52,527 nt of DNA from Acidobacteriota bacterium (GTDB lineage: Bacteria > Acidobacteriota > Blastocatellia > RBC074): the NCBI GenBank assembly GCA_016196035.1, contig JACPYM010000059.1:1-52527 (forward strand), written 5' to 3'. How positions within the stretch are numbered: position 1 is the stretch's first letter; every line of letters begins with the position of its first letter. The notes beneath the pieces were generated by a model, which was not told the origin of the DNA, searched no databases, and worked only from the letters and a program-made list of their open reading frames with translations. Shown piece by piece: positions 1-52,527 of the stretch. A program made the translations under genes and the position numbers.

Positions 1-188
1 TTCGGTCAGCAGGTTCGATTAGTCTCCTTTACGTGGTCAATCGCCACAACGAGATGATTCAACCTCTGACCTATCTACTCCAGCTACTTTCGCAACTGGA
101 GTTTACCGCCGCACCTCTTACTCATCATGCCGTCTCCTTTCCAGTGTAGCCACAAACGTTGTCGTGAGTGAATGCTTCAATGTTGATC
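1..188. other. Non-coding edge, no gene recognised
   Basis: I see no convincing gene here. Downstream of the UmuD-like gene on the minus strand there is only a 14-codon ATG frame behind a purine-rich stretch. In particular no start of a umuC-type polymerase gene follows within these bases. Confidence 0.5.
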
Positions 189-656
189 TCAATGTTGGTT
201 GATAGAGTAAATTACGCGCCCCCAAATTTCCCATTGATCTTCGGCTGTCAATTCGATGTCGGCATAGCCCGGATGCGCGGCGCACAGGCGTATGCGGTTG
301 TTGCTGATTTCCAAACGCCGCACGCAAAATTCGCCATTCACGACCGCCAAGACCAAATGCCCGTGCTGCGCCGGTTCCGCGCGGTCAATCACGAGCAGCG
401 CGTCGTCGAAAAGTTTCGCGCCGCTCATCGCATCTCCCCGCACTTTGACGAAGAACGTCGCGAGCGGATGGCGCAGCAGATGATCGTTCAAATTCAACCG
501 CGCCTGGGTGGTGCTTTCGGCAGGCGAGGCGAAACCAACTTTGACCGGACTTTGTTCAAGCGGTTGAAGCGCTGCAACCGGGGGCAGGGCGGGTGAAAAA
601 GCCGCTTGAATGACGCTGTCCTGAGTCTGAAACGCAATTGCTGGATCGGCAGACAC
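189..656 (-). CDS. UmuD/LexA-like S24-family protein with substituted catalytic dyad (pseudoprotease)
   Basis: UmuD proteins bind UmuC to form DNA polymerase V and are activated by self-cleavage at a Cys-Gly bond using a Ser-Lys dyad (E. coli S60/K97). This 155-residue protein aligns to E. coli UmuD without gaps over the core: the scissile Gly25 matches Gly41, S60 matches Ala76 (in GDAM instead of GDSM) and K97 matches Arg113 (in CVRRL instead of TVKKL). The residue before the scissile Gly is Val rather than Cys or Ala. So both catalytic residues and the cleavage site are changed while the fold signature is kept. The start is taken as GTG at 656 because AGGAG lies seven bases upstream; a TTG at 731 would add 25 residues but has no ribosome site. 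No umuC partner is visible. It cannot be an active self-cleaving protease by the known mechanism; the fold assignment is firm, the role is unknown. Confidence 0.8.
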   Translation of the reverse strand: MSADPAIAFQTQDSVIQAAFSPALPPVAALQPLEQSPVKVGFASPAESTTQARLNLNDHLLRHPLATFFVKVRGDAMSGAKLFDDALLVIDRAEPAQHGHLVLAVVNGEFCVRRLEISNNRIRLCAAHPGYADIELTAEDQWEIWGRVIYSINQH

Positions 657-1007
657 GTGACGGCTCCTGAGTTTGCGGGACACGGGTTGAAAATAGCTTG
701 GATATTCGTGAATACTGGGGAAACTTGCCAAGCCGGGCGCAACTTTCGACGTGGATTATTGCCTAAAATTATGTTTCACGCAAGGCACAAATGCGAAATT
801 TCAGGTTTGGCCAAGCGGCGTTTGCCAAAGTTGGTGGTGCCAGGGGTGAGCTTGCTTGCATCCCTGTAGGCAGGCGATTAAGATGCGCGACACGTGGCAA
901 CCTATAACCCCTTTGAGACGTGCTGAATGCTTTGCGTGATTCAGCACGCGGTTGCCGCCAAACTTTCCCGGATCAATTGGATTTGTTCGCAGGCAGTATG
1001 TGAACGC
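657..1007. other. Intergenic stretch, nothing recognised
   Basis: This is the upstream region of the UmuD-like gene and of the next small gene. I looked for a LexA-type palindrome and saw none I could support. A long minus-strand frame covering the following gene has no coding character. Confidence 0.4.
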
Positions 1008-1259
1008 ATGGCGCAAATCAAAGTCGAAATCATCGGTCGCAATGCGTATTGGTCGAACGCCATTTTCGTCGAATGGGAATATCAGTTCCCGGAACGCAAG
1101 CTGGTGCGGCAGACCGAGCGCTATTATTGGATCGAAGCGGAGTGGCTCAATGATTTGCAGCGTGTCGCACAGCAATGTTTTGGGCGTGCCCTGCGGGCGC
1201 CCGACGATCCGGGACGCAGACAGTTGTTCCGTCGCATTTTTCCACGTGAGAGCACGTGA
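1008..1259 (+). CDS. Small hypothetical protein (83 aa)
   Basis: The reading frame from ATG 1008 encodes 83 residues rich in Trp, Tyr, Glu and Arg, with a soluble, signal-free sequence beginning MAQIKVEIIG. The composition looks like a real cytoplasmic protein, unlike the antisense frame across the same DNA. I do not recognise a family. The start is uncertain because no clear Shine-Dalgarno sequence precedes it; the frame is open upstream to a further ATG at 927. It is followed after 66 bp by the small cytochrome gene. Confidence 0.5.
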   Translation: MAQIKVEIIGRNAYWSNAIFVEWEYQFPERKLVRQTERYYWIEAEWLNDLQRVAQQCFGRALRAPDDPGRRQLFRRIFPREST

Positions 1260-1325
1260 GGAAGAGCGCGGATATATCGAATGAACGGATAGAGAAGTTT
1301 CTTGAAAGGGGAACAAAACGAAGCA

Positions 1326-1607
1326 ATGAAGCAGCAAATTAAATTCGCTCTCGCAGTCGCCATTTTAATCACGGGCATCGGCTCGGCGTTCACCGCCAAA
1401 GCGTATCCGCCCTTTTTGCGCAAAGCTCAAAAGTTCGGCGCCAAAGATTGCCTCTTCTGCCACGAAAAGGCGGAAGGTGGCGAAGGTTGGAACAAGCGCG
1501 GTCAATGGTTGATCGCCGAAAAAGATAAACGCAAAGCCGACGCGGTTGATCCTGAGTGGCTCACCGATTACAAAGAGGCCGAAGGCGAGAAGAAAGAGAA
1601 GCCCTAA
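1326..1607 (+). CDS. Small exported monohaem c-type cytochrome-like protein
   Basis: This 93-residue protein starts with a Sec signal peptide (MKQQIKFALAVAILITGIGSAFTAKA region) and carries one haem c attachment motif, C42-L-F-C45-H46, so haem would be added in the periplasm. The remainder is short, charged and ends in a Lys/Glu-rich tail. ATG 1326 is chosen over an upstream TTG because AAAGGGG lies 15 to 21 bases before it and the signal peptide then begins at the N-terminus. It lies upstream of a Tat-exported dehydrogenase-subunit-like gene, separated by a heptamer repeat element. Electron transfer for a periplasmic oxidoreductase is a reasonable inference; no specific partner can be named. 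Confidence 0.72.
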   Translation: MKQQIKFALAVAILITGIGSAFTAKAYPPFLRKAQKFGAKDCLFCHEKAEGGEGWNKRGQWLIAEKDKRKADAVDPEWLTDYKEAEGEKKEKP

Positions 1608-1614
1608 CTCGATT

Positions 1615-1704
1615 GCGGATTGCAGATTGTAGCTTGGGGATTGCGGATTTTTGCTAATTTCGCAATCCTCAATCCTCAATCCTCAATCCTCAATCCTCAA
1701 TCCA
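1615..1704. repeat. Convergent heptamer arrays (element H1)
   Basis: The left half is five 7-bp units of the type GNGGATT (1615-1649), then a 13-bp core, then six units of CAATCCT (1663-1704, the last ending CCA). The right unit is the reverse complement of AGGATTG, so the two arrays face each other and the RNA or single strand could fold into a hairpin. It fills the gap between the small cytochrome and the next gene. Confidence 0.85.
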
Positions 1705-1730
1705 CAATCGCAACGAGGAGGCATTCGACG

Positions 1731-2324
<594 letters not shown>

Positions 2325-2350
2325 CAATTTGCTCTGGCAACGTTGCCGAG

Positions 2351-2396
2351 AAAGACCTGCGTCCCTGGCCGAAGAAGCGGAGCAGGTCTTTCTTTA
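2351..2396 (+). terminator. Rho-independent terminator
   Basis: A perfect 10-bp stem pairs AAAGACCTGC (2351-2360) with GCAGGTCTTT (2382-2391) and runs into a T-rich tail. It follows the Tat-exported gene on the plus strand. Confidence 0.75.
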
Positions 2397-2418
2397 TTTG
2401 GGTTGGAGAAGGAGCCAC

Positions 2419-2676
2419 ATGCCTACCAAAGTCGCGCAACGAACCGCCGAATTGCCGGGCGACCCGGACGAAGGGTTGGCAGTGAAAAAGTCGCTGCAAG
2501 CCCGGCTGCTGCGGCAACGGAAAGCCGTGGCGGCGGGCGCGCGTGGCGTGGCCCTCGATGAGGTGCCGTGGGAAGATTTTTACGACAGCTTGCTGGCTCG
2601 CCAACGTGAGAAAGAGCCGCGAGAGACGCTGGATTCGGTGCGGCAGCGACTCGTCAAACCAACTCGAAGCAATTGA
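2419..2676 (+). CDS. Small hypothetical protein (85 aa)
   Basis: An 85-residue soluble, highly charged protein rich in Arg, Lys, Glu and Leu, predicted mostly helical (for example LAVKKSLQARLLRQRKAV and LDSVRQRLVKP). ATG 2419 is preceded by GAGAAGGAG at 2406-2414, which supports this start over an upstream in-frame TTG. It lies after a terminator and before a large palindromic repeat, so it is probably its own transcription unit. I do not recognise a family. Confidence 0.55.
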   Translation: MPTKVAQRTAELPGDPDEGLAVKKSLQARLLRQRKAVAAGARGVALDEVPWEDFYDSLLARQREKEPRETLDSVRQRLVKPTRSN

Positions 2677-2711
2677 CTTCAACGCACTCCGGTTTAACAG
2701 TACCGCGTGGC

Positions 2712-2815
2712 GGCGGGCGTTCAGAGTTCCGCCTTTAGGCGGCGGCGCGCTATAGGCGCGTAACTCCGGCGCTACGCGCCGCCACCGCCTAAGGGCGGAA
2801 CTCTGAACGCCCGCC
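2712..2815. repeat. Long-arm palindromic element, family A copy 1
   Basis: An inverted repeat with arms of 22 bp or more, beginning GGCGGGCGTTCAGAGTTCC and ending with its reverse complement, with further imperfect pairing inside. A second copy lies at 12341-12437. Both share the stretch TTCAGAGTTCCGCCTTTAGG and the inner pattern GGCGCG...CGCGCCGCCACCGCCTA. The copies differ in the outermost bases, so the arms have co-varied. Confidence 0.9.
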
Positions 2816-2951
2816 AGTGCGTAGGTTTCAATCACTGTTCGGCAACCACCGTGTGAGCGCACAGGCAACGATCAGCGCAAACGGTTGGACATCAGTGCCG
2901 TCCGCCACCGCCGCGCCGCCTACCCATAACACCAGTAACAGAGGAGAACCC

Positions 2952-4904
2952 ATGAAGACTCTGACGATAGCCTGTTTGTTTTTCAGCTTCAGCTTGCTCT
3001 TTGCTGGCTGTACCAATCCGCCGAAACCCAATGAACCAGTTGCCCCAACGCCAGCCGCCGGTACGGTGTTGGGCAGCAACGGTCTATCCACCGCCGAACG
3101 GCAGAAGTTTTATCACCTGCCCGAAGGCAGCGAGCTTTACCCTTACGCCTGGGCCAAAGCGTTGATCAGCGCGCAAAGCGGCAAGCCCTTTCTCGAAAAC
3201 CTGGAGCGTTTCGGCCTGGTGCCGGATGAGAAGAGCGCCGACAACCCTTATGGTTTGCCGGTCGGCGTCACGGTGGGCAAACGGCGCGGCGTTGGTGACG
3301 TAGACATGATCGGGGTCAATTGCGCGGCTTGCCACGTCGGGCAATTGACGCAGCAGGGACGTGCGTTACGCGTGGATGGTGCGCCCAATCTGTTCGACAT
3401 TACGATGTTTTATACCGACATTGCCGACTCAACCAAAGCGACGATCAAAGACCCCGAGCAGCTCTGGGCCTTTGTCAAACGCTATCTCGCGGACAAGGAG
3501 CATCCGTCCGACACCGTTTCAGCAGCACCGGCGGGCGCGAATGGCCGGGCGGGTGAAAAGCGCGGGTATAAATTCGGCGATGCCACGCGCAAGGTGGTGG
3601 GCGCTTTCAGCGATCTCAAGACGATGACGGCGAAAGGCGAGCTGGAGAAGGCGCTGGTCGAAAAGATTCAGGCCACACTGAAGGTTGAGCTAGAAAAGGC
3701 GGAGAAGGATTACGGCACGGCGTCAGACCCGGTGGCGGAATCTGAAAAGGATTTGCGGGGCACGCTGGAAAACGATGTTAACGCGCTGTACAAAAAACAG
3801 TCGGGCGCAGGCAGTCCGTTAGGCGATGTGCAAGGTGACGAGAAGAAAGGATTGCTGCGCGAGTTCCTGCGCGATCTGAAAACCAACGTGGCGCTGTTCC
3901 GCTCTTACATCAAAATGTTCAAGACGCTGGCGGCGGCAGGTGCGGATAAGCGCGACACGCCGGGCGGTTTCGGGCGCGTGGATGCGTTTGGCAGTGCACG
4001 GTTCCTGTTCTTTGGGTTGGCGAATAAAAAGCCCAACACCGCGCCGGTTTCTTATCCGTTCATTTGGGGGATGGGCACGGAGGCTTGGGTGCATTACAAC
4101 GCGAACACGAATTCGGTGGTCGAACGTAACATTGGCCAAGCGCTGGGCTTAGGCGCAAGCTTCGATCCGAAGACCTTTGAGACGACCGTGCTGCTCGAAA
4201 ACACGCGCGATCTGGAATGGCTGGCTTATAAGATCACGCCGCCCGCTTGGCCAGAGGAGCTGCTGGGGAAGATTGACCAAAGCCTGGTCGCACGCGGCAA
4301 ACCGCTTTATGAACAGCACTGCGCCAGTTGCCACAACAAATGGGAGACGACGCCGGACGGGCTGCGTAACTTCCAACTTTTCTCATTGAAAGAAGTCGGC
4401 ACCGATCCGAATCAGGCCCAGAATTTCCACGCGCCGATTACGCTCAACGGCAAGCCCGCCAGCTTTGCCAAAGAGAATGGCAAGGCGACCGACCTCATCA
4501 AACAGGCGTATTACAAAGCCAACAACATTTCGCCTGACGAGCAGAAAAAGTGGGAAGGCAATCGCACGCCGATTGTCTGGCGCGACTTATTGGAGAATGG
4601 GCCGGATGCCAAAGTCTATTCGGCGCGCGGCCTGGCTGGGGTTTGGGCGACTGCGCCGTATTTGCACAATGGTTCGGTGCCGAACCTCTACGAATTGTTG
4701 TTGCCTACCGCCGAACGCTCGGCCACGTTTAACGTGGGCAGCCGTGAATATGATGCGAAGAACCTGGGCTATGCCAATGCGGGCGGCTTCAAATTCGACA
4801 CGGCGGTTGACGGTAATTCCAATCGCGGACATGAGTATGGCGCGAAGGAACTGAGCAAAGAAGACCGGTATGCTTTGCTGGAATATTTGAAGACGCTCAA
4901 GTGA
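2952..4904 (+). CDS. Dihaem c-type cytochrome lipoprotein, RoxA/dihaem-peroxidase-like
   Basis: A 650-residue exported protein with a lipoprotein signal ending LLFAGC, so probably lipid-anchored. It has two haem c motifs, C124-A-A-C-H128 and C457-A-S-C-H461. The C-terminal part contains the NGSVPNLYELLLP, FNVGSREYD and GNSNRGHEYG segments typical of the group containing rubber oxygenase RoxA and related dihaem cytochromes; the length fits that group. Known members oxidise or oxygenate substrates outside the cytoplasmic membrane, but the substrate here cannot be told from sequence. A helical, charged insert (about residues 200-320) separates the two haem regions. ATG 2952 follows AGAGGAGAACCC. 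It stands alone on the plus strand. Confidence 0.78.
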   Translation: MKTLTIACLFFSFSLLFAGCTNPPKPNEPVAPTPAAGTVLGSNGLSTAERQKFYHLPEGSELYPYAWAKALISAQSGKPFLENLERFGLVPDEKSADNPYGLPVGVTVGKRRGVGDVDMIGVNCAACHVGQLTQQGRALRVDGAPNLFDITMFYTDIADSTKATIKDPEQLWAFVKRYLADKEHPSDTVSAAPAGANGRAGEKRGYKFGDATRKVVGAFSDLKTMTAKGELEKALVEKIQATLKVELEKAEKDYGTASDPVAESEKDLRGTLENDVNALYKKQSGAGSPLGDVQGDEKKGLLREFLRDLKTNVALFRSYIKMFKTLAAAGADKRDTPGGFGRVDAFGSARFLFFGLANKKPNTAPVSYPFIWGMGTEAWVHYNANTNSVVERNIGQALGLGASFDPKTFETTVLLENTRDLEWLAYKITPPAWPEELLGKIDQSLVARGKPLYEQHCASCHNKWETTPDGLRNFQLFSLKEVGTDPNQAQNFHAPITLNGKPASFAKENGKATDLIKQAYYKANNISPDEQKKWEGNRTPIVWRDLLENGPDAKVYSARGLAGVWATAPYLHNGSVPNLYELLLPTAERSATFNVGSREYDAKNLGYANAGGFKFDTAVDGNSNRGHEYGAKELSKEDRYALLEYLKTLK

Positions 4905-4960
4905 GGTTGGCTCAGTTTCCTGAGCATGTGTCGCACAGGCCGTCGTGTTCGTTATCATTG

Positions 4961-5073
4961 ATTGACTGCGATTGACTGCGATTGACTGCGATTGACTGCG
5001 ATTGACTGCGATTGACTGCGATTGACTGCGATTGACTGCGATTGACTGCGATTGACTGCGATTGACTGCGATT
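4961..5073. repeat. Tandem array of 10-bp units
   Basis: Eleven consecutive perfect copies of ATTGACTGCG plus the first three bases of a twelfth. The period equals about one helical turn. It lies in the 297-bp gap between the dihaem cytochrome and RNase J genes, with no coding frame of its own. Confidence 0.97.
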
Positions 5074-5201
5074 CCAATGATCGCCAACGCGGCGGCTTGT
5101 GCTGCATAACACTGCAACCGGCTCGGCGCAGTTAGACATCCGCCCCATCTGGTTTATACTGCCTGCGCAAACTTACACACACGGAAAGCCACACATAAAT
5201 T

Positions 5202-6863
5202 ATGCAAACAGGCAGACTCGAAATTACCCCACTCGGCGGACTCGGACAATTCGGCATGAACATAACGGCCTTCCGTTATGACGAGCAGATGATCATCGTG
5301 GATTGCGGGATGATGTTCCCCGACGAAGACCTGCTCGGCGTGGACATCGCCATCCCCGACATGAGCTACATCGAAGCCCACCGCGAAGAACTGGTCGGCC
5401 TCGTCCTCACCCACGCGCACGAAGACCACGTTGGCGCGATCCCGTTTTTACTGCAATCCATTGATCTGCCGGTTTACGCCACCCAATTCACGCTGGGCTT
5501 GATCGAGGGCAAGCTGCAAGAGTTTGGGCTGCTCGACAAAGTTAAGACGCACACCATCGGCCCGCGCCAGTCGTTCAAGCTAGGGCCGTTCGAGATCGAA
5601 TTCGTGCGCGTCTCGCATTCGCTGGTGGATTGCGTCGCGCTGGCGATCACCACACCCGTCGGCGTTGTCGTCCACACCGGCGATTTCAAGGTGGACGAGA
5701 CGCCAGTGATTGGCGAGGCGATTGACCTGAAACGGTTGAATGAAATTGGCGACAAAGGCGTGCTGGCACTGCTCTCGGATTCGACCAACGTCGAACGCGA
5801 AGGCCGCACCGGCTCCGAAAAGGTCGTGATCCCGGCGCTCGACAAAATCTTCGCCGAGACGCGCGGGCGCATGATCGTCTCGTGTTTTGCGACCAGCATT
5901 CACCGCTTGCAGATCGTGTTTGACCTGGCGGCGGAGCACGGGCGTTCCGTCGCGCTGCTGGGCCGCAGCATGTTGCGCGTGACCGAGGTCGCCGAGCGCA
6001 GCGGCTATCTGGACATTGACGACGGCCAACTGGTCAGCCCCGCGCAGGCGCGCAAGATGCATCCTGATGAGGTCGTCTTGCTGGTGACCGGCAGCCAGGG
6101 TGAGCCGATGTCGGCGCTCGCGCGCATGTCCGTGGATCAGCACCGCGATGCTAGCGTGACCGAAGGCGACACCGTGGTGTTATCGGCGCGCCAGATTCCG
6201 GGCAATGAAAAATCCATCTCGCGCATGATGAATCATCTGTTCAAACGCGGCGCGCACGTGATTGATTCCAGCATCGCGCGCATCCACGTCAGCGGCCACG
6301 GGCGCGAAGGCGATTTGAAAATCATGTATGACGCCGTGCGCCCCAAATTCCTCATCCCGATTCACGGCGAGACGCGCCAACTCTATCGCCACGCCGAAGC
6401 CGCGCGCCGTTGGGGCGTCGCGCGCGACCGCATCGTGCTGGCCGAGAGCGGCGACGTGATCGGCCTGGATGAAGACAGCGCCGGGGTCGTAGAGAAAATC
6501 ACCGTCGGGCGCACGCTGATTGACGATTCGGGTTCGGGGCGGATTGATGAACTGGTGCTGCGCGACCGCAAGCATCTGGCCTACGACGGCATCGTGCTGC
6601 CCATCGTGGCGATCAACAAGGCCTCGGGCGAATTGGAGTCGGCGCCCGAAGTGATCCAGCGCGGTTTGGCCTTGGGCGAAGAGGGCGATGCTTTCCTGCA
6701 CCGCGCCCGTGCCATCGTCGGCACGACCATCAGCAACGCGACACACGAAGAGCGCGTGGATTGGGCCGTCATCAAAGAGAAAATTCGGCTGGAACTGAAA
6801 CGCTACATTCAGAAAGAGACGGGCCGCCGTCCGATGATCATCCCGGTTGTGCTGGAAATTTGA
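5202..6863 (+). CDS. rnj: Ribonuclease J
   Basis: A 553-residue metallo-beta-lactamase/beta-CASP ribonuclease, acting in the cytoplasm in mRNA decay and rRNA maturation as both 5'-3' exonuclease and endonuclease. The zinc motif H71-A-H73-E-D75-H76 is intact. It is followed by the VHTGDFK and [10 protein letters not shown] segments, the beta-CASP region ([12 protein letters not shown]) and the ISGHGREGD-type motif ([10 protein letters not shown]), then the C-terminal RNase J domain ending in a Lys/Arg-rich helix. Length and N-terminus ([20 protein letters not shown]) agree with the family. The gene is monocistronic as far as visible. Family assignment is secure. Confidence 0.95.
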
Positions 6864-7516
6864 GCAGAGAGGCGGATCAACAACATCTACGACAGCCGCT
6901 AACTTACAGAGGTACCGGCCGCTCCGCCAACACCCCAAACAATCGTTCTAACCTACTGTGCGGCTGAGATTAATCTCGTTCGTGATAACGAATAACCCGT
7001 TGACAGATATACAGTGCTCGCATAGACTGCCCCGCGTGTGATCGGCTTACCTCACTAAAAGCTGGATCGCCCCCGGGTGAAGGAAGTTGAATCTAAGAGC
7101 TAGGTTTTAAGACCGGCGTACCGAGAGAGAGCATCCGAGGTTGAGTTCAAGCCAACACACCTACCCCGACCGACCCCGTAAGTTTCGCGACGTAAGCAAT
7201 GGCGAATTAAAAAGCCCAGGAGCGGCAACCTCACAAATTGTCGTGACATCCATTGCAGCGCTTTCATTCTTAACTATGACCGCCATGCCCGCCGCCTTCA
7301 CGGTTGGGAAGCCCACAGGTTGTCATTGTGCCTCCGCAAAATACAGTTCGATTCAACTTCGCTAGTTGCGCTGCTAGATGAACCAGAAGCAGCAAAGACA
7401 GAGGCGCGGAGTTTGGAGAATCAGATCCGGAAACAAGGCTGATTCATGGTGGACTGGCGCAGCGGAGAACTGTTATTGACATCTCTCGACAGGTACACCT
7501 AAGGAGTTAGTACACA
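6864..7516. other. 653-bp gap: promoter region and long leader
   Basis: This gap contains two short palindromes, a near-consensus promoter at about 7000-7028 and then roughly 480 bp of leader before the next gene. I compared the leader by eye with tmRNA, RNase P, SRP and 6S signatures and found none. A 74-codon frame from TTG 7141 exists but has no supporting features. Confidence 0.5.
6966..7028 (+). promoter_or_regulatory. Sigma70-type promoter with two upstream palindromes
   Basis: TTGACA (7000-7005) and TAGACT (7023-7028) are separated by 17 bp, a near-ideal housekeeping promoter. Immediately upstream are the perfect 12-bp palindrome GAGATTAATCTC (6966-6977) and TTCGT-GATA-ACGAA (6979-6992), which could be operator sites. 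The promoter points at the secreted-protein gene starting at 7517. Confidence 0.55.
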
Positions 7517-8515
7517 ATGCGGACCTCACGCTCTTTCACCTCACTCGGACGTGTGTTTTTGCTGCTATTGGCGCTGGCGGGCGCCGCGCTGGCAGCCGAA
7601 CCAGGCGAACCGATTCGCAATCTTGCCGACAATCCGGTCGTGAGCGATCAAAAGCCCGGCTCGATTCTTTTCTATAACGTTTATACCTCCAACGCGACTT
7701 CACCAGCGGCTGAAAATACACGCATCAGCATCACCAATTCAGGCCCCGCCAGCATTGGCGTGCATCTGTTTTTTGTGGAGGGCGCTTCGTGCAGCCCCGC
7801 CGACTCGATCATTTGCTTGTCTACGAACCAGACGGCGGTGATTTTGGCTTCGGGGTTTGATCCCGGCACCGTCGGTTATGTCGTGGCTGTGGCGATAGAT
7901 TTGGCGACGGGCTGTCCGACCAGATACAACTATCTGATTGGCGATGAATTCGTGAAATTCGCCTCCGGCCATGCGGCGAATCTGGCCGCCGAATCCGTGA
8001 TGGCGCGCACCGACATCACGTGCAGCGATACGGCCTCGCAGGTGACGCTGAATTTCGATGGCGCGATGTATGATCGGCTGCCTGCGGTCGTCGCGATTGA
8101 CAACATCCCCAGCCGCGTGGATGGCAACGACACGCTCGTCATCATCAATCGCCCCTCAGGCAATTTGGGCGTAGGCGCTGATGCCTTGGGGACAATCTTC
8201 GGCATTTTGTATAACGACGCTGAGAATACTGCCAGCTTCCAAATCGGGGCGAGCCAGTGTCAATTCCGGTTTAGCTTCTCAAATTCAGTGCCGCGCACGG
8301 TACCCCGCTTCACGAATTTCGTACCGGGTGGGCGCACAGGCTGGGTGAAGTTTTACTCGATCACAGGTACGACGCCATTGTTGGGTGCTTCGATCAATTT
8401 CAACGCAGCAGCGGATGCTTCAGGGACAGCCTTTAGCCAGGGGCATAACTTCCATATCCTGCGTGTGGTTCCGGCGTCGAGCATCGTCGTCCCGGTCTTC
8501 CCGGCGAACTGCTAA
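7517..8515 (+). CDS. Secreted protein of unknown function (332 aa)
   Basis: The protein begins with a clear Sec signal peptide (residues 1-27, cleaved near ALA-AEPG). The mature part is beta-rich, low in Lys, and contains six or more Cys, several in pairs such as ASCSPADSIICL and ITCSD, suggesting disulfides outside the cell. Patterns such as TRISITNSGP, GVHLFFVEGASC and GYVVAVAIDLATGCP resemble immunoglobulin-like or adhesin-type beta sandwiches that I associate with acidobacterial secreted proteins, but I cannot name a family. ATG 7517 follows AAGGAG at about 7501-7506. A strong terminator follows 39 bp after the stop. Confidence 0.8.
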   Translation: MRTSRSFTSLGRVFLLLLALAGAALAAEPGEPIRNLADNPVVSDQKPGSILFYNVYTSNATSPAAENTRISITNSGPASIGVHLFFVEGASCSPADSIICLSTNQTAVILASGFDPGTVGYVVAVAIDLATGCPTRYNYLIGDEFVKFASGHAANLAAESVMARTDITCSDTASQVTLNFDGAMYDRLPAVVAIDNIPSRVDGNDTLVIINRPSGNLGVGADALGTIFGILYNDAENTASFQIGASQCQFRFSFSNSVPRTVPRFTNFVPGGRTGWVKFYSITGTTPLLGASINFNAAADASGTAFSQGHNFHILRVVPASSIVVPVFPANC

Positions 8516-8554
8516 CCGGGTTGTAGGGAAGCCAAGCTCTCAAGCACAAACTTC

Positions 8555-8598
8555 AAAAGGCGGCAGCGGAAAGCGACAGGCTTTCGCTGCCGCCTTTT
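8555..8598 (+). terminator. Rho-independent terminator
   Basis: A stem of about 19 bp pairs AAAAGGCGGCAGCGGAAAGC with its complement around the loop GACAG, ending in CTTTT. It follows the secreted-protein gene and could work in both directions. Confidence 0.85.
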
Positions 8599-8749
8599 AC
8601 TTTGTGCAGGGGGCTTTGCACAAACCGCCCTGTTTGCACAAATCGGCGGCGCTCTGCACAAAACGGTTTTCAATCTACTTGAACAGGAAAACGATGGTAG
8701 TGTGGCGATAGGGAGTTGCTGGAAATTCAGAACCACTAGACAGAGATTG

Positions 8750-8795
8750 AATGAACGAAAAAGGCCAGCGCTTGCGCTGGCCTTTTTCGTTCATT
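8750..8795. terminator. Perfect 21-bp hairpin, bidirectional terminator
   Basis: Arms 8750-8770 and 8775-8795 are perfect complements around the loop CTTG, with A-rich and T-rich segments on both sides. It abuts the stop codon of the minus-strand DUF3467-like gene, whose transcript it would end. Confidence 0.85.
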
Positions 8796-8796
8796 T

Positions 8797-9150
8797 TCAT
8801 TCCGCAGCAGCCGAATCTTGTTTTGGCTCTTCTTCGAATGAGAGACCGGCGGGCAGATAGAGCTTTTCCCATTGCTTTAATTGCCGGAGTAGCAGTTGCG
8901 CAACGGAGTGCGCAAAGACAGGAGGTAAGTGAAGTACAACTTGCTCTTCTATACCAACCTTTCGTGGCGCAATCTCACCGATTAACCCGAATGTGATGCG
9001 AATGTCTTGCGTGGTCAGTCATGATGCGGCGACATTCGTATAAACTGCGCGAAAGTTTGGCGAACGTATAACCTCTAAATCCTCGGCTCGAATCTGCTCG
9101 CCTTTTTTGGGTGCAATTGCTGCTCCATCAGCAGCAATTACCATGTTCAT
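8797..9150 (-). pseudogene. DUF3467-like gene interrupted by in-frame UGA
   Basis: Reading on the minus strand from ATG 9150, preceded by AAGGAGAAAGT, gives 43 residues ending ...RSPNFRAVYTNVAAS. A TGA then falls at codon 44 (9021-9019), after which the same frame continues for 73 codons (LTTQDIRITFGLIGEI...) to TGA at 8799-8797. The joined product has the pattern of the DUF3467 family: a SPNF..VY.N strand, D.R..FG.I, then an acidic E.V strand and a helix ending in Q.EKLY. The family function is unknown. Recoding as selenocysteine or tryptophan has no support, and the neighbouring upstream gene is also decayed, so a nonsense mutation is the simplest reading. Two short peptides may still be made. 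Confidence 0.7.
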
Positions 9151-9159
9151 ACTTTCTCC

Positions 9160-9309
9160 TTATGCAGCTTGCATTGTTGCGTATTTTCGCAGGAAATCCG
9201 TGTCTGCCAGTGCGGTCATAGCAGCAATTGGCGTGGAATCTGCCGCTACTTGTTGATTTGCGCTTCTGCGTCTAGGACTACCTGCTTCCTTGGGTATTGG
9301 ATATAGCAT
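9160..9309 (-). CDS. Small hypothetical protein (49 aa)
   Basis: ATG 9309 opens a 49-codon frame ending TAA at 9160, where the stop is followed at once by the GGAG ribosome site of the DUF3467-like gene. The product begins MLYPIPKEAGSP and ends ALADTDFLRKYATMQAA, a plausible amphipathic helix. It lies right after the broken STAND gene and would be in the same transcript. No family recognised, and no strong ribosome site of its own, so coding status is tentative. Confidence 0.4.
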   Translation of the reverse strand: MLYPIPKEAGSPRRRSANQQVAADSTPIAAMTALADTDFLRKYATMQAA

Positions 9310-9322
9310 TCCGGGCAAGGTT

Positions 9323-10392
9323 CCTTCGCGCGGAGAGTTGCGGTTAGGCGGCGCATTTCTGGTAAAAATCTGCGCGCATGGTCAAGATTACTTGCGTGCG
9401 GCCACCAGGAATAAAGGCGGCGTAAAGCAGATTGGCTAGAAATTGTGTGCGTTCGCGTTCGTCCCGGCACAGCGTGAAGATTTCCTCGAACTGATCAACG
9501 ACCAGTACGGCACATTCGTCTGACTTGCGACCAGTCATTGCGAGGGTGACATCCAAGTGCAACGTGCGCTCATCCGCCAGCATCCGGTCGAGTGTTTGAT
9601 CCATTGTGCTTTGCGGATAAAGGCGCAATAAATTGGCAGCCAGTTCCGTGAGTGGATGCGCCCTCGGTGTAAAAACCTGGATCGGCTACACCTCGCTGCC
9701 GAGTAATTATCCTTTGCGGATGGCAGGAATTAGACCGGCTCGCACGAGCGAAGATTTGCCGCTCCCTGATGGGCCGAGTACGGCAATGAAGCGGGTACTT
9801 TTCAACTTCTCGACAAGCCGTTGAATATCGCTATCGCGCCCGAAGAAAAATTCCGCGTGCTGTTCATCAAAGATTTGCAGGCCGCGATACGGGCAGACAT
9901 CGTTGCGCGGTTCGATGGCTCGTTCGGGGCCGAGCGGCAGACCTTTGATTGCGTGGAGGAGCGATTGAAAGGCGCGTGTGTCATCCAAGCCTTTGCGCAA
10001 GTCAATCCAGGTACGCAGGCTCAAGAATGGCGGCAAAGTGCTTGTATCAAACGGTTCAGCCAAGCTTGGCAGGAGTACCAAAAAGACGCAGAAGCTGCGA
10101 GCCTTCGCCATCCGGTCGGTTGCTAGCTGGTACTCCAAATCTTCCCAACTGCCGATGCCGGTTGGGCCGATGAATACTGCACAGGCAGATGAAGTGCGCA
10201 CTCCGGCGGCGAGTTCTTCCTGCCAATCGCCGTCGGGTGTGAGGCACCACTTGTCGAACCACGGCTCCAACTCCGCGCGCTTGAGCTTTTGGGCAAGGCG
10301 CTCGACCGCCGGTTTTCGCGGCTGTTGTGCGAGAGAAAGACCGCAAACTTGGACTGAGGTTCTGTTGCTGAGGAGGTGATTATCTCGGCCAT
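9323..10392 (-). pseudogene. Broken TIR-nSTAND NTPase gene
   Basis: From ATG 10392 the frame encodes the start of a TIR domain (KFAVFLSHNSRE). A one-base loss near the TTTT run at 10313-10316 shifts into the next frame, which continues the TIR (ERLAQKLKRAELEPWFDKW, then SWEDLEYQLA). It runs on through the linker DVCPYRGLQIFDEQHAEFFFGR and the P-loop GPSGSGKSSLVRAGLIPA. Stops TAA (9709-9707) and TAG (9688-9686) follow, and then in the same frame the Walker B region AVLVVDQFEEIF and TMRADFYQKCAA, ending at TAA (9346-9344) where Tyr is expected. The sensor repeats usual for such proteins are absent. Intact TIR-STAND proteins are known anti-phage or regulatory NTPases that consume NAD; this copy is dead. 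Confidence 0.85.
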
Positions 10393-10417
10393 ACCTTACC
10401 CACAGATGATAGCTAAA

Positions 10418-12118
10418 TTACCTACTTGAGCCAGTCGCTCCTTTCGTTTCTGGTAAGGCGAAGACCACCAGCGTCGAGGCGCGTTCGGGTAGCTTGCTTG
10501 CTGCTTCCGGCCAAATCACCGCAGTCAGGCCCCCGACCAGTGAACCCAGGCCGGTGGGCATTGCGATGTATTGCCGTCCGTTGACTGAATAAGAAATCGG
10601 CGAACCGCTCATGCCAGCGCCTACGTTGAAGGCCCAGAGTTTCATGCCGGTGGTCGCGTCCAGCGCGAATGCTTCGCCCAATATGTCGCCGCTGAAGACC
10701 AGATCGCCGCCGGTCGAGAGCAGCGAGGCCACGTTCATATAGCGCGTGTTGTAGCGCCATTTGCGTTCGCCCGTCAGCGGGTCAAAGGCGTTGATGTGAC
10801 CGTAAGCGGCTTTGTCGGGCAGCGGTTTGAATTCCATGCTGCCGCCGAAGAGCGGCTGGCCTTCGACGATTTGCATCTTTTGCGGTTTGATCGAATTGCA
10901 GATTTCCCAGCCGATGTTGTACCAGAATTTGGTGCGCGGGCTGAACGACGAGTGATCGTAATTGCGCCCGCCCGCCGCGCTGGGGCACACGAAAGTTTCC
11001 TGACCCGGCGGCACCGGCTGCATGTCTGTGGGCCGTCCGTTTTTGTCCACGCCCTTCAACCAAGTCAGCTTGTCCACATACGGATAGGCGTTCAGGTATT
11101 TGCCCGTCGCGCGATCCAACACCCAGGTATAGCCGCCCTTGTTTGCATGCACGAGCAGCTTCTGCGTTCGGCCATCCTTGACGTAATCAATCAACACGCA
11201 TTCGTATGCCGAGTCGAAGTCGTACATGTCGTGCGGCACTTCCTGGTAATGCCATTTCAATTTGCCGGTGTCGGGATCGAGGGCAATGATCGAGTTGGAA
11301 TAGAGGTTGTCGCCCGTGCGGAACTCGTCATAAAAATCCGAAGAGGGATTGCCTACGCCCCAATATAGCAGGTTCAAATCGGCGTCGTATGAACCGGTCA
11401 GCCAAGTCGGCGCGCCGCCGTATTTCAGCATGCGCGCATCCCAGGTTTCAGACCCCGGCTCGCCCGGCGCGGGGATCGTGTAAAAGCGCCAGAGATGCTT
11501 GCCCGTCTTGCCGTCGAAGGCATTCAGGTAACCGCGATGCGCGTGTTCGCCGCCCGTGCCGCCGACGATGACTTTATCTTTGACGATCAGGGGCGGCGAA
11601 GTGATGTTGCAGCCGCACTGTTGTGTGTTCTCGACTTCGACATCCCACAACTCGCGCCCGGTCTTGGCGTCCAGCGCGACGACGTGATTGTCGAGCGTGC
11701 CGAAATACACGCGCCCGTGCCCGATGGCCAAGCCGCGCGAGCCGGGCTGATAGGGGATGTCTTTGATCGAAAGCTTGTAAAAGTATTTCCACCGCAATTC
11801 GCCCGTGGCCGCATTCAGCGCGAAGACGCGGTTCTTCGGCCCCATCAGATAAAGCACGCCGTCGGCGACGATAGGCGTCGCGTTCAACCCGCCGGCCAAT
11901 TCGCCCGTGTTAAAGAGCCAAACGGGCGTCAGGGTTTTGACGTTCGTGCGGTTGATCTGATCGAGCGCGCTGTAGCGGTGCGCGCTGTAATTGCCGCCAT
12001 AGCTCAGCCAGTTTTGCGGTTCTTTGTCGGAGTTGATGAGCCGTTCCCATTCCTGGGCGAAGACTACGGTGCTGAACAGCAGGAATACGAACAAATACGC
12101 GGTGCGTCGCCAAAGCAT
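10418..12118 (-). CDS. Periplasmic PQQ-dependent alcohol-type dehydrogenase
   Basis: A 566-residue eight-bladed propeller quinoprotein with a Sec signal (cleaved near VVFAQ, residue ~22) and no fused cytochrome domain. Repeated W-motif elements occur, such as YLMGPKNRVFALNAATGELRW, GRVYFGTLDNHVVALDAKTG and YLNAFDGKTGKHLW. The segment QQCGCNITSPP replaces the vicinal Cys pair of methanol dehydrogenases with C-G-C. The expected catalytic Asp is D281 in ALDPDTGKLKW, and D283 two residues later is the arrangement associated with lanthanide-dependent members; that is an inference from one motif. It would oxidise an alcohol or sugar and pass electrons to a cytochrome. ATG 12118 is used because it begins the signal peptide. 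Confidence 0.85.
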   Translation of the reverse strand: MLWRRTAYLFVFLLFSTVVFAQEWERLINSDKEPQNWLSYGGNYSAHRYSALDQINRTNVKTLTPVWLFNTGELAGGLNATPIVADGVLYLMGPKNRVFALNAATGELRWKYFYKLSIKDIPYQPGSRGLAIGHGRVYFGTLDNHVVALDAKTGRELWDVEVENTQQCGCNITSPPLIVKDKVIVGGTGGEHAHRGYLNAFDGKTGKHLWRFYTIPAPGEPGSETWDARMLKYGGAPTWLTGSYDADLNLLYWGVGNPSSDFYDEFRTGDNLYSNSIIALDPDTGKLKWHYQEVPHDMYDFDSAYECVLIDYVKDGRTQKLLVHANKGGYTWVLDRATGKYLNAYPYVDKLTWLKGVDKNGRPTDMQPVPPGQETFVCPSAAGGRNYDHSSFSPRTKFWYNIGWEICNSIKPQKMQIVEGQPLFGGSMEFKPLPDKAAYGHINAFDPLTGERKWRYNTRYMNVASLLSTGGDLVFSGDILGEAFALDATTGMKLWAFNVGAGMSGSPISYSVNGRQYIAMPTGLGSLVGGLTAVIWPEAASKLPERASTLVVFALPETKGATGSSR

Positions 12119-12589
12119 GGATGGTGTCCCTTTCGTGATGCGTGAATGTTGTGGAGTGTGTCGAAATGCGCGGCTAAATCTACTCTGGCGGGTTGGGTTT
12201 GACAATCCGGCTGCCGGTTTTGTCCGCAGGGTTAGTTTGAATCGCTGCGCTCCCAGGGATGATCCCAAATTTTTACCGGAAGAAATTTTTTCCTCCGGTA
12301 AATTTTTCGGGACTGAGCCGTTAGAGACGCTTGCTGGGGACGGTGTTCAGAGTTCCGCCTTTAGGCGGTGGGGTGCCGCAGGCGCGCGATTCGGCGCCGC
12401 GCGCCGCCACCGCCTAAAGGCGGAACTCTGAACACCGTTTTGCCACGCCCATAACATCCTCGAATTTTTTACAGTAAGAATTTTTTCGGGAAGTGATTCA
12501 GTCGCTGCCGGGATTACGCATGTGTCAGTGCGGGCGCATTGAGTGACTCGCACTGAGGAGAGAAAAACATTATCAAGCAGGAGAAGGCA
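12119..12589. other. 471-bp gap with hairpins and palindrome A copy 2
   Basis: Besides the family A palindrome at 12341-12437, the gap holds TTTACCGGA (12272-12280) paired with TCCGGTAAA (12294-12302) around a T-rich loop, a possible weak terminator, and A/T-rich stretches near 12460-12490. No coding frame of merit. Confidence 0.5.
12341..12437. repeat. Long-arm palindromic element, family A copy 2
   Basis: Arms beginning CGGTGTTCAGAGTTCCGCC and ending with the reverse complement, with a GC-rich centre matching the copy at 2712-2815. The outer bases GGTGTT/AACACC differ from GGCGTT/AACGCC in copy 1 on both sides, so pairing is conserved. Confidence 0.9.
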
Positions 12590-13072
12590 ATGATTCATCA
12601 CATTTCGCTCAACGCTAAAGACAGTTTGCACGTCGCGGACGTGCTGGCCGAAGTGCTGGACGGCAAAGTCGTGCCCGCGCCGCCCAATTTCCCGCGCGGC
12701 TCGTGGTTCGTGCTTTCCGGCGACGAACACGGCACCCTGTTGGAAATCTTGCCCTTCGGCGCGGAACTGCGGCCAGACGAAGGCGAGGCGGGTTTTCATA
12801 CCGGGGTCGTGCCGAATTCCAACTACGTCGGCGCGCACGCTTATATTTCCGTGCAACGCAGCGCTGAAGAATTGCTGGCCCTCGGTAAACGCGAAGGCTG
12901 GCTGACGCGCCTCTGTGATCGCGGGCCTTTTTCGTTGATCGAATGTTGGCTCGAAAACCGGCAGATGATCGAATTCGCCACGCCGGAAATGACGGCGCAA
13001 TACGTCAATCTGCTGACCAACCCCACGGCGCTCCGTTCCGCGTTGGCCGATCTCAGCGAGGCGCAAAGCTGA
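12590..13072 (+). CDS. VOC (glyoxalase/dioxygenase) superfamily protein
   Basis: A 160-residue cytoplasmic protein opening MIHHISLNAKDS, the usual first strand of vicinal-oxygen-chelate proteins, followed by the helix HVADVLAEVLDG, the strand SWFVLSGDEHGTLLEILP and a second half ending RQMIEFATPE. Metal ligands typical of the fold (His near residue 3-4, Glu near 49 and 131) are plausible but not proven, and the substrate cannot be assigned. ATG 12590 follows CAGGAGAAGGCA. A strong terminator lies 24 bp after the stop, so it is a single-gene unit. Confidence 0.75.
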   Translation: MIHHISLNAKDSLHVADVLAEVLDGKVVPAPPNFPRGSWFVLSGDEHGTLLEILPFGAELRPDEGEAGFHTGVVPNSNYVGAHAYISVQRSAEELLALGKREGWLTRLCDRGPFSLIECWLENRQMIEFATPEMTAQYVNLLTNPTALRSALADLSEAQS

Positions 13073-13096
13073 GCGGCTAGGCAAACGAGGCGTGAC

Positions 13097-13139
13097 AAAG
13101 CGCCCAAGCCGCAACCAACGATTGCGGCTTGGGCGCTTT
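13097..13139 (+). terminator. Rho-independent terminator
   Basis: Perfect 18-bp arms AAAGCGCCCAAGCCGCAA (13097-13114) and its complement (13122-13139) around a 7-base loop. It follows the VOC gene and could serve both strands. Confidence 0.88.
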
Positions 13140-13415
13140 ACTTGTAGATGCCTCGACCCGTTTATCGCCAGCCTTGTCGCCATCTGTGGACAAGCCTGTA
13201 GAAGCTCATCACCGAATGTGGACAAGTCAAAAACGGATGACAGGCTGATGGCGGCTAGCCTATTCCCGCCTTTGCAAAACATCTTCAACCATTTCCGCAC
13301 TTAGCGGGATTCATCCGCGCGCGCGCCGCGCTGGCACAGCCGTTGCTCTACCTGTCGGCGTGAATGACACGCATCCCGACGCTGTTCACCTCACTTGAAT
13401 AGAGATCGTGGAATT
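13140..13415. other. Intergenic stretch before the pilin gene
   Basis: Apart from two copies of TGTGGACAA (13185-13193 and 13217-13225), one mismatch from a DnaA box, I see nothing. It presumably contains the promoter of the pilin-like gene, but no clear boxes stand out. Confidence 0.4.
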
Positions 13416-13619
13416 ATGTTGAAAGAGTTTTTAACCAAGATACGAAGCGAAGAATTAGGGCAGAGCGTGCTCGAATATTTGCTGCTGATTACCGTCATCG
13501 GCGCCACCAGCGTGTTGATGATGACGGTGGCGGGCCTCAACGTTGGACGGTTATTGACCTCGACGTTTTCGCTGGCCCAAGACGCCGCCGCGCATCTCGG
13601 CAAACCGCTCGGCCATTGA
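13416..13619 (+). CDS. Orphan Flp/Fap-type pilin
   Basis: A 67-residue protein with a short basic leader (MLKEFLTKIRSEELG) and then Q16-S-V-L-E-Y-L-L-L. This is the G|XXXXEY processing site of Flp-type prepilins of the Tad secretion system, followed by a single hydrophobic helix. Mature Flp pilins are about 50 residues, which fits. Flp pilins form fibrils after cleavage by a TadV/CpaA peptidase and assembly by the Tad machinery; none of those genes is nearby, so this is an isolated pilin gene. ATG 13416 gives the expected leader length; an upstream TTG would add seven residues. Confidence 0.8.
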   Translation: MLKEFLTKIRSEELGQSVLEYLLLITVIGATSVLMMTVAGLNVGRLLTSTFSLAQDAAAHLGKPLGH

Positions 13620-14023
13620 TGGCCGCCCTCGATTCTGACGCTTCCACCCAGTTTTTACGGCGCGGCTGAGTCGTTGCTTTTGTTCATTGCCTGCCTGGAC
13701 GCGCCCGCACGATTTGCTGCTACGGCATCAAGCTTGAGATGACGTCCCACCACGCTCTCATTATCGCTCTGCACGGTTACACGTTGACTGTCCGCTCTCT
13801 GACAATGTTCTTGACCGCAAACTCTCCCACGAACACCCACCTCTTGAAGACCGCTACCACTCCCACATTCCCAACTTCAACGTGTAACCGAAGAGCACAA
13901 TTTCCCTCACACAACCTCACACACAATCTTTCACAGCCACCGGGTTGTGAAAACACCACGAGCGCGACGAGTTGATTTATCCTCGTCGCGCTCGTGGTGT
14001 TTTGGGCTAGGCGCTGACTTACC
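13620..14023. other. 404-bp gap between convergent genes
   Basis: The gap separates the pilin gene and the minus-strand DUF4349 gene. It contains a strong bidirectional terminator at 13950-14003. The pyrimidine-rich DNA before it (about 13760-13940) carries weak open frames on both strands that look non-coding. Confidence 0.5.
13950..14003. terminator. Perfect 22-bp bidirectional terminator
   Basis: Arms 13950-13971 and 13982-14003 (AAAACACCACGAGCGCGACG and complement) flank a 10-base loop. The A-run and T-run ends make it a terminator for both convergent genes. Confidence 0.88.
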
Positions 14024-15031
14024 TCAACTCACCGCCGCCGAATCACTTGGAGGCGCCGCCATCGTCTTTTTCGGCCAATGCACATGCGGACGCGCCAGCC
14101 GCCACACCAGCCAGAGCGGCAACACGATCAATAACAAAATCGGAATCAGCATAATCACAAATTGAATGATGCCCAGCGTGATATTCGAGGCCAGATCAAT
14201 GCCGTCGCCCACGGCCTGTTTGACCTGATGCCAGAACCCTTGCGCGGTCGTGGCGATGACGATGGGCGTGGGCGTATGCAGCGTGATATTGATCGTCGAA
14301 AGCGCCGCCTGATTCGCCAGGAAGCGTTGGCGGCCTTCCAGCCGTTCGATCTCGGTGCGCACGGTGGCGATTTGATTTTGCACTTCCAGCGCGTCTGAAA
14401 TCTTGCCCGCGCGTTTCAGAATGTCGAGCATCTGCGCTTCCAGCGCGCGTTGCGTGCGGGCGCGGGCTTCCAGGTCAATGTATTCCTCGGTCACATCCTG
14501 CCCCGAAATCTTTTCCTGCAAAATGCGCCCGCCCAGACCGCGCAGCTTTTCGATAGCCGCGTTGAATTGCGTTGAGGGCACGCGCACCGTCACGGTCACG
14601 ACATTGCCGGGCGCGCTGGCATTGCTGGCACTGACCCGCGCTTCCGAGGTAACGACGAAGCCGCCCAAGGTTTCGGCAATCGTGGTCAGTTGGCGCTGCG
14701 CGTCGGCGGGATTGTCGAGTTCGATGTCGAGGTTGGCGTTGCGGATGATTTTGCGGTCGAAGGCTTGGGCAACAGCGGGAAGGGGAACGTGGGTTGAAGG
14801 CGCAGTCTGAGTGCGGGGTTGGCCCTGTTGCGGGACTTCGGAGCCAGACGCTTCTTTGAAATAGGCCACGTCGTCACCCGCGCGCGCTTCTGGTTTCGTT
14901 GCGGCAGGCAGGCCCTGGTTGTATGTAATGGCACCTTGATTGAGTCGTTCAGCGGACAGCGCCGGTCGTCTGTTACAACTGACAACAGCCAGCAAAAGCA
15001 CTCCACAAAAAATCACGCTCGCAAAACGCAT
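14024..15031 (-). CDS. DUF4349-type lipoprotein
   Basis: A 335-residue envelope protein with a lipoprotein signal ending LLAVVSC (Cys ~19). A disordered Pro/Thr-rich linker leads to the DUF4349 core: IIRNANLDIELDNP, GGFVVTSEARV, VTVRVPSTQFNAAIEKLRGLGG and the coiled segment LEVQNQIATVRTEIERLEGRQ. A C-terminal transmembrane helix (about residues 285-310) precedes a basic tail ending in Ala/Ser. Anchoring at both ends in the membrane is therefore likely. Family function is unknown. ATG 15031 follows GGAGGTAGTT. It ends near a bidirectional terminator. Confidence 0.85.
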   Translation of the reverse strand: MRFASVIFCGVLLLAVVSCNRRPALSAERLNQGAITYNQGLPAATKPEARAGDDVAYFKEASGSEVPQQGQPRTQTAPSTHVPLPAVAQAFDRKIIRNANLDIELDNPADAQRQLTTIAETLGGFVVTSEARVSASNASAPGNVVTVTVRVPSTQFNAAIEKLRGLGGRILQEKISGQDVTEEYIDLEARARTQRALEAQMLDILKRAGKISDALEVQNQIATVRTEIERLEGRQRFLANQAALSTINITLHTPTPIVIATTAQGFWHQVKQAVGDGIDLASNITLGIIQFVIMLIPILLLIVLPLWLVWRLARPHVHWPKKTMAAPPSDSAAVS

Positions 15032-15455
15032 AACTACCTCCGTGCGGAAAACGCCAGTTACGGCAGGGGCTGCGTAGCTGGCTGAGTCAAGTGGCTTGGT
15101 GTTGGCTTGCTACGTGCAAGCCTGGATTCAGACGCCGTCCAAAAGAACGAACTGCGGCAACACCTTTGCAATGGGATTGCCGCAGGGCAACACACGACTC
15201 CTTTTGGCGAAGCCTTTGGAGTGCGTGCGGCACAGGCCGCCGCTTTGGTAGGCCTTAAATGATGTAGCCCACGAAGGGCATACCAAAGCGGCGGCCTGTG
15301 CCGCACGCACTCCAAAGACGCTGCGCGTCGAAATCAGCATAGGCCTCAATTGTTCAAGCCGCGCAGTGAACCGCCGGGCTAATGGAAAAACAACCTTGCG
15401 GCAGCGTGCCTCTGAACCCGTAACCGCATAGACGCCAACTTCACAGCCGTTGTGC
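15032..15455. other. 424-bp gap with palindrome B copy 1
   Basis: The gap between the DUF4349 gene and the next minus-strand gene is mostly taken up by the family B palindrome. I see no gene in the remainder. Confidence 0.5.
15204..15333 (+). repeat. Long-arm palindromic element, family B copy 1
   Basis: Perfect 36-bp arms (15215-15250 and 15281-15316, starting TTTGGAGTGCGTGCGGCAC) flank a 30-base loop. Outside the arms are different end boxes, TTGGCGAAGCC on the left and GACGCTGCGCGTCGAAA on the right. Both boxes recur at the second copy (24624-24752) in the opposite orientation, which defines the element and gives it a direction. Confidence 0.92.
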
Positions 15456-16526
15456 CTAAAACATCGGCATCATCTGCCCCATAAACTCCATGGCCTGATC
15501 AATCGCCGGCAACTCATCCGTCACTTCCAACGTGAGGCCGAAATCTTCAGCCAGGGGCGCCAGAATTTGCGCGGCCAGCGGATTGCGCATGCGCAGGTTC
15601 AGCAGTCCGCCCAATTCCACGAACTTTTCCAATAGGATTTGTGGCAACTGGCAATACATCTCCAACAGCGTCGGCAAAGGTTGCAGCATCTCGTTGCCGA
15701 GCAGCGCGCCGCTTTGGGATTCCGCCAGCAACAGCAAATAGGGGAAGTAGCCGCGCTCGTTTTTCTTTTCCTGCACGGGCATGGGCAACATCATGACTTC
15801 CAGTTCGAGCACGTTGTTGGCGCGGCGCAACTCTTTGGCCTGCTTATAAACGTCTTCATCCAACCCGACGCTGAACGGTTGCGGCTCCGGCTCGTCAATG
15901 GTTTGAATCTGGTCTTCCCAACCTTGTGCGCCGTTCTCTTCATGTTGCGCGCGCACGAGAAAGACCATGCCGTCTTCGCTGGGCGCGAGCAGCTCTTCGT
16001 TCTCGCGGCAACGCGGGGCGACCGCCAGCAATTGTTCCAGCGCCGTCGCCAGCCGCCGCGCTTCAGCACTGGTGATGTACCAGGGCAGCAGGCCTGGCGC
16101 ATAGCTGCGGAATTGCGGCCAGGATCTGGCGCTGCGAAACTTCAAGCCAAGTTGTTTGATGACCGTCTTGTCTTCCTTGTCCAACTGTTTGGTGTCTTCA
16201 AACGAAAGCTGCAACTGCGGGATTTCCAGCACGCGCATCATGGCCAGCGGGTCGCCTTCTTCATCCTCATCTTCCATTCCCTGGTCGTGCAGGTCGAGAA
16301 AGGCATAGAGTGCCTCGGCGTCAGGATAGAGCGCGACCGCGAAATGCTCGCCCGCATGGCCCATGATGCTGACAAAGCCGGTCGCGCCGGTTTCCGGGTC
16401 TTTGACGCCGAAGACTTCGTCTTCAAACATCCATTCCCAGGGGGTGAGTTCTTTGACACGCGCGGCCAGTTCATAAAGGTTGCGCCATTCTGTTTGGGTC
16501 GGTGTTGCGTTCTGGTTGTCGCTCAC
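15456..16526 (-). CDS. Cytoplasmic protein of unknown function (356 aa)
   Basis: An acidic, soluble protein without signal or membrane segments. The N-terminal third has the pattern WRNLYELAARVKELTPWEWM, FGVKDPETGATGFVSIMG and GEHFAVALYPDAEALYAFL. I associate this with a bacterial domain-of-unknown-function family (DUF7309-like) that also includes SWPQFRSYAPGLLPWY. The C-terminal half is a second domain ending in a Met-rich tail. No catalytic motif stands out. The start is GTG 16526 with AAAGGAAAG upstream. It is flanked by palindromes B and C and looks monocistronic. Confidence 0.75.
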   Translation of the reverse strand: MSDNQNATPTQTEWRNLYELAARVKELTPWEWMFEDEVFGVKDPETGATGFVSIMGHAGEHFAVALYPDAEALYAFLDLHDQGMEDEDEEGDPLAMMRVLEIPQLQLSFEDTKQLDKEDKTVIKQLGLKFRSARSWPQFRSYAPGLLPWYITSAEARRLATALEQLLAVAPRCRENEELLAPSEDGMVFLVRAQHEENGAQGWEDQIQTIDEPEPQPFSVGLDEDVYKQAKELRRANNVLELEVMMLPMPVQEKKNERGYFPYLLLLAESQSGALLGNEMLQPLPTLLEMYCQLPQILLEKFVELGGLLNLRMRNPLAAQILAPLAEDFGLTLEVTDELPAIDQAMEFMGQMMPMF

Positions 16527-16580
16527 TTGCTTTCCTTTGCTTGTCTAGTTCGGGTTGCAGTTGTGGGTATGGGACAGAGT

Positions 16581-16682
16581 GTTGAGACGGTACCGCGCGC
16601 GTGAGCAAGCGGTGCTTGCACCGTTGAGCCAATGGTGCAGCGCTGCTACGCCGCTTGCTCACGCGCGCGGTACCGTCTCAAC
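16581..16682. repeat. Long-arm palindromic element, family C copy 1
   Basis: Perfect 32-bp arms (16581-16612 and 16651-16682) containing GGTACCGCGCGCGTGAGCAA, separated by a 38-base centre that can itself pair in part. The right arm ends just before the sulfatase stop codon. A diverged second copy lies at 28561-28655. Confidence 0.92.
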
Positions 16683-16684
16683 GC

Positions 16685-18136
16685 TTATTTCGCGGCGGCG
16701 GCCAATTGCCCCGCTGGTCGCACGTTTTTGCCCTCACGTTTGGTTAGCGAATCGCCCAAATCGGCGCGTGCCTGTTCGGCGTATTCCAACAAGCGTTTGA
16801 CCACCGCTGGTTGTTGCGCGGCCACATTGGTCGTTTCGCCTTGATCCTTTTCCAGATCGAAGAGTGACAGTTCGAGTTCTTTGCTGACAACCTTACCGCG
16901 TTCGCCACCATTGGCGGGAATGTGTTCGACATAGGGATGCGGCAAATGCAGCTTCCATTTGCCGCTGCGCACGGCCTGCAATTCGCGGCCCCAATAAAAA
17001 TACAGAACCTCGTGCGGCGGCTGTGCGCTTTTGTTGCCGGAAAGCAGCGGCCAGATGTCGCGTCCGTCAATGATGCGGTCAGTGGGGACGGCTGCGCCCG
17101 CCAGCTTGGCCAGCGTCGGCAATAAGTCAATCGTCATTGCGGGCGTCTGATTGACGCTGCCGGCCTTGATGTGGCCGGGCCAGCGCGCGATGAATGGTTC
17201 GCGCACGCCGCCTTCAAACATCGTGGCTTTATAGCCACGCAACGGCCCCGCCGAACCGCCGTGATCGCCATAGAGATGCCACGGCCCGTTGTCCGAAGTG
17301 AAAATGACCAGCGTGTTGTTATCCAGATTCAATCGTTTCAGCGCCGCCAGAATTTGCCCCACCGACCAGTCAATTTCGGCAATCACATCGCCATACAGCC
17401 CGCCGCCGCTCTTGCCTTTGAATTTATCAGAGACGAACAAGGGCACGTGCGGCATCGAGTGCGGCACGTACAAAAAGAATGGCTGATCCTTGTGGCGCTC
17501 GATGAAGCTGACGGCATGTTCGGTGTACCAGGTGGTCAGTTGCGTTTGGTCGGGATCGCGTTTGATAACCTGGTCGCCTTCGTAAAGCGGCAGATCGGGA
17601 TAATTGATGCCCACCGCCGCCGGATTCTTCGGCCACATATCATTTGAGTACGGCAGTCCGAAGTATTCATCGAAGCCGTTGTGCGTCGGCAAAAACTGCG
17701 GGTGATGGCCCAGATGCCATTTGCCGAAAATGGCCGAGGCGTAGCTTGTTCCTGCATTGGGCGCCTTGAGCACTTCAGGAATAAGCATTTCACTCGCATT
17801 GATGCCGTATTGCGCCGTGTGATTGAGCGCCCCCAGTATGCTCACGCGATTGGGATAACAGCCCGTCAGCAAGGCCGTGCGCGAAGCCGAGCAGACGGCC
17901 TGCGCGACATAAAAATTGGTGAGCCGCACGCCTTCGCGCGCCATCCGGTCAAGGTTCGGCGTCTGATAGCCTTTTGCGCCAAAACTGCCGATGTCGGCAT
18001 AGCCCAGATCGTCGGCAAAGATGATGACGAAATTGGGCGGGCGTTTGGCCACTGTTTGCCGGGCAGGCATCAGCCAGCCGCAGACGCACAGCGCGATGAG
18101 CACCAGCGCGGCCCGTGAGTTGATGAATGATTGCAT
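16685..18136 (-). CDS. Exported type I sulfatase (arylsulfatase A family)
   Basis: A 483-residue alkaline-phosphatase-superfamily sulfatase that would release sulfate from sulfated glycans or aryl sulfates in the periplasm. After a Sec signal (VLIALCVCGWLMPARQTVA) comes NFVIIFADDLGYADIGSFG with the metal-binding Asp pair. The formylglycine motif is C82-S-A-S-R86 followed by TALLTGCYPNR; Cys82 must be oxidised by a formylglycine-generating enzyme, not encoded here. Later metal residues are in IFTSDNGPW. ATG 18136 is chosen because it starts the signal peptide; a longer frame from 18214 overlaps the DUF3052 gene. It lies 25 bp after that gene on the same strand and may be co-transcribed. Confidence 0.88.
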   Translation of the reverse strand: MQSFINSRAALVLIALCVCGWLMPARQTVAKRPPNFVIIFADDLGYADIGSFGAKGYQTPNLDRMAREGVRLTNFYVAQAVCSASRTALLTGCYPNRVSILGALNHTAQYGINASEMLIPEVLKAPNAGTSYASAIFGKWHLGHHPQFLPTHNGFDEYFGLPYSNDMWPKNPAAVGINYPDLPLYEGDQVIKRDPDQTQLTTWYTEHAVSFIERHKDQPFFLYVPHSMPHVPLFVSDKFKGKSGGGLYGDVIAEIDWSVGQILAALKRLNLDNNTLVIFTSDNGPWHLYGDHGGSAGPLRGYKATMFEGGVREPFIARWPGHIKAGSVNQTPAMTIDLLPTLAKLAGAAVPTDRIIDGRDIWPLLSGNKSAQPPHEVLYFYWGRELQAVRSGKWKLHLPHPYVEHIPANGGERGKVVSKELELSLFDLEKDQGETTNVAAQQPAVVKRLLEYAEQARADLGDSLTKREGKNVRPAGQLAAAAK

Positions 18137-18161
18137 GGTTTTTGCGCGTGAGGGAAAGTCG

Positions 18162-18566
18162 TTACCGGTCTTTAACGCGAATGACGAAGCGCAGGCCCGA
18201 CCAGGTCTCGTCAATCGCGCAAACTTTGTTGTCCACCAAGCCCGATTCCAAGCCCACGCGCCGCACGACAGTTTCCGTCACGTCTGTCGCCACACCCGCA
18301 GCCCGCTTGGGCCAGGCAACCCACAGCCCGCCCGCCGGGCTGAGCTTGGCCGCCAGTTCACCAAAACGCTTCCATAACTCGCTTTCGCTTTTGGTGAAGA
18401 AGACGATGACATCCAACGGCGCGCGCATCTGCTTCACGATTTCGACTGCGGCGGGCAATGTGCCCAGTGTCGCCGCGAAACCAACGGGCGCATTCACGAG
18501 CGCCACGCGGTGCTTTTCTTTGATGCCCAATTTTTTCGGCAAGGGCGTGCCTGAATAACCAGCCAT
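18162..18566 (-). CDS. DUF3052 family protein
   Basis: A 134-residue cytoplasmic protein matching the DUF3052 pattern. It opens [17 protein letters not shown], continues with [10 protein letters not shown], the strand [14 protein letters not shown] and [13 protein letters not shown], and ends [20 protein letters not shown]. Family function is unknown. It precedes the sulfatase with a 25-bp gap, and its promoter side carries the heptamer element H2, whose first array begins about 17 bp upstream of the start codon, so the repeat lies in the 5' leader. Confidence 0.85.
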
Positions 18567-18583
18567 TTTTAGAATGCGGAATA

Positions 18584-18837
18584 GAGATTGGAGATTGGAG
18601 ATTGGAGATTGGAGATTGGAGATTGGAGATTGGAGATTGGAGATTGGAGATTGGAGATTGGAGATTGGAGATTGGCAGTGAACTTGATTTCAATCATAAC
18701 AAACGCGAAATAACCTTCGGAGGTTAGAAAATTCGCCATCCGCCATCCGCCATCCGCCATCCGCCATCCGCCATCCGCCATCCGCCATCTGCGATCCGCC
18801 ATGTCCCGTCTCCAATCTCCAATCTCCAATCTCCAAT
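18584..18837. repeat. Compound heptamer arrays (element H2)
   Basis: Three arrays are present. The first is thirteen perfect copies of GAGATTG (18584-18674). After a ~60-bp unique core come eight copies of CGCCATC with two decayed ones (18734-18803). Last are four copies of CTCCAAT (18810-18837). CTCCAAT is the reverse complement of ATTGGAG, a rotation of the first unit, so the outer arrays face each other. It fills the gap between the DUF3052 and MFS genes. Confidence 0.95.
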
Positions 18838-18883
18838 GCCACGGCCTACAGCGACCTCAACGTGCGCGATGTTAGCTGAGTTC

Positions 18884-20071
18884 TCAAGGCTCGTAAATGT
18901 CGGGCAGGAGTTCAGCGGCGGAAGGCGTCACCGCTTCAGCCGCCTGCTGTCGTATGTGCCGTAACAACCAGGCCAGCGCCGCCAGCGTCGCCAACAAATC
19001 AGCGCCCACCAGCCATAACAAGACTTGCGCGCCACTGCGCTCAAAGAGTTGACCGATCATCCACGGCAGGGCCATCGCGCCCAGGGCCGAGGCGACCAAT
19101 ACCCAGCCTGCGAGACGCCCCGACAGATGGAAGGTGCGTTGCGTCCACGCCATCATTGCCGGATAGACCGGGGCCATCGCCAGGCCCGAACCGACGGCGC
19201 AAAGCCACAATGCGGCCGTGGCGTTTGACCAACTCAACACCAGCGCCAGCAGCGCCAGCCAGCCGAGCAAATGCGCCGTCACGATGCGGCGTTCGCTAAA
19301 GCGCAGCGCCAGCGGGATGCCCGCCAGCCGTCCCAAGGTGAAGGCCGCCCAGAAGGCCGAATTGACATAAAACGCCGTCTCGGTGCTGACGCCGCGCAAG
19401 GTCGCATACGTGAAAATCCAGCCGCTGATGGAACCCTCCGCGCTGACTTCCAAAAAGAAAAACAGCAGCAACAACACGATGGTTCGATCCATGACGATGG
19501 CCTGGGCGCGTTGGTGTGCGTGTGGCGGCGGTGGCGGGCTGGCGACGGCGCCGAGCGGCAACGCGGTCAGAACGACAAACCCGGCTAGTGCGCCGTATGT
19601 CCACCAGACCGCGTCAACGCGTCCGGCAAACGGTTTGGCCAGCAGCGGGGCCGCCAAGCCGCCTACGCCGTAGGCAAAATGGATGAAGCTCAAATGCGGC
19701 CCCACGCGCGTGCCGTGCGCGCGCGCGATCAGCGCGTGACTGCCGACGTTGACCATTGACGAAGCCAGGCCGACCAGCACAAAAACAGGCCACAGCAAGC
19801 CCAGCCAGCGTAATTGCGTCACCAGCGCCAGCGCGGCTGCCGCGGTGCACAATGCGCCCGCCAGGAGCGGATGCCCCGCCGCCCGGTCATAAAGCTTGCC
19901 AAGCACCAACGCCCCGGTGATGGTGCCGGTGGAACGGGCGACAAACAGCCAACTGATCTGGCTGGTCGTCGTGCCGGTGAATTCAGCCAACGCAGGCAGC
20001 GTCGGCCCCAAGGAAGCTGTAATTAAGCCTAACGCGATAAAGGTAAGTGCATACAGAATGGTGCGGCTCAT
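18884..20071 (-). CDS. Major facilitator superfamily transporter
   Basis: A 395-residue polytopic inner-membrane protein with about 12 hydrophobic segments. It shows the FHS/MFSD4-like variant of the family: ITASLGPTLPALAEFTG at the N-terminus, GLASSMVNVGSHALIARAH and HFAYGVGGLAAPLLAKPF in helices 4-5. The repeat unit in the second half includes GSGLAMAPVYPAMMAWTQ. The likely substrates of that branch are sugars, but this is only by similarity of pattern. ATG 20071. Downstream of it is the heptamer block H2, upstream another one (H3). Confidence 0.82.
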   Translation of the reverse strand: MSRTILYALTFIALGLITASLGPTLPALAEFTGTTTSQISWLFVARSTGTITGALVLGKLYDRAAGHPLLAGALCTAAAALALVTQLRWLGLLWPVFVLVGLASSMVNVGSHALIARAHGTRVGPHLSFIHFAYGVGGLAAPLLAKPFAGRVDAVWWTYGALAGFVVLTALPLGAVASPPPPPHAHQRAQAIVMDRTIVLLLLFFFLEVSAEGSISGWIFTYATLRGVSTETAFYVNSAFWAAFTLGRLAGIPLALRFSERRIVTAHLLGWLALLALVLSWSNATAALWLCAVGSGLAMAPVYPAMMAWTQRTFHLSGRLAGWVLVASALGAMALPWMIGQLFERSGAQVLLWLVGADLLATLAALAWLLRHIRQQAAEAVTPSAAELLPDIYEP

Positions 20072-20186
20072 GCGCGCGGCATCTTACTCTCTGGGTACGC
20101 ACCGCTGCCAGCGTGCGGACTAGGCACAGGGTGAAATAATTGAAGGGTGTGCGTAATGCGGCTGGCCCGTAGGCTTTTAAGCAACG

Positions 20187-20221
20187 CATTCTCCATTCTT
20201 TATTCTCAATTCTTCATTCTG
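20187..20221. repeat. Heptamer array (element H3)
   Basis: Five consecutive 7-bp units of the type NATTCTN (CATTCTC, CATTCTT, TATTCTC, AATTCTT, CATTCTG). It lies between the CHAT gene end and the MFS gene start. Confidence 0.7.
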
Positions 20222-20239
20222 AGGCAGCGGCCAGACTGG

Positions 20240-20294
20240 CTAAACACCGCTTGGCCTAAGCACCGCTTGGCCTAAGCACCGCTTGGCCTAAGCA
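20240..20294. repeat. 16-bp tandem repeat
   Basis: Three full copies and a partial copy of CTAAGCACCGCTTGGC in the gap between the MFS and CHAT genes, directly beside H3. Confidence 0.9.
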
Positions 20295-20364
20295 TGGAGA
20301 ATAGCGGCCCTGGCCCAAGGCTGCACGTTGGCAGCAGTGCTTACCCAGAGTGGCCCAAGACAAC

Positions 20365-23300
20365 TCAGCGCCATTCGCCCTGCAACACAAACGGCGCCCA
20401 GTAATACGGGGCTTGCCAGCGTTGCTCTTGCCAGAGCGCGATCTGGGCCGCGCGCAAGGCGGCGGCGGGGCGTTGTTTGTCTTGCAAGAGATTGCGATAA
20501 AAGCGGGCCATCAGTTCCGACGTGCCTTTGTCGCTGACGGCCCACAATGTAACGGCGACGCGCGCGGCCCCGGCGTACATAAAGCCGCGCGTCAAACCGA
20601 TCAGCCCTTCGCCGCGCACCTGTTTGCCCAGCCCCGTTTCGCACGCGCTCAGCACGACCAGTTCCGCTGGCAGATTGAAATTGTAGACTTCGTGCGCGCG
20701 CAAAAAACCGTCCTGCGGTTGGCCGTTTTCATCCACCAGCGAAAGCAGGATCGCCGAAAGCTCGGGCCGTTCGCTGTCGAAATAGGCGTGCGTCGCCAAA
20801 TGCACGATGCGATAGCGGCCCAATTCGCCCGAAGTCGCCGTCGCCCGATTCGCCTGAAAATCCAGCGCGCGAAAGACGTCGTTGTCCACACTCTTTGGCG
20901 TGGCGGCCCCAGAGGCGGCGGCCCCAGAGGCAGCGGCCCCAGAGGCAGCGGCCCCAGAGGCAGCAGCAACGATGCGTTCGGCTTCGTCACGTGTGGCGGG
21001 CAGGCGCGGGATGCGGCCTCCTTGTGTGCCGAGCTTTTTCAAAAACAGCGCGCGCGTCAGATTGGTTGCGGCCGCCGGTTCATCCGCCTTGGCGGCTGGC
21101 GCACCCACGTGCGCTTTGACACGTTCATCGCCGGATTCAAACACCGGATCAGCGATCACCGCGACCGCGCCTGAGGCAGGTTGCCGCCCTTTCAATTCCT
21201 GCCGCAACACGCTCATCGTCGAAGCCGAGGGCAGGGAAACGATTTCGTGATCGAGGACTAAGGGATGAGGGATGAGGGATGAAGGATGAGGGGCGGTACG
21301 GCGTTTTTGCGCAACCCGCGTTCGCCTTTCATCCTTCATCCTTCCACCTTCATCCTTCGGCAGCGGCAGCGCGCTGAACGGCAAAAACTGCAACGCGCCA
21401 TCGGCCACGATCAAGAGGCGTTTGTCTTTCCATACGCCGCGCAACTGCGTCGCGATGGGGCCGAGCAGCGCGCGGCTGAGCGGTTCGGCCTCGCGCCAGT
21501 ACGCGGCGTCCGCTTCGGCGGGCGTGGCGTCGCGGCCATTCACTTGCACCGGGTTGGTCAGGCGCTGTTTGGTGTCGCGCGCTGTCAGTAGCTGATAAAG
21601 CCGTTGAGCGGCGGTCTCGAGTTCGGCGCGGTTGGGTAGTGTGAAACTGTGAATGGTGCGCGGCGTGACGGCCCAGAGATAGCTGCGCTGCTCGCCGAGC
21701 GCGAATTCCAAGAGCACGGTGTCGTCGTCCAGCACCTGCTTTTGAATGTCGGCCAGCGCCAACGGCTGCGGTTGCGTCAGCGCGGCATAACGCGGACTGT
21801 TTTGCCGAATCTGCGTTTGCACGTCGCGGTACTCGACATAAAGCGCATCGAGTTCGCGCTTGGCTTCGGCGACTCGTTCATCGGTGCGCGCCAGCGTCAG
21901 CGCATCGGCCCATTTGTTGATGCGTTGTTGCAGATTGCTTTCGCGCGCCAGCAATCCGGCGTCCACGCCACTGCGAATGTTCGCGCCCGCTTCATTCAAG
22001 CTGTCCAGCAGTCCGCGCGCGCGCGCCCGTTCGGCGGCCTGCAAGGCCTGGCCGTCGAAGCCGCCGTCTTTGTTCTCTTCGTGCTGGCGCATCAGCACGT
22101 CAATGTAAAGGTCGTAGTACTTTTGCGCGGTGGCGAAATAGGAGGCGCGCAAATCCTGGCTGGCGACTTTGGTGCGCACGGTTTCAACCAACCCGAGCGC
22201 GGCTTCGAGTTGCGTGCGGGCTTCGTCGAGTTGACCCTCTTCGGCATTGAGCCGCGCCAGTTGATAGCGCGTATTGATCTCGCGGCTGGGATCGCTGATG
22301 TCGCGGGCGAGCGCCAGCGCATCGGCCAACGCCGCGCGCGCCTGCGCGGGCTGGTTCAACACGCGATAGGTCAACGCCAGATGCGAGAGCGTGTCGGCCT
22401 GACCACCGCGATTGCCGACTTCGCGGTGCAGCGCCAGCGCCTGCGTGAGAATTTCCAGCGCCTTGTCGGTGTGCCCCAGTTCGCGTTCGACAAAGCCGGT
22501 GGCGGCCAGCGTGTTCGATTCGCCGCCCTTGTCTTGCAGCGTGCGCCAGAGTTTCAAGTCCTCGCTGAAAATCTCGCGCGCCTGTTCGCGTTCGCCCGCT
22601 TCGTAATACCAATAGCCGAGCACGTGCAGCGTTTCGGCCTCAAACGTCTTCGCGCCCATCTCGCGCGTCAAGGCCAGCGCCTGCTGGTAATACTGCAACG
22701 CCTGTTCGCGGTCGCCGAGCGAAAGATAGAGCGAACCGATGTTGGTGAGCGTGGGGGCCAGCACGGGCAGCAGCTTTAGCTTTTGGGCGACCGCCAACGC
22801 TTGCTGAAAATGCTCGAAGGCCAATTGCTTCTCGCCCAGCCGGTCGTAGGTTTGCCCGATGTTTTGCAGTGTGATGGCTTCGTTGCGCTGTTGCGTGGTC
22901 GTGCGCCAATGCGCCAGCGCTGCTTGATAACAATCCAGCGCGCGTTGGTTCTCGCCCAGGTCGGCATAGACGGTCGCCATATTGTTCAGCGTGTTGGCCT
23001 CGCCGTTTTTGTCTTTGACGGCGCGGCGCAAGAGCAGCGCCTCATCGTATTGCGCCAGCGCTTTTTTGCGTTCGCCGAATGAATTATAGAGCGCGCCGAC
23101 GTTGCTGATGACGGTCGCTTCCAAGCGTTGGTTTTTGAGTTCACGGCTGCGGGCGAGCGCCTTGTCGTAATAATCGAGTGCTGTCTGTTTCTCGCCGAGC
23201 GATTTGTTGACGACGCCCAGATAGTTGAGCGTCATCGCTTCCTGCCCGTCTTTTTTCAATTCGTGCAGCAGCGGCAAGGCCAGCAAAAACTGGTCGCGCG

Positions 23301-24486
23301 CCTCGGCCCATTTGCCGATGACGTAAAAGAATTCGCCCAGTTCGTAAAGCATATTGGCTTCGCCCGCCTGATCTTTGTCGGCGCGGTGCGCGGCCAGCAA
23401 TTGGTTATAAGCGTCGAGCGCGAGTTCCGGTTTGCCTAACGCTTCTTGCACGCGGCCCATTTGATAAAGCACGGCGGTCTCAGTCGCGCGGTCTTGGGCG
23501 GCGCGCGTCAGCGGCAGCGCCTGTTCGTAAGCTTCGTTGGCCTGTTGATATTCACGCAGTTGGAAATGGGCGATGGCGATGTTGGTCGTCGTGATGCCTT
23601 CTTCTTTGCTCTCGCCAAGTTCGTGGAAAAGCGTTTTGGCTTGCGTCAGCACGGGGATGGCTGCGCGGAACTGACCGTTGGCGTTGTGGACTTCGCCCAT
23701 TGCTTCGGTGGCGTCGGCGCTGCCCTTGCGGTCGTTGAGTTCCTGCCGCAACTTGAGTTCCTGCTGAAAGTAATCGAGTGCTTCTTTGAACTCTTTCAAC
23801 TCGCTGGCGACTTCGCCGAGTTCATGCAGGACGACAGCTTCGCCCGCGCGTTCCTGCGCCTCGTGGCGCAGCTTGAGCGCGGCCAGCAGTTTTTCGCGCG
23901 CGGACGGCAATGCTTCGGGTTTCTTGTCAGCGCGCAACTGCTTGGCCTCGCGCAAGAGCCGGTCGGCGGCCAGCCGTGTGCGATCAGCGGCGGTGGCGGC
24001 GCGGCGTTCGGCGATAGCCAGGTGATAGGCGGCTTTTGTTTCTTTGCCAGCCGCTTGCTTGGCTCCTTCGCCAATCTCGTTTTCGGTGGAGTGTAGCTCA
24101 AGCATGTATTCGCCCGCGCTGTCGGCAATGAAGGAAACCGGTTGGGCGGCCTTCTCACCGCTTTTGCGTTTGGTCTCGATTAGGCGTTCGCCTGTGGGCG
24201 CGAGCACGGCAATGCTGAGTGGCGAAGTTTGCGGTTCGACCGCGAGGCTGACGAAATAGTTGGCCTTGAGCTTGAGCCGGTACGTTTGCGTTTGGCCGGC
24301 GGTTAGCGTGCCCTCGACCGGTTTGCTCTTGCTGAGCTTCACGGCCTGTGGCGTGTTGGCGTCTTTCGCTTTCTTACTTTTGCCTTTGGCGGCAGGTGCT
24401 GGCGCTTCTTGCGCAGTCGCCAACGCAATGGTCAAGCAGGAAAACAACAAAAACGGCAAGGCGAGTTTTTGGATGGCAATAATCAT
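20365..24486 (-). CDS. Exported TPR-CHAT protein (1373 aa)
   Basis: CHAT domains are caspase-like Cys proteases of clan CD. Here a Sec signal (residues 1-25) and a Lys/Ala-rich linker lead to a beta-sandwich pre-peptidase-like segment (TYRLKLKANYFVSLAVEPQ, SAGEYMLELHS). About 14 tetratricopeptide repeats (roughly residues 200-850) follow, then the CHAT domain at the C-terminus. The dyad is intact: His1233 in HLATHAYF and Cys1282 in LSACETGLG. Export makes it an envelope or periplasmic protease-like protein, unlike the cytoplasmic CHATs of type III-E CRISPR or TIR systems. The CHAT part carries two odd inserts: a heptamer-repeat-derived stretch (21262-21358) and four AASGA-type repeats (20903-20962). 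ATG 24486 follows a short AGGAG-poor leader. Substrate unknown. Confidence 0.88.
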   Translation of the reverse strand: MIIAIQKLALPFLLFSCLTIALATAQEAPAPAAKGKSKKAKDANTPQAVKLSKSKPVEGTLTAGQTQTYRLKLKANYFVSLAVEPQTSPLSIAVLAPTGERLIETKRKSGEKAAQPVSFIADSAGEYMLELHSTENEIGEGAKQAAGKETKAAYHLAIAERRAATAADRTRLAADRLLREAKQLRADKKPEALPSAREKLLAALKLRHEAQERAGEAVVLHELGEVASELKEFKEALDYFQQELKLRQELNDRKGSADATEAMGEVHNANGQFRAAIPVLTQAKTLFHELGESKEEGITTTNIAIAHFQLREYQQANEAYEQALPLTRAAQDRATETAVLYQMGRVQEALGKPELALDAYNQLLAAHRADKDQAGEANMLYELGEFFYVIGKWAEARDQFLLALPLLHELKKDGQEAMTLNYLGVVNKSLGEKQTALDYYDKALARSRELKNQRLEATVISNVGALYNSFGERKKALAQYDEALLLRRAVKDKNGEANTLNNMATVYADLGENQRALDCYQAALAHWRTTTQQRNEAITLQNIGQTYDRLGEKQLAFEHFQQALAVAQKLKLLPVLAPTLTNIGSLYLSLGDREQALQYYQQALALTREMGAKTFEAETLHVLGYWYYEAGEREQAREIFSEDLKLWRTLQDKGGESNTLAATGFVERELGHTDKALEILTQALALHREVGNRGGQADTLSHLALTYRVLNQPAQARAALADALALARDISDPSREINTRYQLARLNAEEGQLDEARTQLEAALGLVETVRTKVASQDLRASYFATAQKYYDLYIDVLMRQHEENKDGGFDGQALQAAERARARGLLDSLNEAGANIRSGVDAGLLARESNLQQRINKWADALTLARTDERVAEAKRELDALYVEYRDVQTQIRQNSPRYAALTQPQPLALADIQKQVLDDDTVLLEFALGEQRSYLWAVTPRTIHSFTLPNRAELETAAQRLYQLLTARDTKQRLTNPVQVNGRDATPAEADAAYWREAEPLSRALLGPIATQLRGVWKDKRLLIVADGALQFLPFSALPLPKDEGGRMKDERRTRVAQKRRTAPHPSSLIPHPLVLDHEIVSLPSASTMSVLRQELKGRQPASGAVAVIADPVFESGDERVKAHVGAPAAKADEPAAATNLTRALFLKKLGTQGGRIPRLPATRDEAERIVAAASGAAASGAAASGAAASGAATPKSVDNDVFRALDFQANRATATSGELGRYRIVHLATHAYFDSERPELSAILLSLVDENGQPQDGFLRAHEVYNFNLPAELVVLSACETGLGKQVRGEGLIGLTRGFMYAGAARVAVTLWAVSDKGTSELMARFYRNLLQDKQRPAAALRAAQIALWQEQRWQAPYYWAPFVLQGEWR
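20903..20962. repeat. 15-bp tandem repeat inside the CHAT gene
   Basis: Four copies of GCGGCCCCAGAGGCA (the first ending in G), each encoding five residues of the AASGA type, in frame, between the Arg-rich segment PATRDEAERIVAA and the strand before the catalytic His. Slippage here changes length without breaking the frame. Confidence 0.92.
21262..21358. repeat. Convergent heptamer arrays inside the CHAT gene (element H4)
   Basis: Four units GGGATGA/AGGATGA (21262-21289) face four or five units of the type TTCATCC (21327-21358) across a ~37-bp core. The frame stays open, giving the segment KDEGGRMKDERR...HPSSLIPHP between the strands LPFSALPLP and LVLDHEIVSLPSAS, where CHAT proteins usually have only a short loop. 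Confidence 0.85.
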
Positions 24487-24762
24487 GGGTATTGCTCCAC
24501 GACGAAAGGAGATTGCTTCGGCTTTTCAATTGGGAGGGGGAGTCGTTCTGTGCTGGTAGGCATCATAAGGAAAGCTGTGCGCAAAGCAAATAGGCCACAG
24601 ATGCTTGTGCATTAACTCGCCGCTTTCGACGCGCAGCGTCTTTGGAGTGCGTGCGGCACAGGCCGCCGCTTTGGTATGCCCTTCTTTGGCTAATTGTTGA
24701 AGGCATACCAAAGCGGCGGCCTGTGCCGCACGCACTCCAAAGGCTTCGCCAATTCAAAGTAT
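24487..24762. other. Gap with palindrome B copy 2
   Basis: The upstream side of the CHAT gene and the downstream side of the penicillin acylase gene. Apart from palindrome B I see no gene. Confidence 0.4.
24624..24752 (-). repeat. Long-arm palindromic element, family B copy 2
   Basis: Perfect 40-bp arms (24641-24680 and 24702-24741), the same TTTGGAGTGCGTGCGGCAC arm as copy 1 but with a different loop. The end boxes are swapped and inverted relative to 15204-15333 (TTTCGACGCGCAGCGTC on the left, GGCTTCGCCAA on the right), so this copy is inserted in the opposite direction. Confidence 0.92.
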
Positions 24763-27081
24763 TTATTTTCCGCCCGCCGCTTTCATTGCCTTGGCCGCGC
24801 CATTCGCCAAAGCCGTTTCACCTGGGTGATACGCGGCTTCGAGATTTGCCTTGATCTCTTCCAGCGTGAACCAGGCCGGTTTGAATTGGCGGTTGGAATA
24901 CAACGTGGCCTGATCGAAATAATGCTTCGATTGCGGGTCATGGCGCTCGCCGAATTGCAGCAGCGAACGCGCCTGCACCTGCGGCCCGAATTCGACGACG
25001 CTGACGAACGAGTGCCCGACTTGCCCGTAAAGCTTCTTCAAGCCCTTCGCAATCGGCGTGTCAAAAGGCGTGTAAAAGTTAAACACCGTGCCGACGTACT
25101 CGCCAGGACCGCCCAGCACGGGCAGGCTGGGTTTGTTGTCATCGAATTTTTCCAACGTGCCGCTCGTGTGCACGCGCTGGATGCGCACCATCTCGCTATA
25201 CGGGACGCGCCAGGTGCCCCAGGCTTGCGCGATGTTGTTCATCACGTATTCGAGCACGGCGGTTTCGGGGAAGGGCAGCGACTTGGTCATCTGCCTGGCT
25301 TGCGGTTGCGCGCGCGAGTACGCCCACAGCGAGAACAGCGACGCGGCGACCGAATCTGCTTCGATGCGGGTATTCCAGGCTTTCAGCATCTGCACGGCCT
25401 CAGCCGTCTTTTCGGCCTTGACCGCGTCGGCGGCTTTCAGCTTTTCCCATTCGGCAGCGATCAATGGCACCAGCGTTTCGGCCTCGATGCAGCGGTTGTC
25501 AAAACCCGCCTGCGCCCAGTCATCAAAACTGAATTTGGCTTTTTCGCTCAGCACGCGGCGCGAACTGCGCGAACGCGGGCCGTCTTTTTCAGGGGCCATA
25601 TAAGCGGGGAACTTGGCGGCGTCGGGATTGTCTTTGCTGCCTTCCGCCGTCGCCAGGAAGGGCGTGGCGTTGCAGTTTTGCGCCCAGCCGGTCGAGGGGT
25701 TCTCGACTTGCGGCAACTCTTCGAGTTTGTGGTAGCCCTGCCATTCGGTTTTCGGATTGCTGCCGTCCACGGGTTTCGACCAATCGAATTGCGGGTCGCG
25801 GCGCGGCACTGCGCCGTAATAGACGTACCAGATGTTGCCCGCGCGGTCGGCGTACATCGTGTTGAACATGGGCACGGCGGTCTTGCTCATCGCGGCTTTG
25901 AACTCTTTCAGGTTTTGCGCGTGGCCCATCGCGAAGCGCTGTTCCATCTGACCGCCTTCTTCGTACATCGCCATCCGCACCGTCAGCGGCTTGCCATTGC
26001 GAATCCCCATCACCGGGCCGTGATGCGTCTTGCGGAATTTGAAGGTTTTGGTCACGACGCCACTGTCGGTTTTGATTTGAATGCTATCCGTCCATTCGGT
26101 CGCGGTGCGGTAGCCGCTGCCGTATTTGTAATTGAGCGGCTTGGCCGGATCGTCGAATTGCTCTTCCCACACGTCGTAAATGTCGGGCGTGTTGACGGTG
26201 TGGCTCCAACCCATGTTCTCGTTGTGGCCGACGGTCGGGAAGGGCGAACCGGGAAACGACGCACCTGAAAGATTCCAACCCGTCGCGCTGTGGATGTGGC
26301 CTTCGATCCACTGGCCGGGGCCGAAAAAGGGCTGGTGCGGATTGATGAACAGCATCGCGTGGCCGGTTGCACTCTTTTGCGGCGTGATCGCCCAGGTGTT
26401 GGAACCGACCAGCCCGGCATTCCAGACATCGTTCTCTTCTTCCGCTTGCGGCTGGCGGCTGGCGGATTGCGGATTTGGAAGAAGCTGCGCGGTCTTTGCA
26501 CCGACTTCGGGGATCGCTGCGAGCGTCTCGGCCTCTTTGATACCGGCGCGGCGGTATATGAAAAGTTGATATTCCGCGAAGCGTTCGAAGGCCACGACCG
26601 CCCACGGTTCCAGCTTGGTCAGCAGGCGCGGTTTGACCTGCGGGTTCTTTTCCAGGAAGTAGTTATAGCCGTCCGACACCGCCTGACAAAGCTGTTTCAT
26701 CGCCGGGCTGAGCTTGGCGTATTCGGCCTGCGAGAGTTTGACGACTTCGAGCGCGCGGTTGGTCAGGTCAGCGCCCAGCGATTTTTCGCCATAAACCTCA
26801 GACGCACGGCCCAGCGTCTGAATGTAGCTGTCTTCGACCTGCCAGAAATTGTCTTCGCATTGCGCGTAGATGAAGCCGAACATCACGCTGTAATCGGTCG
26901 GCCCGTAAACGTGCGGCACGCCCCAGGTGTCGCGGTAAATCGTGACTGATTGCGCGACTTTGGCGAGGCTGGTGTTTTGGGCTTTCGCCTTGGTATCAGC
27001 CTGCGCACTGGGGGCAAAGGCCTGCGGCCAAGCCAGGGCCGCGAGCAAAAACGCGAGAAGGGCGAAGCGGAAGAGTTTCAT
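24763..27081 (-). CDS. Penicillin acylase family Ntn-hydrolase
   Basis: A 772-residue periplasmic amidase precursor that would cut itself into alpha and beta subunits. Family substrates include penicillins, acyl-homoserine lactones and other N-acyl compounds; the substrate here is not known. After a Sec signal comes the alpha part ([29 protein letters not shown]). A spacer peptide precedes the nucleophile Ser227 in G|SNTWAI, the expected autoprocessing site. The beta part has [23 protein letters not shown] and a late [12 protein letters not shown] segment. The spacer contains a heptamer repeat (H5). ATG 27081 follows AGGAG. It is divergent from an ATP-grasp gene with 94 bp between starts. Confidence 0.9.
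26446..26480. repeat. Heptamer array inside the acylase spacer (element H5)
   Basis: Five 7-bp units read TTGCGGC, TGGCGGC, TGGCGGA, TTGCGGA, TTTGGAA. In the gene they encode about residues 201-212 ([11 protein letters not shown]), some 15 residues before the nucleophile Ser227, i.e. in the spacer that is removed or cut during maturation. Confidence 0.7.
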
Positions 27082-27175
27082 TGCAGACGCTCCTGTTGAT
27101 GGAAATTGTGTCGGAAGCAGATTGGATTGCAGCAGCGGCAGTGTACACGGCACAGCATTTGTTGCTCAACCGTGT

Positions 27176-28525
27176 ATGCGTGAAAAGGCGATTTCTGAAT
27201 ACCACGAATTTCTGGCGGCAGATGAAGGGTTGACGCCGGACTTATTCGCCCGGCTGAAAGCGGCGATGAACACGAACCGTTTGCTTTATGGACAGCGCGA
27301 AATCGGTGTGGCGTTGCGGCCTCATCTGCTGACGCGCAGGCAATACGACCTGTTGACCTATCGGTCGCGTGTCTTGGCGGGGGCGTTCGAGCAAATTGCT
27401 GCGGCTTTGCTGGAGCAGCCAGCGTTGATGCCACGCATGGGTTTGAGCGAGTTGGAGCGGCGTCTGGCACGGATTGATCCCGGCTACAAGCACGCCACCA
27501 TTACCTCGCGGCTGGATGGCTTTTTCCTGGGCGACGAATTGAAGTTTGTCGAATACAACGCCGAGAACCCGTCGAGCCTGACCGATCAAGCGGGCTTGAA
27601 TCAGGTTTTGTTTGAATTGCGCGCGCTGCAACAGTTTGCCGAACGTTACCGTTTGCGCCAGTTCGCCCCAGTGGCCGGCTTGCTGCACGCTTTGCTGACG
27701 ACCTGGCGCGAATGGGGCGGCAGCGGCGCGCCGCACATCGCCATTCTGGATTGGCCTGATTTGCCGACCGAACACGAATTTGTGCTGTTGCGCAATTATC
27801 TGGTCAGCAGCGGCTTGCCCGCGGTCATTTGCGCGCCGGATGAATTGGAATACAGCGGTGGCCACGGGAAGAAGCTGCGGCGCGGCGCGTTTCAGATTGA
27901 TCTGGTTTACAAGCGCGTCATCTACAACGAATTCCTGGCGCGTTATGACGAAACGCAGCCGTTGCTGCAAGCCTACCGCGACCACGCCGTCTGTCTGATC
28001 AATCCCTTCCGTTGCAAGCTGCTGCACAAGAAAGCGAGCTTCGAGTTTCTGACCGACGAGGTTTATCACCGCTGGTTTTCGGCGGAAGCCTTGCGCGTCA
28101 TCGCACACAGCATTCCGTGGACGCGGCGTGTGACCGAACGCAAAGTGCAATACGGCGAGCAGGAATATGACCTGCTCGCATTGCTGCGGCGTGAGCGCGA
28201 ACGATTCATTCTGAAACCGAACGATGATTACGGCGGGCGCGGCTTGTTGTTTGGCAAAAGCGCTTCGATAGCGGAATGGGATGAGGCGTTAGAGCGGGCG
28301 CTGGCCAGCGATTACGTCGCACAAGAGGTGCTGGCGTTGCAGACCGAAGAATTCCCCATCTTTAACGAATATACCTGGAATCTACAGCCGATGTACGTGG
28401 ATACCAATCCGTTCATTTTTCGCGGCGAAGTCGAAGGCGCGATGGTGCGGCTGTCCGATTCGCCAATTGTCAATGTGACATCGGGCGGTGGCGAAACGGG
28501 CTTTTTTGTGTTGGAAGAAGGGTGA
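27176..28525 (+). CDS. ATP-grasp-like protein of unknown substrate
   Basis: A 449-residue cytoplasmic protein. It has the pattern [20 protein letters not shown] and [23 protein letters not shown] (residues ~125-295). A nucleotide-binding region [18 protein letters not shown] (residues ~343-360) is followed by YVAQEVL and a final [15 protein letters not shown]. This is the layout of permuted ATP-grasp enzymes related to circularly arranged peptide/glutathionylspermidine-type ligases, which join a carboxylate to an amine. The exact reaction is not known. ATG 27176 is used; a longer frame upstream runs antisense into the acylase gene. It is divergently paired with a penicillin-acylase-type amidase, so the two could make and break related amide bonds (inference). 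Confidence 0.72.
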
Positions 28526-28560
28526 TGGCGAGCGCACGCGCGCGCCGCTTTGCGCGATGA

Positions 28561-28655
28561 GGCAGTACCGCGCGCGTCAGCAAGCGGGAAATCGTGAATG
28601 TGCCGTGTTCCGCCAGGGCAGACGCGCCGCTTGCTGACGCACGCGGTACTGTGTC
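28561..28655. repeat. Long-arm palindromic element, family C copy 2
   Basis: Imperfect arms (28561-28587 and 28627-28655) share CAGTACCGCG.GCGTCAGCAAGCGG with copy 1 at 16581-16682, with a different centre. It lies between two convergent genes, where it could also act as a terminator. Confidence 0.85.
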
Positions 28656-28667
28656 AACCGGCGTACC

Positions 28668-29465
28668 TCAGCGCGCTGAAAAGCTCAACGCCAAACAGAC
28701 CAGAAAGATAATGGAATAGCCGATCTCCATAAAGCCAGCGCGCCGCAAGTTGACCTGCGTGACAGGTTTGAACAGGCTCCAGAGCGAACGCGCGAGCACT
28801 GGCGCAAACGCGACCAGCACAAACAACGACAAACTGCCCGTCAGCCACAAGGCCAGCAACGCAGCGAGCAAAAAGGCGTGATACACCGCGCAACTTTGCC
28901 AAGCACGTCTTTGCTCGTCCTGTTTGCGCGGGTTCAGCCGATAAATGCGCAACTTGATGTAAAAGACGCTGCTGGCGAAATACAGCGCGCTTAGCAACCA
29001 AAGCCAGAGCGCCGTCGGTTGCCACACACCGCGCGCCGCATAAAATGCCGCTGGCGCGGTCAAGGTCAGTCCCCCAATCGCCAGCAATTCGCTGCCGACC
29101 GTGCGTGCTTCCAATTGCGTGGCCTGCTTGCCGTTGATGAGCAGCAGCAAGACGCCGAGACCGCCCAACGGTAATAACCAATAGAGCCGTGCGGTCAGCA
29201 ACAATGGCAGCCCACACAGCGCCGCGCTGCCCAGATAAACCAGCAACAACCGGGCTTCTTGCGGCGCTGAGCGCCCACGGGTGCGCGCCCGCCACCAGAC
29301 TTGCAAGGCCTCGCGCGAGATAAACAGCGCGCTGACAGCGCAAAACAGCCAAAGCACTGACCAGGAAAGTTTCCCGGCTACCAGCCAGCCCAGCACAAAG
29401 GGCACATAGAGCATGGCCCATGCGCCATGCTCTTTGGGAAGTCGTAAATTCGTTCGTAAGTTCAT
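28668..29465 (-). CDS. YwiC-like membrane protein
   Basis: A 265-residue inner-membrane protein with eight or so hydrophobic segments and the family signature LPKEHGAWAMLYVPF at the N-terminus. It has a further segment LARSLWSLFKPVTQVNLRRAGFMEIGYSIIFL near the C-terminus. YwiC-like proteins have no proven function; the Bacillus subtilis namesake lies in the fnr/narK anaerobic-respiration cluster. Here too a Crp/Fnr-type regulator gene lies immediately upstream on the same strand, 191 bp away. ATG 29465 places the signature at residues 9-23; an upstream in-frame TTG is unlikely. Confidence 0.82.
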   Translation of the reverse strand: MNLRTNLRLPKEHGAWAMLYVPFVLGWLVAGKLSWSVLWLFCAVSALFISREALQVWWRARTRGRSAPQEARLLLVYLGSAALCGLPLLLTARLYWLLPLGGLGVLLLLINGKQATQLEARTVGSELLAIGGLTLTAPAAFYAARGVWQPTALWLWLLSALYFASSVFYIKLRIYRLNPRKQDEQRRAWQSCAVYHAFLLAALLALWLTGSLSLFVLVAFAPVLARSLWSLFKPVTQVNLRRAGFMEIGYSIIFLVCLALSFSAR

Positions 29466-29656
29466 ATTGCATTGCCTTCGGTTTGAAGGTGCGAAAATGG
29501 CTTGCAGCAAATTTGATTCCGGTAGAGGGGCGACAGGGACGTGCTGTTGGCACAAGCGCAGTTGCGACAACGGGAAAGATTACGACCTGGCGATTGGGGA
29601 ATAATTCGCGCGGCCTTGGGGAAATTTACGGCACTGAGGCTGGCTGTGACTAGGCG

Positions 29657-30379
29657 TTACCCTTCGGCATAGACCGCCAACGCCGCTTCGTCCGCAATTT
29701 TAATGACGCGCCCTTCAATCACGATCAAGCCATTGTTTTGCAGCCGATTCAGCGCGCGCGAAACGACTTCGCGTACTGACCCGATGCGCGCGGCGATTTG
29801 TTGATTGGTGAGCAACAGGGTGACCGTGAGCGTCTGCCCCTGTTTCGCCCCGCGCAAACGCGCTTCGCTCAGCAACCAGCGCGCGAGCCGCTGATCAACC
29901 TCGTGCAGCGAAAGCGCCTCGACCAGTTCGGCGCAACGGCGCAAACGTCCGGCCAGCATTTTCAGCCCGGCGAGTGCAATCTGCGGGTGGCGCAAACAAA
30001 GCGCCCTGACCTCGCGCTTGTCCAAAAAGAGCACCACCGTTTCTTCCTCTGCCGCCACGGTTGAAGGGTAGGGCTTGTCGTCGAAGACCGGCAGTTCGGC
30101 AATGGTCGCGCCCGCGCGCTCGACGTGGATGACCTGTTCGCGTCCGTCCACGCCTTCGCGAAAAGCGCGCAGCGCGCCGGCGCAGATTACGAATAAGCCT
30201 TGCGCTTCATCGCCCGCGATAAACAGGATTTCATCGCGCGCCAGCCGCCGTTCGACCGCGTGTCCCGCCAAGGCGGTCAACTCGGACTCCGCCAGTTCGC
30301 CGAACAGCGCGGTGCGCTTCAAAGCTGCGATTTTTGTGATGGTGACAGACGATTGGTCAGACATTTTGCGGGGGATCAT
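29657..30379 (-). CDS. Crp/Fnr family transcription regulator
   Basis: A 240-residue regulator with an N-terminal cyclic-nucleotide-binding-fold sensor (LFGELAESELTALAG, GDEAQGLFVICAGALR, GATIAELPVFDDKPYPSTVAA), a dimer helix, and a C-terminal winged helix (LTNQQIAARIGSVREVVSRALNRLQNNGLIVIEG). No N-terminal Cys cluster is present, so it is not an oxygen-sensing iron-sulfur Fnr. The effector is unknown. The helix GSVREVVSRALNRL is of the type that reads TGTGA- or TTGAT-like sites. ATG 30379 is the longest start; ATG 30364, five codons on, is equally possible since neither has a good ribosome site. It precedes the YwiC-like gene. Confidence 0.88.
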   Translation of the reverse strand: MIPRKMSDQSSVTITKIAALKRTALFGELAESELTALAGHAVERRLARDEILFIAGDEAQGLFVICAGALRAFREGVDGREQVIHVERAGATIAELPVFDDKPYPSTVAAEEETVVLFLDKREVRALCLRHPQIALAGLKMLAGRLRRCAELVEALSLHEVDQRLARWLLSEARLRGAKQGQTLTVTLLLTNQQIAARIGSVREVVSRALNRLQNNGLIVIEGRVIKIADEAALAVYAEG

Positions 30380-30608
30380 AGACCGTCAACCGGCGCGTGT
30401 CACCAGCCGCGCTGACCTCCGCGCAAATTGCCGGGAGATTCAGGTGGCTTCTGCCTAATCACATCCAACTCATCTTTATTTTCTTCAAGATAATCGGCAT
30501 GGCGCGGAGGATGATCCGCGCACTACAATTCACCGCAATCAAATACATCGTCCGGCCCTGGCGCCGGGAATGACACGCAGCTTTTCAACCCTTACCTGAG
30601 GACCATTT

Positions 30609-31889
30609 ATGTGTGTAGACCGCAGAGACTTTCTACGTTTATCCGCAGGGGCCGCTGGGCTGGCCGCCCTATATGTTGAGGAGTCGGCAGCCGCGGCTGA
30701 AATCAGCGCCAATCCGCTGCCGAATTCGATTGGCCAGCCCCAAGCGCTTGCCGACAAGGTCGTGCCGATTACCGACGCTGAGCGCCGCGCCCGCATCGAA
30801 AAGGCGCAACGCCTGATGGTCGAAAACAAGATTGACGCGATTTACCTGGAATCCGGCTCTAGCCTCTTCTATTACACGAGCGTGCGGTGGGGAAACAGCG
30901 AACGCATGTTTGCCGCCGTCATTCCCGCGCGCGGCGAAATCGCCTGGATCACGCCAAAGTTTGAAGAAGCGCGCGCCCGCGAATTGATTCGCTTTGGCAA
31001 AGACATCCGCGCCTGGGAAGAAGACGAAAGTCCGTATCGAGTTGTGACGGGCATTTTCAAAGATCGCGGGATTCGCACGGGCCGCATCGGCATGGAAGAG
31101 CGCGTGCGCTTCTTCCTGTTTGATGGCATCCGGCAAGAGGCGAAACATCTGGATTATGTGAGCGCCGATCCGGTGACGGTGGGTTGTCGCGTCATCAAGT
31201 CGCCTGCCGAAATCGCGCTGCTGCAACGCGCCAACGACATCACCCTCGCCGCGTTCAAGAACGCTGCCGCGACCTTGAAAGAAGGCATGACGCAATACGA
31301 ATTCGGCGCACAGGTCAGCGCGGCCTTTCGCGCGCTCGGCAGCTCCGGCTCGGCATTGATCGGCTTCGGGCAATACACCGCTTTCCCGCACGGCAGCATA
31401 CAGCCGCAGCAGTTGAAAGAAGGCGATGTGGTGCTGATGGATGGCGGCTGCAACGTCGAAGGCTATCAATCAGACATCACGCGCACCTTCGTCTTCGGCA
31501 AGCCCACGCAACGGCAGCGCGACATCTGGAACCTGGAGCGTAAAGCGCAGGACGCCGCCTTTGCCGCCGCCAAACCGGGCGCGGCCTGCGAAGCGGTGGA
31601 CGCCGCCGCGCGCAAGGTCATCACCGAGGCGGGCTTCGGCCCTGATTACAAAGTGCCCGGACTGCCGCATCGCACCGGCCACGGCATCGGCCTGGACGGA
31701 CACGAATGGACGAACTTCGTGCGCGGCAATAAAACCAAACTCCAACCCGGCATGTGTTTCAGCGACGAACCGATGATCGCGATTTACGGCGAGTTCGGTA
31801 TTCGGCTCGAAGATTGTTTGTACATTACCGAAGACGGCGCGCGCTTCTTCACGAAACAAAGCGCTTCGATTGACCAGCCTTTTGGTTGA
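30609..31889 (+). CDS. Tat-exported M24 metallopeptidase (Xaa-Pro aminopeptidase type)
   Basis: A 426-residue pita-bread metallopeptidase that would cleave the N-terminal residue before proline, outside the cytoplasm. It starts with a twin-arginine signal (VDRRDFLRLSAGAAGLAALY). The five metal ligands are all present: Asp278 and Asp289 (DGGCNVEGYQSDITRT), His358 (GHGIG), Glu387 and Glu401. The spacing equals that of methionine aminopeptidase. The N-terminal half is a creatinase-like domain. ATG 30609 follows CTGAGGACC. It is the first gene of a four-gene plus-strand operon, 11 bp before the next start. Confidence 0.9.
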   Translation: MCVDRRDFLRLSAGAAGLAALYVEESAAAAEISANPLPNSIGQPQALADKVVPITDAERRARIEKAQRLMVENKIDAIYLESGSSLFYYTSVRWGNSERMFAAVIPARGEIAWITPKFEEARARELIRFGKDIRAWEEDESPYRVVTGIFKDRGIRTGRIGMEERVRFFLFDGIRQEAKHLDYVSADPVTVGCRVIKSPAEIALLQRANDITLAAFKNAAATLKEGMTQYEFGAQVSAAFRALGSSGSALIGFGQYTAFPHGSIQPQQLKEGDVVLMDGGCNVEGYQSDITRTFVFGKPTQRQRDIWNLERKAQDAAFAAAKPGAACEAVDAAARKVITEAGFGPDYKVPGLPHRTGHGIGLDGHEWTNFVRGNKTKLQPGMCFSDEPMIAIYGEFGIRLEDCLYITEDGARFFTKQSASIDQPFG

Positions 31890-31900
31890 GGCCAAGACCG

Positions 31901-34555
31901 ATGAAACAATTCCTTCGCTTGCTTCTATGTTTGGGTGCGTTCGCCCTTTCAGCGCAACCGCAAAGCCTGGATGAAGTGCTGCGCGATGGCTTTCAATACC
32001 GCAACCTCGGCCCGTTTCGCGTCGGCGGTTGGGTGTCGGACATTGCGGTGCCGGAAACACCTGCAAAAGCGCATCTCTATACGTTTTATGTCGCCGCGCG
32101 CCACGGCGGCGTTTTCAAAACGACGAACAATGGGACGACCTTTGAGCCGGTCTTTGACAATCAAAACGTAGCGGCGGTCGGCGCGCTCGCGGTTGCGCCG
32201 ACGAATGAAAACATCGTCTGGGTTGGCACGGGCGACAATTCGTGCGCGCGATCAGCGTATTGGGGCGATGGCATTTACAAATCCACCGATGCGGGCAAGA
32301 CGTGGCAAAACATGGGTTTGAAAGACAGCCAGCACATCACGCGCATCGTCACGCATCCGACCAATCCTGACATCGTTTACGTCGCCGCGATGGGGCATCT
32401 TTACACGACGAACGAAGAGCGCGGTGTCTTCAAAACCACCGACGGCGGCAAGACCTGGAAAAAAGTGTTGTACGCCAACGACCGCACGGGCGCGATTGAT
32501 TTGGTGTTGAGCCGCAATGAGCCGGACACGTTGTACGCCGCACTGTATGACCTCAAACGCGATCCCTGGCGCATCGTGGACGGCGGCGCGGGCAGCGGGA
32601 TTTACAAGACAGCCGACGGTGGCGCGCACTGGAAGAAGCTCGAAAACGGCTTGCCCACCGGCACGATTGGCCGCATCGGCATTGATCTGTTTCAGAAAAA
32701 TCCGAACATCCTTTACGCCGTCGTAGACAACCGCAATCTCCGCGAAGGCACGCAGCAAATCATCAGCGGCGAGGTCTATCGCACCGATGACGCAGGCGCG
32801 ACGTGGCGCAAGGTGAGCGCCGACAAAGACGATGTAAGCCGCAAGTCTGGCTATGCGTTCAATATCCTGCGCGTGCATCCAGAAAACCCTGACCGCGTCT
32901 TCATCACGGGTTCCAATCTGATCGAAACCACCGACGGCGGCAAGATGTGGATTGGTTTGAGCAATGTTGGCGGCGGGCCTCCACAAGAGGGACGGCAGCA
33001 ACCGTATCGCCCATTTCGCCGTGCCTTCGGCGATTTCCGCGTGATGTGGATTGATCCGCAGAATCCAGAACGAATGATGGCGGGTTCGGATGGCGGCGTG
33101 TACATTTCGTATGACGGTGCGAAGACGTGCGATCATTTGAACAACTTGCCGCTCGGTGAAATCTACGCGCTGACGGTGGATATGGCCGAGCCGTACAACA
33201 TCTACGCCGGTTTGCAGGATCACGAATCGTGGCGCGGCCCCAGCAACGGCTGGTCGGGCAGCATCGGCATCGAAGACTGGACAACCACCGGTATCGGCGA
33301 CGGGATGTACAACCAGGTTGATCCGACCGACAACCGCTGGGTTTATAACACGCAGGAATTTGGACGCGCCGCGCGTTTTGATCAAAAGACACACGAGCGC
33401 AAAGTGATTGCGCCGACACGCGCGGCAGACAAACCGCTGCTGCGCTTCAACTGGGTTGCGCCGCTGCGCCTGTCGCCGCACGATCCAAAGGTGGTCTACG
33501 TTGGCGCGCAGGTGCTGTTTCGTTCGACCGATCGCGGCGACACCTGGCAAGAGATCAGCCCCGATTTGACGACGAACGATGCGCACAAAATCAGTCCGCC
33601 GAGCGCCGCAATTCAACATTGCACGATCACGACAATTGCCGAATCGCCCAAGCAAGCTGGTGTGATTTGGGTCGGCACGGATGACGGCAAAGTCCAGGTC
33701 ACGAAAGACGCGGGCGCAAACTGGTTCGACGCGACGAACACCATCGCACAAGTCGGCGGCCCGGAGGACGCATGGACGAATCGTGTCTTTGCCTCGCACT
33801 TTCAAGCCGGCACGGCTTACGTTGCCAAATCGCGCCATCGGCAAGATGACTTTCGCCCGTTTCTCTACAAAACGACTGACTTCGGTATGACGTGGATAGC
33901 CATTCACAACAACTTGCCGCAGCGTCCGATCAATGTGCTTTGGGAAGATAATGTGAACGCTGATCTGCTCTTCGTCGGCAACGATATGGGCGTGTATGTT
34001 TCGCTCGACGGCGGTAAAGTGTGGTCGGCTTTGAAAGGCAATCTGCCGCTCGTCGCCGTCCACGATTTGATCGTGCATCCGCGCGAGGGCGATCTCGTGG
34101 TCGGCACGTATGGGCGCGGCATCTGGGTGACGGACATCACGCCGTTGCGCGCAATGCAGAAAGCCTTGCAAGCCGAGGCGTACCTGTTTGCGATTGAGCC
34201 GAAAGCCCGCCGCCGCGAAGGTGCGCTTGGCAATTATCGTTTGTATGGCGACCGTTTGGCCCTCACGCCCAACGAGCCGAACGGCTTGACGTTTGTGTAT
34301 TTCCTGAAAGAAGCCGCGCCAGAGAAAGTCACTTTGACCGTCACCGATGCCGGCGGCAAAACGCTGCGCACCTTGGACGGCGCAACAAAAGCTGGGTTGA
34401 ATCGCGTCGTGCTGCCGCTGGTTGACTTTGGTCAGCAGTTCGGTGGCGGTGGTCGGCCCGCTGCGGCACCGCTCGCGCCGGGTGATTTCACGGTGACGTT
34501 GCAAACCGGCGGCAAGCAGTTCACACAAACGGCGCGGGTGCTGGCGACTCCGTAA
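31901..34555 (+). CDS. Exported VPS10/sortilin-type Asp-box propeller protein
   Basis: An 884-residue protein with a Sec signal (FLRLLLCLGAFALSAQPQ) and a ten-bladed-type propeller carrying many Asp-box motifs such as KSTDAGKTWQ, KTTDGGKTWKK, RTDDAGATWRK, RSTDRGDTWQ and KTTDFGMTW. The C-terminal ~130 residues form a beta domain (VTLTVTDAGGKTLRTLDG). Proteins of this kind are abundant in acidobacteria and often annotated as glycosyl hydrolases, but no catalytic residues can be assigned, and binding of peptides or glycans is just as likely. It lies 11 bp after the M24 gene and 6 bp before the cyclophilin gene, so the genes are co-transcribed. Confidence 0.82.
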   Translation: MKQFLRLLLCLGAFALSAQPQSLDEVLRDGFQYRNLGPFRVGGWVSDIAVPETPAKAHLYTFYVAARHGGVFKTTNNGTTFEPVFDNQNVAAVGALAVAPTNENIVWVGTGDNSCARSAYWGDGIYKSTDAGKTWQNMGLKDSQHITRIVTHPTNPDIVYVAAMGHLYTTNEERGVFKTTDGGKTWKKVLYANDRTGAIDLVLSRNEPDTLYAALYDLKRDPWRIVDGGAGSGIYKTADGGAHWKKLENGLPTGTIGRIGIDLFQKNPNILYAVVDNRNLREGTQQIISGEVYRTDDAGATWRKVSADKDDVSRKSGYAFNILRVHPENPDRVFITGSNLIETTDGGKMWIGLSNVGGGPPQEGRQQPYRPFRRAFGDFRVMWIDPQNPERMMAGSDGGVYISYDGAKTCDHLNNLPLGEIYALTVDMAEPYNIYAGLQDHESWRGPSNGWSGSIGIEDWTTTGIGDGMYNQVDPTDNRWVYNTQEFGRAARFDQKTHERKVIAPTRAADKPLLRFNWVAPLRLSPHDPKVVYVGAQVLFRSTDRGDTWQEISPDLTTNDAHKISPPSAAIQHCTITTIAESPKQAGVIWVGTDDGKVQVTKDAGANWFDATNTIAQVGGPEDAWTNRVFASHFQAGTAYVAKSRHRQDDFRPFLYKTTDFGMTWIAIHNNLPQRPINVLWEDNVNADLLFVGNDMGVYVSLDGGKVWSALKGNLPLVAVHDLIVHPREGDLVVGTYGRGIWVTDITPLRAMQKALQAEAYLFAIEPKARRREGALGNYRLYGDRLALTPNEPNGLTFVYFLKEAAPEKVTLTVTDAGGKTLRTLDGATKAGLNRVVLPLVDFGQQFGGGGRPAAAPLAPGDFTVTLQTGGKQFTQTARVLATP

Positions 34556-34561
34556 AACGTC

Positions 34562-35218
34562 ATGACTCAAACGGGCCTCTGTATTCTGTTCTTGCTGATC
34601 TGCGGCGCAACACCGTTGCTCGGGCAAACGCGGGCGAAGTTGCTTGATCCGGCCAAGCTGACCCAGCGCGCGCCCGCACGATTCAACGTGCGGATGGAAA
34701 CCAGCAAAGGCCTCATCGTGATGGAAGTCCAACGCGCGTGGTCGCCGCATGGTGCAGATCGCTTTTACAACCTGGTGCGCGCGGGCTATTACAATCAAGT
34801 GCGCTTTCATCGCGTCATTGCGGGCAAATGGGCGCAGTTCGGCATCAATGGCGATCCGAAAATTGCACGAGCCTGGCGCACACAAACAATCCCTGATGAT
34901 CTGCCCGCCGGCGTCTCGAACCAGCGCGGCACCGTCGCCTTCGCCTTTGCTGTGGCGAATGGTCGCACCACGCAGGTGTTCTTCAATCTGCGCGACAATT
35001 CGGCGACGCACGATAAAGAGCCATTCGTGCCGTTCGGCAAAATTATCCAAGGCTTGGAAGTCGCCGACGCGTTGAATGCCGAATACGGCGAAACGTCGGG
35101 CGGGGGCATCCGTGCGGGCAAGCAAACGCCGTTGTTTGAAGGCGGCAACGACTGGCTGAAACAAAACTTTCCGCGTCTGGATTACATCCTGCGCGCCACC
35201 ATCGTGAAGACCAAATAA
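34562..35218 (+). CDS. Exported cyclophilin-type peptidyl-prolyl isomerase
   Basis: A 218-residue protein with a Sec signal (CILFLLICGATPLLGQ) and a cyclophilin fold: VRMETSKGLIVMEVQ, ADRFYNLVRAGYYNQVRFHRVI, FGINGDP, NQRGTVAFAFA, QVFFNLRDN and PFVPFGKIIQGLEVADAL. The core motif FHRVI is intact; the usual F.QGGDP is here F.INGDP, which weakens but does not rule out isomerase activity. It would speed cis-trans change at prolyl bonds in the periplasm. It sits between the VPS10-type and S9 genes with 6-bp gaps, consistent with a role in peptide processing or folding of the operon's exported products. Confidence 0.85.
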   Translation: MTQTGLCILFLLICGATPLLGQTRAKLLDPAKLTQRAPARFNVRMETSKGLIVMEVQRAWSPHGADRFYNLVRAGYYNQVRFHRVIAGKWAQFGINGDPKIARAWRTQTIPDDLPAGVSNQRGTVAFAFAVANGRTTQVFFNLRDNSATHDKEPFVPFGKIIQGLEVADALNAEYGETSGGGIRAGKQTPLFEGGNDWLKQNFPRLDYILRATIVKTK

Positions 35219-35224
35219 ACGCTT

Positions 35225-37276
35225 ATGAAACTTCTACTCCAATCAGTTTGTCTCGTGCTGACGTTGTTCGCCGCGCCAACGCTCGCGCAAACACGCGGCA
35301 TCACCCCCGAAGATTATTTCGCGTTTGAATCCTTGAGCGACCCGCACCTTTCGCCTGATGGCAAGTTGGTCGCCTATGTCGTAACCAAGGTGGAGCGCGG
35401 GCAGAACCGGCGCAACTCTGCGATTTGGATGGTTGCCGCAGATGGTTCCCGCGCGCCGTGGCCATTCACCACCAGTCCGCAATCGGCTTCGTCGCCGCGT
35501 TGGTCGCCGGATGGCCGCGCGCTCGCGTTCATTTCATCACGCCCAAGCGCGGACGCGAACGCGCAGGAGCAACCGCGTCCGCAGGTGTATGCGCTGTCGC
35601 TCGATGGCGGCGAAGCGCGGCGCGTGACAAATCTCAAGAACGGCGTCAGCGTGTTTCAATGGTCGCCGGAGGGGTCGCGCCTGGTTGTCGTCAGCCGTAG
35701 CGGCCCCAGCGACAATCGGCCTGAAAGCAAAGACCGCAGCGATGTGCGGCATTACAAAAACACGTCGTACAAGTTCAATGACTCCGGCTGGTTCGACGAC
35801 CGGCGCACACACCTGTGGGTCATTGATGTCAAAAGCGGCGTGGCCAAACAAATCACCGAAGGCGACGACTGGAACGATGCCGATCCGCAATGGTCGCCCG
35901 ACGGGACGCGGCTCGCCTTCGTTTCGAACCGCACTGGCAAAGAGTATGAGCAGAATCGCAACAGCGATGTTTGGGTCATCTCTGCTGAAGGCGGCGCGCT
36001 CACCAAAATTTCCGACCACGCCGAAGCCGACAACAGCCCGCGCTGGTCGCCCGATGGCAAGACCATCGCTTTCACCGGCACGACGCGCGAGCGCGAGCAT
36101 CCCAAAATCTGGCTCGCTCCGGCAACGGGCGGCGCGGCTTCTACACTCGCAGCCAACGGGCTTGATCTGATTCCCACCGGCCTGGAATGGTCGCCAATGA
36201 CTGGCGATGGACGCGCGCTGTTTTTTGAGACGGGCGTGAAAGGCGAATATCACTTGTTCCGCGTTGATCTGGCGACGAAAGCCATTGCCCAGGTCACGAC
36301 AGGCGCGCGGGCCGTGCGCGCCGTGGATTTCAGCAAAGGCGCGCTGGCTTACACCGTGAATGATTTCAAGCACCTCGATGATCTGTTCATCAGCGATCTC
36401 AACGGCAAAAACGAACGCCAGCTCACGCATCTGAATCAAGCTTTGTGGCAGCAGTTGCAATTGGCCGATGTCGAACGCTTCAGCTACAAGAGCGCCGACA
36501 ACTGGGACGTAGACGGCTTCATCGTCAAGCCGATCAATTATCAGGAAGGTGAAAAATATCCGCTCATTCTCAACGTTCATGGCGGCCCGGCGGGGCAATA
36601 CGGCGTGGATTGGTTTCATGAGTTTCAGGTCTACGCGGCCAAAGGCTACGGCGTGCTGTACACAAACCCGCGCGGCTCGACGGGCTACGGCGAAAAGTTC
36701 GAGCGCGGCATCTTTGGCGAATGGGGCGGCAAGGATTATCAGGACGTGATGAACGGCTTGGACGCGGCGCTCAAACGTTATGCGTGGATTGATGCCGACA
36801 AGCTGGGCGTGACCGGCGGCAGCTATGGCGGCTTTATGACGAACTGGATTGTCGGCCACACCGACCGCTTCAAAGCGGCAGTGACGTTGCGCAGCGTCGT
36901 CAACTTCGTCTCTGACGAGGGCACGCGCGACGGCGCGTATGGGCACAAGGACGATTTCGGCGGCGACCTGTTTGAGAAGTTCGATCTGTACTGGGAGCGC
37001 TCGCCGTTGAAATACGCGAAGAACGTCAAAACGCCGACGTTGATTTTGCATTCGGACAACGATTTCCGCGTGCCGTTGGAACAAGGCGAGCAATGGTTCC
37101 GCGCGTTGAAGCATTACGGCGTGACGACCGAGATCGTGATGTTCCCGCGCGAGAATCACAACCTGACGCGCACGGGCGAGCCGAAGCATCTGGTCGAAAG
37201 CCTGAATTGGCAGCTATACTGGTTTGCGCGTTTCATTGACGGCAATGCGGCAGCGCTTCCACCCGACCTGAAATAA
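35225..37276 (+). CDS. Exported S9 family serine peptidase (acylaminoacyl/prolyl oligopeptidase type)
   Basis: A 683-residue protein with a Sec signal (LVLTLFAAPTLAQ), an N-terminal propeller with TolB-like repeats (ARWSPDG, PQWSPDGTRLAFVSNR, PRWSPDGKTIAFTG) and a C-terminal alpha/beta hydrolase. The triad is Ser533 in GGSYGGF, Asp613 in HSDNDFRVP and His645 in ENHNL. It would cleave short peptides from the N-terminus, acting after or beside the M24 aminopeptidase encoded by the same operon. ATG 35225 lies 6 bp after the cyclophilin stop. Confidence 0.92.
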   Translation: MKLLLQSVCLVLTLFAAPTLAQTRGITPEDYFAFESLSDPHLSPDGKLVAYVVTKVERGQNRRNSAIWMVAADGSRAPWPFTTSPQSASSPRWSPDGRALAFISSRPSADANAQEQPRPQVYALSLDGGEARRVTNLKNGVSVFQWSPEGSRLVVVSRSGPSDNRPESKDRSDVRHYKNTSYKFNDSGWFDDRRTHLWVIDVKSGVAKQITEGDDWNDADPQWSPDGTRLAFVSNRTGKEYEQNRNSDVWVISAEGGALTKISDHAEADNSPRWSPDGKTIAFTGTTREREHPKIWLAPATGGAASTLAANGLDLIPTGLEWSPMTGDGRALFFETGVKGEYHLFRVDLATKAIAQVTTGARAVRAVDFSKGALAYTVNDFKHLDDLFISDLNGKNERQLTHLNQALWQQLQLADVERFSYKSADNWDVDGFIVKPINYQEGEKYPLILNVHGGPAGQYGVDWFHEFQVYAAKGYGVLYTNPRGSTGYGEKFERGIFGEWGGKDYQDVMNGLDAALKRYAWIDADKLGVTGGSYGGFMTNWIVGHTDRFKAAVTLRSVVNFVSDEGTRDGAYGHKDDFGGDLFEKFDLYWERSPLKYAKNVKTPTLILHSDNDFRVPLEQGEQWFRALKHYGVTTEIVMFPRENHNLTRTGEPKHLVESLNWQLYWFARFIDGNAAALPPDLK

Positions 37277-37427
37277 CGCATCCGCCTACGGCTACGGAGC
37301 GGTTGCGGATGAGCGAAAAACAAAAGCAAAAAAACATCAGTAGCTAAGCGAATGAGCAAAAGTTTTTGGAGCAAAGAGCCGGCAAGGGACTGTGAGCAGA
37401 GGAAGAAGAAGCCAAGTTGAGCCGCCT

Positions 37428-37469
37428 CATTCCCTTGCCCCCACTCCTTTGTCTCCATTCCTTTGTCCG
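37428..37469. repeat. 14/7-bp periodic array (element H6)
   Basis: Three 14-bp units, CATTCCCTTGCCCC, CACTCCTTTGTCTC and CATTCCTTTGTCCG, each made of two related heptamers. The left flank (about 37364-37400) has purine-rich partial complements such as GCAAGGGA. Confidence 0.65.
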
Positions 37470-37560
37470 TCGCGTTTTTCAAAAGTTTTTTGGCGCTTCA
37501 CTTAGTCAAGCTGGACGGCCGTAGTTCGGATGGCAACACGCATCCGGCATTGACCACCCT

Positions 37561-37587
37561 CGCCGCAGGCTCACGTTGCCTGCGGCG
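37561..37587 (+). promoter_or_regulatory. GC-rich hairpin in the TonB-receptor leader
   Basis: A perfect 10-bp stem CGCCGCAGGC / GCCTGCGGCG with a 7-base loop ends about 12 bp before the AAGGAG ribosome site. It has no T-run, so it is more likely an mRNA-stabilising or translation-control hairpin than a terminator. Confidence 0.45.
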
Positions 37588-37610
37588 CCACCCCAATAAG
37601 GAGTTTCACC

Positions 37611-40600
37611 ATGAAAAACCGATTTAGGTCACTCGCGTTAGCGGCGCTCATGCTGAGCCTGCTGGCGATCAGCGCGTTCGCGCAAGTCACAGGCCGCATC
37701 AACGGCACGGTGACCGATCAAGCCGGCGCGGCCGTGCCCGGCGCTAGCATCGAATTGATGCTGCCCGGCGGCAGCCGCGCGGTCATTAACGCCGTCACCA
37801 CCAGCGAAGGTCTGTTCAATCTGGCGGGGGTGCCCGCCGGCGCTTACGAATTGGTTATCATCGCGCAAGGTTACAAGAAGCGCGTGATACAGGAAGTCAT
37901 CGTGCGCCCCAACCAGGAATTGGCGCTTTCCACATTTCAATTGGAGGTCGGGCAATTGAGCGAGACGGTGCAAGTCACCGAATCGCAGTCCGTGCAAACT
38001 TCCAACGCCGAGGTTTCCCTGAACATCACCAAAAACCAGATTCGGGAATTGCCCGTGCTGGGGCGCAGCCCGCAGGCTTTTGTCACAACCCAAGCGGGCG
38101 TCGGCAATGGCCGCGGCTCGGCGACGATCAACGGCCAGCGCACCTCGTTCACCAACGTCACGCTCGACGGCATCAACATTCAGGACAACTTCATCCGCAC
38201 CAACGCGGTGGATTTTTCGCCCAACGTCTTGTTGCTCGATCAGGTCGCCGAAGTCACGCTTACGACCTCCAACAGCAGTTCGTTGGCGGGCGGCGGCGCG
38301 TCGCAAATTTCCTTTGTCACGCCGTCGGGGACGAATCAATTTCATGGTTCGGGTTACTGGCAGAATCGCAACAGCGCGGTGGCGGCCAACACCTGGTTCA
38401 ACAACCGCGACGGCATTGCCAAGCCCTTTCTCAATGCCAACTGGATCGGCGCCACCATTGGCGGCCCGGTCATCAAAGACAAGCTGCTTTTCTATTTCAA
38501 TTACGAAGCATACCGCCTGCGTCAGCAAACGGCGGCCAATCGCGCCATCCTGACCGCCGACGCGCGCAATGGCATCTTCACTTATCAGGACGGGACGGGC
38601 GCGGTGAAGAAGGTCAACATCCTGCAAACGCTGGGGCTGTCTGCCGACCCGGCGACCGCCGCCATCATCGCCAAGATTCCGACGCCGGATAAGATCAACA
38701 ACTATCGCACCGGCGACAGCAGCGAGACGCTGTTGCGCAACACCGCCGGTTACTCCTTCAACATCCAGAACAACCGCACACAGGATCATTACACGGCCAA
38801 GGTGGATTACAACCTTTCGACCAAACACGCAATCCAGGGCAGCTATGTCTTCAACAGCGACATCATTGACCGCCCCGATCAGTCGAACGATTACGACACC
38901 AAACCGAAGGTCATCAACGACGACATCTCTAAACTCTTTTCAGTCGGCTGGCGCTGGAATCCGACCTCGAAGTTCACCAACGAACTGCGCGGCGGTTTCA
39001 ACATCGCGCCGGTGATCTTTGCGACTTCGGAACAGTTCGGCAGTTCGATCATCGGCATCGCGGGCGGACTGTTCGGCAATCCGCTGAACACCTTTCGCTT
39101 GCAAGGGCGCAATCCGCGCACCTACAACCTCTTTGACAATGCCTCTTATGTGATGGGCAAACACACGCTGCAATTCGGCTATTACAGCCAGCGCGTCTAT
39201 GTCGAAAACTACAACGAAGGCGGCATCACGCCGACCGTCACCTTGGGCATCGGCACGGGCAATCAGGGGCTGACCACGCAATTGCCAGGCGCCAGTTCGA
39301 CCGATCTGACCGCCGCCAACAACCTGCTGGCGAATTTGGCGGGCTATTACACCAGCTATACGCAAACCTTCAATGTCAAAGACCGCACCGCCGGTTTTGT
39401 CAAAGGCGCGTTGACGCGGCGCAACCTGACCTTTCACAACTATGCGGGCTATTTGACCGATTCGTGGAAGGTGAAACCGCGCCTGACGGCGACGCTGTGG
39501 TTGCGGTACGACTACTTCACACCGGTTGACGAAGTTGACGGGCTGGCGCTGTTGCCGGTGCTGAATGGCACGGTACTCAATACATTGCGTTCCAACTCGA
39601 CGCTCGATTTCGCGGGCAACGCCGTGAATCGTCCGTTTTATAGCTCTGACCGCAACAACTTCGCGCCGAACATCGGCTTGGCGTGGGATCTGTTCGGCAA
39701 CGGCAAGACGGCGTTGCGCGCCGGTTACAGCGTCAATCACGTGAATGACGAATTCGTGATCGCGCTCAATGCTTATGTCGGCGGGAACGCCGGGCTGGCC
39801 CAGACGGTCACCGGCTCCGGCCTGACGGGACGCCTCACGGCGAACGGAGCGCCAACGATCAACACCCCGGCCTTCAAAGTGCCGCGCACTTTCCAGGACA
39901 ACAACCTGCTCAATTCGTCCACCAACTTCTCGATTCCCGATCCGAATTTGCGCACGCCTTATGTCCAGCAATGGAATATCGGCATCCAGCATGAATGGCA
40001 CAAGATCGTTTTCGACGCGCGCTATGTCGGCAATCACGGCGTCAAATTGCTGCGCGGCATTGACCAGAATCAGGTGCTGGTCTCGCCCGAATTCCTGGCC
40101 GATTTCCGCCGCGCGCAAAGCAACGGCAATTTGTCGCGCGCGGCCACGGGCGTCTTCAATCCGGCCTACAACGCGGCCATCGCCGGCAGCCAGCAATTGA
40201 CGGTGTTGCCGCTGTTGCCGACGGGCGGCCAGTTGACCAACACCACGATTCGCACGTTGATAGATCAAGGCCAGGTCGGCGAATTGGCTTCGAACTATCA
40301 AGTCACGCGCACGAACGGAACCGTCAACTTCTTTCCCAATCCATTTGGGCTGGCGACCAACGTGCTGAGCAACTACAGCCATTCGCAATACAACGCGCTG
40401 CAAATGGACATGCGCGGGCGCTTGCGCGACTTGACCTTCCAAGTCAATTACACCTGGTCGAAGGTGTTGTCAGACGCGGCCGCCGGTTCTGAGAACGCCT
40501 TCCAGAATCGCAACGAAGCCTTCCTGGATTTTGCCAACCCCCGCATCGAACGCGCCCGCGCGCCGTTTGATCTGTCGCACGTCATCAAGGGCAACTTTGT

Positions 40601-41189
40601 CTATCAACTACCCGCCGGCAAGGGGCATTGGTTCAACTTCAAGCCGTTGGAGCGCGCGCTGTCCGGCTGGCAGATCAGCAGCATTTTCATCAAGGAATCG
40701 GGCGCGCCTTTCTCTGTGTTGAGCGGGCGCGGCACGCTCAATCGCAGCGGCCAATCGGGCACCAACACGGCCAGCAGCAGTTTGACGAATGCGCAACTGT
40801 TCGAGGGCTTCCAGGTGCGTATCGCCTCGAACGGCCCGTATTTCGTGCCGGCTTCGTGGCTGGGCAGCGATGGGCGCGCGGTGGCGGCGGACGGTTCAGC
40901 CGCCTTCAATGGGCAGGTTTTCTCCCAGCCCGGCGCGGGCACGCTCGGTCAGTTGCAACGCCGCATGTTCAGCGCACCCTGGGTCTTCAACGCCGACTTT
41001 GCGCTGAGCAAGACGACGAAAATCAAGGAAGGCCACACGCTTGTGCTGCGCATGGAATCCACCAACATCTTCAATCATCCAACGTGGAGCGTGGGCGACC
41101 AGACGGTCACCTCGACCAGCTTTGGCAGAATCACCGGCACGTTCTTCGGGCGACGGGTAATCCAGTTCAGCCTGCATTACCGCTTCTGA
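37611..41189 (+). CDS. Oar-type TonB-dependent outer-membrane receptor
   Basis: A 1192-residue outer-membrane protein. Signal peptide to AFA-Q25, a carboxypeptidase-regulatory-like beta domain (INGTVTDQAGAAVPGASIELM, residues ~28-108), a plug (NQIRELPVLGRSPQAFVTTQAG, GRGSATINGQRTSFTNVTLDGINIQDNF, residues ~120-230) and a long beta-barrel ending in Tyr-Arg-Phe, the expected aromatic C-terminus. Such receptors import large nutrients, often peptides, proteins or glycans, using TonB energy. No TonB-ExbBD genes are nearby. Its position between the S9 operon and the second VPS10-type gene supports a role in uptake linked to exported protein or glycan degradation. Confidence 0.9.
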   Translation: MKNRFRSLALAALMLSLLAISAFAQVTGRINGTVTDQAGAAVPGASIELMLPGGSRAVINAVTTSEGLFNLAGVPAGAYELVIIAQGYKKRVIQEVIVRPNQELALSTFQLEVGQLSETVQVTESQSVQTSNAEVSLNITKNQIRELPVLGRSPQAFVTTQAGVGNGRGSATINGQRTSFTNVTLDGINIQDNFIRTNAVDFSPNVLLLDQVAEVTLTTSNSSSLAGGGASQISFVTPSGTNQFHGSGYWQNRNSAVAANTWFNNRDGIAKPFLNANWIGATIGGPVIKDKLLFYFNYEAYRLRQQTAANRAILTADARNGIFTYQDGTGAVKKVNILQTLGLSADPATAAIIAKIPTPDKINNYRTGDSSETLLRNTAGYSFNIQNNRTQDHYTAKVDYNLSTKHAIQGSYVFNSDIIDRPDQSNDYDTKPKVINDDISKLFSVGWRWNPTSKFTNELRGGFNIAPVIFATSEQFGSSIIGIAGGLFGNPLNTFRLQGRNPRTYNLFDNASYVMGKHTLQFGYYSQRVYVENYNEGGITPTVTLGIGTGNQGLTTQLPGASSTDLTAANNLLANLAGYYTSYTQTFNVKDRTAGFVKGALTRRNLTFHNYAGYLTDSWKVKPRLTATLWLRYDYFTPVDEVDGLALLPVLNGTVLNTLRSNSTLDFAGNAVNRPFYSSDRNNFAPNIGLAWDLFGNGKTALRAGYSVNHVNDEFVIALNAYVGGNAGLAQTVTGSGLTGRLTANGAPTINTPAFKVPRTFQDNNLLNSSTNFSIPDPNLRTPYVQQWNIGIQHEWHKIVFDARYVGNHGVKLLRGIDQNQVLVSPEFLADFRRAQSNGNLSRAATGVFNPAYNAAIAGSQQLTVLPLLPTGGQLTNTTIRTLIDQGQVGELASNYQVTRTNGTVNFFPNPFGLATNVLSNYSHSQYNALQMDMRGRLRDLTFQVNYTWSKVLSDAAAGSENAFQNRNEAFLDFANPRIERARAPFDLSHVIKGNFVYQLPAGKGHWFNFKPLERALSGWQISSIFIKESGAPFSVLSGRGTLNRSGQSGTNTASSSLTNAQLFEGFQVRIASNGPYFVPASWLGSDGRAVAADGSAAFNGQVFSQPGAGTLGQLQRRMFSAPWVFNADFALSKTTKIKEGHTLVLRMESTNIFNHPTWSVGDQTVTSTSFGRITGTFFGRRVIQFSLHYRF

Positions 41190-41358
41190 TTTTTGCTGGC
41201 TGGTGATTGACGTTTGCCTGCGAACGCCGCCGTCGTTCGCAGGCATTGTTTTATACGGCGGCAAGTGGCGGTTGGCTGTCACCGAATCAATTGCCGCAGA
41301 GTCAGGCAAAATACGCCGCCTTCCGCGCGGCGTCCATCACTCTCACAGGTACCAATCT

Positions 41359-44300
41359 ATGAATACGCGCTTCCGCATTTTGCTTCTCACTTTCGTCACA
41401 ATGCTTGGACTGGCCGCTGCCGGCGCGCAACTCAACGCGCAACGCGGCGGCGGTCAAGCACCCCAAACCCAACAACAAATCGAAATGACCGACGGCCCGA
41501 CCGTCATCAACGGCGTAGACGTGAGCCGCCTGCAATTCCGCTATGTCGGCCCCCCAGGCAACCGCGTCTCCGCCGTCGTCAGCCCGCCCGGCAACAAGCA
41601 GGTCTATTACGCGGGCGCGGCGTCGGGCGGCATCTTCAAATCCATTGACGGCGGCGTGGTGTGGAAGCCCGTCTTCGACAAGCAGAAATCGCAATCCATT
41701 GGTGCGCTGGCGATTGCCCCGTCGAATCAAGACATTGTGTGGGCAGGCACGGGCGAGAGTTGGGTGCGCAGCGGCATCTCCATCGGCGATGGCGTCTATA
41801 AATCCACCGATGGCGGCGCGACGTGGCAGCGGATGGGTTTGGAAGCGACGGGGCGCGTCTCGCGCGTCATTATTCATCCGACCAATCCTGACATCGTTTA
41901 TGTCGGCGCGGTCGGGCACGGCTACGGCCCGCAAAAAGAGCGCGGCGTCTATCGCACGAAAGACGGCGGTAAGACTTGGGAGCAGACGCTCTTCGTCAAC
42001 GAAAACACGGGCGTGTCGGAGCTGGCGCTGGATCCGTCGAATCCGAACATCCTGTTTGCCGGGACGTGGGAATTCGTGATTACCACCTGGGGCAAATACA
42101 GCGGCGGGCCGGGCAGCGGCGTCTTCAAATCAACCGATGGTGGCACGACGTGGAAACGGCTGACACCTGCGCAGGGCTTGCCCGAATCGCCGCTCGGCAA
42201 AATCGCGGTTTCGATTGCGCCGAGCAATCCGCAACGTATTTATGCGTTGATCGAAACGGGCTGGAACGGCAAAGGCTCGCTCTGGCGTTCGGAAGACGGC
42301 GGCGAGCAGTGGAAGGTCGTCAATTACAGCCACATCCTGGCCGAGCGTCCGCACTATTACACGCGCATGCTCATCTCACCGAAGAATCAGGACGAAGTTT
42401 ATTTCCCGAACAATTCGATGGTCGTTTCGATGGATGGCGGGCAGACGGCGCGCACGATTCCGTGGGGCGGCGACAATCACGATATGTGGGCTGACCCGAC
42501 GGACGCCGACCGCATGATGATCGGCAATGACGGCGGCGTGATGATCACCACCAATCACGGCCAGCAATGGCAGCGCGTCGTGTTGCCCGTCGCGCAGATG
42601 TATCACGTCGCCGCCGACAACGCTGTGCCTTATGGCTTGCACGGCAGCGAGCAGGACAAGTCTTCGATGCGCGGCGCGGGCGCAAGCCTGGGCGGCAACA
42701 TTACGTGGCAGCGCACGGCGGGTTGCGAATCGGGCTTCTCGATTCCCGATCCGAAAAATCCGAACATCATTTGGGGGACTTGTTATGCGGGCGGCGTTGA
42801 GCGTTACGACGTGCGCACAGGCGTGACGCGCTCGGTGGATGTGTGGCCGGAGAAGTTTCTAGACGCGCCCGCCATTGATTCCAAGTACCGTTGGAACTGG
42901 ACGCACGTCGTTTACATCTCGCCGCACGACAGCAACACCGTCTACGTCGCCAGCCAGTTTCTGCACGTCACGACGAACGCCGGGCAGAGTTGGAAAATCA
43001 TCAGCCCCGACCTGACGACCGACGACAAGAGCAAGCAAGGCCCATCCGGCGGACTCACGCACGACAATCTCGGCGTCGAAGAAGCCTGCACGATCTTTGC
43101 GCTGGCCGAAGCGCCGCAGGAAAAAGGCGTGCTGTGGATCGGCTCGAACGACGGCCTCGTCAGTCTCTCGCGCGACGGCGGCAAGACCTGGCAGAAAGAT
43201 TTGACGGCCAAAGTGCCAAGCTCATTGAAATGGGGTTCGATCAACAACATCGAAGCCTCGCGTCACGCCAAAGGCACGGCTTACATTTCAGTAGACGGCC
43301 ATCAGGTCAACAACCGCGACCCGTACATTTACAAGACGACCGATTACGGCAAGACGTGGAAGGCGCTCGGCGGCGGCATTCCCAAGTCGGTGTTCAGCTA
43401 CGTGCGCGTCGTGCGCGAAGACCCGAAAGTGCCGGGCTTGCTCTACGCCGGAACCGAGAACGGGCTGTATGTTTCGCACGACGACGGCACGACGTGGCAG
43501 CCGTTGCAACTCAATTTGCCGCACGTCGGCATCTCGTGGATCGAGATTCAACCGGCATATAACGACCTGGTGATTGCGACCTCTGGACGCGGCTTTTACA
43601 TCCTCGACGACCTGACGCCGATTCAAAAAGCGAAGCCGGAAATTAACAACGCCGTAGCGACATTGTTTGAGCCGCGCGCGACCTATCGGCTGATTTCGCG
43701 CCCGCCTGGTTTTACGAGCACGCCGATTGGTTTTGGCGGATTTGGCGGCGGCGGGTTTGGTGGTGGTGGATTTGGTGGTGAAGGTGGCGGCGCTGAAGCT
43801 GCGGCTCCGGCGGGCGGTGCTGGCGGCGGGCGTCCAGGCGGTGCTGCGCCAGGCGGTGCGGCGGCTCCCGGTGGTGCTGCGCCAGGCGGACGCGGTGGCG
43901 GCGCTGGACAACAAGGTGGCGGCGGTGGCGGACGCGGCGGTGGTGCGCCCGTCAATCCGGCAACCGCAGGCGGCGGCACGGCGGGCGAAGTCATTCGCAA
44001 CTTCCCGACGGGCGCGTACCTGCAATACTTCCTGAAAAGCGCGGGGCCGGTGACGCTCACGATCACCAGCGCCGAAGGCCGTTTCGTCAACAAGCTCACC
44101 GCGAACGGGCAAGCAGGCATGAACAACTTGAGTTGGAATCTGCGTTATGCGCAAGGCCCGCGCGCCGTCGAGTTGCGCACTACGCCTGCGAGCTATCCGC
44201 AAGTCTGGCAGGAGCCGCGCTTTCAGGGACGCCAAACGCGCGCCGTCGTGCATTACGGCATTCAACCGCCCGCGCAACCCGTGGTGGCCGGCCCTGGCCT

Positions 44301-44847
44301 TTACAAAATCGAACTCGAAGCGGGCGGCACCAAAGTCACACAACAACTGCGCCTGCTGGCCGACCCCAACGTAGGCGTGCCCGACGCCGAGGTCAAAGAA
44401 GGCGTAGATATGTGCCTGACGCTGACGGATGAACTCAATCAGACAACAGACGCCATCAACCAACTCGAACGCATCCGCAAACAACTCGAAGACCTGAAAG
44501 GCAGCGCCGAACAAATGGCGGCGGCGCAGACGCTCGACAAAAAGCTGAAAGCCGTCGAAGACATTCTGCTCTCGCCCGTCGCGCACGAGAACGATCCGAA
44601 GTCGTACCGCGAACCGATGACCATCTACTTCCAATACTTGTTCCTGCTTGGACAGGTGGGCAACGGCGCGGGCGATATGGCGGGCAATCCCGGCTTTAAG
44701 CCGACCGATCAGAGCAAGGAGTTTCACGTCATTCTGAAAAAACGGCTGGACGATGCGCTGGCGAAATTGAAAGTGGTGCTGGATACGGAGGTGGCGCGCT
44801 TCAATCAGACGAGTGGCGTGCAGTTGGAGGTAGCGGCGAAGCCGTAA
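41359..44847 (+). CDS. Second exported VPS10/sortilin-type Asp-box protein
   Basis: A 1162-residue protein with a Sec signal (ILLLTFVTMLGLAAAGAQ) and a propeller with at least eight Asp-box motifs (KSTDGGATWQRM, RTKDGGKTWEQT, KSTDGGTTWKRL, LSRDGGKTWQKD, KTTDYGKTWKAL and others). After the propeller comes a Gly/Ala/Pro linker of about 85 residues (nucleotides 43730-43980). A beta domain resembling that of the first VPS10-type protein and a helical tail follow. It is therefore a longer paralogue of the protein at 31901. ATG 41359 begins the signal peptide. The last ~204 bp of the gene are present again in diverged form downstream of a HEPN gene pair. Confidence 0.82.
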   Translation: MNTRFRILLLTFVTMLGLAAAGAQLNAQRGGGQAPQTQQQIEMTDGPTVINGVDVSRLQFRYVGPPGNRVSAVVSPPGNKQVYYAGAASGGIFKSIDGGVVWKPVFDKQKSQSIGALAIAPSNQDIVWAGTGESWVRSGISIGDGVYKSTDGGATWQRMGLEATGRVSRVIIHPTNPDIVYVGAVGHGYGPQKERGVYRTKDGGKTWEQTLFVNENTGVSELALDPSNPNILFAGTWEFVITTWGKYSGGPGSGVFKSTDGGTTWKRLTPAQGLPESPLGKIAVSIAPSNPQRIYALIETGWNGKGSLWRSEDGGEQWKVVNYSHILAERPHYYTRMLISPKNQDEVYFPNNSMVVSMDGGQTARTIPWGGDNHDMWADPTDADRMMIGNDGGVMITTNHGQQWQRVVLPVAQMYHVAADNAVPYGLHGSEQDKSSMRGAGASLGGNITWQRTAGCESGFSIPDPKNPNIIWGTCYAGGVERYDVRTGVTRSVDVWPEKFLDAPAIDSKYRWNWTHVVYISPHDSNTVYVASQFLHVTTNAGQSWKIISPDLTTDDKSKQGPSGGLTHDNLGVEEACTIFALAEAPQEKGVLWIGSNDGLVSLSRDGGKTWQKDLTAKVPSSLKWGSINNIEASRHAKGTAYISVDGHQVNNRDPYIYKTTDYGKTWKALGGGIPKSVFSYVRVVREDPKVPGLLYAGTENGLYVSHDDGTTWQPLQLNLPHVGISWIEIQPAYNDLVIATSGRGFYILDDLTPIQKAKPEINNAVATLFEPRATYRLISRPPGFTSTPIGFGGFGGGGFGGGGFGGEGGGAEAAAPAGGAGGGRPGGAAPGGAAAPGGAAPGGRGGGAGQQGGGGGGRGGGAPVNPATAGGGTAGEVIRNFPTGAYLQYFLKSAGPVTLTITSAEGRFVNKLTANGQAGMNNLSWNLRYAQGPRAVELRTTPASYPQVWQEPRFQGRQTRAVVHYGIQPPAQPVVAGPGLYKIELEAGGTKVTQQLRLLADPNVGVPDAEVKEGVDMCLTLTDELNQTTDAINQLERIRKQLEDLKGSAEQMAAAQTLDKKLKAVEDILLSPVAHENDPKSYREPMTIYFQYLFLLGQVGNGAGDMAGNPGFKPTDQSKEFHVILKKRLDDALAKLKVVLDTEVARFNQTSGVQLEVAAKP

Positions 44848-44931
44848 CGAGCGAATGTGTTCAAGTCAGGCGGCTGCGCGGCAGGTGCTGGCGGGGTTCG
44901 CAGCCGCCTGACTCAGTGTTATTCTCGCGTT

Positions 44932-45324
44932 ATGGAATGGGAAGATTATTGGTTGAAAGCTCAAGAGAATCTGGCGATGACGTTGTTGGCCTATCAAAGT
45001 AAAAGCTACAACGTCTGCGCAAGCCGGGCCTATTATGCGGTCTTCCTGGCGAGCATCGCCGCGCTCATCAAGCTGACTGATTTTCGCGCGCGTGAGAATG
45101 AGTGGGATCACAGTCAGGTGCAGGCGGAATTGAACCGGCGGTTGATTATGCGCAAGAAAGTGTTGCCCAGTGAACTTGGGCGAACCCCCATGGACTTGAT
45201 GGAGTTACGACACTTGGCTGATTACAAGCCGCAATCGGTTACGGCCAGAGAAGCGAAACGGGCTTGTGAGCGAGCCGGTAAATTTCTCTCTTCGATTGAG
45301 AGAGCTTTGGGAGAAACCGTATGA
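44932..45324 (+). CDS. HEPN-domain protein (UPF0332 type), toxin-like
   Basis: A 130-residue all-helical protein opening MEWEDYWLKAQENLAM with the HEPN signature ASRAYYAVFLAS. The later motif LRHLADYK matches the RxxADY motif of the UPF0332 group, followed by a long helix (AREAKRACERAGKFLSSIERAL). HEPN proteins are often RNases paired with an antitoxin, commonly a minimal nucleotidyltransferase; here the partner is a different small protein whose start overlaps this stop (ATGA). ATG 44932 gives the family N-terminus. The pair lies between two copies of the end of the VPS10-type gene. Confidence 0.8.
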   Translation: MEWEDYWLKAQENLAMTLLAYQSKSYNVCASRAYYAVFLASIAALIKLTDFRARENEWDHSQVQAELNRRLIMRKKVLPSELGRTPMDLMELRHLADYKPQSVTAREAKRACERAGKFLSSIERALGETV

Positions 45325-45584
45325 GAAATGAAGCTAGACAACCCAGGCAAGCTGGCAGGGAAACCCAAGACGCCCTCACCGAATACCTGGCGGCGTTGGA
45401 GGCGATTTACCCCGCAGCTAAGGGAGCAGCACAGATAAGTACACGGGCGGATAAGCGCGTGATCGTCAACATTCTTTTACCGGCGCGGGCGCGTGAACGG
45501 ATGCGGCTTTTTGATCAGATGGCAGAGGTTGGCACCAGGTTACTGCTTGAGACCGGCCAATACATTATCCTTTCGGGGCACTGA
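45321..45584 (+). CDS. Small partner protein of the HEPN gene (87 aa)
   Basis: Starts four bases inside the HEPN stop, so it is translationally coupled. The N-terminal half is basic and helical (AGRETQDALTEYLAALEAIYP). The C-terminal half reads DKRVIVNILLPARARERMRLFDQMAEVGTRLLLETGQYIILSGH, a compact alpha/beta pattern. It has no GSxxxG nucleotidyltransferase motif and no DNA-binding motif I can name. By position it is a candidate antitoxin or regulator of the HEPN protein; that is inference only. Confidence 0.7.
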   Translation: MRNEARQPRQAGRETQDALTEYLAALEAIYPAAKGAAQISTRADKRVIVNILLPARARERMRLFDQMAEVGTRLLLETGQYIILSGH

Positions 45585-45598
45585 TCTGCGCTCTGCGC

Positions 45599-45802
45599 TT
45601 GCTCGGCCAGTTCGGCAACGGCGGGGGCGATATGGCGGGAAACCCCGGCTTTAAGCCAACCGATCAGAGCAAGGAGTTTCACGTCATTCTGAAAAAACGG
45701 CTGGACGATGCGCTCACCAAATTGAAGGCGGTGCTGGACACGGAGGTGGCGCGGTTCAATCAAACGAGCGGCGTGCAAGTGAGCGTGGCGGCGAAGCCGT
45801 AG
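45599..45802 (+). pseudogene. Duplicated 3' end of the VPS10-type gene
   Basis: From TTG 45599 the frame encodes 67 residues (LLGQFGNGGGDMAGNPGF...VSVAAKP) that align without gaps to the last 67 residues of the protein at 41359-44847, with about 8 substitutions. The DNA upstream of 45599 no longer matches. It is either a remnant of a tandem paralogue or a copy made when the HEPN pair was inserted. It lacks a signal and a domain, so it is unlikely to be functional. Confidence 0.85.
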
Positions 45803-45838
45803 CTGCGAAGGCGCCACATAACTCCAGGAGGATTTGCC

Positions 45839-47311
45839 ATGCACCGAATCTGGCAACACGTAATGGTTTTGTTTCTGTTAGCGGGCGTCTGGCCATCCCA
45901 TGTTCTCCGATCCAGCCAAAACGAGATCAGCGTCGGGCCAAATATTCAGGTGAGTAAAGATCGCGCAGACCTGGCTCACTGGGAAGTGATTTTGGCAGCC
46001 GACCCGACTGACCCGCAGCGGCTCCTGGCCGGGTCTATGCTTTGGTATGATTCCGGCGAAGACCAGTGCATCGGATACCTTTCGACCGATGGGGGGATGA
46101 CCTGGAAACCGGTGCTTGAACCGGGAGGCCGCGCTGAGACGCGCGGGGATAAGCGGGCGGCAGACCCGGCGGTGGCATTCGGGCCTGATGGCGCAGCGTA
46201 CTTCGCTATGTTGGCCGCCGAAGCCCGCCTCCAATCGCATCACGCCGTCGTCGCCCACTCAACCGACAAAGGGCTGACGTGGAGCGAACCAACCCATGTT
46301 CACCAGCCTACACGGATAGACCGTCCATATATCACCATAGACCGAACGGGTGGGAAGTATCAGGGTCGGGTCTATTGCAATGGGGTTGTGATTACCGACT
46401 CTCTACCCGGCACGGGTGGGACCGCCGCAGACCTGATACCACAGGTCGGGATTGGCATCTTCTTCTCGTCTGACGGGGGGCGCACCTTCAGCGAACCGAC
46501 CCTTCAGCGCGTGCGGATGGCGAACCAACCCCACGCCGCCAGAGGCACCGGCAATAGCGTCGTCCTGTCAGACGGAACCGTCGTCGCCTTGTACAATTTT
46601 GCTGAAGACTGGCGACGCCGAGAAGACAGTGCCACCTGGCTCGGGGTCGAACGGTCGGTGGATGGTGGACAGAGCTTTGAGCCGGGCAGCCCGGCGAGCG
46701 GCGAGCGCCCGCCCCGCGGCCGGGTGATTCCGCAATTCAAGTTTATCGGGCAAACCCAGCGGCCTCTGGGAAAGGGACTGGCCGGGCTGGAATGTTTAGC
46801 CAGCGACCAGACAACTGGCCTGTATCGAGATCGGCTGTATGCGGTCTGGCCAGAGTTCGATGGCGTCCGCAGCCGAGTCAAATTGTCTTTTTCGGCTGAC
46901 AAAGGGATAACGTGGTCAGGGCCGACGCCGATTGATGACGGGGGGAATGTGGGTGCCGCGGGAACTTATCGAGGCGCGTTTATGCCGTCAGTCGCCGTCA
47001 ACAAAGATGGCGTGGTAGGCATTTCCTGGTATGACACGCGCGATGCGGTTGGAGCAGACCCGGGGTGGGATGTGCGGTTCGCTGTCTCTTACGATGGCGG
47101 CAAGACGTGGGGGCCGAGTGTTCGGGTAAGCGAGAAGTCAAGTATCGCTACCGCAGCCATGCGGAAAAAACTGGGCCGCCGCGTCGGGCCTGGGGATAGC
47201 GCCGGTCTGGCGGCGAGCGCGGACGGCGCGTTCCACCCGCTGTGGATTGACCATCGGACAGGGACACCGCAGGTTTGGACGGCGACGGTCACCCTCAAGC
47301 CAAAGCCTTGA
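45839..47311 (+). CDS. Exported sialidase-like BNR/Asp-box protein
   Basis: A 490-residue protein with a Sec signal (MVLFLLAGVWPSHVL) and a six-bladed-type propeller with Asp-box motifs STDGGMTWKPV, STDKGLTWSEP, SSDGGRTFSEP, SADKGITWSGP and SYDGGKTWGP. An early RPYITIDRTGG and a late SWYDTRDAVGADPGWDVRFAVS resemble exo-alpha-sialidase family proteins. The full sialidase Arg triad and nucleophile Tyr cannot be assigned by eye, so it may instead bind glycans. ATG 45839 follows CAGGAGGATTTGCC. It lies 36 bp after the duplicated gene end. Confidence 0.78.
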   Translation: MHRIWQHVMVLFLLAGVWPSHVLRSSQNEISVGPNIQVSKDRADLAHWEVILAADPTDPQRLLAGSMLWYDSGEDQCIGYLSTDGGMTWKPVLEPGGRAETRGDKRAADPAVAFGPDGAAYFAMLAAEARLQSHHAVVAHSTDKGLTWSEPTHVHQPTRIDRPYITIDRTGGKYQGRVYCNGVVITDSLPGTGGTAADLIPQVGIGIFFSSDGGRTFSEPTLQRVRMANQPHAARGTGNSVVLSDGTVVALYNFAEDWRRREDSATWLGVERSVDGGQSFEPGSPASGERPPRGRVIPQFKFIGQTQRPLGKGLAGLECLASDQTTGLYRDRLYAVWPEFDGVRSRVKLSFSADKGITWSGPTPIDDGGNVGAAGTYRGAFMPSVAVNKDGVVGISWYDTRDAVGADPGWDVRFAVSYDGGKTWGPSVRVSEKSSIATAAMRKKLGRRVGPGDSAGLAASADGAFHPLWIDHRTGTPQVWTATVTLKPKP

Positions 47312-47356
47312 AGGTCAGTTGGCCAAACGATGAATGTGCTGTGGAGAAAAACGACT

Positions 47357-48214
47357 ATGCAACGATGGATACTTTCTCTCTGCGCCCTGCTGCTTTACTA
47401 TGCAGCAGCACTCCCCATTGCGGACACTCAACAGCCAGCACCGCCGCCGGTCTATGAACTCTACGCCATCAGCTACGGCGTACTGTCTGACTTTCCCGTT
47501 GCCTCACTGGTCGCAGGCGCGGACAAGGCGCGCAAGCTCGACATTCAAATGATGGTCTGGCTGCTCAAAGGGCTGGGCGGGCGCAACATCCTCGTGGACG
47601 CGGGCTTTTACCGCGACAAGTTTCTGGCGCGCTGGAAGCCCAAAGATTTCGTCAAACCCTCCGAAGCCATTGCCAAAGTCGGACTCAAGCGCGAAGACAT
47701 CACCGACATCATCATCTCGCACATTCATTGGGATCATCTGGACGGCGCGGATTTGTTTCCCAACGCGCGGCTTTGGATTCAGCACGACGAGTACAGCTAC
47801 TACACGGGCGAAGCGTGGCAGGCGGGCGGTTCCAACGCCGCCGACAAAGACGATGTGTTGATGCTGGTCAAGCTCAACACCGAACGCCGCGTCCAATTGG
47901 TCAAAGGCGACAATCAGGAAATCCTACCGGGCATTCGCGTCTTCACGGGCGGTCGCCACACCTATGCGTCGCAGTACGTCAGCGTCAACACGCCGAGCGG
48001 CACGGCTGTGGTGGCTTCGGATAATTTGTATCTTTACGAAAACCTCGACAAGCACGCACCCATCGCGCAAACGCTCGACGCCGCGTCGAACCTGCGGGCG
48101 CAGGAGCGGATGAAGCAACTCGCTTCCGATTCCCGCCTGATCGTGCCCGGCCATGATCCGGCGGTCTTTGTGAAGTTTCCGAAACCGGGCAATGGCGTGG
48201 CGAAGATCGAGTAG
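47357..48214 (+). CDS. Exported metallo-beta-lactamase-fold hydrolase (lactonase-like)
   Basis: A 285-residue protein with a signal ([16 protein letters not shown]) and the zinc motif H122-I-H124-W-D126-H127 in [18 protein letters not shown]. Further candidate ligands are the His in [11 protein letters not shown], the Asp in [12 protein letters not shown] and the His in VPGHDPAVF. The layout resembles AiiA-type acyl-homoserine lactonases and related hydrolases, which open lactone rings, but the substrate is not determined. ATG 47357 follows GGAG and starts the signal peptide; an ATG nine codons upstream is possible. It precedes the second S9 gene by 67 bp. Confidence 0.8.
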
Positions 48215-48281
48215 GTTGATTACTTGTTCGGTCTATGAAGCCGCACGTCACAAACCGCACCAAACTAGGAGGACACCAGTT

Positions 48282-50717
48282 ATGAAACACAGAACCCTTT
48301 TCCAAACCATCACGCTCCTGGCGAGCCTGTTGCTGTTGCCCGCGCTCAGTTTTGCGCAAGTCACACAGGCCGATTACGAACGTGCCGCCAAGTTGCGCGA
48401 CCGGCTGCAAGGGCTGGCCGTCAACGTGCCCGAACGCGCCAACTGGATCGGCCAGACGCCGCGTTTCTGGTATCGCAAAGCGGTCAATGGCGGCAATGAA
48501 TTTGTGTTGGTAGACGCCGACACGGCGACCAAGCGTCCGGCCTTCGATCACGAAAAGCTGGCGGCGGCGCTTTCGGCGACAGCGGGCGAAAAGTTCGAAG
48601 CGTTGAAGCTGCCGTTCCAAGCCATCACGTTCGTGGACAATGAACGCGCGCTGACCTTCGCCGCCGCCGGTTCGATGTGGCGTTGCGAACTGGCGGACTA
48701 TGCCTGCAAGAAGACTGGCGCAGCGCCGCAAGGCCCGCCCGGTTTCGGCGGACGACGCCCACCAATGGCTGATGACGAAGACAGCCCGCAGGAATACGGC
48801 AACGATGTGTATGACGGGATGGTTGATCTGTCACCACAGCAAGGCCAGCAACGGCAAGGCGCACAGGGGCGCGGCGGCTTGCAAGGCCCCGGCCAGAATC
48901 AGCCGGAGCAGAATTTCAGAACCTCGCCCGACGGCAAGTGGGAGGCGCTGATTCAAAACTTCAACGTCTTCATTCGCCCCAAAGGCAAGACCGAGGCGGC
49001 GCCGCTGAGTTGGGATGGCTCGGAAGGGAATTACTACACGTTGCAATCCATCGCGTGGTCGCCCGATTCCAAGCGGCTGGCGGCCTATCGTGTGCGGCCC
49101 GGCTACCGGCGCGAGGTGCATTACATCGAATCGTCGCCCGCCGATCAGTTGCAACCCAAACATTCAACGCGCGAATACGCCAAGCCCGGCGATGCGCTCG
49201 ACATTGCGCAACCCGTGCTGTTTGCGGTCGAGACCAAACAACAAGCCGTCATCGAGAACAGTCTCTTCCCGAATCCATACAGTTTGTCGAATCCGGTCTG
49301 GCGCAAGGACAGCCGCGCCTTCACGTTTGAATACAACCAGCGCGGCCATCAGCTTTATCGCGTGATCGAAGTGGACGCCGCCGACGGCAAAGCGCGCGCC
49401 GTGATTAGCGAAGAGAGCCAGACCTTCATCAACTACCGCCCGCTGCTGGCGAGTCGCACCGACAGCGGCAAGAAAGTGCGCTACGACCTGGCCGACGGCA
49501 AAGAGGTCATCTGGATGTCGGAGCGCGACGGCTGGGCGCATCTGTATCTATTCGACGGCGTCACCGGCAAAATCAAAAACCAGATCACCAAAGGCAATTG
49601 GGTCGTGCGCGCCATCGAAAAAGTTGACGAAGAGAAACGCCAGCTTTGGTTTCAGGCCAGCGGGATGTACGCGGGCAAAGACCCTTACTTCGTCCATTAC
49701 TACCGCATCAATTTTGACGGCACAGGGTTGACGGCGTTGACCGAAGCCGACGGCGATCACACAGTCGTTTTCTCGGCAGATCAAAAATACTTCGTGGACA
49801 CCTGGTCGCGCGTTGACCTGCCGACCATTTCCGAGCTGCGCCGCACCGAAGACAAGAAGCTGGTGTTGGAATTGGAGAAGAGCGACATCACAGCATTGGC
49901 TGCCGCAGGCTGGCGCGCGCCCGAACCTTTTATGGCGCTGGGCCGCGACGGCAAGACCGAAATCTGGGGCATCATTCATCGCCCCGCCAACTTCGATCCG
50001 GCCAAAAAGTATCCCGTCATTGAGGCGATCTACGCTGGGCCGCAAGGTTCGTTCGTGCCAAAGAATTTCAGCGCATCGTTGGGATCAGGGCAGCCGCTGA
50101 CCGAGCTTGGGTTCATCGTTGCGCAGATTGACGGCATGGGAACCAACAACCGCTCCAAAGCCTTTCACGCCGTCGCCTGGCAAAATCTGGGCGATGCCGG
50201 CTTCCCAGACCGCATCCTCTGGCACAAAGCCGTCGCCGCGCAATATCCCTACTACGACATCACGCGCGTGGGCTTATACGGCACCTCGGCAGGCGGACAG
50301 AACTCGACGGGCGGCGTGTTGTTTCATCCTGAGTTTTACAAAGCCGCCGTTTCAAACAGCGGCTGCCACGACAATCGCATGGATAAGATTTGGTGGAACG
50401 AACAATGGATGGGCTGGCCGCTAGGCCCGCACTACGCAGCTTCATCCAACGTAGACAACGCGGCCAAGCTGCAGGGCAAGCTCTTGCTAGTCGTGCCGGA
50501 GATGGATACGAACGTAGATCCCGCGTCTACGTGGCAGGTCGTGAACGCGCTGATCAAAGCTAATAAGAAATTCGATCTGCTGATGGTGCCCGGCGGCAAT
50601 CACGGCGCGGGCGGCGCATATTACCAACGGCTCTTGCAGGATTTCTTCGTCCATCACCTGCAAGGCATCGAACCGCCGGATTGGAATAAGACAGCCGCGG
50701 CAACGAGCGGCAACTAA
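48282..50717 (+). CDS. Exported S9 family prolyl oligopeptidase (DPP-IV type)
   Basis: An 811-residue serine peptidase with a Sec signal ([16 protein letters not shown]), an eight-bladed DPP-IV-like propeller ([35 protein letters not shown]) and a C-terminal alpha/beta hydrolase. The triad is Ser669 in YGTSAGGQN, Asp742 in PEMDTNVD and His774 in GGNHGAGG. A Gln/Gly-rich insert (residues ~180-205) lies in the propeller. It would release dipeptides from peptides with proline. AGGAGG at 48268-48273 sets ATG 48282. A large hairpin follows the stop. Confidence 0.92.
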
Positions 50718-50743
50718 CCAGGAAACCGATTACGAAGTCACAG

Positions 50744-50824
50744 AAAACCACGAAGCTGGGAATCAGCGGGAGGAGTGAACGCGCTTCACTTTCCTCCGTC
50801 TTTTCTTCCCAGCTTCGTGGTTTT
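50744..50824. terminator. Two-level hairpin, probable terminator
   Basis: Perfect 19-bp outer arms (50744-50762 and 50806-50824, AAAACCACGAAGCTGGGAA and complement) enclose a second, shorter hairpin (GGAGGAGTGAA with TTCACTTTCCTCC). The right arm ends in TTTTT. It separates the S9 and proline-racemase-family genes. Confidence 0.7.
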
Positions 50825-50862
50825 TCGGGTAGCTTCGTGGCTGAGAAAGGAAATCACCCGCA

Positions 50863-51930
50863 ATGCGCTTATCCAAAATGATCTCTGCCGTTGACGTACA
50901 CGCCTGTGGCGAACCGGGTCGCGTCATTACGGGCGGCGTACTCGACGTACCGGGCCGCACGATGTTCGAGAAGAAAACTTATCTCGAAACGCAGGCCGAT
51001 GACTTGCGCAAACTGATGCTGCGTGAACCGCGCGGCTATCCGGCGCTGTGTTGCAACCTGATCTTGCCGCCGACCGATCCGCGCGCCGATGCGGGCTTCG
51101 TGATTATGGAGCAGGTCGAATATCCGCCGATGTCCGGCTCCAACACGATCTGCGTCGTCACCGTGCTGATCGAAACTGGCATGGTCGCCGTCACCGAACC
51201 CATCACAAAACTCACGCTCGAAACGCCCGCCGGATTGATCGGCGTCACCGCCGCAGTCAGCCACAACAAAGTCACCAACGTCACGTTTGAAAACCAGCCC
51301 GCCTTCGCCGTCCATCTCGACACGCCCGTCGAAGTGCGCGGCCTCGGCACGATTGTCGTAGACGTCGCATACGGCGGGATGTTTTACGTCATCGCCAACG
51401 CCGCGCAGGTAGGCTTGCGCCTGACGCCAGATGAAGGCCGCGACATTGTGAGCATTGGCGAAATGATCAAAGCCGCCACGCGCGAGCAATTGCCGGTCGT
51501 GCATCCAGAAAACCCCGCCATTGCAGGCGTGACGATTGCGCAACTGACCGCGCCGCCAATGCACCCAAACGCCGACGCGAAAAATACGGTGATCGTTTCC
51601 ACCGGCACGCCGGATTGGGACAAGCCTTCATCGTGGACGGGCGTGCTGGATCGCTCGCCGTGCGGGACGGGAACGTGCGCGCGTATGGCCGTGTTGCACG
51701 CGAAAGGCAAGCTGGGTTTGCAGCAAGACTTCGCGCACGAAGGCATTCTAGGTACGCTCTTCACCGGACGGCTGATCGCGGAAACGCAGGTCGGTAACTA
51801 CCGCGCCGTTGTTCCAACCATCAGCGGGCACGCGTGGATTACGGGCTTTGCGAATTACGTTGTAGATGCGGAAGACCCCTTCCCCAGCGGCTTCACGGTC
51901 GGCGATCTGTGGGGATTGAATGAAAACTGA
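50863..51930 (+). CDS. Proline racemase family enzyme with Ser/Cys active site
   Basis: A 355-residue cytoplasmic enzyme of the proline racemase/hydroxyproline epimerase/dehydratase superfamily, which works with two residues on opposite faces of the proline ring. Here the first site reads PPMSGSNTICV, with Ser in place of the usual Cys of MCGH. The second, SPCGTGTCARM, keeps Cys. A Ser/Cys pair occurs in some hydroxyproline 2-epimerases and proline-family members, so racemase or epimerase activity is more likely than the Cys/Thr-type dehydratase; this is by motif only. Given the peptidases upstream, it may use (hydroxy)proline from collagen-like or plant-wall peptides. ATG 50863 follows AAAGGA. 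Confidence 0.82.
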   Translation: MRLSKMISAVDVHACGEPGRVITGGVLDVPGRTMFEKKTYLETQADDLRKLMLREPRGYPALCCNLILPPTDPRADAGFVIMEQVEYPPMSGSNTICVVTVLIETGMVAVTEPITKLTLETPAGLIGVTAAVSHNKVTNVTFENQPAFAVHLDTPVEVRGLGTIVVDVAYGGMFYVIANAAQVGLRLTPDEGRDIVSIGEMIKAATREQLPVVHPENPAIAGVTIAQLTAPPMHPNADAKNTVIVSTGTPDWDKPSSWTGVLDRSPCGTGTCARMAVLHAKGKLGLQQDFAHEGILGTLFTGRLIAETQVGNYRAVVPTISGHAWITGFANYVVDAEDPFPSGFTVGDLWGLNEN

Positions 51931-52019
51931 AGAAGTACGAACTACCCTGAGTGTGACTGCGTAATCCCTGTTTTATCAATTGCACTAAAGATCGCGTAGG
52001 AAACAAAGAAGGTAATCTA

Positions 52020-52527
52020 ATGGACGTATTCGCAATTTTGAATATCACAGCATTCTTGTTAGCGCTATGGCAGACCTATAAAGCTATTGAGCAAACCCGT
52101 GAAGCCCGTAAACAGCTTGAAAAGCTGGATAGTTTACAAAATAGCCTGTTAAATAAACTGGAAGGACAACAGCAGCTACTTTCTACTTCAAATGACCGAG
52201 TTTCTGAGCAAGGTATTAAACAGCAGGAATTACTTAGCGCCGCAAGCGTTCAATCGTTAAAATTGCAGTCTCAATTGGAGCAACTTGAAGAAGTTAGATT
52301 AGCGCTGACAACACGTTATATCGGGCAGTATCTGGAGTATTTTCCGCAAATAGTATCAATAATTGAAAGAGCTGAAAAAGAGGTCGTTTTATTTTTGAAT
52401 GTCCCTGCTCAAGGTTGTTTTTCGGATCCAACTAACCATCTTAGATACCGCCAAGCTTTGGAAAGGAAGATACTAGATGAAAATGTAAATGTAGAGCTAA
52501 CGTTTTCCAACGAAGGGCTTAGGAGGG
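52020..52527 (+). CDS. Membrane-anchored coiled-coil protein, partial, AT-rich
   Basis: An open frame from ATG 52020 to the end of the window (169 codons, no stop). It starts with a hydrophobic helix (FAILNITAFLLALWQTYKAI), then a charged coiled coil (EQTREARKQLEKLDSLQNSLLNKLEGQQ...QSQLEQLEEVRLAL). A globular start follows: YIGQYLEYFPQIVSIIERAEKEVVLFLNVPAQGCFSDPTNHLRY, with alternating strands and helices. Base composition and codon use are strongly AT-biased (many tta, ttt, aat) compared with every other gene here, a sign of recent transfer. No family recognised; a membrane-tethered sensor or effector is a guess. AAGG lies just upstream. Confidence 0.7.
   Translation, partial: MDVFAILNITAFLLALWQTYKAIEQTREARKQLEKLDSLQNSLLNKLEGQQQLLSTSNDRVSEQGIKQQELLSAASVQSLKLQSQLEQLEEVRLALTTRYIGQYLEYFPQIVSIIERAEKEVVLFLNVPAQGCFSDPTNHLRYRQALERKILDENVNVELTFSNEGLRR

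Follow-up and report, generated by a model that had tools for sequence, protein, structure and literature searches.

Paired arrays of 7 bp units are already known from bacteria. In Xanthomonas, Rehm 2015 (PMC4692102) reports convergent pairs of GGGAATC arrays, 70 in Xcc and 75 in Xac, which are found near stop codons in the space between aligned ORFs, the coding strand being G-rich near stops and the other strand near starts. Most of these heptamer repeats are transcribed, and 83% of the repeats are at the same position in two Xanthomonas species; the layout is usually kept between species, with extensive variation in length and sequence. Quadruplexes are proposed there, and the functional role of the heptamer repeats is left to be elucidated. 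For several cyanobacteria, hairpins of 7 bp repeats between hupS and hupL are cited in PMC2670836, with a suggested role in stability or coupling.

Other accounts concern the repeats more generally. MacGregor 2015 (PMC4679880) deals with the TAACTGA repeats of Beggiatoaceae, Cyanobacteria, and Bacteroidetes. As reported in that paper and in PMC4692102, heptamers lead the long simple repeats of many prokaryotes according to Mrazek et al. 2007, who proposed slippage. Intrastrand triplexes are treated in Holder 2015 (PMC4666352).

The H1 element and other repeats of the window

The window, a stretch of 52,527 nucleotides, contains an element, H1, which is best read as one of many intergenic stem-loops built from two inverted arrays of 7 bp units. 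Its left arm (1611–1649) is a TRF array of period 7 (GATTGCG, 5.6 copies, 78% matches) made up of mixed GGATTGC-type heptamers, with the G-rich strand on the plus strand. The right arm (1663–1709), the inverted partner, is nearly uniform (CAATCCT × 6.7, period 7, 97% matches), and the 13 bp spacer between them (1650–1662) would be the loop of the hairpin. The earlier note had described H1 as two heptamer arrays facing each other across 13 bp, which the TRF boundaries bear out.

H1 takes up most of the 123 bp gap separating two plus-strand genes. The upstream gene (1326–1607, 93 aa) has no Pfam match and is found in relatives beside the same downstream gene; its stop codon is 3 nt from the left arm. 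The right arm ends 21 nt before the start codon of the downstream gene (1731–2324, plus strand), which matches Gluconate_2-dh3 (PF13618, E 3.2e-30). The predicted fold of the gap (1605–1733) has an energy of −47.2 kcal/mol and a z of −5.70. There is no intrinsic terminator, that is a stem with a T run, at H1; two terminator-like sites were found in 1300–2400, with 1.4 expected, and both are at 2096–2124 on the other strand. The window has no match to an Rfam family above the gathering score. Two contigs of relatives, G001:C923 and G006:C48, stop <100 bp from their Gluconate_2-dh3 match, and the case in G001 adjoins the H1 junction.

A second facing pair lies in a gap between two minus-strand genes. 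On the plus strand, GAGATTG × 13.1 (18584–18675) is the left arm and TCTCCAA × 4.1 (18809–18837) its inverted partner, with another heptamer array, CGCCATC × 9.9 (18734–18802), inside the loop; the minus strand of 18564–18886 has a predicted fold with a z of −5.25. The third facing pair, AGGGATG × 4.6 (21261–21292) and TTCATCC × 4.4 (21328–21358), again given for the plus strand, is inside the ORF of a TPR-CHAT protein (20365–24486, minus strand). The same frame holds a 15 bp repeat (20903–20964). Both repeats are within the CHAT match, and the fact that this match covers residues 1000–1371 against a profile of 289 positions suggests that they are insertions in the domain.

Three further arrays reported by TRF on the plus strand are weak: a single CATTCTC array at 20187–20220 (77% matches), a single heptamer array at 26446–26475 (86%), which sits in a penicillin amidase gene (24763–27081, minus strand), and a pyrimidine-rich array with a 14 bp (7 bp) period at 37428–37468 (77%). 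None of these has a facing pair at the thresholds used for pair detection. Six such elements had been counted in the window by the earlier note, three of them with the inverted layout. Each of the five places beyond H1 does have a period of 7 or 14 bp, and the figure of three is right, since H1, 18584–18837, and 21261–21358 are clear facing pairs; with the other three so weak, the count of six is generous.

The window also carries repeats of other kinds. A perfect 10 bp tandem repeat (GATTGACTGC × 11.4, 4960–5073) is located between the genes at 2952–4904 and 5202–6863, and a 16 bp tandem repeat (CTAAGCACCGCTTGGC × 3.4, 20240–20294) near the weak heptamer array at 20187. REP-like palindromes are present at 12340–12438, 15214–15317, 16581–16682, 24640–24742, and 28563–28651. 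These recur in the genome sample, as in the GTACCGCGCGCG family, for which 21 inverted repeats were counted.

Period, partners, and orientation across genomes

The genome that holds the window, G000 (9.59 Mb, 139 contigs), was sampled over 800,819 bp: the window and 40 further stretches totalling 748,292 bp. This sample has 35 arrays of period 7 at threshold 13, against at most 8 of any other period, and 26 at threshold 18, where the next best period has 4. In its first 400,819 bp there are 21 arrays of period 7 and at most 5 of any other period of 2–40; one order-3 Markov simulation of 400,819 bp gave no array of any period at threshold 13. G013, a genome from another family of the same class, has 87 arrays of period 7 in 382,308 bp, with at most 10 at the next period. 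There are 11 against 3 in G006 and only 4 against 2 in the 346,071 bp of G008, so the abundance is uneven among genomes. The arrays are mainly intergenic, those inside genes being 6 of 35 oriented arrays in G000 and 9 of 85 in G013.

For the threshold-13 arrays, the unit of each array was sought within 250 bp on either side, a match being at least 12 of 14 bases. In G000, 29 of 37 arrays have an inverted partner of their own unit and 4 have a direct one; in G013 the figures are 47 and 15 of 92. The partner scores are higher for own units than for the units of other arrays (p = 9e-8 in G000, 2e-10 in G013). Facing pairs in G000 number 18 for period 7 and 0–2 each for periods 5, 6, 8, 9, and 10, the likeness of the arms within a pair being in part built into its detection. 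The earlier note had held that the period and, in three cases, the inverted layout stay the same and the unit varies between loci. Period 7 does exceed the other periods in G000, G013, G006, and G008, inverted partners are common, and the constancy of period and layout under varying units is supported in G000 and G013.

Arrays of this kind are spread widely and unevenly. CAATCCN × 3 is found in 38 of the 118 genomes searched (G000 included), with 0–160 sites per genome, and the reversed control has sites in just four of the genomes listed (16, 1, 5, and 1) and is otherwise zero. At least 119 stretches of GTDB contigs, with record titles from several phyla, contain CAATCCG × 3. Of 297 genomes searched in the phylum, 9 contain CTACTGA × 3 plus one base, with a reversed control of zero: 115 sites are in G000, 1–14 in each of seven others, and 922 in G013, a number far above those of the other 296 genomes searched. 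Array-rich genomes favour units of their own.

The orientation of the pairs was assessed on 45 pairs that had not been chosen by the CAATCC unit (18 from G000, 6 from G006, 1 from G008, and 20 from other phyla) and on 31 from G013, in all 76 pairs with 41 distinct units. G outnumbers C in the left arm of 71 of the 76 pairs and 37 of the 41 units; without G013 this is so in 40 of 45, the rest being 4 ties and 1 reversed pair. This count excludes 40 pairs of CAATCC type from other phyla, for which that unit had been the search key; 39 of them agree and 1 is reversed. Relative to the genes, 25 of the 29 intergenic arrays in G000, and 65 of 76 in G013, have their G-rich strand running away from the gene nearest to them. 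With identical units left out, a rotation-aligned profile calls the orientation correctly for 40 of the 45 pairs; its information content is 4.37 bits, against a highest value of 3.53 among 20 random re-orientations, and the units have the loose consensus R-G-W-W-K-K-C. It had been proposed in the earlier note that unit length, and not sequence, is conserved. The units do vary under a constant period and layout; the loose consensus, the G-first left arms, and the agreement of units at the same junction described below limit the second half of that statement.

A G-first left arm is not a trait of palindromes in general, as G exceeds C in the left arm of 20 non-heptamer palindrome clusters in the gaps of G000, G006, and G008 and C exceeds G in 14 (p = 0.39). 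The left arm of these non-heptamer palindromes is purine-rich in 26 of 32 clusters (26 versus 6). Avoidance of ribosome-site mimics near start codons fails as a cause for units such as AGTAGTC, and telomere-like addition to 3' ends, a candidate raised by the orientation, is without other support.

The G-rich left arms are compatible with the view of Rehm 2015 that these are G-quadruplex elements, in which the G-rich strand matters and the inverted partner is secondary, and quadruplexes formed in vitro have been published for GGGAATC-type oligonucleotides (PMC4692102). However, GGG is present in just 5 of 45 units and GG is absent from 21 of 45 (22 and 28 of 76 with G013), and inverted partners are usual. 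A quadruplex function of the elements at large is thus very unlikely.

REP families share one sequence across a genome, and REP/REPIN palindromes are linked with Y1 transposases. The finding of unit arrays across phyla would fit the spread of mobile palindromes by a REP-associated Y1 transposase or similar enzyme, with insertion at stop codons; there are Y1 genes in G000 (14 matches) and in most relatives, dispersed REP-like palindromes in G000, and a palindrome at the H1 junction in G001. On the other hand, the heptamer elements have no common genome-wide sequence, given the number of units among the pairs, and the numbers of Y1 genes and CAATCC sites do not go together, at 3 and 160 in G003, 1 and 47 in G009, and 10 and 0 in G004. 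Mobility of this kind is therefore quite unlikely. Although Y1 genes are present, their counts do not track array counts in 11 genomes of the family, and the Y1 transposase is not supported as the driver.

Gene junctions and their counterparts in relatives

Positions relative to genes rest on a simple, purpose-written codon-usage caller and are approximate. Of the 18 facing pairs in G000, 13 can be placed between two confidently called genes. The two genes are on the same strand in each of these 13 cases, and 11 of the 13 pairs start 0–9 nt past the stop codon; a looser assignment of the 18 gives 14 same-strand, 3 overlapping a gene, and 1 at an edge. The distance from pair to stop codon lies within −4 to 9 nt in 17 of 28 cases from other phyla and within −5 to 9 nt in 12 of 20 from G013. 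In the background of G000, 187 of 247 gaps of 60–350 bp are same-strand. In the loci from other phyla, 25 of 32 assigned pairs are same-strand, as are 223 of the 297 background gaps, not counting 24 further pairs that overlap a gene or lie at an edge and 4 in loci that are too short; G013 gives 20 of 27 pairs against 81 of 110 gaps. The same-strand bias is weak, and the pairs are more consistently marked by their nearness to the stop codon. Pfam matches at the junctions point, among others, to mrdA-rodA (a PBP2-type transpeptidase, then RodA), to flgF-flgG (both flagellar rod genes), to the efflux genes HlyD and AcrB, and to enolase preceded by an OMP gene.

Strong predicted folds (z < −3) are seen in G000 in 51 of 127 same-strand gaps, 23 of 30 convergent gaps, 1 of 12 divergent gaps, and 5 of 169 coding stretches. 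The corresponding gap figures are 39 of 83, 9 of 9, and 1 of 15 for G006, and 19 of 54, 7 of 10, and 0 of 8 for G008. That folding gaps are commonest between convergent genes makes hairpins a feature of gene 3' ends at large, not confined to operon junctions; some of these gene-end hairpins will be terminators or REP-like palindromes.

Six junctions with a heptamer pair in G000 were compared across ten genomes of the family. At the H1 junction, heptamers are present in G003 (GGGAGTG) and G008 (AATTGAT) and, as judged by eye, in G006 and G010, other palindromes in G001 and G009, and no strong hairpin in G002, G004, and G005. Between mrdA and rodA there are heptamers in G006 and G009, where the stop codon TAG falls in register with them, and long unrelated palindromes starting at the stop codon in G001 and G004; G008 has a right arm only, and in four genomes the gap is just 10–29 nt. 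The right arms at this junction within one genus go from CTACTGA in G009 through mixed CTACTGA and CTACCGA in G006 to the CTACCGA type in G008, a graded change of unit. The YMGG/ThiF junction has a strong hairpin in 8 of 9 relatives, 5 of them heptamer and 3 other palindromes. Strong hairpins are found in 2 of 6 relatives at OMP/enolase, 4 of 5 at HlyD/AcrB, and 0 of 1 at flgF/flgG. In G009 the YMGG/ThiF gap (L209) also has a tandem repeat of 11 bp type, TGAAGTCGGCC, in about 11 copies directly before the heptamer hairpin.

A seventh site (CHRD/SSF, L015) was dropped, the upstream gene being beside the downstream one in 0 of 10 relatives. Also dropped were G007 at the H1 junction, G010 at mrdA/rodA, G001 at YMGG/ThiF, and G006 at OMP/enolase; at the last of these G001, G007, and G009 have no match. 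HlyD/AcrB was left out for G002, G006, and G009, where the downstream gene was not found, and for G005 and G007, where the matches are distant paralogues, and a flgG-type gene is present among the relatives in G007 only. Synteny between G006 and G008 is too broken for an unbiased census, with 25 adjacent gene pairs of which few are usable.

Altogether 24 of the 35 scorable gaps of relatives fold with z < −3, against 109 of 264 background same-strand gaps (one-sided Fisher p = 0.002); four gaps of less than 40 nt, all at mrdA-rodA, were left unscored. The background consists of 127 gaps from G000 (50–260 bp) and 83 from G006 and 54 from G008 (40–330 bp). As the sites were picked by their heptamer pair in G000, the 24 of 35 measures the keeping of the state of a site, and sites that are merely permissive would give the same sign. 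Typed by eye, the 24 structured gaps are 14 heptamer and 10 other palindromes. In the 14 script-detected pairs, the agreement between units is 5.58 of 7 positions for the same site in different genomes and 4.24 of 7 for different sites (p = 0.02, site labels shuffled within genomes), which indicates that the turnover of units is partly drift of an inherited element and partly replacement.

The fixed spacing of these tandem direct repeats and their place near gene ends are what might be expected if a sequence-specific regulator bound to these stretches of DNA or RNA, an argument that MacGregor 2015 makes for the one unit of the TAACTGA repeats (PMC4679880). With so many units among the pairs, and with units at a junction that differ between relatives, there is however no constant site to be bound, and such a regulator is an extremely improbable explanation. 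Both the regulator-site and the quadruplex views are argued against here as general explanations. The junctions tend to keep the facing arrangement, able to form a hairpin and with its G-first arm, and not a sequence or a run of G.

Formation of the elements and comparison with known repeats

Our tentative account, to which we give a little less than even weight, is that 7 nt slippage together with exchange of units between the arms builds hairpins of the H1 type, and that the junctions tolerate or use them. Each arm would lengthen by slippage in 7 nt steps, and units might be exchanged between the arms by template switching while the strand is folded back. Such exchange would hold both arms on one unit, so that the unit could drift and the layout stay. 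Elements would persist at junctions through folding of the inserted stretch in the mRNA, which would keep the upstream stop codon near the downstream ribosome-binding site and leave little bare untranslated RNA. They may be tolerated as they are folded away, or may be wanted for some use. Drift of the unit in both arms would be a natural case of concerted evolution at the 7 bp scale. The G-first rule lies outside this model of slippage and exchange.

The order of unit variants in the arms bears on how the exchange could work. In 32 heterogeneous pairs, the agreement of variant order is above that of shuffles in 17 and below it in 13 (p = 0.15), and no pair reaches p ≤ 0.05. Copying of a whole arm onto the other is thereby rejected. 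The unmirrored order suggests that the arms grow separately, and that exchange, if real, acts on single units and is succeeded by growth of each arm on its own.

It is possible, if on balance doubtful, that selection acts on mRNA pairing at junctions as such, any pairing sequence serving as a 3'-end stabiliser, insulator, or means of translational coupling. The folds of H1 (z −5.70) and of 18564–18886 (z −5.25) are strong, and the hairpins between hupS and hupL, with their suggested roles in stability or coupling, are a precedent (PMC2670836). A role of the hairpin is favoured by the 10 gaps of relatives that hold an unrelated palindrome at the same junction. Retention through folding of the mRNA predicts, however, that G-U pairs are tolerated, and the expected excess of G:T mismatches on the sense strand is absent, which counts against selection at the level of RNA. 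Over 135 inverted repeats taken from same-strand gaps in G000, G006, and G008 there are 67 G:T, 94 A:C, and 127 other mismatches, a difference between G:T and A:C opposite in direction to the prediction (p = 0.04), and the 22 of period 7 among these repeats have 10 G:T, 23 A:C, and 21 others. In addition, 11 of the 35 relatives' gaps have no strong hairpin, quite apart from the four very short gaps between mrdA and rodA. Neither the lack of a G-U signal nor the existence of empty junctions would be expected if a hairpin were strictly needed.

A broader proposal is that many junctions are pressed to hold a stem-loop right after the stop codon, heptamer pairs, with a unit that drifts in concert in both arms, and unrelated palindromes being interchangeable and the sequence of the loop irrelevant. 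We regard this as unlikely. If true, it would make the heptamer elements of Xanthomonas, Nostoc, and other bacteria one solution to a general and unrecognised requirement of gene ends. Comparison of orthologous junctions makes the role of heptamer repeats testable.

The earlier note had seen in these elements a class distinct from the known heptamer repeats. This does not stand, as the layout is already seen in Rehm 2015 (PMC4692102) and between hupS and hupL (PMC2670836); the layout of the element is not new, and the present elements extend a known kind. What is new is that the elements do not depend on unit sequence, that one orientation rule spans 41 units, that the layout is kept at orthologous junctions, and that 11 of the 13 gap-placed pairs of G000 start next to the stop codon. 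No paper describing unit turnover at orthologous junctions, or a swap with other palindromes, was found among open-licence full texts.

STRR types each have a named, constant unit. The present elements, with 41 units in 76 pairs, have no such constancy, and they share with STRR and with prokaryotic heptanucleotide repeats the over-representation and the intergenic position. They resemble cyanobacterial STRR in their 7 bp units, STRR hairpins lying between the co-transcribed hupS and hupL, and STRR are described in that account for single units and single operons (PMC2670836). For the heptanucleotide repeats of Mrazek et al. 2007, neither a facing layout nor an orthologous comparison is mentioned in the accounts given by PMC4679880 and PMC4692102.

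The TAACTGA repeats are likewise intergenic heptamer arrays, patchy over distant lineages and overlapping stop codons, but they are described as direct, with one inverted case and one fixed unit (PMC4679880). Neither TAACTGA nor its complement, in any cyclic form, is among the 41 units found here. As in REP and REPIN, the heptamer elements are short intergenic palindromes, some of them at the same junctions in relatives; unlike these, they have no common dispersed sequence, and their units differ between loci.

There is a close likeness to the repeats of Rehm 2015, GGGAATC in Xanthomonas and GGGGA(C/T)T in Nostoc, which have the same 7 bp unit length, are mostly intergenic, and form convergent pairs near stops (PMC4692102). 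As described there, those repeats have one unit per genome, chosen for its G runs, with few pairs in Nostoc. Elements of the G000 type, in contrast, have many units per genome, often without G runs, and at orthologous junctions the units turn over and are swapped with other palindromes.
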